Origin: Prevotella sp.
GTDB lineage: Bacteria > Bacteroidota > Bacteroidia > Bacteroidales > Bacteroidaceae
DNA: 46,745 bases
Reading direction: 5' to 3'
Assembly (NCBI GenBank): GCA_017554145.1
Contig: JAFZIZ010000003.1
Location: 1 to 46,745, forward strand
Within the stretch, counting starts at the first letter, position 1. Every line of letters starts with the position of its first letter. Positions 1-46,745 of this stretch are shown piece after piece. The translations under genes were made by a program, and so were the position numbers. The notes below the pieces were generated by a model. That model was not told the DNA's origin, did not search any database, and was given only the letters and a program-made list of their open reading frames with translations.

Positions 1-1
1 G

Positions 2-862
2 TTCAATTGGGACAACACAGAGCGTGTAAAGGCTGGTACTATCAAGGACTTTATCTATGCTATGGAGTATGACACCAGCACAGCACAGGGCATGCAGTGG
101 GGTCGTTCACACTCTTACAAGGATATCAAGAAGCTTGACCCATCTATGTTCGGTGAGTTCCTCAACAACTCTGGTGGTGCTTACATGACTCTTACCCCTG
201 AGTGCGTAAGTCGTTTCAACCTTAAGGGCGACCAGCGTAACTGGATGATATTCGGTCTTGAGGACAAGGATCACAACCCTGCAAATGGTCAGGTTTATGT
301 ATATGATAAAACAACTTTGCTCCCAACAGATGTGAAGTGTCTTGACCGTGATGGCAATCCTCTCGTGTTCACAAAGGACATCAATGTCACAGGTGAACTT
401 GCATCTGTTGATGTAGGTGATGACCTCGAAGGTTGGCGTCAGGGTTATCGTTCTTCAAAGTGGTTCGTTTGCAACAACGACTACTCTAATGGACGTAACC
501 AGTCAAACGACGTTCCCATCTTCCGTTATGCAGATATTCTCTTGACAAAGGCTGAGGCTATGGTTCGTGCTGGTAAAAGCGGTTCAAAGGATCTCTTCAA
601 CCAGATTCGTACATATGTAGGTGCTCCTACACTCGCTGCTGACCCAACTCTTGACGATATCTATATGGAGCGTGGCCGTGAGTTCTTCGATGAGCTCTGG
701 CGTCGTAACGATATGATTCGTTTCGGTCACTATGAGGATGAGTGGTTCCCACACTACAGGAGCAATCCAAATGCTAACTTCGAGAAGACTCGCCGTATCT
801 TCCCAATCAAGAAGGGTGACCTCGATGTTAACGAAGGTTGGACACAGAACAATGGCTATTAA
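2..862 (+). CDS. SusD/RagB-like outer-membrane glycan-binding lipoprotein, C-terminal part
   Basis: Only the C-terminal 286 residues are present; the reading frame is open to the left edge (first full codon at base 2), so signal peptide and lipobox lie outside the window. The tail is typical of RagB/SusD proteins: a stretch PIFRYADILLTKAEAMVRAG, followed by YMERGREFFDELWRRNDMIRFG, the C-terminal helices that close the TPR-like fold. SusD proteins sit on the cell surface beside a SusC-type TonB-dependent porin and capture oligosaccharides. The stop codon overlaps the start of the GH28 gene by 11 bp, so the two are translationally coupled. This supports a polysaccharide utilisation locus, perhaps pectin-directed given GH28. 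The family call is firm; the ligand is unknown. Confidence 0.9.
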   Translation, partial: FNWDNTERVKAGTIKDFIYAMEYDTSTAQGMQWGRSHSYKDIKKLDPSMFGEFLNNSGGAYMTLTPECVSRFNLKGDQRNWMIFGLEDKDHNPANGQVYVYDKTTLLPTDVKCLDRDGNPLVFTKDINVTGELASVDVGDDLEGWRQGYRSSKWFVCNNDYSNGRNQSNDVPIFRYADILLTKAEAMVRAGKSGSKDLFNQIRTYVGAPTLAADPTLDDIYMERGREFFDELWRRNDMIRFGHYEDEWFPHYRSNPNANFEKTRRIFPIKKGDLDVNEGWTQNNGY

Positions 863-2282
863 TCGCAAGTTGATAGTAATAACACTCTTTTTCTGGGCAG
901 TCACGGCTGTGGCTGCCCAGAATATTCATGTATATGGTGCTAAGCCAGAAATGAATACCAAGGCTTTGCAATCATTGATTGATAATGTTAGTCAAAACGG
1001 TGGTGGAAGGGTGGTATTTGCAAGAGGTGAATATCATGTAGGACAAATCGAACTCAAAAGTGGTGTAGAATTGCATTTGGAAGAGGGTGCTGTGCTTTTG
1101 GGGAGCACGTCGCCTTCGGACTATTTCCAAGTGAACACCAGTCCATCAGTTGGTGATCTACAGAAAGATAAATCTCGCTTAGGTTTGATTGTTGCCAAGA
1201 ATGCTCATCACATCGCGATTACTGGTAGTGGCACTATTGACGGACAAGGACAGGCTTTGGCTTTGATGATAGACAGTCTGCATCATACGGGTGAAAGAAT
1301 CGATCCCGATTATAATGTCCGCAGGCAGCGGCCCAGTGAATTGATGCGTCCCACATTATTTAATTTTGTGGGTTGTACAGATGTGCATATCGAGGGTGTT
1401 CATTTGAGAAATAGTGCAGGCTGGGGTTTGTCGTTCCATGATTGCAGAGACATGCAACTTAGGAATCTCACCATCTATAATCGGGCTTATTGGAATAACG
1501 ATGGCATTGATTTAACGGATTGCAAGAATGCTTTGGTGGAACATTGTAACGTGAATAGCGCCGATGATGGTATCTGCCTGAAGTCGTATGATCCGGAAAG
1601 CGGCAACGACAGCATCACTATACGTAATTGTGAGATTCGCAGTAGTGCGAGTGCCATAAAGTTTGGCACGGCTTCTTATGGTGGCTTCCGCCATATCCGT
1701 ATCAGTGGCATTCGTGTCTTCGATACTTTCCGTTCTGCCTTAGCCATCGAGAGTGTTGATGGTGCCGTTATAGAGGATGTTGTGGCTGATGACATCATTG
1801 CAAGTAATACAGGCAATGCACTCTTTATCCGATTGGGTCAGCGTTCTGGTAATAGAAAGGGCGCAATCAAGAATATCCGCATTTCGAACTTAACGGCTCA
1901 GATTCCTTTTGGACGTCCTGATATCAACTACGACCTTCGAGGTCCTGAGGTGGATTATTTCCATAATGTTCATCCTGCGCCTATCTGCGGCATTCCTGGT
2001 AACTGTATTGAGAATGTGCAGTTGGAAAACATTCATCTAACCTATCCTGGGCGAGCCTCTAAGAGTATGGCTTATCTCCCCCTATGGCGTAAGGGCGATG
2101 TGCCTGAACAAATCGATAAATATCCTGAGTTTACCATGTTTGGCGAACTCCCATCGTGGGGCCTTTACCTGCGACATATCCGTAATATTACGCTGAAGCA
2201 TGTACAACTTTCTTTGGTAGATGAAGACTTCCGTCCTGCCATTGTAGATGAGGATGTAGAAGGCCTGATAAAGGAAGAATGA
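852..2282 (+). CDS. Secreted glycoside hydrolase family 28 (polygalacturonase-like)
   Basis: I start it at the ATG at 852, which overlaps the upstream stop and gives a clean signal peptide (LIVITLFFWAVTAVAAQ) of about 22 residues. The mature protein (about 455 aa) is a right-handed beta-helix hydrolase of the GH28 type: the N-terminal part resembles pectate-lyase-superfamily repeats (GGGRVVFARGEYHVG), and the catalytic core shows NDGIDLTDC and SADDGICLKS, the NxD and DD aspartates of GH28. The later SSASAIKFGTAS stretch is where classical polygalacturonases have GHG, so the substrate may not be plain homogalacturonan. Bacteroidota GH28 enzymes act on pectin or rhamnogalacturonan in the periplasm or at the surface. 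It lies in one operon with the SusD-like gene. Confidence 0.9.
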   Translation: MAINRKLIVITLFFWAVTAVAAQNIHVYGAKPEMNTKALQSLIDNVSQNGGGRVVFARGEYHVGQIELKSGVELHLEEGAVLLGSTSPSDYFQVNTSPSVGDLQKDKSRLGLIVAKNAHHIAITGSGTIDGQGQALALMIDSLHHTGERIDPDYNVRRQRPSELMRPTLFNFVGCTDVHIEGVHLRNSAGWGLSFHDCRDMQLRNLTIYNRAYWNNDGIDLTDCKNALVEHCNVNSADDGICLKSYDPESGNDSITIRNCEIRSSASAIKFGTASYGGFRHIRISGIRVFDTFRSALAIESVDGAVIEDVVADDIIASNTGNALFIRLGQRSGNRKGAIKNIRISNLTAQIPFGRPDINYDLRGPEVDYFHNVHPAPICGIPGNCIENVQLENIHLTYPGRASKSMAYLPLWRKGDVPEQIDKYPEFTMFGELPSWGLYLRHIRNITLKHVQLSLVDEDFRPAIVDEDVEGLIKEE

Positions 2283-2936
2283 TTATTCTTCGTAGTCTGT
2301 GGGATCGGGGATGCCAGCTTCGGCGAGGGCTTCACGGCGCTCGACACAGGTGCCGCATTTGCCACAATGTTTGTCGCCGCCGCGATAGCATGACCACGTT
2401 TCAGCGTAGTCGATGCCAAGAGCCTTGCCTCGGGCGGCAATCTGGCCTTTCGTCATATTGCAATAAGGTGAAAGTAGTCTGACACCGTTAAAAGTGCCGG
2501 CATGAGTGGCAGCATCGAAGGCTTCAACAAACTCCGGACGACAATCGGGATAGATGGTATGGTCGCCACCGTGATTGGCCATCATGATATACTGCAGCTC
2601 GTTGGACTCGGCCATGCCTGCTGCAATGGCAAGCATGATACCATTGCGGAAAGGCACTACCGTCGACTTCATATTCTCATCGGCATAATGCCCCTCAGGG
2701 ATGGCCTCGTCGCCAGAGAGCAACGAACTTCGGAAATACCGTGCCATAAACTCGAGAGGAATCACGATGTGTCTGATACCCAGCCGTTCGCAGTGCTTTT
2801 TGGCAAAGGGAATCTCCTTGGCATTGTGGTTAGAGCCGTAATCGAAAGAGATGGCCAAAGCGATGCGGTCCTGATAATCATATAACAAGGTGGTGGAGTC
2901 CATGCCTCCGCTCAGAATCAGTATACTGTCTTTCAT
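2283..2936 (-). CDS. queC: 7-cyano-7-deazaguanine synthase QueC
   Basis: 217 aa, normal length for QueC. The N-terminus has the PP-loop ATP pyrophosphatase motif SGGMDS (residues 9-14) and the C-terminus has a zinc site with C183, C191, C194 and C197 (CYRGGDKHCGKCGTC). QueC converts carboxy-deazaguanine to preQ0 with ATP and ammonia, in the queuosine pathway that modifies position 34 of GUN-anticodon tRNAs (Tyr, His, Asn, Asp). The gene is convergent with GH28: the GH28 stop and the queC stop abut with no spacer. No other queuosine gene is visible nearby. The ATG at 2936 follows a TACTTTTG promoter box. Function is confident by motif. Confidence 0.96.
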   Translation of the reverse strand: MKDSILILSGGMDSTTLLYDYQDRIALAISFDYGSNHNAKEIPFAKKHCERLGIRHIVIPLEFMARYFRSSLLSGDEAIPEGHYADENMKSTVVPFRNGIMLAIAAGMAESNELQYIMMANHGGDHTIYPDCRPEFVEAFDAATHAGTFNGVRLLSPYCNMTKGQIAARGKALGIDYAETWSCYRGGDKHCGKCGTCVERREALAEAGIPDPTDYEE

Positions 2937-2956
2937 CTTTCTTCCTGTTTTTGCTG

Positions 2957-2964
2957 CAAAAGTA
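2957..2964 (-). promoter_or_regulatory. Bacteroidota -7 box for queC
   Basis: On the minus strand the sequence reads TACTTTTG, matching TAnnTTTG, about 21 nt before the queC start codon. No clear TTG lies at the usual -33 distance, so only the -7 element is supported. I saw no preQ1-type riboswitch fold in the short leader. Confidence 0.55.
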
Positions 2965-3031
2965 CGAAATTATCTGCGAAGTTAGTGTTGCGGTAGCAAA
3001 TTTTTCACTTTTCACTTTTCACTTTTTTTGG

Positions 3032-3039
3032 TATCTTTG
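3032..3039 (+). promoter_or_regulatory. -7 box (TATCTTTG) immediately before the GH92 start codon
   Basis: TATCTTTG matches TAnnTTTG and ends only 4 bases before the ATG at 3044. If used, transcription would start at or next to the start codon, giving a leaderless or nearly leaderless mRNA. The preceding 25 bp is a run of TTTTCAC repeats with no clear -33 TTG. Confidence 0.5.
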
Positions 3040-3043
3040 CAAC

Positions 3044-5692
3044 ATGAAGCTGAAACCAATTATACTAACCGCTTGTCTGTTATTGCTTTCAATGACCATG
3101 ATGGCCCAGGTGTGGCAGTATGTCGACCCTCGTATCGGAAGCGAGGGAGTGGGACGTACGTTTCCAGGACCGTCTATGCCATTCGGTATGTGTAAGCCAG
3201 GTCCGGATTGTACGGTGAAGCCGAATGCTGGCTGGGCACCAATGCCAGAGGTGGTGACGGGTTTCTCGCAGACGCATGTCAGTGGAACAGGCGGTGGACA
3301 GAAATATGGTAATATCCTGATACAGCCATTCATCAGGGATGAGAGAAAAGACTATTCCCAGAAAAGAATCAGCGAGGATTATTCGCTTGGTTATTATACG
3401 ACGACATTCGAAAATGGGATTCAGACAGAGATTACAACCTCAGAGCGCTGTGCTTTCTATCGCATCCATTATCCTTTGAATGGTTCACTCTTAATCGACG
3501 CCACGCATTATTTAGGCAAGAATCCCATTCCCGACCAGCGTGAACAGCAGCAGTTCGTTGGTGCTGAGATAGAGGTCGTAAATAATCACGAAGTGCGAGG
3601 TTTTTCACGTGTTCGTGGGGGCTGGAATAACGGCGATGCCTATACGGTGTATTTCTGTCTGATAGCAGATAAGGCTTTTAAACAAAAGAGCAAGGATATC
3701 ATAGCATTCTCTGATACCTTATTAAATATAAAAATAGGAATATCCTATGTCAGCACACAGCAGGCGAAGCGGAATATACCTGAGTGTGACTTCGATACCC
3801 AACTGAATAAGGTTCGTGAAAGTTGGGAGCAATTACTGAGTCATGTGCAGATCAAGGGCAGCGACAAGGATAAACGCATGTTCTATACGGCCCTTTACCA
3901 TACGATGCTGATGCCTGTGGATAAAAGCGGGGAGAATCCCAAATGGACAGAGATACCTTATTACGATGACTATTATGCCATCTGGGATACCTATCGCTCT
4001 TCATCGCCTCTCATTACTCTCATCGATCCCAAACGCGAGGTGGATATCGTCAATTCCCTGCTGAATATATACAAGCGAGAGGGCTATATGCCCGATGCCC
4101 GTAGTGGTGATTGTAATGGCAGAACCCAGGGTGGTTCGAATGCGGAGGTGGTCATCGCCGATGCCTTTGTGAAAGGACTGGAAGGCATTGATTATGACTA
4201 TGCCCTCGAAGCTATGCTGAAAGATGCGGAGGTGGATCCTGGGGCTGATCACGAGAAACATGGGCGAGGCGGACTAAAGGAATATACGACTTTGGGCTAT
4301 ATCCCTTATGGCATCGATCGTGCCGGCACCCGAACCATTGAATATGCCTACGATGACTATTGCATTGCTGAGGTGGCAAAAGGCTTAGGAAGAACAGATA
4401 TTTTCAATCACTATCTGAAACAGTCTGCTAACTGGAAAAACCTTTGGCGCTCCGACTACGAATGGGATGATGTGAAGGGTTATATCATGCCTCGCGATGC
4501 TGAAGGCCGCTGGCTCGATTCTGTACCTTGGGGCAAATCAAAGGTCTTTCATCCCACGATTCCCTATACGCCCATTACAAAAGTAGCGCCTTGGTATCTG
4601 CCTTGGTGGAGCACATTCTTTTATGAGGCTCTTTCGGCAGAATACTCACTGAGTATCCCTCATGATGTGCTAGGACTGATAGAGGCTTGTGGCGGAGCAG
4701 AGGCTTTCCGTAAACGGCTTGACTTGTTTTTTGAGCGCAAACGCTACAATGTAGGCAATGAACCCTCGTTCCTTACGCCTTGTCTTTACCATTGGATAGG
4801 TCGTCCGGACCTGACTTCCGACCGTGTGCGCCAAATCATCAGCGACAATTATACCGACCAGCCTGATGGCCTACCTGGCAATGACGATAGCGGAGCAATG
4901 TCATCGTGGCTCGCCTTCCACATGTTTGGTCTCTATCCCAATGCTGGCCAGAGTTACTATCTGCTGCATGCACCGTTGGTTCCAGAGTGGACACTCCAAC
5001 TCTCGAACGGTAAGACCCTTCATGGCATCATCAGAGGCGAGGGTACCCATTTTGACAAAGTAACGCTCAATGGCAAAGTGCTCAATGAGGCCCGTTTGGA
5101 GCATGTCGACCTGATACAGGGAGGTGAACTTGTCTTCTATATGTCGAAAAAGACGAAAGAAGCACAAAAAAAATTCCCAGCCTGGGAACAATTGGTTCCC
5201 AAGGTGGGAACAATATATTCCCAGGGTGGGAACAAAAAAGCAGAGATAGCCTTCACGCTGAACCGCCAACATCGCACATGGCCTTTAGCTTATGGTTGGC
5301 AAGGCGACACCTTATTGCTGACATGCAAGGAAGCAACCTATAAGATTCCCCGTTCCATCGTAGAGAATGGTAGGAATTTCTGCTGGGACATTCCTGCTGA
5401 TGGTGCCGTCTACGAGACAAAAGGTACGTTCGCCATCATCTCACGTCAGGCTTTCAGGGATCTGAAGCAAAAGGGATACTTCGTCTATGATGGCATCACT
5501 TGGCGGAAGATTGATGAAAGGCTACGGGTAGGCGTGTCAGCGGGAATGTCGGATGTCACCATTCACGTTTGTGCCGATGTCGACAGAACAGAGATGTGGG
5601 TAAAAGATGACGAAGAGATGCCCTTAGTGCTTGAAATGCGGAATAATCCTTTGGGAATTGACTGGCTGATGGATGAAAGTCCTTCATTTTGA
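3044..5692 (+). CDS. Glycoside hydrolase family 92 exo-alpha-mannosidase, secreted
   Basis: I start at the ATG at 3044 because it gives a signal peptide (MKLKPIILTACLLLLSMTMM, cleaved near AQ). The upstream in-frame extension would be translated from promoter sequence. The 882-aa protein has the GH92 layout: an N-terminal beta-sandwich beginning YVDPRIGSEG, then an (alpha/alpha)6 barrel with WDTYRSSSPLITLIDP, NEPSFLTPCLYHW (general-acid Glu region) and GNDDSGAMSSW (the two metal/base aspartates). GH92 enzymes are Ca2+-dependent, inverting exo-alpha-mannosidases acting on N-glycan or mannan side chains. It is longer than a typical GH92 (about 740 aa): after the barrel there is a linker made of a triple 22-bp repeat and about 150 extra residues of unrecognised C-terminal domain. 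Confidence 0.93.
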   Translation: MKLKPIILTACLLLLSMTMMAQVWQYVDPRIGSEGVGRTFPGPSMPFGMCKPGPDCTVKPNAGWAPMPEVVTGFSQTHVSGTGGGQKYGNILIQPFIRDERKDYSQKRISEDYSLGYYTTTFENGIQTEITTSERCAFYRIHYPLNGSLLIDATHYLGKNPIPDQREQQQFVGAEIEVVNNHEVRGFSRVRGGWNNGDAYTVYFCLIADKAFKQKSKDIIAFSDTLLNIKIGISYVSTQQAKRNIPECDFDTQLNKVRESWEQLLSHVQIKGSDKDKRMFYTALYHTMLMPVDKSGENPKWTEIPYYDDYYAIWDTYRSSSPLITLIDPKREVDIVNSLLNIYKREGYMPDARSGDCNGRTQGGSNAEVVIADAFVKGLEGIDYDYALEAMLKDAEVDPGADHEKHGRGGLKEYTTLGYIPYGIDRAGTRTIEYAYDDYCIAEVAKGLGRTDIFNHYLKQSANWKNLWRSDYEWDDVKGYIMPRDAEGRWLDSVPWGKSKVFHPTIPYTPITKVAPWYLPWWSTFFYEALSAEYSLSIPHDVLGLIEACGGAEAFRKRLDLFFERKRYNVGNEPSFLTPCLYHWIGRPDLTSDRVRQIISDNYTDQPDGLPGNDDSGAMSSWLAFHMFGLYPNAGQSYYLLHAPLVPEWTLQLSNGKTLHGIIRGEGTHFDKVTLNGKVLNEARLEHVDLIQGGELVFYMSKKTKEAQKKFPAWEQLVPKVGTIYSQGGNKKAEIAFTLNRQHRTWPLAYGWQGDTLLLTCKEATYKIPRSIVENGRNFCWDIPADGAVYETKGTFAIISRQAFRDLKQKGYFVYDGITWRKIDERLRVGVSAGMSDVTIHVCADVDRTEMWVKDDEEMPLVLEMRNNPLGIDWLMDESPSF
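5174..5239 (+). repeat. Three tandem 22-bp palindromic repeats inside the GH92 gene
   Basis: Exactly three head-to-tail units at 5174-5195, 5196-5217 and 5218-5239. Each begins TTCCCA, has 3-4 variable bases, then TGGGAACAA and a short AT tail, so each unit is a small palindrome. One unit is 22 bp and would shift the frame, but three units (66 bp) are exactly 22 codons, so the reading frame is kept and each copy is read in a different frame. It sits in the linker after the catalytic barrel. Confidence 0.9.
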
Positions 5693-5710
5693 AAGTTTTC
5701 CCAAAAAAAT

Positions 5711-5741
5711 TTGGCAGTTTGAGTAAAAAGTGGTATTTTTG
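5711..5741 (+). promoter_or_regulatory. Promoter for the sensor kinase gene
   Basis: TTG at 5711-5713, exactly 20 bp, then TATTTTTG at 5734-5741. This is the full Bacteroidota sigma-ABfr consensus arrangement. The start codon is at 5768, leaving a leader of roughly 20 nt. Confidence 0.8.
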
Positions 5742-5767
5742 CATTCGGGTGTGAAATAACCTGTTGT

Positions 5768-7738
5768 ATGATGAGACGACTATTATCAATCTTATGCCTT
5801 CTGATAGGATGCTTTACGCTTTATGCAGGTCCGACAGAAGGGCTACGGGTAGGCGAGCGTAGCTCGGGCATGAACGAGGATGCCGCAAAGACAGCCCTTG
5901 CAAGGATTGATGTGCAGATTTCCCAACAACAACTGAGGGGTGATGTGGAAAGAGAGGGTAATGCCCGATGGCAGAAGATGCTCATCCTGAAGAATTACTC
6001 ACTGACAAAGCAACAGGTCGAAGAGGCTGAATTACAGATGGAGTGGTTCCGCCGAAACAACCAGTGGGATTATTATTACCGCACCTGGCAACTCAAGACC
6101 AACGCCTTAAGTGCATCGGGTAAGTTGCAACAGTCTTTGCAGGAGACACAACGAATGCTTGATGATGCCAAGGAACGCAACAATAAATTAGGGCGTGCGA
6201 TGGCATACAAGCAGATTGGTGTCATCTACTTGAACATGAAGCAGACGGAGCCTGCCGTTGAAGCCCTGAAGCGCTATGCAGAACTGATGAAGGACGAGGA
6301 GAGTGACTTCAGTTCGCTGAGTAGCATCTACTACCGTATGGCAAAGGCCTATGATTATGACAAGGCTTACGACCGGGAGTTACAGTTGACAAACGAATGG
6401 CTCGAATTTCTTAACACAAAGGTAGGCAAGTTAAAAGCGGCTGAGGTTCGGGAATGCTGGCATGCCTGCTATCTGGCACGTGCAGCTGCCTTTATCGGAC
6501 AGAATAAACTCGATGAAGCCAAATTGGCGCTTGATACGGCTGCACACCATGCCCATTTGATTAATACGTCACTCAGTTTGCACCATTATTATAAGATGCA
6601 GGCCCGTTATTATCTGGCAAAGGGTGATGCTGTCAAGGCACTGCTCTATACCGACAGCGTCAGACTGACAACAAACGAGAGGGATGACCATATAGAGGAA
6701 GTGCGGGCGCAGGCATTGATCATGCTGGGACAGGGTGCAGAGGCGGCACAGATCTATCAGAGACTGTATCATGACAAGGACTCGGTATTTGGTCGTGATG
6801 CCCGTCAGCATCTCGATGAGTTGAACACATTGTTCCAAGTCGATGAGCTCAAAACAGAACAGCAACGTACCCGATTCTTATACATTCTGATTACCGCCTC
6901 TTCCATCGTGCTGGCACTCTTGCTGTTGATTCTCTATGGTTGGCGTAGTGCCATCCGACAGAAAAAGGTTAATGAGGAGTTGCGTATTGCCAATGAGCGG
7001 GCAAAAGTGTCATCGAAGATGAAGAGTGAGTTCATCCGCAACATCACCCACGAGATACGTACGCCATTGAATATCGTCTCGGGTTTCACGCAGATATTGA
7101 CCAAGCCGGATGCAGACCTGCCGGATGACGAGAAGAGAGACCTGCAGGAACGGGTTTCAGAGAACACGGATCGTATTACCAACCTGGTAGACCGTATGCT
7201 CGAACTGAGCGATGCCAGCAGCGAGACCTCCATAGAGCGCAATGACCAGACGAATGTTGTGGACATCGTGTCACAAGCCATTGATCATTCCAAGATAGCC
7301 TTTCACACCCGCCCTGGCCGCTCTACCGTTGATCGCCTGCAGTCGCCAAGGTTCAAGAGTCCTGATTCGACCATCGTGTTCGAAGTGAACCAAATCCAGA
7401 TGATTCAATTGCGTACCAATAAGATATATGCTGTCCGCGCCCTTTCACAACTTCTGGAAAATGCCGTGAAGTTCACCCGTGAAGGAAGTATCACCCTGAG
7501 CATGACGTATACCGACAGCAAAGTCCGTTTTACAGTTGAAGATACGGGCATCGGTATTCCTGCTGACCAGACAGAGCATATTTTTGAAGAGTTCATACAA
7601 CTCGATGAGTTTTCCGATGGTACAGGCATCGGACTGACCATTGCCCGTTCCATTGCCCAGCGTATGGGTGGTGACCTGTGGCTTGATACCGATTATAAAG
7701 AAGGTTCGCGCTTTATCCTCGAACTGTTAAGAACGTAG
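5768..7738 (+). CDS. TPR-containing membrane sensor histidine kinase
   Basis: 656 aa. An N-terminal signal peptide (MMRRLLSILCLLIGCFTLYA) exports about 340 residues of TPR-like helical repeats (for example MAYKQIGVIYLNMKQTEPAV) to the periplasm. One membrane span follows (FLYILITASSIVLALLLLIL), then a cytoplasmic HisKA domain with phospho-acceptor His in NITHEIRTPLN and a HATPase_c domain with LENAVKF (N box), VEDTGIGIP (G1) and GTGIGLTIA (G2). There is no receiver or AraC output domain, so it is a classical kinase, not a hybrid. No partner response regulator is visible in the window. It may sense periplasmic products of the flanking GH92 enzymes, but this is only positional inference. Confidence 0.93.
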   Translation: MMRRLLSILCLLIGCFTLYAGPTEGLRVGERSSGMNEDAAKTALARIDVQISQQQLRGDVEREGNARWQKMLILKNYSLTKQQVEEAELQMEWFRRNNQWDYYYRTWQLKTNALSASGKLQQSLQETQRMLDDAKERNNKLGRAMAYKQIGVIYLNMKQTEPAVEALKRYAELMKDEESDFSSLSSIYYRMAKAYDYDKAYDRELQLTNEWLEFLNTKVGKLKAAEVRECWHACYLARAAAFIGQNKLDEAKLALDTAAHHAHLINTSLSLHHYYKMQARYYLAKGDAVKALLYTDSVRLTTNERDDHIEEVRAQALIMLGQGAEAAQIYQRLYHDKDSVFGRDARQHLDELNTLFQVDELKTEQQRTRFLYILITASSIVLALLLLILYGWRSAIRQKKVNEELRIANERAKVSSKMKSEFIRNITHEIRTPLNIVSGFTQILTKPDADLPDDEKRDLQERVSENTDRITNLVDRMLELSDASSETSIERNDQTNVVDIVSQAIDHSKIAFHTRPGRSTVDRLQSPRFKSPDSTIVFEVNQIQMIQLRTNKIYAVRALSQLLENAVKFTREGSITLSMTYTDSKVRFTVEDTGIGIPADQTEHIFEEFIQLDEFSDGTGIGLTIARSIAQRMGGDLWLDTDYKEGSRFILELLRT

Positions 7739-7771
7739 AGATAATAGGTAAAAGGGTAAAAAGTAACGGAT

Positions 7772-10700
7772 ATGAGAAAACTATGTCTACATGAGAATCT
7801 GAGGTGGGTAATGGTTATACCTCTCTTCTTTTTTATCTTCTTACCTTTGTCTGCCCAGTACGAGAAATTGGGGGGCGTATACTATGCCTATCCCGCAACT
7901 GAGACACAGTTGTTGGATGCCCCCGAAGGCTATGAGCCGTTCTATATCTCGCACTATGGTCGACACGGTTCTCGATGGCTGCCTAATGACAAAAGGTATA
8001 CCTGGGTCAATAAGCAACTTGCTGATAAGGATCGCTTGACGAAGCTAGGCAAGAGTGTTCGCAAGCGGATGGAGAAGGTCTGGAAGAATGCAAAAGGCAA
8101 TGGTGGATTGCTGACTCCGCTTGGTGGGCGCCAGCATCGTCAGATAGCCCGAAGAATGTATCAGAACTTCCCTCAGCTCTTTACGGCTGAGGCTTATCTG
8201 ACGGCTCATTCGAGTACCGTCAATCGCTGCAAGGCCAGTATGGAGAATTTTGTGACAGAACTGAAAACACAGAATCCATCCATTCAGTTTGACCCCATCA
8301 CCCGCGAAGAGGATATGGCTTGGATTGCCTATAAGTCGAAGGAACAGAGCTATCTTGAGCACTCACGTGACTGGCCGTTGCCGATACCAACTGATCGGTT
8401 CATCAACGCATTGTTTACTGATGCCAGTCATTTGTCAAAGGCTAACAGGGAAAAGTTGCTATCTGAACTTCATACGATTGCATCGGATATGCAAGACGTA
8501 GAACTTAACGTCTCGCTCTATGATATCTTCACGGAAGAGGAACTGCAGGCCGTTTACGATCTGAACAACCGCCGGATGACACTCCATAATGGCGATGAAA
8601 TCGGGAATAATGGCATTGCTGCCCGTTGTGCCACATCGCTCTGGCATCGTATTCAGGCCGATGCCGATGCTGCCATTGCCAGAGGGGGTGTAGGTGCGGA
8701 TCTCCGCTTCGGACACGATACAAACCTCTACCGCCTGATGACATTGATGGGCTTTGATACGAAGGGTAGGCCGATGGATGACCTTTTACCGATGGCGGCG
8801 AATCTTCAGATGATTTTTTATAAGAATGCACAGGGTAGGGTGCTTGTGCAATTATTGCATAACGAACGGCTTGCCCGCTTGAATCCCGAATATGTTCCCG
8901 TAGTTCAGGGCTTCTATGATTGGGAGGACATGAAGCAGCATGTGGCCGACCGCTTGCATTATCTTGAGCATCTGCGTCAGCTTTGTGACTTGAATACGAT
9001 GGTGGGAACGGCTCCTGCAAACACCAAGACGGCAGGACTTTTTGGCAAAGGCTCTGAAGAACATGGACAGACGCTGCCGGCTGTTTTGGCTCCTAATGGT
9101 CAGAACTTCTGGACACCGCAGACCCGCAATACAGAAAAGAAGTGCCAGGCTCCATTCTATTATACCGACTCACTTTTTCAGGGCATCCGCAACAGCCATT
9201 GGATTGTGGGGGGATGTACGCAGGATTATGGCTCGTTCACCTTGGCGGCTCTTGGCGGCAAATTGCGCTTGAAACCAGAAGAACGGGCGACGCCTTTTAT
9301 TCACACAGATGAAATATCTCATCCCCACTATTATGCCGTCCATCTGTATAAGGAACATCTGAAGTTGGAGATGACAGGCAGCAGTCATGCGGCCATTTTC
9401 CGTATCACACCTGAGCAGGATGGACCTGTTCACATTGTACTCAATCACAATAGTGATGCGGGTGAAGGTTATCTGGAGATAGATGCACAGAACAAGACCA
9501 TCTACGGCTATAATCCCGTGCATCGCATCTATCAGGGTTGGGGCGAGCCAGCAGGCTTCAGCGGACATTTCATGTTGCGGGCATACGATGTAACCGGCTC
9601 GCCGCTTGCTACCAAAGGGACGCAGGAAATCGTGGATTCTGGTTGTGATAGTCTCTGTGCATGGTTCACTTTCAATGGCAAGGCCAATGAGCCGATTATC
9701 CTGAAAGCAGCCACATCGTTCACTTCTATGATTAATTGTGTGGATAATTTTGCAGTAGAGGCAGAGCCGCATGATTTTGACAGTATGATGGAGCATCTTG
9801 CCAAACAGTGGATAGAACGTCTGCATACCATCGATGTGGAGGACACGGATACGGCCCGTGTGAATCAGTTCTATGGTGCCCTCTATCGTGCCTCGTTCCT
9901 GCCTCATGAGATGAGCGATGCCTCAGGCGGATATCCCAAGTTTGCCGATGGCAGCATCGTCGCTCCAAGGGAATCGAATCCTCGGAAGTATTACGGCGAC
10001 TTCTCAATGTGGGACACTTATCGTGCTGTTCATCCGCTTTATAACATCATTGCTCCCAAAGAGTCGGCTGATATGATGCAGTCGCTGGTGACGATGTATG
10101 AAGAGGGTGGGTGGCTGCCTATTTTCCCCTGTTGGAACAGCTATACGGCCGCGATGATCGGCGACCATTGTAGTGTGGCGCTGGCAGACGCCTATATTAA
10201 AGGAATCCGCGATTTCAACGTAGAAAAGGCGTATGAGGGCATGCGTAAGAATGCCTTCGAGACACCAGCCTCTTATGAGGATTATAAGAATGGTATGGGG
10301 CGCAGGGCGCTTGAGTCGTATCTGAAATATGGCTATATCCCTATGGAGGATAGCGTAAAGGAGGCTTACCATCGGGAAGAACAGACCTCACGCACCCTCG
10401 AGTATGCCTTCGATGATTTTGCCGTTGCCCAATTGGCAAAGGCCCTTGGCAAGGATCAGGATCATCAGGAGCTGATGCGCCGCTCAGAGAACTGGCGCAA
10501 TGTCATCAATCCCAAGACGGGCTATTGTGACGGTCGCCATGCTCCCAGACAGATTTCCCGCAGAAAGAACGATGGCGGTCTGTTCGAGGATAATACGGAC
10601 TTTATCCATCGTAAGCCTTGGATAACGGAGGGGGCAGCTTGTCATTACACCTGGTATGTGCCTCACAATGTGGAGGGACTCGTTGAGATGCTTGGTGGTC

Positions 10701-11098
10701 CTCAGAAGTTTGAGGCCAAGCTCGACTCGATGTTTACAGAGGGTCGTTACTGGCATGGCAACGAACCCTGCCATCAGATAGCCTATTTGTACGATTTCAT
10801 CGGGAAAAGGGAAAAGGCCATTCAGCGTGTGGCGTATATCCTCGATACAGAATACAACGACACGCCTGGTGGCTTGTCTGGTAATGACGATGCTGGTCAG
10901 ATGTCTGCTTGGTATATCTTCTCTTCGATGGGCTTCTATCCTGTCTGTCCCGCCACAGACCGCTATATGCTTTCCGCCCCTCGCTTCCAGAAGATTACCC
11001 TCAATTTTGACAATGGCAAGCACTTCGTCATCACGCCGGAGTCCTTGCCACGAGACCGCAACTATATCACTCACCATGAAATCATCGGTGGTAATTGA
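7772..11098 (+). CDS. Fusion: secreted histidine-type phosphatase (phytase/MINPP-like) + GH92 mannosidase
   Basis: 1108 aa in one uninterrupted frame. After a signal peptide (WVMVIPLFFFIFLPLSAQ) residues about 40-420 form a histidine-phosphatase domain: YGRHGSRW carries the RHG nucleophile motif, HSSTVNRCKASMENF is a second conserved arginine region, and RFGHDTNLYRL holds the HD proton-donor pair. From about residue 450 a complete GH92 follows: beta-sandwich, then WDTYRAVHPLYNIIAPK, WHGNEPCHQIAYLYDF and GNDDAGQMSAWYIF (catalytic Glu and Asp residues). The two halves would remove phosphate and mannose, so phosphorylated mannans or mannose-6-phosphate-bearing glycans are an attractive substrate (inference). 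It follows the kinase by 33 bp and is probably in the same transcript. Confidence 0.9.
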   Translation: MRKLCLHENLRWVMVIPLFFFIFLPLSAQYEKLGGVYYAYPATETQLLDAPEGYEPFYISHYGRHGSRWLPNDKRYTWVNKQLADKDRLTKLGKSVRKRMEKVWKNAKGNGGLLTPLGGRQHRQIARRMYQNFPQLFTAEAYLTAHSSTVNRCKASMENFVTELKTQNPSIQFDPITREEDMAWIAYKSKEQSYLEHSRDWPLPIPTDRFINALFTDASHLSKANREKLLSELHTIASDMQDVELNVSLYDIFTEEELQAVYDLNNRRMTLHNGDEIGNNGIAARCATSLWHRIQADADAAIARGGVGADLRFGHDTNLYRLMTLMGFDTKGRPMDDLLPMAANLQMIFYKNAQGRVLVQLLHNERLARLNPEYVPVVQGFYDWEDMKQHVADRLHYLEHLRQLCDLNTMVGTAPANTKTAGLFGKGSEEHGQTLPAVLAPNGQNFWTPQTRNTEKKCQAPFYYTDSLFQGIRNSHWIVGGCTQDYGSFTLAALGGKLRLKPEERATPFIHTDEISHPHYYAVHLYKEHLKLEMTGSSHAAIFRITPEQDGPVHIVLNHNSDAGEGYLEIDAQNKTIYGYNPVHRIYQGWGEPAGFSGHFMLRAYDVTGSPLATKGTQEIVDSGCDSLCAWFTFNGKANEPIILKAATSFTSMINCVDNFAVEAEPHDFDSMMEHLAKQWIERLHTIDVEDTDTARVNQFYGALYRASFLPHEMSDASGGYPKFADGSIVAPRESNPRKYYGDFSMWDTYRAVHPLYNIIAPKESADMMQSLVTMYEEGGWLPIFPCWNSYTAAMIGDHCSVALADAYIKGIRDFNVEKAYEGMRKNAFETPASYEDYKNGMGRRALESYLKYGYIPMEDSVKEAYHREEQTSRTLEYAFDDFAVAQLAKALGKDQDHQELMRRSENWRNVINPKTGYCDGRHAPRQISRRKNDGGLFEDNTDFIHRKPWITEGAACHYTWYVPHNVEGLVEMLGGPQKFEAKLDSMFTEGRYWHGNEPCHQIAYLYDFIGKREKAIQRVAYILDTEYNDTPGGLSGNDDAGQMSAWYIFSSMGFYPVCPATDRYMLSAPRFQKITLNFDNGKHFVITPESLPRDRNYITHHEIIGGN

Positions 11099-11117
11099 GA
11101 CATAACAACAAAAGCGT

Positions 11118-12182
11118 ATGAGATATTTGATAAAATCGGGGCTGTTATTGCTTTGGGCACTAAGTGCATCGGTGGTTCAGGCAGCGGAGGAGAAAAAGGA
11201 TTCGCTGACATTTACCGTCATCAAGGAAAATCCAATCACCTCAGTGAAGAATCAGAACCGCAGCGGTACTTGCTGGGACTATGCAACGGTGGGATTCTTC
11301 GAGGGTGAGATACTCCGCAAGACGGGAAAGACCTATGACCTCTGTGAGATGTTCGTGGCTAATAAGAACTATGTCGACGAGGCCATCTTCTATGTCAGGC
11401 TGCATGGCGACAGCCGTTTCTCTGAGGGTGGATCAGCCGATGATGTGTTCTCGGTATTGAAGACGCATGGCATCTGTCCTGAGGAGGCGATGCCTGCCCC
11501 TGGCTCGCTGACGGGTGACTCATTGGCCAACTTCACCGAGTTTTTCAGCGTGCTCACGCCTTATATCAAGGCCGTGGCCACTAACAAGGCAAAGAAACTG
11601 TCGCGACAATGGCTCGAAGGCTATCAGGCCATCCTCGACGCCTATCTGGGCAAATGTCCTGAACGGTTTGTCTATGAAGGTCGTGAATACACGCCGAAGA
11701 GTTTTGCTGAGAGCCTGGGGCTTGACTTCGACGACTATGTGAGCATCACCAGCTTCACGCATCATCCTTTTTACACGTCGTTCGTCATCGAGGCACCCTA
11801 TAAATGGCGACCTTGTCTGAGTTATAATGTGCCTATCGACTCTTTGATGAATATCATCGACACAGCGCTCGATAGGGGGTACAATGTCTGTTGGGGTGGT
11901 GACGTGAGTGGCAATGGCTTCGAGCGTCAGGGCCTGGCACAGGAAAATGCGACGCCAACACAGGAACTGCGCCAAGAGCGATTTGATACGTGGGATGCCA
12001 CCTACGACCATGTGATGCTGATCTACGGAAAGGCCAAGGATCAGAATGGCAACGACTACTATCTGGTGAAGAACTCATGGGGCGAGACGGGAGACCATAA
12101 GGGCATCTGGTATATGCGGAAAAACTATATCGCACTGAATACGACCTACATATTCCTGAACCGTCACGCATTCGACAAATGA
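11118..12182 (+). CDS. Secreted C1B-family cysteine aminopeptidase (PepC/bleomycin-hydrolase-like)
   Basis: 354 aa with signal peptide (LLLLWALSASVVQAAEE), shorter than cytosolic PepC (about 450 aa). The catalytic cysteine is in NQNRSGTCWDYA, with the oxyanion Gln just upstream; the histidine is in DATYDHVMLIYG and the asparagine in YYLVKNSWGETG. C1B enzymes trim N-terminal residues from peptides; here export suggests processing of host or dietary peptides in the periplasm, perhaps from glycoproteins stripped by the GH92 enzymes upstream (inference). It lies 19 bp after the phosphatase-GH92 gene, so probably the last gene of that operon. Confidence 0.9.
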   Translation: MRYLIKSGLLLLWALSASVVQAAEEKKDSLTFTVIKENPITSVKNQNRSGTCWDYATVGFFEGEILRKTGKTYDLCEMFVANKNYVDEAIFYVRLHGDSRFSEGGSADDVFSVLKTHGICPEEAMPAPGSLTGDSLANFTEFFSVLTPYIKAVATNKAKKLSRQWLEGYQAILDAYLGKCPERFVYEGREYTPKSFAESLGLDFDDYVSITSFTHHPFYTSFVIEAPYKWRPCLSYNVPIDSLMNIIDTALDRGYNVCWGGDVSGNGFERQGLAQENATPTQELRQERFDTWDATYDHVMLIYGKAKDQNGNDYYLVKNSWGETGDHKGIWYMRKNYIALNTTYIFLNRHAFDK

Positions 12183-12331
12183 AAACAAAAGCAATAGGTT
12201 TGTTGTGGGTGGTAGTGCCTTTTATAATCGTTTGAATATTTCAAATTTAAAAATAAGTTCGTTCAATACTTGTAATTACGGAGAAAAATGTTATAAATTG
12301 CAAAATTGCATATAACAAAATTGCAATTTAC

Positions 12332-12362
12332 TTGTTTTTATCAGTAGAATTAATTAAATTTG
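12332..12362 (+). promoter_or_regulatory. Promoter of the ATPase/TOTE operon
   Basis: TTG at 12332-12334, 20 bp, TAAATTTG at 12355-12362. The first in-frame TTG at 12360 lies inside this -7 box and cannot be a translation start, which fixes the ATG at 12390 as the real start. The surrounding 150 bp are clearly more AT-rich than the region to the left, marking the edge of the island. Confidence 0.8.
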
Positions 12363-12389
12363 CCCACAAAAAATAAACTGCATTTTATT

Positions 12390-13532
12390 ATGGCTATAAA
12401 ATTGAAAATAGGATCACCAGTAGTAGGTGAAGATTTCTTCGGACGAGAGGTTGAACTTAGGAAGGCAGAATCCCTGATTCGAGATAACAATCTTATGTTA
12501 GCCGCACCCAGACGCGTTGGCAAAACCTCTTTTGCGAGGAGATTAATAGACACGCTAAGTTCAAAAGGATGGAATACCATTTTTATCGATTTGGAAGAGA
12601 TAACAAGTATTGACCATTTCTTCAATGCTTTTTATGGTGAACTAGTGAAGTTGCCTGAAACGAAAGTGTCAGAGAAGATGAAGGCAAAAATGAAAAAATG
12701 GTTGTCTGGCGTTGAATTGTCAACGACAGGCTTACCTGTTAAGGCAACGGTCAAAATGGAATCTTCAGACAATAATGATTTCAAGGATTTGGCAGATATA
12801 CTAAACATACTTGACAATCATACGCTTGTTGTTTTCGACGAGCTTACTGTGCTCTTGAAATCTTTATCTGAGAAGAATGACGATGAACAAGCTGTGAGAA
12901 CGTTTCTGAACCAGTTCCGAGCCATGCGGTCGGCAACCTCAGAGAAGTGCAGTTGGCTGATATGCAGTTCCGTTGGAGTGAGAAACTTTACAACACAACA
13001 TAATTTGTCTGACACTATAAACGACGTGGCAGACTTTGAACTCGGGGCGTTCTCTGACGAAGAGGCAACAAAATTTGTTAGCACACTTGCGGAGTCTATA
13101 GGTATAGAAGCAAATGCTAAGATTAAGCGCTATATTCTTGATAAAATTGGATGGAACATCCCTTTCTTTATACAACTTCTACTGTCAAGACTTCCTGTTG
13201 GAGAGATTACAAAGACAGATATTGATGAAGCTTATGGCCATCTTCTGCAGACAGGCTCGTTTGACACCTGGCATGAACGTTTGAATATAGAATATGGTAA
13301 CAATAAGGATGTTGCCAAGTTGATCCTGAAATATCTTTGTGTGGCTATCGATGGCAAAACACGAGAAGAAATATACAATCACATCTATGCCAAAATACCC
13401 TCATTTGAAAATGATGAAATGGGACTATTGCTGAGAGCTTTGATGACTGACGGCTATCTGGTGAAAGATGGTGAACAGTATAAATTTCGTTCACCATTGC
13501 TTCGTGATTATTGGAAAGAAACATATTGTTAA
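12390..13532 (+). CDS. P-loop ATPase, archaeal-ATPase/STAND-like family
   Basis: 380 aa from the ATG at 12390. An N-terminal FFGREVELRKAESLI motif precedes the Walker A AAPRRVGKTSF, and LVVFDELTVLL is Walker B. The middle DTINDVADFELGAFSDEEA is the loop-helix part seen in the archaeal-ATPase (AAA+/STAND) clade, and the C-terminus is a likely winged helix (TREEIYNHIYAKI...LLRALMTDGYLVKDG). Such ATPases commonly occur in defence and mobile loci as sensors or loaders. It is the first gene of a three-gene operon, 16 bp from the next ATPase. The specific partner or trigger is unknown; composition is AT-rich relative to the left flank, suggesting transfer. Confidence 0.8.
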   Translation: MAIKLKIGSPVVGEDFFGREVELRKAESLIRDNNLMLAAPRRVGKTSFARRLIDTLSSKGWNTIFIDLEEITSIDHFFNAFYGELVKLPETKVSEKMKAKMKKWLSGVELSTTGLPVKATVKMESSDNNDFKDLADILNILDNHTLVVFDELTVLLKSLSEKNDDEQAVRTFLNQFRAMRSATSEKCSWLICSSVGVRNFTTQHNLSDTINDVADFELGAFSDEEATKFVSTLAESIGIEANAKIKRYILDKIGWNIPFFIQLLLSRLPVGEITKTDIDEAYGHLLQTGSFDTWHERLNIEYGNNKDVAKLILKYLCVAIDGKTREEIYNHIYAKIPSFENDEMGLLLRALMTDGYLVKDGEQYKFRSPLLRDYWKETYC

Positions 13533-13548
13533 TGTTAGGATCTGAGTT

Positions 13549-14424
13549 ATGACTAAGAGACAGCAATTCAAGAAATCGGTATTTGACATAATAGACTCAA
13601 ACCGTCCGAATTCTATTCCTCAGCATTTACTGGTATCTGGTAATGAAGGGGTTGGCAAAACATGTATCATAGAGAGTATTGCATCAGAGCTTCTCTCTCG
13701 TGGTTTTAAGGTTACTAAGTTTCTCTATCCACACAGTAACATAGTGACTGCAGATGATATAATAAATAAGGTAGATGTGTCCAATAATAACAATTATATT
13801 ATTATAGATGACTTCGACAAGATGCTGCAATCACTGCCCAATGAGGAACAATATAGGCTTCGCGCATTCCTTTTTAAGAAGAATGCCCCAATGCTTATTG
13901 CAACATCTACAGGACTCTATGAAGGTTTCTCTGACTATCGTATGCCTTTCTATGATGCTTTTCGAGTGTTTCATATCCCTGAGTTGGAATATGAGGATTT
14001 GGCAGACATCCTGCCAAAGAAGGAATATGAGGCAGTGAAGAATGACGAAACCTTCTTGGACGTTTTGCCAAAACTCGGAGGTAACCTCAATTACATTTGT
14101 TCTTTGGCAATAGCATTGCAAAGCTGTAACAGCGTGGACGTGGCCATACAGTCAGTAATCGCTCAGAATGACCGATATTTCAGATTACTATTTAGCGGTT
14201 TGTCCGGCATGCTTCAGCGTACACTCTATGGTTTAGCACAAGCCGGAGAAACTGCATCTTCAGCAGAGGTGCAACACCAGTCGGGTCTTACAGCCGCAAA
14301 TACTGCTTCTGGCCTGTTCAGGTTGGAGAAACAGGGAATCATCAGTAGAGTTGGCGACAAAAAACGTAATGTCACTTATAAAATCAATGACTATCTCTTG
14401 GGTAAGTGGCTGAAAAAGACGTAA
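13549..14424 (+). CDS. Second P-loop ATPase with C-terminal winged helix
   Basis: 291 aa. Walker A is LLVSGNEGVGKTCI (about residues 27-40), Walker B is NNYIIIDDFDKM, and a sensor-like ATST follows. The final third looks like a winged helix-turn-helix (AQAGETASSAEVQHQSGLTA, then ASGLFRLEKQGIISRVG), so it may bind DNA. It is shorter than the first ATPase and lacks the FFGRE N-terminus, so the two are not simple duplicates. It lies between the first ATPase (16 bp) and the TOTE protein (42 bp) in one operon, which suggests an ATPase pair feeding the helicase. I do not recognise a named family. Confidence 0.75.
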   Translation: MTKRQQFKKSVFDIIDSNRPNSIPQHLLVSGNEGVGKTCIIESIASELLSRGFKVTKFLYPHSNIVTADDIINKVDVSNNNNYIIIDDFDKMLQSLPNEEQYRLRAFLFKKNAPMLIATSTGLYEGFSDYRMPFYDAFRVFHIPELEYEDLADILPKKEYEAVKNDETFLDVLPKLGGNLNYICSLAIALQSCNSVDVAIQSVIAQNDRYFRLLFSGLSGMLQRTLYGLAQAGETASSAEVQHQSGLTAANTASGLFRLEKQGIISRVGDKKRNVTYKINDYLLGKWLKKT

Positions 14425-14466
14425 GAGATCCCGAAAACGATGCAATAAAATGATGAAATAGGCAAG

Positions 14467-17337
14467 ATGTCTTTGGGAAGTTATCAAGAATGGATAGCAG
14501 AGCGCCAACGGCTTCTTGGGCGTATCAAGGAGTTGGAAGCTGAGAATGCCGAGCTTAAGAAGCGGCTTGGCGAAGATGTCACGCCTGTAGTGCACGAACC
14601 GACAGCTATGCAGAAACTATCGGCCCCAAAAAAGGTTGGGCTGTTTCGAAGTGTGTTCAAGGGACGTGAGGATGTGTTTGCCAGAAGATGGTACAGCAAA
14701 GCGAGTGGGAAGGGTGGCTATCAACCAGTATGCCAAAATGAATGGAGTCAACAACTATGTGATAAGCGAAAGTTCAAGTGCGCCGAATGCCCGAATCGTC
14801 TGTTTGCTCCATTGGCAGACAATGTTATTTACCGTCACTTGGAGGGAAAAGACGCAGATGGCAGGGATGTGATTGGACTCTATGTACTCAATGAGGACAA
14901 CACATGCAACTTATTGTGTACCGATTTCGATGACAAGAACTGCGAGCATGGCTATCAGGAAGACGTGGTAGCCTTTATTGATGTCTGCAAGAGTTGGGGT
15001 GTTCCTTGGTCTATAGAACGCTCGCGCTCAGGAAATGGTGCTCATGTGTGGATTTTCTTTGAGACTCCAGTCTTGGCAGTTAAGGCTCGTAGGTTGGGTA
15101 ATGCTATCCTAACAGAAGCGATGAATAGAGATGGACGGATTTCTTTCAAGTCATATGATAGATTCTTTCCAAACCAAGACACATTACCTGAAGGTGGACT
15201 CGGGAATCTCGTTGCGCTACCTCTACAAGGTAATGCCCGGAAGAATGGCAATAGCGTTTTCGTAAATGAATACTTTGAGCCTTTCCCTGACCAATGGGAA
15301 TATCTGCTGAATGTAGGCAAGCTCTCGGCATCTGCCTTGGAAGAGATATTGAAACAAACTGCCAACATCATGCCACTTGGTGATTTGTCAAAGACCAGCG
15401 AGAGCAAACCTTGGGAAGTGCCGACAACCACTAAGATAGAGAATACCGACTTCTCCTCGGAAATTATCATCACGCGGTCAAACATGCTCTATATCCCGCT
15501 GAACCAGCTTTCATCGAAAGTCCTCAACCACCTCAGGCGTATTGCATCGTTCCGAAATCCCGAGTTCTATAGCAAACAGGCACTACGACTATCCACCTAT
15601 CAGACGCCTCGCATCATTTCCTGTGCAGACCTAACGGACGACTATCTTGCACTTCCTCGAGGATGTGATGATGCTGTCACAACACTTCTGAAAGATAAAA
15701 ATGTTGCCTATCGAATTGAGGACAAGACAAATCATGGTAGGGTCATATCCGTTCATTTCAGTGGTGATCTACGCAAGAATCAGCAAGAAGCTGTCAATGC
15801 TTTGGCTACGAATAACACGGGCGTACTCTCAGCGACGACAGCCTTTGGAAAGACGGTGGCTGCCATAGGTCTCATAGCTGAGCATAGCGTCAATACATTG
15901 ATACTTGTTCATACAAAGGCATTGCTTGATCAATGGGTGCAGAGACTCGAACAATTTCTTGTTATTGATGACGTGCCTGTAATTGAGAAAGGCAAACACA
16001 AGAAGAACCTTTCGCCTATTGGCACGCTATCCTCAACAGGTAACAAACTTCATGGCATCATCGACATCGCACTCATGCAGTCGTGTATTTCAGATGGCGA
16101 AGTAAAACCCTTCGTCAAAGACTATGGGCTGGTTATTGCCGATGAGTGTCACCACGTTTCTGCAGTCAACTTCGAGCAGATTCTGAAAGCTGTCAATGCC
16201 CGATATGTTTACGGCCTGACAGCTACTCCTATCCGAAAAGACGGTCATCAGCCCATCATCTTTATGCAATGCGGTCCAATAAGGTATAATGCCGATGCCA
16301 AGGCCCAGATGCGAGACCAGACATTCCAGCGGTTGCTGGTTCCTCGCTTTACGCCATTTAGACCTGTAAGTGGTGAGGATCTTTCGTTTACGAAGGTGGC
16401 CCAACAACTGACAGAAGATGAGTATCGCAACCTGTTCATCGTCAAAGATGTCATAGAGGCATTAAAAAAGGGGCGTTCACCGATAATTCTAACGAGCAGA
16501 ACTGCTCATGTTGAAATCCTTGCAGACCTTCTCAAACCACACTGCCCTAACGTTATCACCCTTGTTGGCTCAGAAAGCGCCAAGGAGAAACGCCAGAAAA
16601 TGGAACATCTACAATCCGTTCCCTCCTCAGAGCCGCTTATCATCGTAGCCACTGGCAAATATGTGGGTGAGGGTTTTGACTACGCACGCCTTGATACTTT
16701 GTTTCTGGTTTCACCAGTCGCCTGGAAAGGCATTGTGGCCCAATATGCAGGTCGATTGCATCGAGAGTTTGACGGTAAGGAGGATGTGCAAATCTATGAC
16801 TACATTGACATCCGTGTTCCTGTTTGCGAGTCCATGTACCACAAACGCCTGAAAGGCTATGCTTCCATTGGTTACAGAATCCGAAATAACGAAATGTTCG
16901 ACAGCCTGTTCCCAACGACAGATATAATATATGATGGTTTAAACTTTGTTTCACCATTTGTTTCTGACCTCTCAAAATGTAAGCGTTCTGTTGTCATTTC
17001 ATGTCCTAAAGTCAGGATTGGCCGACAACATCGGATTGCAGACCGACTTGTAGACATTGCAGCAAAAGGTATCGAGGTCATTCTACACACAAGAGGAGAG
17101 AATGAAGACACACTTCATTTGCAGCATCAAGGTATCGTAGTCATTACAACCCCCCAACTTTCTCTTCATGCCACCATCATCGACAAAAGTACCATCTGGT
17201 ATGGCAGCGTGAATATTCTTGGCTATCAGTCCACCGAGGACAATCTCATTAGATTCCAAAATGCAGAAATAGCCTCAAACTTATTGGACACATTACATGT
17301 TACGCTTCATGCTACCTTCTCCACCACATGTTCTTGA
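14467..17337 (+). CDS. TOTE conflict-system protein: AEP-type primase + SF2 helicase + PLD-like domain
   Basis: 956 aa. Residues 10-37 are a short coiled coil (IKELEAENAELKKRL). Residues about 60-290 match the archaeo-eukaryotic primase domain of TOTE systems: a zinc knuckle C98/C105/C108, the catalytic pair TDFDDKN (153-155) and FFPNQDTLPEGGLGNLVALP. Residues about 430-830 are an SF2 helicase with Walker A ATTAFGKT (456-463), DECH (559-562), TATP and the arginine-finger motif QYAGRLHR. The C-terminus resembles a phospholipase-D-like nuclease half (WYGSVNILGY), but the usual HxK reads HAT (901-903), so the catalytic lysine is missing and nuclease activity is doubtful. TOTE proteins are inferred anti-mobile-element effectors; activity here is inference. 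Confidence 0.88.
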   Translation: MSLGSYQEWIAERQRLLGRIKELEAENAELKKRLGEDVTPVVHEPTAMQKLSAPKKVGLFRSVFKGREDVFARRWYSKASGKGGYQPVCQNEWSQQLCDKRKFKCAECPNRLFAPLADNVIYRHLEGKDADGRDVIGLYVLNEDNTCNLLCTDFDDKNCEHGYQEDVVAFIDVCKSWGVPWSIERSRSGNGAHVWIFFETPVLAVKARRLGNAILTEAMNRDGRISFKSYDRFFPNQDTLPEGGLGNLVALPLQGNARKNGNSVFVNEYFEPFPDQWEYLLNVGKLSASALEEILKQTANIMPLGDLSKTSESKPWEVPTTTKIENTDFSSEIIITRSNMLYIPLNQLSSKVLNHLRRIASFRNPEFYSKQALRLSTYQTPRIISCADLTDDYLALPRGCDDAVTTLLKDKNVAYRIEDKTNHGRVISVHFSGDLRKNQQEAVNALATNNTGVLSATTAFGKTVAAIGLIAEHSVNTLILVHTKALLDQWVQRLEQFLVIDDVPVIEKGKHKKNLSPIGTLSSTGNKLHGIIDIALMQSCISDGEVKPFVKDYGLVIADECHHVSAVNFEQILKAVNARYVYGLTATPIRKDGHQPIIFMQCGPIRYNADAKAQMRDQTFQRLLVPRFTPFRPVSGEDLSFTKVAQQLTEDEYRNLFIVKDVIEALKKGRSPIILTSRTAHVEILADLLKPHCPNVITLVGSESAKEKRQKMEHLQSVPSSEPLIIVATGKYVGEGFDYARLDTLFLVSPVAWKGIVAQYAGRLHREFDGKEDVQIYDYIDIRVPVCESMYHKRLKGYASIGYRIRNNEMFDSLFPTTDIIYDGLNFVSPFVSDLSKCKRSVVISCPKVRIGRQHRIADRLVDIAAKGIEVILHTRGENEDTLHLQHQGIVVITTPQLSLHATIIDKSTIWYGSVNILGYQSTEDNLIRFQNAEIASNLLDTLHVTLHATFSTTCS

Positions 17338-18640
17338 TTTGCCAGTAAGAATATTTGGTTTCTTGTCCGTAACCATAAGAGGGTCGGCGCTCTTCAGTGG
17401 TTTTAATAATCTCTGGACTTAATAGTCGACTGATATCTGCAGGCTGAAGCCATTCATCTTCGCAGTTGATGAAGGGGTCGATATAATCTGCCTTTTGTCT
17501 CATCCATTGTAGTTTTGTTTGCAGTTGCTCAGCATCCATTCGACCAGTCATTGCAATCTCATATTGGTTGGCATATTCGCGAATCATTGCTGCCGTTCTA
17601 GTGCGTTCTGCTTCGAGTAGCAAATCAGTCACGAGATGTCTTTCCTCCTCACGTCTTGCCTCAATCCGAGCCTGTTCCTCAGCCTCTAAACGCTTCCGTT
17701 CTTCCTCTTGTCGTCTTAATTTTTCTTCTTTCTTGCGCCGCTCTTCGGCCTGTTTACGTTCCACTTCCGCTTGATCCCGCTCATCTGCAATTTCGCCTAG
17801 TATTTCTATTATTCGCTCAATCTTATCTTCAAGGTGGGTATATTCGGTGTCTTGAGCTGCAACGCGTTCTCGGTTTGAACTAAAACAATGGTTACCACGG
17901 TCACATATGAACTTAAGTCGACCACTGCCTACTAGCGTGGTCCATGATCGTTCATCTTCTTTGACTCGTTTATTGATTTCCTTCAATTCGACACGGATTT
18001 CATGGCCTCGAACGACGAAATAGGTGGTGCAGATATTGGAATAAGTTCCTTTTCTAACGTCAATTTTCAGATGATAACCATTGGCTTCTGCAGCTCTCCA
18101 AATTGTAGAAAAGATTTTCAGCGCACGATCTTCTTGTTCTTGGTAGACACAGATATCTAGCCATTTCTTAGGAGAGCTTTTGTAGGGATTCTTTTTCTTC
18201 CAATGATTATTGTCGTCGTTATTACGCTCACATAATTTTTGCTTGGTATCCATTAAGATGGGATCCATAATAACAAGCTTGTCTAGGACACTATAGATGG
18301 TTTCTGGCTCTTCTACCGGTAGTTCACGTGGCTCATATTTCCCATCAGGAGTTTTCTTCGGAGGTTCTGGCTTCAAGACGGGCTTTTCACGCTTTATTCG
18401 CTTGGGCTTGATGTAATCCTCAGTATGAATGAGTTGGCAGTCTTCCATTGGTGGAAGTGGAGTCTTTTCGGGAGACTTGCCCAAACTGAGTGCAATCCAA
18501 TAGTTGCTGGATGGTTTGGTAATCTGAAAATCCTCACAGAGTTTCTTCAACTCAGGCTGTTTCAGTCCCAGTGCTTTCTCGGTCTTGCCTACACCATTGG
18601 TCCATAGCATTTCATATAGTTTTTCACGAGTCAGTTCCAT
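17312..18640 (-). CDS. Unknown protein: N-terminal HTH-like domain plus long charged coiled coil
   Basis: 442 aa. The N-terminus (LTREKLYEMLWTNGVGKTEK...NYWIALSLGK) resembles a small recurrent domain seen at the start of uncharacterised proteins that looks like a helix-turn-helix. Residues about 120-260 are globular and unrecognised. Residues about 270-350 are an almost pure E/R/K/Q/A coiled coil (RRKKEEKLRRQEEERKRLEA), followed by a short C-terminal globular end. It overlaps the TOTE gene tail to tail by 26 bp and is 4 bp behind the HTH gene, so it belongs to a two-gene minus-strand operon facing the TOTE operon. Function unknown; its place suggests it travels with the island. Confidence 0.75.
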   Translation of the reverse strand: MELTREKLYEMLWTNGVGKTEKALGLKQPELKKLCEDFQITKPSSNYWIALSLGKSPEKTPLPPMEDCQLIHTEDYIKPKRIKREKPVLKPEPPKKTPDGKYEPRELPVEEPETIYSVLDKLVIMDPILMDTKQKLCERNNDDNNHWKKKNPYKSSPKKWLDICVYQEQEDRALKIFSTIWRAAEANGYHLKIDVRKGTYSNICTTYFVVRGHEIRVELKEINKRVKEDERSWTTLVGSGRLKFICDRGNHCFSSNRERVAAQDTEYTHLEDKIERIIEILGEIADERDQAEVERKQAEERRKKEEKLRRQEEERKRLEAEEQARIEARREEERHLVTDLLLEAERTRTAAMIREYANQYEIAMTGRMDAEQLQTKLQWMRQKADYIDPFINCEDEWLQPADISRLLSPEIIKTTEERRPSYGYGQETKYSYWQIKNMWWRR

Positions 18641-18644
18641 GGTG

Positions 18645-18983
18645 CTATCTCCTATAATAAGTGTAAGAGGATGACATCTTCACCTTGGATTCTTCAATCC
18701 ATTTGATAAGTTCGTCCTCAAAGAAATAAATGTTGTGTTCACGTTTATAATGTGGTATGTTCCGCTCCTCCACTAAACGCTTCACGGTTCCCACTTTCAT
18801 CTGCAAAATTTCAGCGGCCTGTTCTATTAGAATAGGCCGATGCTTGTTGATACCCAGCCCTAGTTGTTTCTCCATTTTGTCTAGCGTAGCCCTCATCTCG
18901 GCCACTTCATTGATTAAGTAGCCCACGGCCTTTGGAACTGTTTTCTCTGTCAATTCCAACTGTTCGATTTCTTTTTCTTCCAT
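18645..18983 (-). CDS. Small excisionase/MerR-like helix-turn-helix protein
   Basis: 112 aa. The C-terminal half has the excisionase-type DNA-binding fold: LIEQAAEILQMKVGTVKRLV followed by the wing NIPHYKREHNIYFFEDELIK. The N-terminal half is a short coiled coil (NEVAEMRATLDKMEKQLG) that probably dimerises it. Such proteins are usual in Bacteroidota mobile islands as excision or transcription factors. It is the first gene of the minus operon with the coiled-coil protein (4-bp gap) and is preceded by a TAACTTTG box. Confidence 0.85.
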   Translation of the reverse strand: MEEKEIEQLELTEKTVPKAVGYLINEVAEMRATLDKMEKQLGLGINKHRPILIEQAAEILQMKVGTVKRLVEERNIPHYKREHNIYFFEDELIKWIEESKVKMSSSYTYYRR

Positions 18984-19005
18984 AAAATGTTATTTTGTTC
19001 GGTTG

Positions 19006-19013
19006 CAAAGTTA
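19006..19013 (-). promoter_or_regulatory. -7 box for the HTH/coiled-coil operon
   Basis: Minus strand TAACTTTG, 22 nt before the start codon at 18983. It matches TAnnTTTG; no convincing TTG at the -33 distance. Confidence 0.55.
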
Positions 19014-19432
19014 CAATAATTACTCCATCGGACACACTTTTATATGTTTAATTATCTACACCCTCGGCTTTGCACCTGAGCGTTGAAAACGGTTACTAAC
19101 TCGGGAATCTGCATGTCTGCGAAACGCAGAGCGAAATTGATGTAATAAATGTGTTGTCGCATAATTTGGAATTTTTGAAGTTTATAAATGTTGCTTGACT
19201 TTCGTCGAGTTTAATCCTCGCCTCAGCAATATTCAAACGAGTTTGATACTGCGTTTGGCTCGTCATAACTTCCGCATCGTACTGACCACCGTGGCTCCAA
19301 TTGCTCGGTTGGCGAATCCATCCGTAGATGACTACTCTTAATACTTTCAAGTGCAAAAATACTAATATTTTGTGGGATATCCAATCTTTCTAGAACGAAA
19401 TTGATGGAAAATGCAAAAAAGATACGAAAATG
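19014..19432. other. Intergenic stretch with no convincing gene
   Basis: About 420 bp between the minus-strand HTH operon and the leader promoter. An 86-codon minus-strand frame (19096-19356) contains helix-like residues (TQYQTRLNIAEARIKLDES), preceded by a TATTTTTG box, and could be a decayed gene fragment. I cannot assign a family, and the region may be a relic of an earlier rearrangement. Confidence 0.4.
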
Positions 19433-19464
19433 TTTGGTGGTTTGTGAAAATATGTATAATTTTG
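19433..19464 (+). promoter_or_regulatory. Strong promoter of the leader/RNA-ligase transcript
   Basis: TTTG at 19433-19436, exactly 20 bp, TAATTTTG at 19457-19464: a near-ideal Bacteroidota promoter. It lies about 400 bp ahead of the RNA ligase gene, and no other TAnnTTTG promoter is seen between the terminator and the ligase start, so ligase expression should depend on reading through the terminator. Confidence 0.8.
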
Positions 19465-19498
19465 CCGCCGTTTTCCAAATTTATATAAATAAAGAGCA

Positions 19499-19672
19499 AT
19501 GCTGCAACAAAAAATGAACATATCAACACTGTTACCACTCCAGGGCAAAGAATGCTTTGGAGGCTTCTGCTATGTTCATACAAACGACTCGATGAGTATT
19601 GCAGCACGTGACTGGTACACGAACACTTTCCAACGAACATCATCAGATAGAGGATCTGACAGGACAGCATAG
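19499..19672 (+). CDS. 57-codon leader peptide ORF of the attenuator
   Basis: ATG at 19499, TAG at 19670-19672, 57 aa, starting about 35 nt after the promoter -7 box. No known domain and no signal peptide. Its middle part (codons 19-44) is dense in Cys, Phe, Tyr, His, Ser, Met and Trp: Cys 19 and 24, Phe 20, 23 and 44, Tyr 25 and 40, His 27, Ser 31 and 33, Met 32, Trp 39 (12 of 26 residues). These are the seven amino acids served by the downstream tRNA array. Codons 43-46 contain the 5' arm of an antiterminator. The arrangement is that of an attenuator leader peptide; that it is translated is inferred. Confidence 0.6.
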   Translation: MLQQKMNISTLLPLQGKECFGGFCYVHTNDSMSIAARDWYTNTFQRTSSDRGSDRTA

Positions 19673-19719
19673 ATGCAGCTGACCATCAGAGTATAGAAGA
19701 TAACGAGACCGTTGGAAAG
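19626..19719 (+). promoter_or_regulatory. Antiterminator pairing of the transcription attenuator
   Basis: CTTTCCAACG at 19626-19635, inside the leader ORF, is identical to the 3' arm of the terminator and perfectly complementary to CGTTGGAAAG at 19710-19719, the terminator 5' arm. The two structures (10-bp antiterminator, 12-bp terminator) are mutually exclusive. A ribosome moving through codons 43-46 would mask the upstream arm and allow termination; one stalled earlier would leave it free to block the terminator. A further 6-bp pairing, ATGTTC (19572-19577) with GAACAT (19635-19640), could act as a region 1:2 pair. Confidence 0.65.
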
Positions 19720-19753
19720 AGCTTACCAAACTTTCCAACGGTTTTTCGTTATC
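19699..19753 (+). terminator. Intrinsic terminator upstream of the RNA ligase
   Basis: Perfect 12-bp stem: ACCGTTGGAAAG (19708-19719), 11-nt loop, CTTTCCAACGGT (19731-19742), followed directly by TTTT. An outer 8-bp inverted repeat (GATAACGA 19699-19706, TCGTTATC 19746-19753) encloses it. It stands 36 nt after the leader ORF stop and about 105 nt before the ligase start. Confidence 0.82.
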
Positions 19754-19858
19754 TGTGTGTCCATTTCCCGTACTTCTCCACGGCCTTAGCAGCTGGGCAT
19801 ACGCTAATCAACAACAGTATTAACCGCGCAGCGATGCGCACAAAAGAAGAAAAAGAAA

Positions 19859-20896
19859 ATGTTAGAATTCAAGAAGTACAGCTCTATCGAAAACTCCTTT
19901 AGCCGTGAGTTCATGGAGCACGTAGTGGCAGAGATGCCACAGGATTTGGAATATGTGGTGCAGGAGAAGGTACATGGTGCCAACACCAGCTTCCTTTGCG
20001 ACGGTGAGACCGTGAGGTTCGCCAAGCGTACATCAATGCTGGAGGATGGAGAGCAGTTCTATGACTATCCTGAGTTGCTCGAAAGATACCGAGACAGAGT
20101 GCTGAAGCTGTTCGGTGGCATCAAGGCTAAGTATCCTGAGGTAACTCACATCTCCGTATTTGGTGAGATGTTCGGCGGTCTGTATCCTCATGATGGGGTG
20201 AAGGCAAGGCAGAAGGTCGGCCTAATTCAAAGAGGTGTCTGTTATACTCCTGACCATGAGTTTTATGGCTTTGACATCTACCTCTTTACCGTGGAGGGCG
20301 GAAGATTCCTCCCTGTTGATGAAGTCAACGAGCTCTTTGAGACCTATAGTTTCTTTTATGCCAAGACTCTCTTCAGGGGAACTTTGGCTGAGTGTCTGAA
20401 GCAGCCTAACGCTTTCCAGAGCAAGATTGCTGAGTGGTTGGGACTGCCAGCTATCGAGGACAACATCTGCGAAGGTATCGTCATCCGACCTGTCACTCCA
20501 ATGTATCTGAGGAACGGCTCTCGTGTACTCATTAAGAGTAAGAATGAGCGGTTCGCAGAGCGGAAAAGCGCAAAGCGCCGCACCAAGCTTTTTGTCGAGC
20601 CTGTGCCTTACAGTGATGAATTGAAGTCCCTGATAGTCGAGGGTGAAACCTACGTCACCGAGAACCGTCTGGCAAACGTGGTTAGCCATATCGGTGAGGT
20701 GCATTTCCCCAAGGACTTCGGCAAGGTAATGGGATTGTTCTCAAAGGATGTTCTTGAAGACTTCCTCAAGGAACATGGCAACTTGTATACTGCACTTGAA
20801 AAGAGCGAGCAGAAGCTGTTGAACAAGGAACTCAACAAGTTCTGTACTGCCCTAGTAAAACAGGTCTACATGAGTCAGGCTTATATCATAGAATAA
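19859..20896 (+). CDS. Rnl2-family ATP-dependent RNA ligase
   Basis: 345 aa, close to T4 Rnl2 (334 aa). All nucleotidyltransferase motifs are visible: motif I EKVHGANT with the AMP-accepting Lys37, RFAKR just after, motif III VFGEMFGG, motif IV CEGIVIRP (Glu205) and motif V LIKSKN (Lys226, Lys228). A C-terminal helical part of about 90 residues matches the Rnl2 C-domain. Rnl2 enzymes seal 3'-OH/5'-phosphate breaks in structured RNA. It heads an operon with two phosphoesterases and lies behind an attenuator. Its start follows an A/G-rich stretch (AAAAGAAGAAAAAGAAA), the ribosome-site style used across this operon. Substrate unknown; tRNA is proposed because of the neighbouring array. Confidence 0.92.
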   Translation: MLEFKKYSSIENSFSREFMEHVVAEMPQDLEYVVQEKVHGANTSFLCDGETVRFAKRTSMLEDGEQFYDYPELLERYRDRVLKLFGGIKAKYPEVTHISVFGEMFGGLYPHDGVKARQKVGLIQRGVCYTPDHEFYGFDIYLFTVEGGRFLPVDEVNELFETYSFFYAKTLFRGTLAECLKQPNAFQSKIAEWLGLPAIEDNICEGIVIRPVTPMYLRNGSRVLIKSKNERFAERKSAKRRTKLFVEPVPYSDELKSLIVEGETYVTENRLANVVSHIGEVHFPKDFGKVMGLFSKDVLEDFLKEHGNLYTALEKSEQKLLNKELNKFCTALVKQVYMSQAYIIE

Positions 20897-20909
20897 TGTA
20901 AATTTTCGT

Positions 20910-20939
20910 CTCTCCGCACTCCATAGTGGGTGTGGAGAG
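20910..20939 (+). repeat. Intercistronic hairpin between the RNA ligase and first phosphoesterase
   Basis: CTCTCC-G-CAC pairs with GTG-T-GGAGAG around a short loop. No T-run follows, so it is more likely an RNA-processing or stability hairpin than a terminator. Confidence 0.5.
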
Positions 20940-20959
20940 GTTAAAAGAAGAAAGAAACA

Positions 20960-21541
20960 ATGAATTTCAAGTTTAATGCAGAACATACGTTCTTTACATC
21001 CGATACGCATTTCAACCATGCGAATATCATAGGCTTCTGCAATCGTCCTTTCAAGGATGTAGAGCAGATGAATGAGGCCTTGATAGTTAATTGGAACAGT
21101 ATCATAGGAGCCGATGATACGGTATTCCACTTGGGTGATTTCTGCCTGGGCGGTGCTGCCGAATGGACAAAGGTATTGGATCGGCTGAACGGTAAGATTT
21201 ATCTGATACTCGGCAACCACGACCTGAAGAATATCCGTCAGGGGTTCGTCAGTCGATTTGAGCATGTTGCGATGCAGATGTTCATAGAGGTGGGGAAACA
21301 GAAGATATATCTGAACCACAATCCGTTTCTCTGTTATGGGGGAGCATATAAAGACATTTGGCAGTTGTTTGGCCACGTTCATAGTGGACCATTCAACACA
21401 GGAAAGGACAAACCGCGTCTGAACATGCTCTTCCCGATGCAGTACGATGTGGGAGTAGACAACAATGGGTTTGCTCCCGTCTCATTCGAACAAGTTAAGA
21501 GAATAATAAACAAGCAAGTAGAACAAACAAAAAAGGAATAA
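20960..21541 (+). CDS. Calcineurin-like metallophosphoesterase, small type
   Basis: 193 aa, covering the complete core fold: TSDTHFNHANII (D-x-H), FHLGDFCLGG (GD), LILGNHD (GNHD), NHNPFLCYGG and LFGHVHSG (GHVH), which together bind two metal ions. This short family is common in phages and mobile elements and often hydrolyses phosphodiesters or cyclic phosphates. Being second in the RNA ligase operon, it could heal RNA ends (for example a 2',3'-cyclic phosphate) before ligation; that is inference. No polynucleotide kinase is present, so a 5'-OH end could not be rephosphorylated by this operon alone. Confidence 0.9.
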   Translation: MNFKFNAEHTFFTSDTHFNHANIIGFCNRPFKDVEQMNEALIVNWNSIIGADDTVFHLGDFCLGGAAEWTKVLDRLNGKIYLILGNHDLKNIRQGFVSRFEHVAMQMFIEVGKQKIYLNHNPFLCYGGAYKDIWQLFGHVHSGPFNTGKDKPRLNMLFPMQYDVGVDNNGFAPVSFEQVKRIINKQVEQTKKE

Positions 21542-21546
21542 CAATT

Positions 21547-22128
21547 ATGGGAGTAGATATATCATTGCATATAGAAATCAGAAAGCAAAACCAATGGCAT
21601 CTGATGACTGTCACTTCGCCTCAATGGGAGAAGACTGACCACGAATATGAGATTTTTAATACTGAGGTCTTTAATTGCCGGTATTACCATTTTCGGGACT
21701 TCTTGAATGAAGCAGATACGCACAAAAGTCGCAATAAGGACATCTTGAGTGAAGAGCTTCAAAAATTGATTAGTGACGATGACTACGACATGGGATTCGG
21801 TGTGTTTATGTTTAGTGACATAGTGCATTATTGTGACAAGCTGGAGAAGAAACTGCTTTCAGGCATTTCCCATGCAGGAATCTATTCTATCAAGGAACAA
21901 TTGAACCGCATTGAAGCCAAATTGGATAATGATTCATCAGTAAAGTCTGCTGCAGAGGAACAGCATGAACTCTATGAGGATGTAACATCTATAGAGCAGA
22001 TGTATGAGGACTTCATGTGGGACTATGGACTCCTCTTCCGCTTTCGAGATACAGTCCAGGCACTGATGTCTTTCGGGTACAACTACATTAATGAGTCGGA
22101 TGTGCGTATCTTCTACTTAGTATGCTAA
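21547..22128 (+). CDS. Unknown protein of the RNA ligase operon
   Basis: 193 aa, 5 bp after the first phosphoesterase. It starts MGVDISLHIEIRKQNQWHLM, has an aromatic-rich core (FNCRYYHFRDFL), a coiled stretch around SIKEQLNRIEAKLDNDSS and an acidic C-terminal third. No catalytic motif, signal peptide or membrane segment. The MGVDI start is reminiscent of phage-encoded small proteins, but I do not recognise the family. Its tight position between two phosphoesterases suggests a structural or accessory part of the same process. Confidence 0.7.
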   Translation: MGVDISLHIEIRKQNQWHLMTVTSPQWEKTDHEYEIFNTEVFNCRYYHFRDFLNEADTHKSRNKDILSEELQKLISDDDYDMGFGVFMFSDIVHYCDKLEKKLLSGISHAGIYSIKEQLNRIEAKLDNDSSVKSAAEEQHELYEDVTSIEQMYEDFMWDYGLLFRFRDTVQALMSFGYNYINESDVRIFYLVC

Positions 22129-22148
22129 TAATTAAGAAAAAGAAGACA

Positions 22149-22916
22149 ATGAAAATACAGTACATGAGTGATCTCCACATGGAGTTATACGACAATTCGC
22201 GGTATATTAAAGCGAAAGAGTTTGATGCTAATGGTGATGTTTTGGTGCTCGCAGGTGATACATTCTACCTGCGAGACATCGTCGCACCACAAAAGAGGTT
22301 CTGGAATTGGGCCTCGAAGAACTTCCGTCAGGTGCTGATGGTGCCAGGCAATCATGAGTTCTATGGCAATGGCGATGTGACCGAACGTGGCGATAGCTGG
22401 CAATGGATGTTCCGTGAAAATGTCGGTTACTATTATAATAAGGTGGTTCGTATTGACGACACAGATTTCATCCTGACTACACTATGGTCAAAGATTCCTG
22501 AAATGGATATGTTCTACGTATTGAGAGGGATGAATGACTTTCGCCAGATTATGTATGATGGCCGTCGGTTTATGCCTGAGGACTTCAATCTTGAACACGA
22601 GAAATGTCTCAGATTCTTGAAACAGGCCGTCAAAGAGAGTACTGCCGAACATATCGTTGTGGTTACTCACCATTTGCCTTCCTTGGCAGTTGTGGCTGCA
22701 CGACACATGGGTTCTGTCTTGAACGGAGCATTTGCTACGGAACTTGGCAACTTTATTGCCGACAGCCGCATTGACGCATGGATATATGGCCATTCACATA
22801 CGAACATTGATACTACCATAGGAAATACGAAGATCGTGTGTAACCAAATGGGGTATGTGTTCTCAAACGAGCACCTGACTAACGGATTTGAATCCGGCAA
22901 AGTAATAGAACTATAA
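22149..22916 (+). CDS. Calcineurin-like metallophosphoesterase, larger type
   Basis: 255 aa from the ATG at 22149, chosen because it follows the operon's AAGAAGACA ribosome-site pattern; an upstream ATG at 22122 would add lysine-rich residues only. Motifs: YMSDLHMEL (D-x-H), LVLAGDTFYL (GD), MVPGNHEFYG (GNH), VVVTHHLPS and WIYGHSHTN (GHSH). It is only distantly like the first phosphoesterase, so the operon holds two different enzymes of the superfamily, perhaps acting on different RNA ends or nucleotides (inference). Confidence 0.9.
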   Translation: MKIQYMSDLHMELYDNSRYIKAKEFDANGDVLVLAGDTFYLRDIVAPQKRFWNWASKNFRQVLMVPGNHEFYGNGDVTERGDSWQWMFRENVGYYYNKVVRIDDTDFILTTLWSKIPEMDMFYVLRGMNDFRQIMYDGRRFMPEDFNLEHEKCLRFLKQAVKESTAEHIVVVTHHLPSLAVVAARHMGSVLNGAFATELGNFIADSRIDAWIYGHSHTNIDTTIGNTKIVCNQMGYVFSNEHLTNGFESGKVIEL

Positions 22917-22928
22917 AAAAAGAAGATT

Positions 22929-23051
22929 ATGAACCATTCAGATTGTAAAATACATTATGCCAGTAAACAAAAACGCATTATTGCGTTACAAAATAATAGA
23001 CAGAAGCCTGCGAAACAGGTACAGAAGATGGACGATAGAGGACCTGGTTGA
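22929..23051 (+). CDS. Possible 40-aa ORF overlapping the WYL-type HTH gene
   Basis: ATG at 22929 follows AAAAAAAGAAGATT, the same start context as every other gene of this operon, whereas the ATG of the HTH gene (22957, a different frame) has none. The frame runs 40 codons, rich in Lys, Gln and Arg, to TGA at 23049-23051. It may be a coupling or regulatory ORF, or evidence of a frameshift at the start of the HTH gene. No homology recognised. Confidence 0.35.
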   Translation: MNHSDCKIHYASKQKRIIALQNNRQKPAKQVQKMDDRGPG

Positions 23052-23373
23052 TGCGGTATCTGATGCACTCTATGATATGGAGGGCATCCAGAAGGGCGTT
23101 TCTCTGCGTACAGTCCAAGCAGATATCCAAATGATGCGTTCTGACAAACTTGGATACAACGCACCTATAGAGGTGTACGACCAGAAATTCTACCGCTACG
23201 CAGATCCGAATTACTCTATTACGGAACTGCCTCTGACAAATGAGGATGTCAGGCTTATAGATAAAGCTGTTGATTTGTTAGCGAAAGCTGAAGGACAGCC
23301 AGAACTACAAGCAACAGGCAGAGTCCTGAAACGAGTAAGGAAAAGATTGATCGCTATCCTGAATTTCGGATAA
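22957..23373 (+). CDS. WYL-type transcription regulator, HTH part only
   Basis: 138 aa. It matches the N-terminal part of Bacteroidota WYL regulators: MPVNKNALLRYKIIDRSL, then RRWTIEDLVDAVSDALYDM and VSLRTVQADIQMMRSDKLGY, a winged HTH. The ligand-binding WYL domain (usually another 150-200 residues) is absent; after PLTNEDVRLIDKAVDLLAKA the frame stops. It is last in the RNA ligase operon and ends 8 bp before a terminator. Full WYL proteins often regulate defence loci in response to nucleic acids; a truncated form could be a constitutive DNA binder or a remnant. Confidence 0.8.
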   Translation: MPVNKNALLRYKIIDRSLRNRYRRWTIEDLVDAVSDALYDMEGIQKGVSLRTVQADIQMMRSDKLGYNAPIEVYDQKFYRYADPNYSITELPLTNEDVRLIDKAVDLLAKAEGQPELQATGRVLKRVRKRLIAILNFG

Positions 23374-23380
23374 TAATAGA

Positions 23381-23421
23381 GGCTCCAGTTCCAAAGAGAT
23401 AAGAACTGGAGCCTTCCGTTT
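23381..23421. terminator. Bidirectional terminator between RNA ligase operon and tRNA array
   Basis: Perfect 11-bp stem GGCTCCAGTTC (23381-23391) and GAACTGGAGCC (23403-23413), followed by TTCCGTTTT on the plus strand. It ends the plus operon and sits 3 nt after the last tRNA of the minus array, so it may serve both. Confidence 0.8.
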
Positions 23422-23423
23422 TG

Positions 23424-23497
23424 AGTGAGGAGTAGGATTCGAACCGACGAAAGACGGTTTTGCAGACCGCCCCCTTAGACCACTCGGGCATCCTCAC
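23424..23497 (-). tRNA. tRNA-Cys(GCA)
   Basis: 74 nt. Acceptor GTGAGGA pairs with TCCTCAC, discriminator T73 as expected for Cys, anticodon loop CTGCAAA. The D-arm (CCCGAGTGGTCTAAGGGG) looks like that of a class II tRNA (Ser/Leu/Tyr type), yet the variable loop is short. Last of the eight-gene array. CCA not encoded. Confidence 0.88.
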
Positions 23498-23504
23498 ATA
23501 GTTG

Positions 23505-23612
23505 GGAGTTTGACAGGTTTCGCGCTCGGCCCAAAGGGACGCTTTGCTTTGCAAAGAACCTGTGACCACCAGAGCCACAATCTGGTGCTCTACCTACTGA
23601 GCTACAAACTCC
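23505..23612 (-). tRNA. tRNA-His(GTG) with a 34-nt insertion in the T-loop
   Basis: All His features are present: an extra G-1 facing C73, acceptor GAGTTTG/CAAACTC, anticodon loop TTGTGGC in stem CCAGA/TCTGG, T-stem ACAGG/CCTGT. The T-loop should read TTCGAAA but is split as TTC-[34 nt, plus-strand 23522-23555]-GAAA. Without the insertion it is a normal 74-nt tRNA. The insertion contains small inverted repeats (TTTGC/GCAAA and CCC/GGG). It may be an intron-like element, a palindromic insertion, or an inactivating event. Confidence 0.85.
23522..23555 (-). repeat. 34-nt insertion splitting the tRNA-His T-loop
   Basis: Lies between T-loop C56 and G57, so the T-stem is intact and only the loop is enlarged. 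In tRNA sense it starts TTTGCAAAGCAAAGCG and ends GGGCCGAGCGC, able to form a 5-bp hairpin TTTGC-AAA-GCAAA and a second small CCC/GGG hairpin. No second copy seen in this window. Confidence 0.8.
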
Positions 23613-23618
23613 ATGTTG

Positions 23619-23705
23619 TTGCGGGAGCAGGATTCGAACCTGCGTCCGGTTTTTGGCCGGCCCAGCTTATGAGACTGGTGAGTTGGGCCACTACTCTATC
23701 CCGCG
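23619..23705 (-). tRNA. tRNA with CAT anticodon (initiator-like ends, class II variable arm)
   Basis: 87 nt. C1 faces A72 (unpaired) and A11:T24 occurs in the D-stem, both initiator-fMet hallmarks, but the anticodon stem (CCAGT/GCTGG) lacks the three G:C pairs of initiators. The variable arm is 18 nt with a CCGG/CCGG stem, the architecture of Ser, Leu or Tyr tRNAs. Met (CAT) is the literal reading; a lysidine-modified Ile tRNA or a non-standard tRNA cannot be excluded. Confidence 0.75.
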
Positions 23706-23711
23706 ATTTCG

Positions 23712-23784
23712 CAGAAGCAGAAGGATTCGAACCTCCGACCTTCGGTTTTGGAGACCGACATTCTACCAACTGAACTATGCTCCC
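23712..23784 (-). tRNA. tRNA-Trp(CCA)
   Basis: 73 nt. Anticodon loop CTCCAAA in stem TCGGT/ACCGA, discriminator G73 as expected for Trp. The acceptor GGGAGCA/TGCTTCT holds two G:T wobbles and the T-stem one. Its last 25 bp before the acceptor end (23714-23738) are identical to those of tRNA-Ser(GCT) at 24056-24080, a sign of recombination or duplication within the array. Confidence 0.85.
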
Positions 23785-23788
23785 ATCG

Positions 23789-23870
23789 TTGAGGTGGCGG
23801 GACTCGAACCCACGAAGCCGAATGGCGGCAGATTTACAGTCTGCTCTCGTTGACGCTGGAGAACACCACA
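23789..23870 (-). tRNA. tRNA-Tyr(GTA)
   Basis: 82 nt, class II. Anticodon loop CTGTAAA in stem GCAGA/TCTGC, long variable arm with GCC/GGC, discriminator A73. Acceptor TGTGGTG/CACCTCA has a T3:T70 mismatch and a T1:A72 first pair instead of G:C. GTA anticodons are normal queuosine targets. Confidence 0.82.
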
Positions 23871-23881
23871 TTATATTATTG

Positions 23882-23954
23882 TGGAACCTCGTGGAGTCGA
23901 ACCACGTTCTCAGGATTTTCAGTCCAGCGCATACACCAAGTCTGCCAAAGTTCC
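23882..23954 (-). tRNA. tRNA-Phe(GAA), unusual body
   Basis: 73 nt. Anticodon loop CTGAAAA; acceptor GGAACTT/AGGTTCC; discriminator A73. The D-arm (TGGCAGACTTGGTGTATGC) closely resembles the D-arm of the adjacent tRNA-Ser(TGA) rather than a normal Phe D-arm, and the anticodon stem has a T28:T42 mismatch. The variable loop is short. It looks like a Ser/Leu-type gene converted to a GAA anticodon. Confidence 0.78.
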
Positions 23955-23959
23955 TTTGG

Positions 23960-24047
23960 AGGAGGCTAAGGGATTCGAACCCTTGGGGCGTTTTACCGCC
24001 CTCTGGTTTTCAAGACCAGTGCAATAGACCAACTCTGCCAAACCTCC
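23960..24047 (-). tRNA. tRNA-Ser(TGA)
   Basis: 88 nt, class II. Anticodon loop CTTGAAA, variable arm GGGCG/CGCCC, T-stem AAGGG/CCCTT. The discriminator is T73, where seryl-tRNA synthetase normally meets G73. Followed directly by CCA and then, 2 nt later, the tRNA-Phe gene. Confidence 0.86.
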
Positions 24048-24053
24048 AATTTG

Positions 24054-24136
24054 CGGAAGCAGAAGGATTCGAACCTCCGAAACCTTTCGGTTTTACACGT
24101 TAGCAGCGTGTCGCCTTACCACTCAGCCATACTTCC
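24054..24136 (-). tRNA. tRNA-Ser(GCT)
   Basis: 83 nt, class II. Anticodon loop CTGCTAA in stem ACACG/CGTGT, variable arm AACC-GAAA-GGTT, discriminator G73. First gene of the array, about 16 nt after the promoter -7 box. Its 3' quarter is identical to that of tRNA-Trp. Confidence 0.88.
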
Positions 24137-24151
24137 ATTGGTTTTCGGGTG

Positions 24152-24159
24152 CAAAGGTA
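24152..24159 (-). promoter_or_regulatory. -7 box for the tRNA array
   Basis: Minus strand TACCTTTG, followed 16 nt later by the tRNA-Ser(GCT) 5' end. It is the only promoter-like box before the array, and spacers between the eight tRNAs are 4-11 nt, so they are probably one precursor transcript. Confidence 0.6.
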
Positions 24160-24224
24160 CTATACCCCTATGCAGCCTTTCTGCGTAACGAGAATTATTT
24201 TTCATTTTTCTTTGAAAACCAGCT

Positions 24225-24265
24225 GTTGACAGTTGAAATTACATAAGCATTTTCAACTTGTCAAC
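24225..24265. repeat. Long inverted repeat upstream of the tRNA array
   Basis: GTTGACAGTTGAAA (24225-24238) pairs with TTTCAACTTGTCAAC (24251-24265) with a single bulge. It lies upstream of the array promoter and could be an operator or a terminator for transcription from the right. The following 24311-24378 holds three TGGCTACA(A/G)AT repeats. No ORF is credible from 24160 to 24641. Confidence 0.6.
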
Positions 24266-24397
24266 GTTAGAACTTGACAACACTCCGCAAAGATTATCTT
24301 TTGCAGGATTAGTGGCTACAGATTTTGCAAAGGTAAGTTATGGAGTGGCTACAAATATTCGGAATTGGCTACAAATTTGATATGTGAGAAAAAGAAA

Positions 24398-24426
24398 AGT
24401 CCCGTAAATCATTGATTTACAGGACT
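24398..24426 (-). terminator. Terminator hairpin next to the tRNA-Asn-like att core
   Basis: AGTCCCGTAAATCA and TGATTTACAGGACT pair over 14 bp with one mismatch, followed on the minus strand by TTTTC. It directly follows the tRNA 3'-end-like sequence at 24436-24458 in minus orientation, as a tRNA terminator would. Confidence 0.65.
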
Positions 24427-24435
24427 CTTTCTTAG

Positions 24436-24458
24436 GCGCTTCAGGATGGGCTTGAACC
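24436..24458 (-). repeat. Attachment-site core, left copy (tRNA-Asn 3' end)
   Basis: 23 bp identical to 38734-38756. On the minus strand it reads GGTTCAAGCCCATC then CTGAAGCGC: a T-loop and acceptor 3' strand. It lies 184 bp from the integrase gene, as expected for an att site of a tyrosine-recombinase element. Confidence 0.75.
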
Positions 24459-24574
24459 TGAATATATGAAACCAACAGAAATTATTAGAAATTATAAGAA
24501 ACTAAATACCAATAAGTTACATAAAAGGATTGAAAGGTAACAGGATGTATAAAATTCGTTAAACAACAAAAATT

Positions 24575-24597
24575 GGGTGCAAATTGGGTGCAACTTT
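24575..24597 (+). repeat. Subterminal direct repeat, left copy
   Basis: Contains GGGTGCAAATTGGGTGCAAC and is identical over 23 bp to 38631-38653, in the same orientation. Two TTGGGTGCAA-like units per copy, placed about 120 bp inside each att core, look like integrase or excisionase arm-binding sites. Confidence 0.75.
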
Positions 24598-24610
24598 CGA
24601 AGAATTATTG

Positions 24611-24618
24611 TACCTTTG
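24611..24618 (+). promoter_or_regulatory. -7 box for the integrase
   Basis: TACCTTTG, 24 nt before the ATG at 24642. No TTG at the ideal distance; the nearest is within the subterminal repeat, so integrase binding there could repress its own promoter. Confidence 0.55.
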
Positions 24619-24641
24619 CACCCAGTTAAACGAATAATTAT

Positions 24642-26129
24642 ATGGCACAGTTTTTTCTAAGATCAAAACGAGAAGAGGGCGAAGCACCCCTTTACACTAA
24701 GATAAGACGCAACGGTATGCAGATGTATGTCTGCACGGGCATCAAAGTTGACATCAGGGAATGGAACAAGGCACAACGTAGTTTTTCAGCCATGCAGCGT
24801 TATGAGCAGACGGAGGAAGGTGCTAAGGTTCATGACCTTCAGATGCGAGTGATGAAAGCAGTTGATACGCTTTATGCCGAAGGGAAGATAAACACCAAAG
24901 AAGATAAGGCTATTATCGAAGAAGCCATGAACAATATCGTTACTGGTGGCACTGAGGAAATCCAGCAGGTTAAAAAGATTGCAGAAGCAAAGTCGAGGAA
25001 GTATGTCGTACAGTTCTATGAATACTTCTTTGCAGGCATATCCGATGGTTCCATCAGTCATGGTAGCAATTCTGAGTATTCTGCCGGATCCGTCCAAGTA
25101 TGGAAAACATTTGGAAGGTATCTTCATGAATACTGTGGCGGGAATGTAACCTTTGATGATATTGACAAGCCATTTGCCGACGGGTTTACGCAGTTCCTTC
25201 AGAAGAAGGATTTTATGCCGAACACAATCAACAAGAATGTTACTTGCTTCCGAAAGCTCTGTAACCTTGCTGCTATGGAGGGCTACAACAAGAATGCTGT
25301 TTCCCTTAAGGTGTGGAAGGATAGAACGGTGAAGGAAGATGAGAAACGAGCCGAGATATATCTGACCGAAGAGGATATAGATGCTCTTTATAATCTGGAA
25401 CTGACAGGTGAAAATGAGATAGTCCGCGATATTTTTGTTCTTGGTTACTTTAGTTGCCAGCGTTATAGCGACTACTGTAGGCTTCGTGAAGAAAATTTCG
25501 TAACCTACGACAAAGGACTTGGACAAATTACATTGATTCAGAAAAAGACAGGAAGAACTGTCAATGTACCCATAGTCGATGATCGGGTATATGAATTATG
25601 CGACAAGTACAACTACGACTTCCCAGAAATATCGGAGCAGAAAATGAATCTGAAGATTAAGGCAGTGGCTGCCATCTTAGCAGAAAGTACTCCGTCGTTC
25701 CAAGAGAAATATGTCACAGTGTTGACTGCTGTTGAGAAACGATCGGAAAAGACATACACAAAGTTGTTGAAGAAAAAGAAATCGGGCTCCAAGTTTACTG
25801 AGAATGAACGCAAATGGTTTGGCAAATTAAGCAAGCTCGCAGAGAAGCGCAACGGCGCACCATTATTTGAACGGAATAAGCATGGCGAGATTATTCGTCC
25901 TAAGTATGAACTTATTACTTCTCACACAGCACGAAGAAGTGGAGCCACCAACTTATATAAATTAGATGTGCTCTCTGATCAGGAAATCCGTAGTATAACA
26001 GGACATCAATCTCAAAAGGTTTTTGAGAACTATATCCGTATTGGAATCTCAGAACAGGCCCAGAGAGTTGGTGACAAAATTCTCGCCGCCAAGGGAGCCA
26101 AGAAGAAAAAAGGTAATGCCAAGTGTTAA
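24642..26129 (+). CDS. Tyrosine recombinase/integrase of the 14-kb element
   Basis: 495 aa. N-terminal arm-binding domain typical of Bacteroidota integrases (FFLRSKREEGEAPLYTKIRRNG), SAM-like core-binding domain around residues 115-215, and a catalytic domain with the first Arg in FSCQRYSDY, the HxxR box HTARRSGATN, GHQS and a terminal Tyr in ENYIRIG. The lysine-rich tail (AAKGAKKKKGNAK) is unremarkable. It would integrate the element at the tRNA-Asn 3' end, given the adjacent att core. Longer than average (about 410 aa) through an insertion (KTYTKLLKKKKSG) in the catalytic domain. Confidence 0.95.
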   Translation: MAQFFLRSKREEGEAPLYTKIRRNGMQMYVCTGIKVDIREWNKAQRSFSAMQRYEQTEEGAKVHDLQMRVMKAVDTLYAEGKINTKEDKAIIEEAMNNIVTGGTEEIQQVKKIAEAKSRKYVVQFYEYFFAGISDGSISHGSNSEYSAGSVQVWKTFGRYLHEYCGGNVTFDDIDKPFADGFTQFLQKKDFMPNTINKNVTCFRKLCNLAAMEGYNKNAVSLKVWKDRTVKEDEKRAEIYLTEEDIDALYNLELTGENEIVRDIFVLGYFSCQRYSDYCRLREENFVTYDKGLGQITLIQKKTGRTVNVPIVDDRVYELCDKYNYDFPEISEQKMNLKIKAVAAILAESTPSFQEKYVTVLTAVEKRSEKTYTKLLKKKKSGSKFTENERKWFGKLSKLAEKRNGAPLFERNKHGEIIRPKYELITSHTARRSGATNLYKLDVLSDQEIRSITGHQSQKVFENYIRIGISEQAQRVGDKILAAKGAKKKKGNAKC

Positions 26130-26154
26130 ATTCTTCATTTCTTTCTGCAAAAAA

Positions 26155-26185
26155 TTGTCCGTATAAAATAAAAGCTGTACTTTTG
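26155..26185 (+). promoter_or_regulatory. Promoter of the AbiE-like toxin-antitoxin operon
   Basis: TTG at 26155-26157, 20 bp, TACTTTTG at 26178-26185, a full-consensus Bacteroidota promoter. The operator-like repeat begins 10 bp downstream, in the right place for autorepression. Confidence 0.8.
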
Positions 26186-26194
26186 CAGCAAAAA

Positions 26195-26217
26195 GTGGGA
26201 AATATTGCAAAAATTTC
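26195..26217 (+). repeat. Operator-like repeat before abiEi
   Basis: 23 bp identical to 27880-27902 (28 bp with one mismatch if extended left). Contains GTGGGAAATATTGCAAAAAT with partial dyad GAAA...TTTC. Lies between the promoter and the abiEi start codon. Confidence 0.75.
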
Positions 26218-26223
26218 AAAGGT

Positions 26224-26847
26224 ATGACAGAAGACAAACCACTCAGACAAATCATAGAAGAAATTCCTCCTGGAAATGTTCTTTTCAGGACAGACTTTCC
26301 GCAATATAATGTGGAGTTTGTGGGAAATGTGCTGACTAAACTCGTAGAAGACAATGTAATTGTCAAGTTGGCTCAGGGCATCTACTATAGGCCTAAGCTG
26401 AGCAGGTTTGGAGCGGTTAAGCCATCTATAATTCAGATAGCAGAGAGTATTGCGAAACGCGACAATGCCGTGATTCTTCCCGTTGGAGAGACTGCACTTA
26501 ATGAATTGGGACTATCTACACAAGTCCCAATGACCTATACATTCCTTACTAACGGTAGTGGTAGAACTATCAATCTGGGTAATCAAACCATTGTATTCAA
26601 GCGTGGTGTTCCACGTAATTTTGCATATAAAACCACACTAATGGCTTATCTTGTTCAAGCTCTCAGAGCACTGGGTAAGGATAACGTTGGCGAAACAGAA
26701 CTATCTCAAATAAGAAAACTCATTCGAATGGAACCAGAACAAGACAAGCTTCGTCAGGATCTAATGATGGTTCCTATATGGATGCGAAAAATGATATCAC
26801 CTATTATAATTAAGAAAGGTAATGAAACAAACACTTTGGATAAATAA
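26224..26847 (+). CDS. abiEi: AbiEi-like antitoxin/repressor (DUF6088 type)
   Basis: 207 aa. The N-terminus is a winged helix (LRQIIEEIPPGNVLFRTDF...LTKLVEDNVIVKLAQGIYYRPKLSRFG), the DNA-binding part of type IV AbiEi antitoxins; the rest (NAVILPVGETALNELGLSTQ) is the conserved AbiEi-type C-domain. AbiEi represses its own promoter by binding inverted repeats and counteracts AbiEii without direct contact. It overlaps the toxin gene by 26 bp. The repeat at 26195-26217 is a candidate operator. Confidence 0.85.
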   Translation: MTEDKPLRQIIEEIPPGNVLFRTDFPQYNVEFVGNVLTKLVEDNVIVKLAQGIYYRPKLSRFGAVKPSIIQIAESIAKRDNAVILPVGETALNELGLSTQVPMTYTFLTNGSGRTINLGNQTIVFKRGVPRNFAYKTTLMAYLVQALRALGKDNVGETELSQIRKLIRMEPEQDKLRQDLMMVPIWMRKMISPIIIKKGNETNTLDK

Positions 26848-27844
26848 TAACGATACCGACCGTTCATACATGTTGGAAAAGACCGAAGAGAGTCATCCTG
26901 GTATTGGACGGGCGGCAATTGAAAAGGACTGGTGGGTTAGTGTCACATTAAAGGCACTATTCCAGGCGGATTGTGCAGAAAGCTTGATATTCAAAGGCGG
27001 TACCAGTCTTAGCAAAGGCTGGGGATTGATTGAAAGATTTTCTGAAGATATTGACCTGGCTATCAGTCATTCATTCTTTGGCGTCAATAAGTCCAACAAG
27101 AGTCAACGCGATAAGCTGCGCAAGTTGTCGAGAGCCTATATCCAAAGCACTTTGTCAGGTCAACTTGATGAACGTTTAAAGGCCATGGGTATCACAGGCT
27201 ACCAGATAGAGAACATCACTCATGTAGAAAACAGGGAAGGTGAACTTGTTCCTATTGATAGCGACAAAGATCCAACCGTCATCGTGCTTCACTACGACAG
27301 TCTTCTCACTCGGAAGATTGACTACATCCCGCCCAGGGTGAAGATTGAGATAAGCTGTCTCTCTATGGACGAGCCAGTTGAGGAGCGTGAAATACGTTCA
27401 CTTATATGCGGGACATTCCCTGATGATGATACAGATGCTGTATGCCGAATCAAAACTGTAGTGCCTACTCGTACTTTCTTGGAGAAGATATTCTTGTTGG
27501 CAGAGGAATTTCAGAAGGACAAGCCTCGAAGTGTCAGGATGTCCCGCCATCTCTATGACCTTGAGCGTCTTATGGATTCTGAGTTTGGTAAGTCTGCATT
27601 AGCGGACAAAACTTTATATGATGCCATCATTGAACATCGAAAAGCCTACTATGCGCTAAGATATGTGGACTACTCATTGCATCACCCAGACACCATTAAC
27701 ATTCTGCCACCAGAGAACGTGCAGGATGACTGGCGACAGGATTATTCCAATATGCAGCGATACTTCATTTATGGAAGGTCATTGGATTTTGATCATCTAA
27801 TGCAGCGGATTCAGGAATTACAACAGAGATTACGAAACATGTAG
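26822..27844 (+). CDS. abiEii: AbiEii-like nucleotidyltransferase toxin
   Basis: 340 aa. The nucleotidyltransferase signature is clear: FKGGTSLSKGWGLIERFSED then DIDLAI, giving the GG-TS and D-x-D metal site, plus downstream VKIEISCLSMDEP carrying the third acidic region. AbiEii toxins transfer nucleotides, in studied relatives to tRNA 3' ends, stopping growth and blocking phage. Length is normal (about 300-350 aa). It is coupled to abiEi by overlap and followed by a second copy of the operator repeat. Role in the element: maintenance and phage defence (inference). Confidence 0.9.
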   Translation: MKQTLWINNNDTDRSYMLEKTEESHPGIGRAAIEKDWWVSVTLKALFQADCAESLIFKGGTSLSKGWGLIERFSEDIDLAISHSFFGVNKSNKSQRDKLRKLSRAYIQSTLSGQLDERLKAMGITGYQIENITHVENREGELVPIDSDKDPTVIVLHYDSLLTRKIDYIPPRVKIEISCLSMDEPVEEREIRSLICGTFPDDDTDAVCRIKTVVPTRTFLEKIFLLAEEFQKDKPRSVRMSRHLYDLERLMDSEFGKSALADKTLYDAIIEHRKAYYALRYVDYSLHHPDTINILPPENVQDDWRQDYSNMQRYFIYGRSLDFDHLMQRIQELQQRLRNM

Positions 27845-27879
27845 ACGTGTCGAGACAAGAAAATACAAATCCACAAAAT

Positions 27880-27902
27880 GTGGGAAATATTGCAAAAATT
27901 TC
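27880..27902 (+). repeat. Second copy of the AbiE operator-like repeat
   Basis: Identical 23 bp to 26195-26217, in the same orientation, 32 bp before the start of the 324-aa gene. Suggests that gene is under the same repressor. Confidence 0.75.
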
Positions 27903-27933
27903 GTAGATATTATTAATTACAGGATAACACATT

Positions 27934-28908
27934 ATGACAATAGGAACACCCTTATGGGATGACTTTGTAAAAAAACTGAAGGAGGTAAAGACTACTGTTG
28001 AGGATATGGGCTTTATGCCGAAGTATGTCCCCAATGAATCTGATTATGAATCCATGTCTGCAGTAGAGAGGGAAATGACTGAAAGGATGTTTCGTGATTA
28101 CTATTGCTGCTACGCTAAGATGTCAACAGAAATCGTGCATAACAATATGATTGTTGTGGTTGACAAGGTAAATGAAGAGGTTCGCAATCTCTACTATAAC
28201 AATTTTGTGAATCTTGACCTGATTCTTAATAAGATTGGTGACGACTTCCTGAAATATACCATCAACATGTCTGAGTTATGCAATATCAAGAAGATAAAGG
28301 CCACCTATTTGGACTTGCTTGTGAAATATGGTATCACCCATCCAAGTAATGCCGAGAGATACGAAGAATTTCTCTGTCGTATAGGACTTGAATACATTTA
28401 TTGCGTCAATCTTCTAACAGACTCGTTTGACAGCCGTGTATTCAATGAAGCTCAGAAGAAAGAAATCAAACGTAGAATCCTCTACAGCGCAGATCTCTTA
28501 ATGGATGAATTTGGCAAGATGCCGACAGTTATTGACCTTGAAAACGATTTCAAGGAGAAAGTGGAATCACTGCGAAATGAGATAGGCAGTTATCATCTTC
28601 CAAAAGATTTTGCAGAGCATTTTACAGCGCCGTTTAGAGGTATTGGTACTGGTAACATCGATTACTACAAGCAACTTGAAGATAGTTTGACTGATAGGGC
28701 CAAGAAAAGAAGCGTTTTGGAATATGCCAAGATAGCCCACCTTATATATAATAGTGATAAGATGTCGAGACTGAAGCCCAATTCTTTTACAAACTGGTAC
28801 AAATATTTCTGCCAGATTGTGGGCTGTGAGCATAATCCTGATTACAAACCAGCAAAGTTAAAAGACACAAAAGGGCTTGAAAAAGAGTTCTATTACTTGA
28901 CAAAGTGA
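27934..28908 (+). CDS. Unknown all-alpha protein downstream of AbiE
   Basis: 324 aa with no recognised motif, signal peptide or membrane segment. Predicted mostly helical (KKLKEVKTTVEDMGF, EEVRNLYYNNFVNLDLILNK), with a cysteine pair (DYYCCYAK) and a Tyr/Phe-rich end (FTNWYKYFCQIVG). It lies 89 bp after the toxin and carries the same upstream repeat as abiEi, so I infer shared control by AbiEi and possibly a third component of the system. It could equally be an unrelated cargo gene that captured the repeat. Confidence 0.7.
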   Translation: MTIGTPLWDDFVKKLKEVKTTVEDMGFMPKYVPNESDYESMSAVEREMTERMFRDYYCCYAKMSTEIVHNNMIVVVDKVNEEVRNLYYNNFVNLDLILNKIGDDFLKYTINMSELCNIKKIKATYLDLLVKYGITHPSNAERYEEFLCRIGLEYIYCVNLLTDSFDSRVFNEAQKKEIKRRILYSADLLMDEFGKMPTVIDLENDFKEKVESLRNEIGSYHLPKDFAEHFTAPFRGIGTGNIDYYKQLEDSLTDRAKKRSVLEYAKIAHLIYNSDKMSRLKPNSFTNWYKYFCQIVGCEHNPDYKPAKLKDTKGLEKEFYYLTK

Positions 28909-28957
28909 TGTTTTGACGGGAATCTATCCCCTCATCTTCCCCAGACCATTTCCCCTG

Positions 28958-29000
28958 CCACGTTCGCAATATGTTGATAACCAATATATTACGAACGTGG
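28958..29000. repeat. 19-bp-arm palindrome upstream of the replication genes
   Basis: CCACGTTCGCAATATGTTG and the complement of CAATATATTACGAACGTGG agree at 17 of 19 positions around a 5-bp spacer. It may end the upstream transcript (a CTTTTTATTT run follows at 29011) or be a replication or recombination site for the circular element. Confidence 0.65.
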
Positions 29001-29072
29001 CTCGTTTCCCCTTTTTATTTCTCTGAATTTATTGGGATAATTTTGCAGCACAAAAATTAATTTCAATAAATT

Positions 29073-29369
29073 ATGGAAAATATAGTAGTATTAAATGAAG
29101 AGCAGTTCGAGGACATTATCTACAGAACTGTTAGCCGATGCCTCAATGAGAAGAACATCGGTAACTTCGGGGAGAAACCCGAAGATGAGGGGTTTTATAC
29201 ACGTGATGAACTATGTGATCTTCTGCACATTGCTTATCCTACTCTTTGGAGAATTGAGCAGTCTGGCATTTTGAAATGTCAGAAGGTAGGACGCAAGAAC
29301 CTATACTCAAAGCAGGAAGTCAACATACTTATCAAGTCTGGGAAGTTGGCAAAGTATGGTCACCGATAG
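29073..29369 (+). CDS. Excisionase/MerR-like HTH protein
   Basis: 98 aa. The DNA-binding part FYTRDELCDLLHIAYPTLWR followed by KCQKVGRKNLYSKQEVNIL is the DUF-type helix-turn-helix standard in Bacteroidota mobile elements. It is preceded by TAATTTTG (29038-29045) and followed after 3 bp by the replication-initiator-like gene. Likely a regulator or excision factor of the element. Confidence 0.85.
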   Translation: MENIVVLNEEQFEDIIYRTVSRCLNEKNIGNFGEKPEDEGFYTRDELCDLLHIAYPTLWRIEQSGILKCQKVGRKNLYSKQEVNILIKSGKLAKYGHR

Positions 29370-29372
29370 TAA

Positions 29373-30140
29373 ATGTGTAAGGCTATGGGTATCTATGACT
29401 ACATGAACCATTTCTGGTTCGAGAATGAGAATGATCCATGCTCTTTGAGTGAGGCAACTCTCTACTTCTATCTGTTGTATGAGGCCAACCGCCAACACTG
29501 GGCATCACCTTTTAAGGTCAGTACCCAGATGCTGGCGGCACGGCTGAATACTTCTAAACAGAACGTAATGAAGGCAAGAGATGGACTTAGAAAGAGAGGG
29601 CTGATTGACTTTTCTAAAGGTGAAGGCAAAGGCAAGCCTGCATTGTACACCCTCCGTCTTTCGGAAGAACAATCTCAATCGTTGTCTCAACTGATGACTC
29701 AACAGTTGACCGAATCATTGGCTTCCGAGTTGCCCCAATCGTTGCCCCATTCCAATATAAAAGAAGAAAATACAACAAAAGAAGTAGGAGAAGAAAAACA
29801 ATCTCCTTCATCCAATTCAAAAGTTGTGTTGACTCTTTCAGAGCTAATGGAAAAATTGTTGAATGACAATTCTTGGCTCCTTGGATTATCTGAACGACTG
29901 GCCAAGAATAAGATTATTCTTAATGGCGAAGAGTTGAAAGACAAAGTTAGAGAATTCTTCTCAGAACAGGAACATAAGGGCTGTAAGGGAAAAGAAGAGG
30001 CTGACTGTCGTGAGTATGTTTTTAACTGGATTAAATACAAATACAAGAATTATTATGGAAATGAATCAAAGTGCAATGGCCAAATTAGCACAATTAAGAT
30101 CGAAGCTAATAGGCCAGAAGACTACACCGGGTATTGTTAA
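29373..30140 (+). CDS. Replication initiator-like protein with winged helix (DnaD/RepA type)
   Basis: 255 aa (an alternative ATG at 29385 removes four residues). N-terminal region IYDYMNHFWFENENDPCSLSEATLYFYLLYEANR then MLAARLNTSKQNVMKARDGL and RGLIDFSKGEGKGKP form a winged HTH as in phage and plasmid replication openers. A Ser/Gln-rich linker joins a short C-terminal helix part (VREFFSEQEHKGCKGKEEAD). It overlaps the ATPase gene, so the two act together, probably as initiator and helicase loader for the excised circle. Confidence 0.8.
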   Translation: MCKAMGIYDYMNHFWFENENDPCSLSEATLYFYLLYEANRQHWASPFKVSTQMLAARLNTSKQNVMKARDGLRKRGLIDFSKGEGKGKPALYTLRLSEEQSQSLSQLMTQQLTESLASELPQSLPHSNIKEENTTKEVGEEKQSPSSNSKVVLTLSELMEKLLNDNSWLLGLSERLAKNKIILNGEELKDKVREFFSEQEHKGCKGKEEADCREYVFNWIKYKYKNYYGNESKCNGQISTIKIEANRPEDYTGYC

Positions 30141-30732
30141 GTTCCCGATGTCAACAGAGGAAGCTGCTCTTAATATCGAAGTGGCGTTCCAAGTAGAGGT
30201 AGAAAAGCGTGGTAATACTTATGTCAATAGTGAAGAACTGCATAATCATATCTGGCAGATAGCCGAGTTGTTCACCAAGCCTACCAACAAATTCGGTATT
30301 ATGCTGTGTGGTGGCGTAGGTAACGGCAAGAGCACAATGATGTATGCCCTGCAGAATCTCATAAGGAGTCTTGAGATTCCTCTGATAGGTAATACAACAT
30401 TTAGCACATACGGGATGAGAATAGAAAGCGCCAAGTTCATCTATAACCAAGTAAAAGTTGACTCTAAAGAATACTTACATCTACAGCAAACCAATATGCT
30501 TGGGATTGATGACCTTGGCGAGGAAGAGCCTACACTGATTAGCTATGGCAACCGTGTCACTCCTGTGATAGATCTCTTGTCATATCGCTATAACAGGATG
30601 CTTTTCACCATGGTGACAACCAACCTAACCCCACCACAAATCCGCATGCTCTATGGTATCAGAATAGCAGACCGTTTTAACGAGATGATGCTTATCCTTA
30701 ACTATCAGGGGCTGTCTTTCAGAACACCGTAA
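30055..30732 (+). CDS. DnaC-like AAA+ helicase-loader ATPase
   Basis: 225 aa from the ATG at 30055, overlapping the preceding gene by 86 bp. Walker A MLCGGVGNGKSTMM and Walker B MLGIDDLGEEE, followed by TMVTTNLTPPQIRMLYG and IRIADRFNEMM, the sensor and arginine-finger regions of the DnaC/IstB clade. Together with the winged-helix gene it resembles the replication pair of Bacteroides mobilizable elements. The longer upstream frame is not needed. Confidence 0.88.
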   Translation: MEMNQSAMAKLAQLRSKLIGQKTTPGIVKFPMSTEEAALNIEVAFQVEVEKRGNTYVNSEELHNHIWQIAELFTKPTNKFGIMLCGGVGNGKSTMMYALQNLIRSLEIPLIGNTTFSTYGMRIESAKFIYNQVKVDSKEYLHLQQTNMLGIDDLGEEEPTLISYGNRVTPVIDLLSYRYNRMLFTMVTTNLTPPQIRMLYGIRIADRFNEMMLILNYQGLSFRTP

Positions 30733-30742
30733 CATTCGGGAT

Positions 30743-30800
30743 GTATAGTAACGTGGCGGACAGGGGCGACCATTAGCAATAATGGTGTAGCTTACTATAC
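30743..30800. repeat. Nested inverted repeat, candidate oriT or regulatory site
   Basis: GTATAGTAA (30743-30751) with TTACTATAC (30792-30800) encloses CCATTA-GCAA-TAATGG (30770-30785). Nested dyads of this kind upstream of a relaxase gene are typical of transfer origins, but no nic site can be named from sequence alone. Confidence 0.5.
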
Positions 30801-30875
30801 CAAAATTTCCGGTTTCTGTGCATGGCACACAAAGCCGTCGCGAGCAGAGTCGCTAAATTTAGGTAAGTAAGCCAC

Positions 30876-31064
30876 GGGGCTTGCCCCTTTGGATTCCCCA
30901 GCAGGGAGTGACTTCTCCCTACACCTACCGCTCAAGGCTCTGCCCTAAGAACCTGCCAAGGGCTACTTGCCCTATGGAACCTCGCAAGGGGGGGACCCTC
31001 CCCCTTGACCGCCCCGCTCAGAGGTCTCGACCTCTAAGAACTCTGACCAGGGAACAATCCCTGG
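30876..31064. repeat. Row of six short GC hairpins upstream of mobV
   Basis: Perfect or near-perfect stems at 30876-30887, 30903-30920, 30959-30973, 30985-31007, 31020-31035 and 31047-31064, with loops of 2-7 nt, following one another over 190 bp. No ORF is credible here, which is why the relaxase is started at 31100 and not in the longer open frame. Together with the nested dyad this is the oriT-like leader region. Confidence 0.8.
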
Positions 31065-31099
31065 ACCCAATTGTTGAACAACTTAAAAGTTTACAAATT

Positions 31100-33079
31100 A
31101 TGGCAAAAGGTGATAGATTCGTTGTCCTAACGATGGACAAGCAAACTGGCAATGCGGGGGGACTCTCCGCCCACATTGACCGAGAAGTATATGACGCTAA
31201 TCTGGACCGAATGGTAACATTCCGTCCGAAGAGCGTCCGTGATGATTCTCGTACAGCACTCAACCGTGAATGCATTGAGGGAGCAAAAAAGGTTGGCCGA
31301 ACACAAGCCATTTGGAACCGACTAAAAGAAGAAGGTTTTTCCCGCGAGAGTTCAGGCAAAAAGAAGATAGTAACGAAAGGGGAAAAGAAAACCCGTAAGA
31401 TCAAGGATGATGCGGTCATCGCTCTATGTTTCATATGCAGTTCCGATGAGGAAACCATGAAGCAATTCGAGAAAGAGGGCAGGCTTGATGACTGGATAGA
31501 CTCTACTCTTGGCTGGTTTAAGCAGGAGTTTGGTGACAAGAACGTAGTATCCGCTGTTCTGCACATGGACGAGACAACTCCCCATCTGCACGTCACAGTT
31601 GTCCCAATAACATACGAAGAGCCAAAGCCGCGTAAGGAGAAACCCAAGTTTGACGAGAGAGGAAAGCCCTTGCGTAAATATGAGACTGACGAGAACGGTA
31701 ACATTATCCTCGATGAGAGCGGCAGGGCTATTGTCAAGAAGCGCACCTACAAGAAGCAAGAGGTAACAGCCCGACTCTCTGCCAAGGATATTTGTAATCC
31801 TGTAGCAATGGAACGTTGGCAGACAGGATATGCAAAGGCTATGGCCCCATTTGGTTTGCGTCGTGGGATTGCTGGCAGTAAGCAGAAGAGAGTGCCACCT
31901 GCTGAATGGAATCTTCAGCAAGTCAATGGTCAACTGATGGCTGTTGAAAAGGAAATTGAGGAAAAGAAAGCCGAGATTACCAAGATGGCTCAGGCATCTT
32001 GGTATGACAAGATATTTAACTCTGGGTTGAGTCCCACAGTGAGAAAAGTGCTTGAAGATAAAGAAAAAGAACACAAAGAAGAACTCCGTCAGGCAACAAC
32101 AGCTGTTGACGAGGATGGCCGTCCCTATGTCTGGACAAGTGGCAGCAAGAAAGACCAGGATGTCACATGGGAAGAATTAGCCAAGTTCCGTGAAAAGGAG
32201 AAAAAGAAGGCAGAGATTCAAGCCAAGGCGGATAAAGAAGCGGCTGTTGATAAAGCCCTTATAGAAGCCAAAGCAGAACATGATGCCGAGATAGCCGAGA
32301 TGAAAAAGTTACATGCCAGTCTCATTGACAAAGAGCGTTATGCTGTCAACGAGAAAGGCCAGTCCATTTATTGGTCTGGCGGTTTTAAGGATGGGCAAAA
32401 AGTGACTAAGGACGAAAGAATCAAGTGGTTAAGCAATCAATTGGAAGAATCCAAAGAGGCTAATAAGGCTTTACGTGAAAGGCTGAAAGTCATACGGGAA
32501 CTGATATTCGCTACATGCAATCTGAATTTCACGAAGGTAGTCCAGATTATCGTTGATCAGTGGAAGACAGGCATAAAGCAGTTCACAAAGGACTTGAAGG
32601 ATTTCTTGCAGAAAGCCATGAGTGGAGAAAAAACGGTAGATGGTCGTAAATCATACGTCAATGATGCATTCGACATTGCAAAAATGTCAGCCATGACCGA
32701 TACAGATTGGGAGCCTGACGGCAAAGCACTAAAACCTCTTTATGAAGATGCTTTGAAGATTGCTGACGGAACTTGGGATGCTTATCATCAGCAACGTGAC
32801 CAACTATTTAAAGCTGCAATCAATGCAGTAGCTGAAATGGGTAACAACTCTTGTCAGAGGCATCTGAATCAGAAGCAGGCAGAAACCATTGAAACTTTCC
32901 TTAATTTCGACGGTGGCGACAGAAAACAACTATGCGATGAGATATGGGATAGTGCAAAGGACAAAGTGCATCATTACTGGTTTGATGGCACCTATAATGC
33001 ACTTAAAGAACTTTGCACAAGAGCTCTCTATAGCTGTAATTATGGTACTTCTATCTCGCATTCATCAAGACACATATAG
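31100..33079 (+). CDS. MobV-family relaxase (plasmid recombination enzyme, Mob/Pre)
   Basis: 659 aa from the ATG at 31100 (MAKGDRFVVLTMDK). Relaxase motif I-like NREC in the N-terminal part and the histidine motif HMDETTPHLHVTVVP bind the metal that activates the nicking reaction. After residue about 330 the protein is a long coiled coil (EKEKKKAEIQAKADKEAAVD) with a C-terminal domain. MobV relaxases nick oriT and lead single-stranded DNA into a helper conjugation pore. The gene stands alone behind the hairpin-rich oriT-like region and ends before a convergent terminator. Confidence 0.93.
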   Translation: MAKGDRFVVLTMDKQTGNAGGLSAHIDREVYDANLDRMVTFRPKSVRDDSRTALNRECIEGAKKVGRTQAIWNRLKEEGFSRESSGKKKIVTKGEKKTRKIKDDAVIALCFICSSDEETMKQFEKEGRLDDWIDSTLGWFKQEFGDKNVVSAVLHMDETTPHLHVTVVPITYEEPKPRKEKPKFDERGKPLRKYETDENGNIILDESGRAIVKKRTYKKQEVTARLSAKDICNPVAMERWQTGYAKAMAPFGLRRGIAGSKQKRVPPAEWNLQQVNGQLMAVEKEIEEKKAEITKMAQASWYDKIFNSGLSPTVRKVLEDKEKEHKEELRQATTAVDEDGRPYVWTSGSKKDQDVTWEELAKFREKEKKKAEIQAKADKEAAVDKALIEAKAEHDAEIAEMKKLHASLIDKERYAVNEKGQSIYWSGGFKDGQKVTKDERIKWLSNQLEESKEANKALRERLKVIRELIFATCNLNFTKVVQIIVDQWKTGIKQFTKDLKDFLQKAMSGEKTVDGRKSYVNDAFDIAKMSAMTDTDWEPDGKALKPLYEDALKIADGTWDAYHQQRDQLFKAAINAVAEMGNNSCQRHLNQKQAETIETFLNFDGGDRKQLCDEIWDSAKDKVHHYWFDGTYNALKELCTRALYSCNYGTSISHSSRHI

Positions 33080-33104
33080 AAAAAGTGGTAACCCTAATGC
33101 AGAA

Positions 33105-33138
33105 TAGCATAGTAACATTTTAAATTGTTACTATGCTA
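33105..33138. terminator. Bidirectional terminator between mobV and the receptor gene
   Basis: TAGCATAGTAACA (33105-33117) pairs perfectly with TGTTACTATGCTA (33126-33138), 8-nt loop. It separates the two convergent genes; the T-run is weak in both directions. Confidence 0.7.
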
Positions 33139-33187
33139 TACCTATTTTGCCTTTTATTACCATCAGATTGTACGTGTGATACAATCT

Positions 33188-35770
33188 TCAGAATCTAAGT
33201 AACAACTTCGCCAAAACTTCTCTTCCACGTAAAGGAAGTAACGTATTATAACTATTCAAGCCTGAGTTCTGGGTGACGGAGTATAGCTTTGTATTCAACA
33301 GGTTGGTGCCTGTAAGACCGATTTCCCATGTTTTGTTGATTTTGTAGTGCATACTTGCATCAAACAGGGTCAGACTCTTATAGTGGGATTCTGATATTTC
33401 GTTTGTAAGACTCTGGCACTTCAACTTAATCTCAAATCCTTTGAATGGGAACAAATAAATTGAGGCATTCGCATTGACACTTGACAAGGTTTCAGAATCG
33501 TGATAACTATTCTTTTCCCAAAAGAGTGTTCCTGTAGCATCAAGAATAAGTTTCAGCCACTTATATTTATGAAAAGTTGAACTGACCATTGCCGATAAGA
33601 CATGAGATTTGTTGTTTATGAACTCTGAGGATTGGGATAACAAGTAGCTGTTTTGATTATACGTAATCTCTGTTTTCAGCGAGAGTCCTGCATCCACAAA
33701 CGTTTTATCTGCCATTCCGTTTATGATGAATGTCTTGTAATTATTCTCTCCCTGTATTTGCCTGATGATATTCAGAGAATCCGTATAGTCATAATGGAAG
33801 TAACTTTCGCGCTTTCCATTTGAATAGGAAACAGAGAGGTTGGAAAAGAACATTGAGGCGAGATTCCTGTATTTCAGCCTTAATGACAGCAAATAATCTG
33901 TGTTCTTATACAGGTTGCTGTCATACAAATAGACAGTTCTGTAACCTATGCGAAGAAAGTCTGGCGAATAGAATGGCTTAGTGTCATTACTATTGCCTAT
34001 TGAAGCAGAGAATCCCAAAGATAATTCATCAGAAAAGACATGATTAATAGAGAACTCTGGAGAGAATGAGAAGAAACCTCGATTTTTTATTGATTCATTG
34101 ACAGGAAGCAGACGGGCATACATACATCCTATTGGCAGTGCTATGGTGAGGCCACTGCGTTTCCCGTATTTCACATAGTAACTCGGTGAGAAAATAACAT
34201 TCAGGTCTTGATGATGAGTATTTCCATTGTAATCATAGCTATTGTTGTGATAATATGCTTTTACTCCGAGATCAAGGTAATTGCGGAAAAGCAAAAATTT
34301 AGTGGACAAGGTACCCTTTGCGACAAAGGACTTAAATGCATAACGGTTCGAGCAATTATAAATAATTGTTGAGTCAGATATGTCATTAAGACTTTCCGTC
34401 CTGTCAAAATAGCGTATCAAAGATTTCGCCTGCAAGATTGTATTTCCGACCGGGAATGAAGATGAGAAATAATTCTGGATGTATGACGGGTGTGTCTTTA
34501 CAGTCTCATTAATTGAAGATTCGTTGCTTAATATGGCAGTGATAGCAGATTTCTTGCTAACGCTAACGCGTAACTCATCGGACACGAAAGTATTTGCTGA
34601 GTTAAGTTCGTATTTGAGAATCGGTACTATCGTAAAGTCTTTCTTCTTCATACTGGCATCTTCCCTGAGACTCAAAGGATGTAAGCCACCAAAAATGTAT
34701 TCAATACTGTTATTTCGTGAAGAATGATCCTCGTAAAGCTGGGTATTAAAGCGAAGAGTAGAATTGTCAGACAGCTTTCTGAGGAAATTGACACCGCCAG
34801 CATAGGACTTATTGTATAGATAACGATTCTGCGGGAGTTGCTCCTGTACCAAATCTGTTGTCAGTAATGGAGAAGTGATAGGCTCGAATGCCTCCAAGTC
34901 GGTTACGTCAATATGTTCTGTGGTTTCCTCTGACAAGTCATTGCCTGTATTGTTCATCTTTCCCGAAAGTAGTAGTTGGCTCTTGTTTGCGATGTGGGTA
35001 ACAAATGCGCGATTGTCCCATCTTGCCGGACTCAACCCTAATCCTCCCTCCAATTCTCCAAAAGGGCGTGATTTGTGCGACTTGTCAATCTTGATGTTTA
35101 GTGCTGCTTTGTCGGAAAGCTGTTTCCCCTGAAGCATTTTCACGGGCTGGTGATTTTCAAGAACTTCGACGCTTGTTACTGCATCGATGGGCATATTCTG
35201 AGTGACTTGATTGTAATTGTTTCCCATCAAGTCCATACCTTCAATATAGAATTTGTTGATAGCCTTACCTTGTATGGATACAGTTCCATTTGCTGAGACC
35301 TTAACACCAGGAAGACGTTTCAAAACGTCCTCCAAATGCCTGTCGCCAGCCTTTGTAAAGGCACTGACACGATAAACCAGCGTATCGTTTCTTGCGCTTA
35401 TTGGTGGAGCTTTGATTTGCACTTCTCTAAGAGCTACCGTGCTTGGTTTCATAAAAACAATGTGCGTTCTTGGACTCTGGTTGCTACTGATATTGATTTT
35501 TAGTTTCTCATATCCCAAAAACGAAAACTCCAGCCAGTCGTTCAGGTGGGTTTGTAGTTTCATAACCCCCTTTTTGTCAGAAATCCCGTAACTATAGAAT
35601 TTTCCTGACGAAGAATATACACGACAAGTAACGCCGACTAACGGTTCTAAAGTAGTAGAGTCTTTAATCTCAAAAGACAATGAAATAGCATCCGTATGCG
35701 TCTGCGGATAAGCCGATTGCAACCCACAGACGCACATAAGTAATGCATATATTATCTGTTTCTTATTCAA
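33188..35770 (-). CDS. TonB-dependent-receptor-like outer-membrane beta-barrel protein
   Basis: 860 aa. Signal peptide (IIYALLMCVCGLQSAYPQ), then a carboxypeptidase-regulatory-like beta-sandwich (residues about 28-110, SLSFEIKDSTTLEPLVGVTC), a plug-like domain (LEDVLKRLPGVKVSANGTVSIQGKAINKFYIEG) and a long beta-barrel ending in an aromatic residue (AKLLLRF), as outer-membrane sorting requires. No TonB box is obvious. This type commonly travels with GLPGLI proteins. It overlaps the GLPGLI gene by 8 bp and is the second gene of the minus operon. Transported substrate unknown, perhaps peptides or metals (inference). Confidence 0.9.
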   Translation of the reverse strand: MNKKQIIYALLMCVCGLQSAYPQTHTDAISLSFEIKDSTTLEPLVGVTCRVYSSSGKFYSYGISDKKGVMKLQTHLNDWLEFSFLGYEKLKINISSNQSPRTHIVFMKPSTVALREVQIKAPPISARNDTLVYRVSAFTKAGDRHLEDVLKRLPGVKVSANGTVSIQGKAINKFYIEGMDLMGNNYNQVTQNMPIDAVTSVEVLENHQPVKMLQGKQLSDKAALNIKIDKSHKSRPFGELEGGLGLSPARWDNRAFVTHIANKSQLLLSGKMNNTGNDLSEETTEHIDVTDLEAFEPITSPLLTTDLVQEQLPQNRYLYNKSYAGGVNFLRKLSDNSTLRFNTQLYEDHSSRNNSIEYIFGGLHPLSLREDASMKKKDFTIVPILKYELNSANTFVSDELRVSVSKKSAITAILSNESSINETVKTHPSYIQNYFSSSFPVGNTILQAKSLIRYFDRTESLNDISDSTIIYNCSNRYAFKSFVAKGTLSTKFLLFRNYLDLGVKAYYHNNSYDYNGNTHHQDLNVIFSPSYYVKYGKRSGLTIALPIGCMYARLLPVNESIKNRGFFSFSPEFSINHVFSDELSLGFSASIGNSNDTKPFYSPDFLRIGYRTVYLYDSNLYKNTDYLLSLRLKYRNLASMFFSNLSVSYSNGKRESYFHYDYTDSLNIIRQIQGENNYKTFIINGMADKTFVDAGLSLKTEITYNQNSYLLSQSSEFINNKSHVLSAMVSSTFHKYKWLKLILDATGTLFWEKNSYHDSETLSSVNANASIYLFPFKGFEIKLKCQSLTNEISESHYKSLTLFDASMHYKINKTWEIGLTGTNLLNTKLYSVTQNSGLNSYNTLLPLRGREVLAKLLLRF

Positions 35771-36641
35771 GTTCTATTGGATTGTATGGTTTTGAATTGA
35801 CTGTAGCCTTAACATCGTCTGGAACTATAATGTCGCCATTGCTGGTCAGTGCACCAACAGGATCGGCGCAGTAGTTCTTGTAGATTTTGCGTACTTTGTT
35901 TCGGCTTGTTTTGATGATGTCTTTCTCGGCCCAAAGATAGATGGGATTGTATTGTGTTACTTTTTCCAAGCCACTCAATGTGAACTTGTGATTATCGTGT
36001 GTATCAACAACCATGAAGACAAGACCTGGCAGACCGTTGAATTTGTAAGGGCCGTAGGGTAGGTCAACCTCTGGGGCATACCATGCAATGTAGTCACGTC
36101 CCCAAAGACTGGTCAAGGCTTTCTTGCAATTATACCCAGCAATGATAGTGTCGCCCTCAGCAAGTTCCCATTTCAACATGGGGCATGGCTCGTCATACTG
36201 GTATCTCTGAACAAGCCCAGCCGTGCGCTGAATGATCTCTGTGTTATTCTGTTTGTCGATAACGATGTTCTCCCTAAACTTTCTTTTTTTGAGAGCCATC
36301 ATCATCATGGGACCTGTCTCTGAATAAGGCTTCAGATTCTTGGCTGTGGCATCCATTAGAGAGTCGAAACGAAACTCGTTGTAATCCATAAAACGGTTGT
36401 AGCGTTTTCCTACCTGAAGCATTGTTATGCCGTTTCTCTTGTCTTCAGGGAATGCCGCATCTCTGGCATACTCATAGTCGTAGATAATGAGATACTGCGA
36501 ATTGTCCAATATAACTTTCGCGACGGAGTCTGACTTTGCAGATTTCTGGAAACCAGAGAAATCTACTGTTTGGGCATTAGTGTTCATGCTAAATAAGCCG
36601 AACACAACAAAAAAGATCTGCTTAAAATGTTTCATGTACAT
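35763..36641 (-). CDS. GLPGLI-family secreted protein
   Basis: 292 aa (the ATG at 36635 is an alternative two codons in). Signal peptide (FKQIFFVVFGLFSMNTNA). The family motif appears as PYKFNGLPGLVFMVVD, preceded by AWYAPEVDLPYGP, with an earlier conserved core YNCKKAL. GLPGLI proteins are periplasmic or surface proteins of unknown mechanism that pair with TonB-like receptors. First gene of the operon; promoter box TATCTTTG at 36673-36680. Confidence 0.92.
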   Translation of the reverse strand: MYMKHFKQIFFVVFGLFSMNTNAQTVDFSGFQKSAKSDSVAKVILDNSQYLIIYDYEYARDAAFPEDKRNGITMLQVGKRYNRFMDYNEFRFDSLMDATAKNLKPYSETGPMMMMALKKRKFRENIVIDKQNNTEIIQRTAGLVQRYQYDEPCPMLKWELAEGDTIIAGYNCKKALTSLWGRDYIAWYAPEVDLPYGPYKFNGLPGLVFMVVDTHDNHKFTLSGLEKVTQYNPIYLWAEKDIIKTSRNKVRKIYKNYCADPVGALTSNGDIIVPDDVKATVNSKPYNPIELE

Positions 36642-36672
36642 CTTTTATTATTGTTTATTTGAAATTTGGGTG

Positions 36673-36680
36673 CAAAGATA
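36673..36680 (-). promoter_or_regulatory. -7 box for the GLPGLI/receptor operon
   Basis: Minus strand TATCTTTG, 32 nt before the GLPGLI start. A TTG lies 17 bp upstream, slightly close. It borders the GAAAC-box cluster. Confidence 0.6.
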
Positions 36681-36693
36681 AATAAATTAGTTG

Positions 36694-36773
36694 GAAACAA
36701 GGGGGAAACCTTTGTTTCATTGTGTTTCTTGGGGTGTAGAGAAACAAAATGAAACAAGAATTGTTCTCGTTTC
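36694..36773. promoter_or_regulatory. Cluster of seven GAAAC/GTTTC boxes in the divergent promoter region
   Basis: GAAAC at 36694, 36705, 36741, 36751 and GTTTC at 36714, 36724, 36769. The blocks 36712-36728 and 36741-36757 form a 17-bp inverted repeat with one mismatch around a 12-bp spacer. They lie between the promoters of the receptor operon and the TPR/HTH regulator, so they are the likely operators of that regulator or another factor. Confidence 0.7.
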
Positions 36774-36785
36774 AAATGTTTTTTG

Positions 36786-36793
36786 TACCTTTG
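36786..36793 (+). promoter_or_regulatory. -7 box for the TPR/HTH regulator
   Basis: TACCTTTG, 17 nt before the ATG at 36811, with TTG at 36761-36763 (22-bp spacing). Confidence 0.65.
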
Positions 36794-36810
36794 CACCCAC
36801 ATATATAAGA

Positions 36811-38574
36811 ATGATGAACAAATATATTTCTACTTGGATTATTGCCTTGGTGCTTCTTTTGACGTCATGTTCTGATGGGGAAGTGATGGATAGGCTCGAC
36901 CACATCAAGAGTGTTGGTGACAACGATCCTGTGACAGCACTTGCTATGCTTGATTCATTAGAGGTAGACATCAGACAGGAGTCGGAATATGTTAAAAACA
37001 AATATGACCTGTTGAGAGTACGTTTGAATGACAAAGCAGACAACATGCCCAGCTCTGACATCATGATAAAACAACTTGTGGCGTACTTTAATAATAAAGG
37101 TACAACGAGAGAGAAACAGGAAGTTAACTATTATGCAGGTAGTGTGTATCGTGATTTGCAGGACACGCCAAGGGCTTTGGAATATTTCTTCAAATCATTA
37201 GACTATGCTTTTGAAAATGAGGGGTGTGATTCTATTATGTTACGGAACACTTATTCTAACCTTAACTATCTTTACTATGGCGTTCAAGACTATCCTAATG
37301 CCTTAGACATGGCATTGAAGGAATTGGAAATATGTCAAAAGACTAAGAGCGACATCATATTGCCATATATGCATATTGGCGCGTCTTATCTTGCGTTAGA
37401 TAGTATGCGAAAGGCTGAAACAACATTTGATTCCGCATATACACGTGTTATTCGCTCAAAGGAAGTTGCAAAGCATCAGAACACGCTCGTTCATTTATTG
37501 AACAACTATTCCGAATTGAAATGCTTGACTAAAGCCAAGGATTGTTTATCTCGAATAGACGTAAACCCATTGGAAGATTTTTCAGGCTTTTCTTGTATTG
37601 CCTTTGCTCAATATTATGAATCGGATGGTAAGACTGATTCTGCCGCTATCTACTGCAAGCGTATACTTGACGATGGGACTGGCATAGATAATATGTATGA
37701 TGCAGCGAAACTTCTTTATTGTATATACGCCAAGTCTGGCGACATCAATAATGCCAGTCACTACGCTGAGATTTACATGCAGTTAAGTGATTCGCTGGAC
37801 TTTGGCAAACGGCAGGAACTGGCGGCAACGGTGAACAACGAATATCAATATCATCTTGACCAGAAGAAGGAACTGGAATTGCAGGAAAAAGAGAAACGAT
37901 ACAAGAGCACCCTCGTTATCATATCTCTATTGGCGATCCTACTTGTAAGTCTCGCCTATATCCTATATATAAGAAAGAGAAACAAACATCTGCATGAGGT
38001 GGTTAGACTTTCGGCTGAGTTGCAGCGAGTGTCAGGCGATGAGCAACAACTCCGCAAGGATATAGAGCAGAAGGAAAGTGAATTGGAAAAGTCGAAGAAG
38101 TCGCTGGAGAAATCAACTGAAGAGCTGAATGACGTGAAGCAAGAACTCCAGCGCGTCAATGCCGAACTTTCCAATTACGACGAGGCACTAAAAGCGAAGG
38201 AGCAACAGTTGTCGGAGAAGATGAATCAGAATATGACTTTCATCAAATTGCTGCATCAGTCAGAATTGGAGGGTAAGGCAGAGGATGTCATCTATGCCAT
38301 CAGACAATCTTCTGCTGGCAAGAAGAACATGAAAGTGGCAGACTGGAAGCAACTATATCAAGCTGTTGATGAATTGTATCCATCATTTAAGGACAGACTT
38401 CTGAAAGAATTAGGAACTTTTACAGAACAGCAGATGCAAGTCTGTTATCTTATGCGTATTGGCCTATCCAAGCTACAAATTCAGAATATGACCAATCTCT
38501 CCCGTGTAACCGTTTGGCGATGGGTGAAGAAATACGATTGGGTTCTGACACCTGATAAAGAAACTGTTGATTAG
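36811..38574 (+). CDS. TPR lipoprotein/membrane regulator with C-terminal HTH
   Basis: 587 aa from the ATG at 36811, which gives a lipoprotein signal (IIALVLLLTSCSDGE, lipobox LTSC); the longer open frame would read through the promoter. Residues about 30-365 are TPR-like repeats (AGSVYRDLQDTPRALEYFFK), then a membrane span (TLVIISLLAILLVSLAYILYI), a long coiled coil (KESELEKSKKSLEKSTEELN), and a C-terminal HTH (QMQVCYLMRIGLSKLQIQNMTNLSRVTVWRWVKKYDW). This is the usual Bacteroidota one-piece signal transducer: periplasmic sensor, cytoplasmic DNA binder. It is divergent from the receptor/GLPGLI operon and probably controls it. Confidence 0.9.
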   Translation: MMNKYISTWIIALVLLLTSCSDGEVMDRLDHIKSVGDNDPVTALAMLDSLEVDIRQESEYVKNKYDLLRVRLNDKADNMPSSDIMIKQLVAYFNNKGTTREKQEVNYYAGSVYRDLQDTPRALEYFFKSLDYAFENEGCDSIMLRNTYSNLNYLYYGVQDYPNALDMALKELEICQKTKSDIILPYMHIGASYLALDSMRKAETTFDSAYTRVIRSKEVAKHQNTLVHLLNNYSELKCLTKAKDCLSRIDVNPLEDFSGFSCIAFAQYYESDGKTDSAAIYCKRILDDGTGIDNMYDAAKLLYCIYAKSGDINNASHYAEIYMQLSDSLDFGKRQELAATVNNEYQYHLDQKKELELQEKEKRYKSTLVIISLLAILLVSLAYILYIRKRNKHLHEVVRLSAELQRVSGDEQQLRKDIEQKESELEKSKKSLEKSTEELNDVKQELQRVNAELSNYDEALKAKEQQLSEKMNQNMTFIKLLHQSELEGKAEDVIYAIRQSSAGKKNMKVADWKQLYQAVDELYPSFKDRLLKELGTFTEQQMQVCYLMRIGLSKLQIQNMTNLSRVTVWRWVKKYDWVLTPDKETVD

Positions 38575-38630
38575 TTCTTTGAGACAATCTGCAAGAAATT
38601 GGGTGCAGTTAGTATGTCTTGCTTAAAAAT

Positions 38631-38653
38631 GGGTGCAAATTGGGTGCAACTTT
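38631..38653 (+). repeat. Subterminal direct repeat, right copy
   Basis: Identical to 24575-24597; a further single TTGGGTGCA unit lies at 38599-38607. Supports paired arm-type sites at both ends of the element. Confidence 0.75.
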
Positions 38654-38673
38654 GAAATATTATAGAAAACAAA

Positions 38674-38700
38674 AAGGAGTCAGATTTTCTCTAACTCCTT
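38674..38700 (-). terminator. Terminator hairpin near the right att core
   Basis: AAGGAGT and ACTCCTT pair over 7 bp; on the minus strand TTTTTG follows. Positioned like the left hairpin relative to the tRNA-Asn 3' end. Confidence 0.55.
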
Positions 38701-38733
38701 GATTTGCAGTGCCATGTAGCAATTTTGATTTTT

Positions 38734-38777
38734 GCGCTTCAGGATGGGCTTGAACCAACGACCCCCTGATTAACAGT
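38734..38777 (-). pseudogene. 3' half of a tRNA-Asn gene, right att site
   Basis: Minus strand: ACTGTTAATCAGGGGGTCGT then TGGTTCAAGCCCATC and CTGAAGCGC. This is the anticodon loop (GTT), variable loop, T-arm and acceptor 3' strand of tRNA-Asn. The 5' half is missing: upstream of the anticodon the sequence changes to unrelated DNA. The first 23 bp are the att core shared with 24436-24458. The break at the anticodon loop suggests a second recombination event there. Confidence 0.7.
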
Positions 38778-39037
38778 TGCAATTGGAGCGAGAGTTGGTG
38801 ATAGCCCCCTTTAGCTAATTTCCTGTGAATAAATCACTTATTTAATGTTTACATTTGGTGGTGATACCCAATAATAGTCTATAATAATAGGGTCATTGTA
38901 CACCATTTGTTCACACTTTTGTCACTTTTTTTAAAGAACTCGTTTGCTTTTTGGGGATGCTTTTCCCCTATTGCACCGCAAAGGTAAACATTAAATTTGA
39001 GATACTTTTCTAGTTTACAAACTTTAACTAAGAACCA
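38778..39037. other. Intergenic att-flanking region, no gene
   Basis: About 260 bp without a credible ORF. It contains a GGGGA/TCCCC hairpin (38953-38968) and paired AATAATAG repeats near 38870-38890. Such structure beside an integrase is consistent with an attP region. Confidence 0.45.
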
Positions 39038-39068
39038 TTGTTTTTCTTTCATATAGTAGCTAACTTTG
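39038..39068 (+). promoter_or_regulatory. Promoter of the second integrase
   Basis: TTG at 39038-39040, 20 bp, TAACTTTG at 39061-39068, full consensus. This shows that the in-frame TTG at 39038 is a promoter element and not a start codon. Confidence 0.8.
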
Positions 39069-39085
39069 TCTCGAAAACAAAAAAA

Positions 39086-40672
39086 ATGAGTATGACAAAG
39101 AGCACTAATAGAGACAAAGGAACCTCGTTATTGTTTGAAGAGCGAGTGGGAACATGCAACATTGCCATGTGCCTCGACAAGAGAAATCCTGCACGAGCCG
39201 AAAAGGACTCCTACCCCCTCTCTGTGAGGTTCACCATTTACGACTCCAGATACTATTATCGGCTTGGCGAAAAATACACTCCTGCTGAATTGGCGAAGAT
39301 TAGCAAGTCTGTTGCCAACAGGGAAAAACATACTGGTGATGAAACGAGTTTTGAATGTAAAGTCAGATTACAGGAGGTATTTACGAGCATGGTCAGGACG
39401 GTTACAAGCGTGAACGAAACTGGCATGTTGACATTGGATCGTATCAAGACCGCCTTAACAGGGCGTTGCGAGTCAAATTCGTTTGTTTCCGTCTGGGAGA
39501 ATATCATCGATGCAAAACGTCAGGGGGATAAAGCCGGTACAGCTGAGGTTTATGAAACAGCTCTCAGGTGTTTCAAAGAGATAACCAAAGTGTCATATAG
39601 TGACGGGTTCTCTATTGATGCTGCCGTTATTCAGAAGTGGGTTGATGGTATGACAGAGAAAGGCTTCGCATCTGCCACGCAAGGTATCTATCTTAGGACT
39701 TGTCGGATGGTTATGAACCGCTGTATCGGTGACGGATATATGATGCCAAAGACTTATATGTTTGGCAAAAGCAGTAATAAAATCAGGATTCCAGCAGGAG
39801 CTTCACGAAAAGGTTGGTTTCTCAACGTCAGCCAAATGATGGAACTCTACAATCATCTCATGCTGAAGGATGTTGAGTTTCCTATTCACAATACCCGTAG
39901 TAAGGAGAATCCGAAGAACACCGTTAAATCAGAAGCATCTATCGACCTTATCTATCAGTCGCTTGCTATGTTCCTGATGCAGTATTTCTGTTGTGGGTGC
40001 AATCTTTTCGATTTGGCGTTGCTACGCTACAATCGGTTCTATTTCGATTCCAATAAGACTGCATTCCAATTCATTCGTCACAAGTCAGAAAGCGAAACTG
40101 TGGACGGGGAGGGAATGGAGGTTATCGTTCCTATTATAGAACCGATGCGGGCCATCATCAGAATGTATGCGGCAGAGCCAGTGCTTAATGGACTCGTATT
40201 TCCTTTCTTGATGGGAGATGCCTACGGTCGCGACAGCCAAGCCCAACGTGACAGGATTCATCAGGAAAACAAGAACATTAGCCATAGACTGAAGAAGTTC
40301 GCTGACAAGATAGGCTGGACAATCAACCTGACGGGAACCTACGCCAGACACTCTTTTGCCACCAACCTTCATGCAGCCAAGGTTCCAAGGGAATACATAA
40401 CGGATGCTATGGGACATAGCCTTGGCAATCGCGGTCAGATTACCATGCGTTATATATCGCCATATACTATTGAGGAACGAAAGGATTATAACAACCTGCT
40501 GCTGGGCATTACAGAGAAGCAAACGACAAAGACCGTTCCAATGACCACCTCTTCCACCAAGCAGGCACTTTTGGCGAAGATGGATGCGTTCTCTGAGGAT
40601 GACATTAAGGAGGCTTTGATGATGTTAAAGAAGAAAGAAATGGAAAGATTTGAAGCAGAACTTTATGGATAA
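39086..40672 (+). CDS. Tyrosine recombinase/integrase of the second region
   Basis: 528 aa from the ATG at 39086. Arm-binding N-terminus (NIAMCLDKRNPARAEKDSYP), SAM-like core-binding domain around residues 140-240, catalytic part with HxxR-type TYARHSFATN, MGHSLGN and a Tyr in MRYISPYT. The first catalytic Arg position reads CCGCNLFDLALLRY, with Asn where many integrases have Arg, as in the Bacteroidota integrases that lack Arg I. It is only distantly related to the integrase at 24642. Promoter consensus directly upstream. Confidence 0.93.
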   Translation: MSMTKSTNRDKGTSLLFEERVGTCNIAMCLDKRNPARAEKDSYPLSVRFTIYDSRYYYRLGEKYTPAELAKISKSVANREKHTGDETSFECKVRLQEVFTSMVRTVTSVNETGMLTLDRIKTALTGRCESNSFVSVWENIIDAKRQGDKAGTAEVYETALRCFKEITKVSYSDGFSIDAAVIQKWVDGMTEKGFASATQGIYLRTCRMVMNRCIGDGYMMPKTYMFGKSSNKIRIPAGASRKGWFLNVSQMMELYNHLMLKDVEFPIHNTRSKENPKNTVKSEASIDLIYQSLAMFLMQYFCCGCNLFDLALLRYNRFYFDSNKTAFQFIRHKSESETVDGEGMEVIVPIIEPMRAIIRMYAAEPVLNGLVFPFLMGDAYGRDSQAQRDRIHQENKNISHRLKKFADKIGWTINLTGTYARHSFATNLHAAKVPREYITDAMGHSLGNRGQITMRYISPYTIEERKDYNNLLLGITEKQTTKTVPMTTSSTKQALLAKMDAFSEDDIKEALMMLKKKEMERFEAELYG

Positions 40673-40797
40673 ATGGAGCTATGAAGTAGGCAATTTCCGG
40701 TTATATGCAAACTATGACAAACGGGTGACAAATTCAGAAAAATGCCGATTTTGAGCCAGACATCATAAGACGGGCTTATTTAGAATTAACACTTATA

Positions 40798-42018
40798 ATG
40801 ATGACAGAAAAGGATAACGTAATGACGGCCAATAGGGTGGTCAGGGAATGGAAAGCAAAGCACAAAAGCGATTATGATGATTTCAAACGGCAAGTTGCCG
40901 ACATCGGGAACGGTGATTTGTCGCTGATGGAGCGGACGATGGGACTACTCAGCGACTGTATGCCACAGGAAGCCCGTGACTTCTACGCGTACATATATAA
41001 TTATATAGAGAACCCAGACTCCGTGAAGAATGATAATCGGGCATTCTCCCGATATGACCAGTTGGCAGCTGAATGTATCTTCAATGGGACGATGATTAAG
41101 ATGGATTTCACGACGGGGCAGATTGAGAGTACAAACTCCGCCAGCTCTAATTGTACTATCATTCGGACGGATGATTTCGAAGAGAGCATCACGTCAATGC
41201 CTCAGTCCATGAAATGCATCCTTAATGACTTGATTAACCAGATGGTAGCCTCTGGAATAGATATGCACCTGCCAGAGAAGGACAGAGCAGCCCTTCAGAA
41301 CCTGGGCTTGCTTGTTTCCAAGACTGTATATGTCTATTCGTTGCTGTTCGTGCCAGAGTATCTTGAACGGCTCTACCATCGAGTGGCTGTTGATGGCGAC
41401 TCCCTCGCCTACTGCATCTACTACTTTGTCACTTTCGACCACGGACTCAGGCAGATGGCAGATATGTTCAGCCGCCAAATGGCAAACCGCCATAGCACAA
41501 GTTTCACTACCGCAATGCTCAGTATGTGCATTCGTACATTCATCGGTCATAGTCTTTCCAACAGGTCTGACACCAAGGAAGGCTGGATGCAACTTGCCAA
41601 CGAAACAAACAACGATGACTGTTGGAAGGAAATCATGCTGGCCTTGCGTGACAGTCATACTCATGGCGGTCAGCAGAAGGACAGCCGGACACTCGACGAA
41701 CTGCTGATATGTGATACGGAAGTCCTGAAGTCAAAGATCCAGGACTATCTTCGCGAGAACCCTCAAACGTCTCGCCTCGCATATCTGCTATATGCCCTGC
41801 GACAGACAGGAAAGATACAGCCCTGCAGTTATATCACCTTCCATCGGGCCTTACAGTCATTGTCACCTAAACCGCTTGGTGGCCCGGATGTACCACAGAA
41901 ATGTTTCCATGAGCTGATGGCAGACCCGAAACTGTTGGACTCGAAGGGAAAGAAATGGCAGCAAGCGAAATCAATTATCGACCATTGGCAAGCAGAATTT
42001 GACAAAAAAGACATATAA
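40798..42018 (+). CDS. Unknown 406-aa protein after the integrase
   Basis: No recognised domain, signal peptide or membrane segment. N-terminal helices (MTANRVVREWKAKHKSDYDD), a cysteine-containing middle and an Arg/Lys-rich end (KKWQQAKSIIDHWQAEF). Two adjacent ATGs could start it. It lies 125 bp after the integrase without its own clear promoter, so it may be cotranscribed. Family unknown. Confidence 0.7.
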   Translation: MMTEKDNVMTANRVVREWKAKHKSDYDDFKRQVADIGNGDLSLMERTMGLLSDCMPQEARDFYAYIYNYIENPDSVKNDNRAFSRYDQLAAECIFNGTMIKMDFTTGQIESTNSASSNCTIIRTDDFEESITSMPQSMKCILNDLINQMVASGIDMHLPEKDRAALQNLGLLVSKTVYVYSLLFVPEYLERLYHRVAVDGDSLAYCIYYFVTFDHGLRQMADMFSRQMANRHSTSFTTAMLSMCIRTFIGHSLSNRSDTKEGWMQLANETNNDDCWKEIMLALRDSHTHGGQQKDSRTLDELLICDTEVLKSKIQDYLRENPQTSRLAYLLYALRQTGKIQPCSYITFHRALQSLSPKPLGGPDVPQKCFHELMADPKLLDSKGKKWQQAKSIIDHWQAEFDKKDI

Positions 42019-42042
42019 GAACACAAAAACGCAACTTAAAAG

Positions 42043-42073
42043 TTGCACATTTCAAAAATAAACATTAAATTTG
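42043..42073 (+). promoter_or_regulatory. Promoter of the toxin-antitoxin-like pair
   Basis: TTG at 42043-42045, 20 bp, TAAATTTG at 42066-42073; the start codon at 42082 follows 8 nt later, so the mRNA has almost no leader. Confidence 0.75.
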
Positions 42074-42081
42074 CAGCGCAT

Positions 42082-42639
42082 ATGAAATTTGAACGTATCA
42101 TAGAAGGCAAAGACCATCTTTGGGCAGTAAGAGACATGAACAAGCCCAACAACGAGTTGGCAGCACTATTCCAGAAGTGGAACGATGCCGAATACTTGTG
42201 GGATTTCTTTCTTGAAAACCAGAACGACCTTCAAGAGTTCTTCCATATAGAGAGAATCAGCGAGGCCGTTGAAGACACGATTGATGATGCAGAGCAGTTG
42301 GAAAGGCTGATTCTGGAGATACCCTACACGGAAAATCTTGATGAACTCTTCATTCCGCTCAGTTCCACCGACATGACCATTCGGGAGTTGGCGAGGGAAA
42401 AGGCTCGGAACTGGAACCGCACAGGACACGCAAGCTGGCTTCGTGTCTATGCCATCCGACTTGAAAAGAATGTGTTTGTGATAACAGGTGGAGCCATCAA
42501 GCTCACAAGAACGATGCAGGAGCGTACCCATACCCAAGCGGAACTTGACAAGCTCAATCAGTGCCGACAGTTTCTTGCCAGCAATGGTGTATTCGATTCA
42601 GACAGTTTCATTTCAATGATAGAGGAGGATAATATATGA
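42082..42639 (+). CDS. Toxin-like partner of an HTH antitoxin (HigB/RelE-like arrangement)
   Basis: 185 aa from the ATG at 42082. The C-terminal half (WLRVYAIRLEKNVFVITGGA then IKLTRTMQERTHTQAELDKL) resembles the RelE/HigB-type fold ending seen beside Xre antitoxins in Bacteroidota; the N-terminal 90 residues are acidic and helical. It overlaps the HTH gene by 4 bp (ATGA), as toxin-first HigBA pairs do. I do not see the catalytic residues of a proven mRNA interferase, so the toxin role rests on context. Confidence 0.65.
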   Translation: MKFERIIEGKDHLWAVRDMNKPNNELAALFQKWNDAEYLWDFFLENQNDLQEFFHIERISEAVEDTIDDAEQLERLILEIPYTENLDELFIPLSSTDMTIRELAREKARNWNRTGHASWLRVYAIRLEKNVFVITGGAIKLTRTMQERTHTQAELDKLNQCRQFLASNGVFDSDSFISMIEEDNI

Positions 42640-42947
42640 AGTCAAAAGCAGTACAGTTTTTGGAGGCGAACCAGTCAGGTGAGCGTTCCACGTTCGTTGA
42701 CGATGCCAAGTGGAGGCAGGAGAATGCCTCATGGCTGAGAAGATCTCGTCGCGTAGCCTATGCCATCATGGACTACATGCAGGATAATGGGCTTTCCCGT
42801 AACGATGTTGCTGAGAAACTGGGGGTCAGTCCTCAGTATGTGAGCAAGATCCTTTCCGGCAAGGTAAACTTCTCGTTCAAGACAATCTCAGAGATTGAAG
42901 AGGGTCTTGGCATAGAGGTATTCCAGGCAGCAGCGATGGAGGCATAA
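42636..42947 (+). CDS. Xre-family HTH antitoxin
   Basis: 103 aa. The C-terminal two thirds is a classical Cro/C1 HTH: YAIMDYMQDNGLSRNDVAEK then LGVSPQYVSKILSGKVNFSF. The N-terminal extension (FLEANQSGERSTFVDDAKWR) may neutralise the toxin. Overlaps the toxin gene by 4 bp and is followed by a terminator hairpin. Confidence 0.85.
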   Translation: MKSKAVQFLEANQSGERSTFVDDAKWRQENASWLRRSRRVAYAIMDYMQDNGLSRNDVAEKLGVSPQYVSKILSGKVNFSFKTISEIEEGLGIEVFQAAAMEA

Positions 42948-42973
42948 GGCTCGACGGCTAACAGAGCTTAAAT

Positions 42974-43016
42974 AATGGTCGGTTGAATTAAGGAGTATTT
43001 CAACCGACCATTTGTT
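42974..43016 (+). terminator. Terminator of the toxin-antitoxin-like operon
   Basis: AATGGTCGGTTGAA (42974-42987) pairs perfectly with TTCAACCGACCATT (42999-43012), followed by TGTTT. Confidence 0.75.
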
Positions 43017-43030
43017 TGATGAACATTGTC

Positions 43031-43038
43031 TATCTTTG
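43031..43038 (+). promoter_or_regulatory. -7 box before DUF3853, in a structured leader
   Basis: TATCTTTG, 140 bp before the DUF3853 start. The long leader (43039-43177) holds several small dyads, for example GCCGT-CGCAA-ACGGC and GCCAA...TTGGC, and a second CATCTTTGC box near 43106. Confidence 0.5.
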
Positions 43039-43177
43039 CCGTCGCAAACGGCGAAGATGCTCACGCTCGGCCAATCAAACGAGTTTGTTGGCACTCGCTA
43101 AATCGCATCTTTGCACCGCGATTCGGAAAACAGCCAATCGCTAGAATCAGGATAATAACAATTAAAATATCAAAGAC

Positions 43178-43513
43178 ATGACAACAACAAATGATTCATT
43201 GAAGCTCGCAGAGCTGCTGAAGACTCCCATCTGCAAGATGGACGGCGAGGAACTTGCATTCCTCATTACAAGTATTACATCAAACCAACAAGCACAGATG
43301 CTGCTGACTCAGCCCAAACAGGAGGAACATAACGTCTATGGCATAGCAGGCATCGCCCAGATATTCGGCTGCAGCATACCAACAGCCAGCCGTATCAAGA
43401 AGAGTGGCATCATCAATGATGCTATCACTCAGGTAGGCCGAAAGATTGTAGTCAACGCTGACAAGGCTCTTGAACTGGCCAGCAAACATAAGGGTAACAT
43501 TAACGTAGCTTGA
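43178..43513 (+). CDS. DUF3853-family protein
   Basis: 111 aa. The core YGIAGIAQIFGCSIPTASRI followed by KKSGIINDAITQVGRKIVVNADKAL is the DUF3853 signature, a helix-turn-helix-like module found next to integrases of Bacteroidota mobile elements. Likely a small regulator or excision factor. Ends 38 bp before a strong hairpin. Confidence 0.88.
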   Translation: MTTTNDSLKLAELLKTPICKMDGEELAFLITSITSNQQAQMLLTQPKQEEHNVYGIAGIAQIFGCSIPTASRIKKSGIINDAITQVGRKIVVNADKALELASKHKGNINVA

Positions 43514-43550
43514 TATGATGAGAAAGGTAACTAACAATCTTCCACAAATG

Positions 43551-43591
43551 CAGTCAGCCCCATACGTCATTGTGACGAATGGGGCTGACTG
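43551..43591. terminator. Bidirectional terminator between DUF3853 and the secreted-protein operon
   Basis: CAGTCAGCCCCAT (43551-43563) pairs with ATGGGGCTGACTG (43579-43591), with an inner CGTCA/TGACG pairing. It separates convergent genes. Confidence 0.7.
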
Positions 43592-43613
43592 GTTTACGTT
43601 ATTCCGCAACTTC

Positions 43614-44093
43614 TTACCTATAGACAGGTGTGGGGAAGGTGATGGTACTGGGGATGTAGAAGTCGTCGGAGAGGGTGCGGCCGTCTATCTGTTTGGTCAG
43701 GCGGTAGTGGCCGGGGGTGAGGTGGAGCAGGCGGATATGGCCATAGACGGTGGCGGAGCCGTGGGCGGCTACGGTGCTCAGGACGGAGGCGAAGCCGAAG
43801 TTCTTGGGGAATGGAACTTGCTGCCAGTGGCCGTCAGTCTCGCGCTCGATGGCGTACTCCTGTCCGTAACTCACATCGTAGTCGTTGGGATTGATGATCC
43901 TCGCCTGCACCACGGAGTCGATTCGCGAGATGCTTTTGTCGATGATGACGAGGCGCAGGGTATCTGCACTGGTCAAGGCCTCAGTGCTGTCCGTCGGCTG
44001 TTCTGCATCTGCCACCGTCTGCCGTGCCGTTTGACGGCAAGAGGCGAATGCGAGGGTGGCAATCAGGAGGAAGAGAAGTTTTGCTTGTTTCAT
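43614..44093 (-). CDS. Small lipoprotein with Ig-like fold, unknown role
   Basis: 159 aa. Lipoprotein signal LLFLLIATLAFASCRQ (lipobox ASC). After a Thr/Ala/Asp linker, IINPNDYDVSYGQEYAIERE then WQQVPFPKNFGFASVL and LTPGHYRLTKQIDGRT resemble an immunoglobulin-like beta-sandwich found in Bacteroidota surface lipoproteins. Last gene of the minus operon, 6 bp after a 35-aa ORF. Confidence 0.78.
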   Translation of the reverse strand: MKQAKLLFLLIATLAFASCRQTARQTVADAEQPTDSTEALTSADTLRLVIIDKSISRIDSVVQARIINPNDYDVSYGQEYAIERETDGHWQQVPFPKNFGFASVLSTVAAHGSATVYGHIRLLHLTPGHYRLTKQIDGRTLSDDFYIPSTITFPTPVYR

Positions 44094-44099
44094 CTTTCT

Positions 44100-44207
44100 C
44101 TAAACTCTTTTCATTATTCTCTCCATGAAGTCTGCGGGCAATGTCGGTGTATTAGCGTATTTGCGGCGTAGTGCTTCGCGGATGTCGGTGTCTTTGAATG
44201 TAATCAT
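44100..44207 (-). CDS. 35-aa ORF in the secreted-protein operon
   Basis: ATG at 44207, TAG at 44100-44102. MITFKDTDIREALRRKYANT then PTLPADFMERIMKRV. It fits exactly between neighbouring genes (3 and 6 bp gaps), which supports real translation. It looks like the N-terminal segment of longer membrane proteins that begin with an EALRRKYA...LPADFMERI motif, so it may be a truncated relic or a small protein in its own right. Confidence 0.6.
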   Translation of the reverse strand: MITFKDTDIREALRRKYANTPTLPADFMERIMKRV

Positions 44208-44210
44208 GCT

Positions 44211-44792
44211 CTAATAAAATTTGATTCCGAGGATGTAATAATGAGGACTGTTTGGGGTGATGTCAGAGATACTACCGCAACAGCGGGTTACCTTATCCTC
44301 CGCATCATACCAGAATGAAGAATAATACACGAGTGGAATGAAGGTTTCCTTTTCTAATGGCGATGTGGGTTCGTAAGGATCTGACCTGTATGAGTAAATA
44401 TACTTATTTTCACTCTCCCAATAGATTTGCTTGAGTTTCAACAAGGAATGGTAGGAAAGCGTGTTCTCCCAACTGAAACAGTATTGGGCTATGGAATCTG
44501 TTTCTGAAGGAAGAAAGCCGATAATCAGTTTGTCGCCCCTTGCTTCAAAATAGTATGGGAATAAAAGACGTGGAGAATTATCGACTTCTTTTCCGTTCAC
44601 AAATTCCCTGCAGTATATTTCCACATTCCGGCCTTTTATCGCACTGACATCGAAACTATATGCCTGATAGCCCTTGGCATTGAGCAGCGGGATATAGTCG
44701 TTGATTGTTGTTTCGTTCTTTTTAATCTCTTGCCCCTGCCCCGACAATGCGACGAGGCTGAACAAAATGGTGATGATGGCTTGCTTGTTCAT
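44211..44792 (-). CDS. Secreted DUF5041-like protein
   Basis: 193 aa. Signal peptide (AIITILFSLVALSGQGQ). It shares with the protein at 45931-46545 the C-terminal block ETFIPLVYYSSFWYDAEDKV and the end SPHYYILGIKFY (other: SPHYYIIGVMFHK), with a conserved Cys pair (RCCG / RFCG), so the two are paralogues flanking the TlpA-like gene. Function unknown; the cysteine near the thioredoxin-like neighbour could be a redox target (inference). Confidence 0.75.
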   Translation of the reverse strand: MNKQAIITILFSLVALSGQGQEIKKNETTINDYIPLLNAKGYQAYSFDVSAIKGRNVEIYCREFVNGKEVDNSPRLLFPYYFEARGDKLIIGFLPSETDSIAQYCFSWENTLSYHSLLKLKQIYWESENKYIYSYRSDPYEPTSPLEKETFIPLVYYSSFWYDAEDKVTRCCGSISDITPNSPHYYILGIKFY

Positions 44793-44793
44793 T

Positions 44794-45924
44794 TTACTTG
44801 CTTGCTGTTTCTAATTCTATGCGTATAACGTCATTGCCAGGGAAGCCGATGCTCTTGTAGGTCTGTTCGCCCTTGGTGTTGTAGATAGCGTAGGTGGGGA
44901 TGCCACTGGACTCGAAGTGATTGAGGATGTAGTGGTTTTGTTCTTCCGTCAAGTAATAGTGGTCACCGTCGATATCCTTAATCATTTTCTGCCAAGAGGT
45001 CGGAAGCGACGAGGGCGAGGCGATGTAGATAAACTGGATGTTCTGACCTTTCATCTGCTCCTTCATGGGTGCCATTTCCTTGTGGCCAGCACGACAGGGA
45101 CCGCACCATGTTTCCCACATGTCAATGAGCACGGCCTTGCCCTTATACTTGTCAAGGATGGTCTGGAGAATATTCTCTGGGGCCACATCGTCGTATTTCT
45201 TGAAGAACACGGTCTCATTGCCGGACAATTCCTCGGCAATCTGCTGTTCCTTCTTCGGATAGACATAGGTATGAATCTCTGCCAACTGGTCTTCGAATCC
45301 TTTTGGCGCACGGGCAGCGATGGCCTTTTCCACTTCTTTCAACTGTTCCATGTACGGAAAGTCTTTTCTATTCGTTGTCCATCTGGATATGCCGTATAGT
45401 GTACTGATTGTAGCAGCATCCACAGGCAGTGAGGGCAGAATGTCCATTTGTCGCTTCATCAATATCATCACGACGGAATCGTCTTTTTCCCGAGACTCTT
45501 TAGCCAAGGCCATCTGCATTCTCTCTTTCAGCACGTCGTGGCAATACTCCGTCAGACGGTTCTGGGTCTGCTGTTCAGGTATCGGACTCTCCACCTTCCA
45601 TAAGGGGTTAAGACAGTCATTGCCTGTCACTTTCACAGTCACATCGGGACGTAGAAAGATTAGAGTGTGAGAATTGGGACAACCATCGCCAAGAAAAGAG
45701 AGAAAACTTTCGGTGAACTCTTCAACGGGCAGGGTGTAGGCGAAATGTCCGGCCTGCACGGTATCTACAACATGTGACGAGCCACCAGTACCAGCAAACA
45801 CCAGCGTACCGTCTTTCAGTGCGGGTGAATAACCAGTGACAGTTGCAGTCTTTGTCTGTGCCAGCCCCGTCATTGCGACGAGGGCAAGCATCATTGTAAT
45901 GAAAGTTTTCTTGTTCATAATCAT
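44794..45924 (-). CDS. TlpA/ResA-like thiol-disulfide oxidoreductase
   Basis: 376 aa. Signal peptide (TFITMMLALVAMTGLAQ), an N-terminal DUF4369-like beta domain (TVTGYSPALKDGTLVFAGTG), a helical middle and a C-terminal thioredoxin fold with active site WCGPC in IDMWETWCGPCRAG and the cis-Pro in ESSGIPTYAIYN. Such periplasmic proteins reduce or isomerise disulfides in exported proteins. Flanked by two DUF5041-like paralogues with cysteine pairs and tightly spaced in the operon (1-6 bp gaps). Confidence 0.92.
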   Translation of the reverse strand: MIMNKKTFITMMLALVAMTGLAQTKTATVTGYSPALKDGTLVFAGTGGSSHVVDTVQAGHFAYTLPVEEFTESFLSFLGDGCPNSHTLIFLRPDVTVKVTGNDCLNPLWKVESPIPEQQTQNRLTEYCHDVLKERMQMALAKESREKDDSVVMILMKRQMDILPSLPVDAATISTLYGISRWTTNRKDFPYMEQLKEVEKAIAARAPKGFEDQLAEIHTYVYPKKEQQIAEELSGNETVFFKKYDDVAPENILQTILDKYKGKAVLIDMWETWCGPCRAGHKEMAPMKEQMKGQNIQFIYIASPSSLPTSWQKMIKDIDGDHYYLTEEQNHYILNHFESSGIPTYAIYNTKGEQTYKSIGFPGNDVIRIELETASK

Positions 45925-45930
45925 TTCGGT

Positions 45931-46545
45931 TTATTTGTGGAACATCACTCCGATAATATAGTAATGAGGCGAGTGTTTAAAGTATTCGTTGGTATCAGTT
46001 CCCTCCGTCAGTTCCTGCTCTCCACAGAAACGGCATGTCTTATACTCGGAATCCCACCAAAAAGAACCATAAAGAGCAAGAGGAATAAAAGTGTCAAGTG
46101 ATAACGCTGATATATGGTATGGAACTTTTTCGTAGAGGAATAGGGTTTGAGGTGCATCGGGAACAGGTTTTAGAATCAGTTCCTTTGATGAGACATTTTG
46201 CTGCTCAGAGCGTATAGTGACAGTTTCAATTGAATCTGTCGTCCGAATAGGAGAAAAACCAATGGAAATATTCTTTGACATACTGAACCCATCCATTTTT
46301 ATCTCGTTAATCATCTGCTGTTGAACGTATTCCTGTATGACGATGGTGTAGCCTGAAGCGGAATTCATCAAGGAGGATATGTCGTAGGTTAATACTGCGT
46401 CATCTTGCACCTTCTTGTGTTCCTGAGCGTCTTTTGGCATCGCTTCAACACTCTTCACTTCATTCTCCTTCCTCGTCAATACAATAGTGACGAGCATTAT
46501 TGTGACGAGGGCAAGCATCAATGTGATAATACTTTTCTTCTTCAT
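45931..46545 (-). CDS. Secreted DUF5041-like protein, paralogue
   Basis: 204 aa. N-terminal membrane-anchor-like segment (SIITLMLALVTIMLVTIVLT) without a clear cleavage site. C-terminal blocks DTFIPLALYGSFWWDSEYKT and SPHYYIIGVMFHK match the protein at 44211-44792, with CRFCGEQE in the Cys position. Spaced 6 bp from both neighbours in the minus operon. Confidence 0.75.
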   Translation of the reverse strand: MKKKSIITLMLALVTIMLVTIVLTRKENEVKSVEAMPKDAQEHKKVQDDAVLTYDISSLMNSASGYTIVIQEYVQQQMINEIKMDGFSMSKNISIGFSPIRTTDSIETVTIRSEQQNVSSKELILKPVPDAPQTLFLYEKVPYHISALSLDTFIPLALYGSFWWDSEYKTCRFCGEQELTEGTDTNEYFKHSPHYYIIGVMFHK

Positions 46546-46551
46546 GATTGG

Positions 46552-46745
46552 TTATTTTACTGAAACATTTCGGATGACGAAGACATCCTCGCTATCGCCC
46601 TCCTTGAAGTCGAAGGTGGTGGGTATGGTGTCGAACGGCTCGAAGGTAAGAGTAAAGTTGCAACAGTTAATTTCGGTTCCATATTTCGCCCTGACGGTGT
46701 ATGCTTTGGTTTGAGGCGTGTTGTTTTCGTCGAGCGTGATACCGT
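46552..46745 (-). CDS. C-terminal fragment of a protein cut by the window edge
   Basis: Open frame from the right edge to TAA at 46552-46554, 63 full codons. The tail reads AKYGTEINCCNFTLTFEPFD then TIPTTFDFKEGDSEDVFVIR. It contains a CC pair and resembles the end of DUF4738-type secreted proteins, but too little is present to be sure. First visible gene of the minus operon. Confidence 0.6.
   Translation of the reverse strand, partial: GITLDENNTPQTKAYTVRAKYGTEINCCNFTLTFEPFDTIPTTFDFKEGDSEDVFVIRNVSVK

Follow-up and report, generated by a model that had tools for sequence, protein, structure and literature searches.

Analysis of a 46,745-nt stretch of Prevotella sp. DNA (hereafter the window) indicated that its RNA ligase operon is preceded by a leader which, judged from sequence, belongs to a family of leader-ORF attenuators serving a modular RNA-repair-like cassette. 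In the mechanism that we regard as quite likely, the position of the ribosome on the leader ORF would select either a terminator (3:4 helix) or an antiterminator (2:3 helix), and failure of translation would open the cassette. Conservation and covariation support the predicted ORF, the two mutually exclusive helices, the constant order of these parts and their association with a single cassette; we infer the polarity, the role of the ribosome as switch and the signal, translation failure (e.g. from tRNA damage). The initial annotation, which read the region as a ribosome-mediated attenuator of an RNA ligase operon, is supported and largely holds, with the corrections given below.

Table 1. Predicted features of the leader and operon (window coordinates).
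Feature	Position	Strand	Basis
Bacteroidetes-type promoter (TTTG, 20-nt spacer, TAATTTTG)	19433..19464	+	pattern match, window-wide count
P1 5' strand GCAATGC, contains leader start codon; partner 19596-19602	19496..19502	+	covariation
Leader ORF, 57 codons	19499..19672	+	open frame; frame conservation in relatives
P3 hairpin within leader ORF, codons 14-22	19538..19562	+	covariation
P1 3' strand (GTATTGC)	19596..19602	+	covariation
Region 2, antiterminator strand ACTTTCCAACG	19625..19635	+	complement search, covariation
Region 3, terminator 5' arm; alternative partner of regions 2 and 4	19708..19719	+	covariation
Region 4, terminator 3' arm and T-run	19731..19746	+	covariation, folding
Conserved post-terminator element with ACTTCTCC (19772-19779)	19754..19803	+	conservation
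GCGCA-GCGA-TGCGC hairpin directly 5' of ligase start	19826..19839	+	conservation
Rnl2-family RNA ligase	19859..20896	+	TIGR02307 216.7 bits, cutoff 197.15; PF09414, PF18043
MPE1, calcineurin-like metallophosphoesterase	20960..21541	+	next recognised gene after leader at 14/19 new places
ORF3, no assigned function	21547..22128	+	domain search
MPE2, metallophosphoesterase	22122..22916	+	next recognised gene at 2/19 new places
ORF5, weakly WYL-regulator-like	22957..23373	+	PADLOC WYL E 1.8e-4; next recognised gene in L115
tRNA array (Cys, [His, disrupted], Met, Trp, Tyr, Phe, Ser-UGA, Ser-GCU)	23423..24136	-	strand opposite operon

The intrinsic terminator consists of arms at 19708-19719 and 19731-19742, a loop of 11 nt and a T-run at 19742-19746, and is extended by an outer stem (19699-19706 with 19746-19753). 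Its 58-nt segment folds at -28.6 kcal/mol with a z-score of -8.7, bearing out the stem at 19708-19742 with T-run that the initial annotation had described; the hairpin is omitted from the program's terminator list, the program's loop limit being 8 nt. The annotation had also noted, inside the ORF, a 10-nt copy of the terminator 3' arm. The repeat exists but is one nucleotide longer than claimed, with ACTTTCCAACG occurring as 11 nt at 19625-19635 and at 19730-19740. In an unguided search, region 2 was the segment that best complements the terminator 5' arm, and its score was matched in none of 200 dinucleotide shuffles of the ORF. In the folding check, the whole leader RNA adopts the terminator; for RNA 19620-19732, in which the 3' arm is cut back to two bases, the predicted fold is the 2:3 antiterminator (-26.0 kcal/mol, z -3.7).

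Conserved leader elements extend to about 19841. The minimum free energy of the post-terminator element is ordinary (z -0.66), and an outer stem noticed there by eye was not counted, its register shifting in A3. The motif of the hairpin next to the ligase start occurs a single time in the host assembly.

The attenuator unit is present at 25 of the 40 ligase loci searched, in tandem in L014, and a search model built from 12 of those 25 detected 19 additional copies, in genomes belonging to the same family or order. Cultured carriers include Prevotella sp. KH2C16 and P. dentasini JCM 15908 (loci L024 and L029). Alignment A5 comprised 30 leaders, namely 14 first-set copies and 16 of the 19 new ones. 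Left out were 14 first-set leaders that are near copies of kept rows or carry inserts or damage (L005, L006, L007, L018, L019, L020, L023, L024, L026, L027, L029, L039, L040 and L059) and three new ones, L099 (cut), L105 (near copy) and L115 (no region 2), so that the alignment is biased towards intact leaders. In the 30 leaders the 3:4 helix is paired in 99.2% of 359 cells, with double changes in 7 of 12 pairs (0/500 shuffles). The core 2:3 helix is paired in 91.3% of 300 cells (86.1% of 330 with its weak eleventh pair), against at most 52.7% in a slid register, and its covariation score of 0.177 (0.141 in shuffles) was reached in 0/500, with the caveat that kinship among sequences may beat shuffles without structure. 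Double changes affect 3 of its 10 core pairs, at columns 22/131 and 23/130 (L028; L017 at 23/130) and 26/127 (L107 group); they stem from about two lineages, and the number of such pairs lies within the shuffle range (61/500; 81/500 with the eleventh pair). Conservation and covariation had been named beforehand as the refuting test of the initial annotation, and in relatives regions 2, 3 and 4 and the leader ORF are kept and covary.

Across the leaders, the same unguided search picked out region 2 within the ORF in 23 of 24 from the first set and in 17 of the 18 new ones that possess a terminator, there at codons 36-41 (63 in L100, which has a 66-nt insert). As many as 0-8 of 200 ORF shuffles scored as well in 15 of the 18 new leaders, the weak ones being L101 (24), L100 (78) and L115 (122 of 200). 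For the first set the counts per 200 were 0-4 in groups A and B, 8-29 in group C without the insert and 72-79 with it, 13-23 in D, 15 in E, 23 in F and 101 for the second copy of L014. Fisher combination of seven first-set tests (one leader per group, zero matches entered as 1/200) gave p = 7e-5, which serves as a guide only. Single 2:3 mismatches occur in L102, L105, L106, L101, L017 and L025; the exceptions to the antiterminator are L115, without region 2 at the usual place, and the second copy of L014, while the terminator is damaged in L020 and altered in L111 and L040.

The 57-codon ORF reported in the initial annotation is likewise conserved in relatives. Its predicted start-codon frame is open past region 2 in each leader so compared, and over 962 codons the two alternative frames are interrupted by 59 and 74 stops. 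Without insert the leaders run from 42 to 59 codons, and the peptides diverge strongly between groups (pN/pS 0.23-0.62 within groups, 0.61-0.95 between them). The 66-nt insertion, found in L019, L020, L023, L027, L040 and L100 and possibly a single event, keeps the frame and recreates region 2. The likeness to amino-acid biosynthesis attenuators drawn in the initial annotation stands for the ORF, the terminator and the exclusive antiterminator but not for the codons: since neither a run of control codons nor one conserved control codon is present in the leaders compared, this is not a classical amino-acid attenuator, and a general translation-failure signal fits better than a single amino acid.

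The leader might nevertheless gauge the supply of the tRNAs of the nearby array (Cys, His, Met, Trp, Tyr, Phe, Ser), the cutting of which would turn repair on, and we consider such codon-specific sensing unlikely. In codons 16-42 of nine leaders all seven amino acids lie above background (Cys 3.7-fold) and 625 of 77,520 seven-residue sets score as high, but this range was picked after inspection and codons 2-42 give 9,938 of 77,520. These seven amino acids account for 0.35 of codons 16-38 in a selection of 11 new leaders, compared with 0.23 in the genes of the window; however, the recurring Cys, Tyr and His codons lie within or beside the strands of P2 and P3, and L111 and L117 are without Cys and without Trp. 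At least four tRNA genes are found in the fetched DNA at 10 of the 25 first-set leader loci and 11 in L115, whereas 17 of 18 new loci scanned keep the leader without a tRNA gene in the fetched DNA. We rejected array-tRNA codon sensing: the suggestive signal of the chosen range is lost over the longer one, and the wider set conserves no single codon.

A second explanation, that P1-P3 forms a structured sensor RNA (a riboswitch or protein-binding leader) to which a ligand or protein binds while the ORF is incidental or merely gated, draws on the position of the start codon in P1, on the fold of P1-P3 (z -3.7) and on the strong covariation of P3, which is paired in 92.9% of 126 cells with double changes in 4 of 9 pairs, its pairing percentage and covariation score being equalled by 0/500 shuffles. 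Alignments A2 and A4 held 14 chosen rows each. P1 itself, paired in 89.9% of 89 cells with double changes in 2 of 7 pairs, is weak against shuffles (37/500 and 16/500), and P2, visible by eye, was excluded from the counts because its register differs between groups. With the conserved open frame and the frame-keeping insertion also speaking against it, this explanation appears improbable. At gathering score, Rfam matched only tRNAs in the window and 15 relatives. A T-box riboswitch was rejected, as RF00230, which we take to be the T-box model, is not among the four matches up to E 10 in 19350-19900, all of them below gathering score.

Arrest of the ribosome by the leader peptide in response to an effector would suit a short peptide with recurring residues and the pN/pS within groups, but the divergence of the peptides between groups, their variable length and the overlap of the recurring residues with RNA helices and region 2 make it decidedly improbable.

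The promoter claimed at 19433-19464 could be confirmed as one of Bacteroidetes type, for which the consensus is TTTG-N19-21-TAnnTTTG, with TTTG at 19433 and TAATTTTG at 19457-19464. It departs from the sigma-70 consensus and is absent from the list of sigma-70-like promoters. The exact pattern has two matches in the window against 0.64 expected, and at least two occur in 11 of 100 shuffles, so the pattern alone is modest evidence. In 7 of 9 leaders the -7 box (in one case the variant TATCTTCG) lies 32-46 nt 5' of the leader ATG, the exceptions being the second tandem copy of L014 and the L040 row, for which the script took a wrong ATG. The motif search found no TAnnTTTG between 19464 and the ligase start and no promoter motif before the gene in the window or in 8/8 relatives checked, in agreement with the earlier statement that no second promoter is visible before the ligase. 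A chance arrangement, with an upstream small RNA or gene ending in an ordinary terminator ahead of an unseen promoter, is barely credible, as both helices covary, the architecture is conserved, the relatives checked lack the motif and L014 has a tandem copy, even if sigma-70-like matches in the area equal those in shuffles (21 vs 21.2).

In the attenuator that we favour, RNA polymerase would start near 19470, judging from the promoter, and a ribosome would translate the leader. When it moves normally, region 2 would be occupied as region 3 emerges, the 3:4 terminator would form and the cassette would stay off; a ribosome stalled or missing before about codon 37 would allow 2:3 pairing, no terminator would form and the cassette would be transcribed. 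The P1-P3 hairpin over the start codon might, as a guess, be a pausing or synchronising structure. If the polarity is as we infer, completed leader translation would most likely give termination and stalled or absent translation readthrough, and the switch would probably open the operon when protein synthesis fails. In a masking model the highest 2:3 pair probability was at least 0.75 with the ribosome at P-site codons 2-34 in 5/6 leaders, 0-0.24 at codons 42-46 in 6/6 and 0.98-1.0 on the stop in 4/6; L015 has a weak 2:3 helix (0.20) even on ribosome-free RNA. The stop lies 34 nt past region 2 in the window, so that a ribosome on it would leave region 2 uncovered, 31-41 nt past it in six first-set leaders and 23-34 nt in 12 of 18 new ones, L115 having no region 2. 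With stops this distant (23-41 nt) and 2:3 pairing kept by a ribosome on the stop, the OFF state would depend on timing. In L108, L110, L111, L112 and L117 the ORF ends 5-8 nt beyond region 2, which a terminating ribosome would, by geometry, cover.

At the 19 new copies no ligase was found in the fetched DNA, and at 17 the first gene recognised after the leader is a different member of the window operon (phosphoesterase 1 at 14, phosphoesterase 2 at 2, ORF5 at 1), which argues for a leader family of the modular cassette. The leader, which the initial annotation tied to the ligase operon, does not belong to the ligase alone. All leader places examined lead to Rnl2 or another operon gene, bar L104 (transposase-like remnants), G083 (deletion) and the contig ends L099 and G049:C177. 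ORF5 gave no match in the Pfam search. Three exact leader patterns had 0 matches in viral_contigs, and the four viral loci with ligase relatives (L002, L061-L063) gave no leader match at E 5. No close ligase relative was found in phages (1382 phage ligase records, all <60% identity) or on plasmids (2 records), and the titles of the matches listed from open-licence PMC literature contained no attenuator or leader peptide with RNA ligase or tRNA repair.

It is conceivable, although we hold it with somewhat less than even confidence, that a Bacteroidales RNA-switch family without a protein sensor reads translation failure and in response switches on a modular cassette for RNA/tRNA repair (phosphoesterases, to which Rnl2 ligase, ORF5 and tRNA arrays may or may not be added), that in the window it lies on a mobile element, that the cassette probably serves counter-defence against tRNA-cutting or translation-arresting attack and that tandem copies make the control stricter. 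If true, this would be a new Bacteroidales regulatory RNA family, the leader would be a marker for more members of a poorly known RNA-repair-like cassette, and the inducing signal would be accessible to a reporter test.

Among known systems, the tetQ leader of Bacteroides conjugative transposons is also a leader peptide switch on Bacteroidales mobile elements, but it acts by translational attenuation, and gene and peptide differ. Attenuators of the trp/his/leu/phe type are ribosome-mediated and combine a leader ORF, overlapping terminator and antiterminator and a run of control codons; Bacteroid-trp is presumably a ribosome-mediated attenuator by mechanism too. Bacteroid-trp (RF01692) is listed as a Bacteroidetes motif (PMC2864571). 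The window leader shares with this class, Bacteroid-trp included, the leader ORF, the overlapping helices and, in our model, a switch by ribosome position, whereas it controls RNA-repair-like genes, lacks the codon run, has region 2 inside the ORF and the hairpin P1-P3 at the start codon and, unlike Bacteroid-trp, has no Rfam match at gathering score. The toiL uORF of E. coli topAI-yjhQ acts through ribosome-binding-site occlusion and Rho-dependent termination (PMC12121999). Like toiL, the window leader would be a short ORF by which general translation stress is signalled and a stress-related operon turned on, but through an intrinsic terminator. RNA repair operons need induction while translation fails, and for rtcBA, which encodes the RtcB ligase, the solution is a protein, as broken tRNAs induce the operon through RtcR, a sensor whose CARF domain binds tRNA fragments (PMC7790460). 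The window likewise holds an RNA ligase operon, for which induction by translation failure is our proposal, but differs in its cis RNA switch and Rnl2 ligase; if true, a cis-acting leader that reports translation failure directly would be a second, simpler solution.

The leader preceding the RNA ligase operon is most likely an attenuator, and the feature extends further than the initial annotation reported. All of the elements named there were found where it had placed them. The promoter fits the Bacteroidetes consensus TTTG-N20-TAATTTTG; exact matches number two in the window against 0.64 expected, and two or more were seen in 11 of 100 shuffles. The 58-nt terminator segment is predicted to fold at -28.6 kcal/mol (z -8.7), and ACTTTCCAACG inside the leader ORF (region 2) repeats the terminator 3' arm (region 4); the identity reported initially holds, while the repeat measures 11 rather than 10 nt. 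When the ORF was searched without guidance for the sequence most complementary to the terminator 5' arm (region 3), this very segment came out, with a score reached by 0 of 200 shuffles. RNA 19620-19732 alone was predicted to form the antiterminator (2:3 helix, -26.0 kcal/mol) and the complete leader the terminator (3:4 helix).

Features of the leader and its surroundings in the window
Feature	Position	Strand	Remark
TOTE-type primase-helicase	14467-17337		upstream of cassette
Promoter	19433-19464	+	fits Bacteroidetes pattern
Leader ORF	19499-19672	+	57 codons
Region 2	19625-19635	+	11 nt, inside leader ORF
Terminator	arms 19708-19719 / 19731-19742	+	11-nt loop, T-run, outer stem
Post-terminator element and hairpin	19754-19841		conserved CTTCTCC; hairpin at start codon
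MPE2	22122-22916	+	second metallophosphoesterase
tRNA array	23423-24136	-	packed, downstream of operon
AbiEi/AbiEii pair	26224-27844		downstream of cassette
Mob_Pre relaxase	30881-33079		downstream of cassette

Beyond the terminator lies a post-terminator element with a conserved CTTCTCC within a variable outer stem, followed by a GCGCA-GCGA-TGCGC hairpin adjoining the start codon. CTTCTCC is unchanged in all 14 rows of leader alignment A3.

Comparison of homologous leaders, as proposed initially, showed the pairing of regions 2, 3 and 4 and the open ORF to be conserved, with covariation. Among 14 chosen leaders, 2:3 was paired in 91.6% of 154 cells and 3:4 in 98.8% of 168; among 30 leaders, the 2:3 core was paired in 91.3% of 300 cells (adding an eleventh pair, which is broken in 20 of the 30 rows, lowers this to 86.1% of 330) and 3:4 in 99.2% of 359. 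Sliding the partner by 1-3 columns left pairing at no more than 52.7% (2:3) and 57.9% (3:4). Double changes affect 3 of 10 pairs in 2:3 and 7 of 12 in 3:4; the covariation scores of both helices were matched by no shuffle, but the number of double-changed 2:3 pairs was equalled in 61 of 500, and kinship among sequences can by itself exceed shuffles. Compensatory changes are seen in locus L028 (region 3 GGGGAG, region 2 CTCCCC) and the L107 group (GTCGG, CCGAC), and L016 carries an identical A-to-G change in region 2 and the terminator 3' arm. Since region 2 of L017 and L028 is offset by one base from the L022 reading frame (codon rows against alignment A4), it is the pairing rather than the codons that is conserved there. 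Single 2:3 mismatches occur in L102, L105, L106, L101, L017 and L025. The 2:3 double changes have about two lineages as their source, and covariation of this helix is clear but not deep.

Of 24 first-set leaders, 23 have the homologous in-ORF segment as their unguided best complement, the exception being the second copy in L014; so do 17 of the 18 leaders with a terminator from the new places L099-L117 described below. Leader by leader, the shuffle test on the first set was strong in leader group A, where 0-4 of 200 shuffles did as well, and in group B (1), and weak in C (8-29, and 72-79 in three leaders with an insert), D (13 and 23), E (15), F (23) and L014 (101). Among the new leaders, 15 are equalled by 0-8 of 200 shuffles, L101 by 24 and L100 by 78; L115 fails the test (122).

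In every leader with an identified region 2, the frame from the homologous start codon is open beyond it. Absence of stops within the ORF itself follows by construction, and the informative part is the other two frames, which across the 962 codons of the 19 new leaders are interrupted by 59 and 74 stops, about one per 14 codons, against a true frame running 42-76 codons. Earlier leaders have stops in both other frames in 12 of 13 cases and in one frame in L046. Internal ORF gaps in DNA alignment A2 span 3, 9 or 15 columns, and a 66-nt insert in L019, L020, L023, L027, L040 and L100, which may reflect a single event, is in frame and rebuilds region 2 through an ACTTT duplication. L005 and L018 carry similar-looking inserts downstream of the terminator. 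Selection on the peptide is modest, judging from pN/pS ratios of 0.23-0.62 for seven pairs within groups and 0.61-0.95 for nine pairs between groups.

The first gene after the leader encodes an Rnl2-family ligase (TIGR02307, 216.7 bits; cutoff 197.15), followed by metallophosphoesterase MPE1, an uncharacterised protein (ORF3), metallophosphoesterase MPE2 and a small protein (ORF5) with weak likeness to WYL regulators. Residues 4-116 of MPE2 match the PADLOC candidate model PDC-S10 (E 1.4e-11). Two integrases lie beyond the tRNA array and, together with AbiEi/AbiEii and Mob_Pre downstream and the TOTE-type protein upstream, place the cassette in mobile, defence-rich DNA. The His tRNA gene of the array (match 23555-23611) received no ARAGORN call, its 3' half apparently being interrupted by an insertion; L003 and L022 are among the relatives where an intact gene is called.

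We identified 41 related ligase loci, nearly all recorded as Prevotella or other Bacteroidales, and ran the leader covariance model R1 (161 positions) on 40, omitting L031, whose contig starts just before the terminator. R1 matched 25 at E < 1e-15 (L014 twice), 12 of which were also model-building sequences. Among the 15 without a match, L030, L038 and L042 begin within the ligase, L043 is a fragment and the remaining 11 (L009-L013, L032-L037) have different upstream DNA, just 153 nt of it in L033. Two attenuators stand in series ahead of one ligase at L014:5390-5905, the second without a promoter box and with a weak region 2. The ligase of L046 is more distant (66%) and R1 matches this locus weakly (E 5.5e-4); the leader ORF and the post-terminator element including CTTCTCC are kept there, though a search for the terminator found none. 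L040 differs from the other group C leaders in its inverted terminator loop (L040:5760-5800), which looks like the result of a flipped hairpin; this locus also lacks the ligase start.

R1 was also run on three overlapping sets of genomes, 199 from relatives, 399 from the family and 295 from the order (7-14 first-look candidates scored per genome in the rows listed, under stricter filters), and matched 4, 20 and 3 of them, respectively, at E ≤ 1e-3. The ligase was found in 7 of the 399 family genomes, one just at E 7.7e-4, and many leaders thus lack a ligase. In the 19 family and order places beyond known ligase loci that we took for study (L099-L117), no Rnl2 match was found in 0.75-7 kb of DNA per locus. 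Most, by reading, combine a promoter box with leader ORF, region 2, terminator, post-terminator element and start-proximal hairpin; L099 is truncated, the start codon of L104 is changed and L115 lacks region 2 and later elements. The L099 sequence stops 83 nt past the leader match and, with a peptide of ligase-type group C, this leader may stand before a ligase. Compared against the window's five operon proteins only, the next recognised gene was MPE1 in 13 of 19 places (in pieces in L103), MPE1 again in L106, there behind an inserted transposase-like ORF located, by reading, just after the start-proximal hairpin, MPE2 in L101 and L109, and ORF5, beside 11 tRNA genes, in L115; just transposase-like remnants directly follow the hairpin in L104 (by reading). 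In genome G083 (L059, G083:C67, reverse strand) the leader is broken within the terminator and fused to sequence matching window 23045, the ligase, MPE1, ORF3, MPE2 and the start of ORF5 being absent; G049 has a short leader match at a contig end with no Rnl2 after it. The leader is not confined to ligase genes, MPE1, MPE2 or ORF5 being the next recognised gene in 17 of 19 new places.

The geometry is regular. Region 2 starts at codons 40-43 in six first-set leaders, its end falling 31-41 nt short of the stop and its distance from region 3 being 67-81 nt; the 17 new leaders have it at codons 36-41 (63 in L100), with its end 5-8 nt from the stop in 5 and 23-34 nt in 12. A ribosome footprint was masked on the RNA up to region 3 in six leaders, with the highest 2:3 pair probability as readout. 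With the ribosome at codons 2-34 this was at least 0.75 in five of six; a ribosome at codons 42-46 brought it down to 0-0.24 in every leader. Five leaders gave 0.78-1.0 with no ribosome present, and L015 gave 0.20; with the ribosome on the stop codon, four leaders gave 0.98-1.0, L017 gave 0.32 and L015 gave 0. In the simplest logic, leader translation keeping pace with the polymerase would lead to termination, and stalled or absent translation to readthrough. The five leaders whose stop lies 5-8 nt past region 2 have the classical arrangement, in which a terminating ribosome would by geometry cover region 2; that of the window would be off region 2, so either timing or the bulk of the ribosome in the 2-3 loop would have to do the work.

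The amino-acid attenuator logic first proposed holds for the leader ORF and mutually exclusive helices but not for control codons, as no run of one codon was found in the leader ORFs. Codons 16-42 show enrichment for the seven amino acids that the array tRNAs carry (equalled by 625 of 77,520 sets), whereas codons 2-42 do not do so clearly (9,938 of 77,520). The wider leader set has no conserved Cys or Trp; Cys, His, Ser and Phe remain frequent, and the recurring residues sit in or beside the strands of region 2 or of P1, P2 and P3, helices at the leader start and inside the ORF. The better guess is that the leader senses translation failure in general; given the cassette content, tRNA damage would be an attractive signal.

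At gathering score, no Rfam family matches the leader in the window and 15 relatives, and among the matches listed (titles, open-licence PMC literature) no attenuator for an RNA ligase is described. Bacteroid-trp (RF01692) is a leader-peptide attenuator. PMC2864571 gives it for Bacteroidetes, and PMC2965389 (2010) describes leader peptide systems as known from Proteobacteria and Actinobacteria only, ermC apart, and then adds Firmicutes; PMC7824862 discusses jumbo phages with respect to Rnl2 ligases and RNA repair. The trp-type attenuator shares the proposed working logic of the present leader, which differs in having no control codons, and toiL (PMC12121999) resembles it in that translation stress would be reported by the leader in both. 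Functionally the closest system is rtcBA, which broken tRNAs induce through RtcR (PMC7790460).
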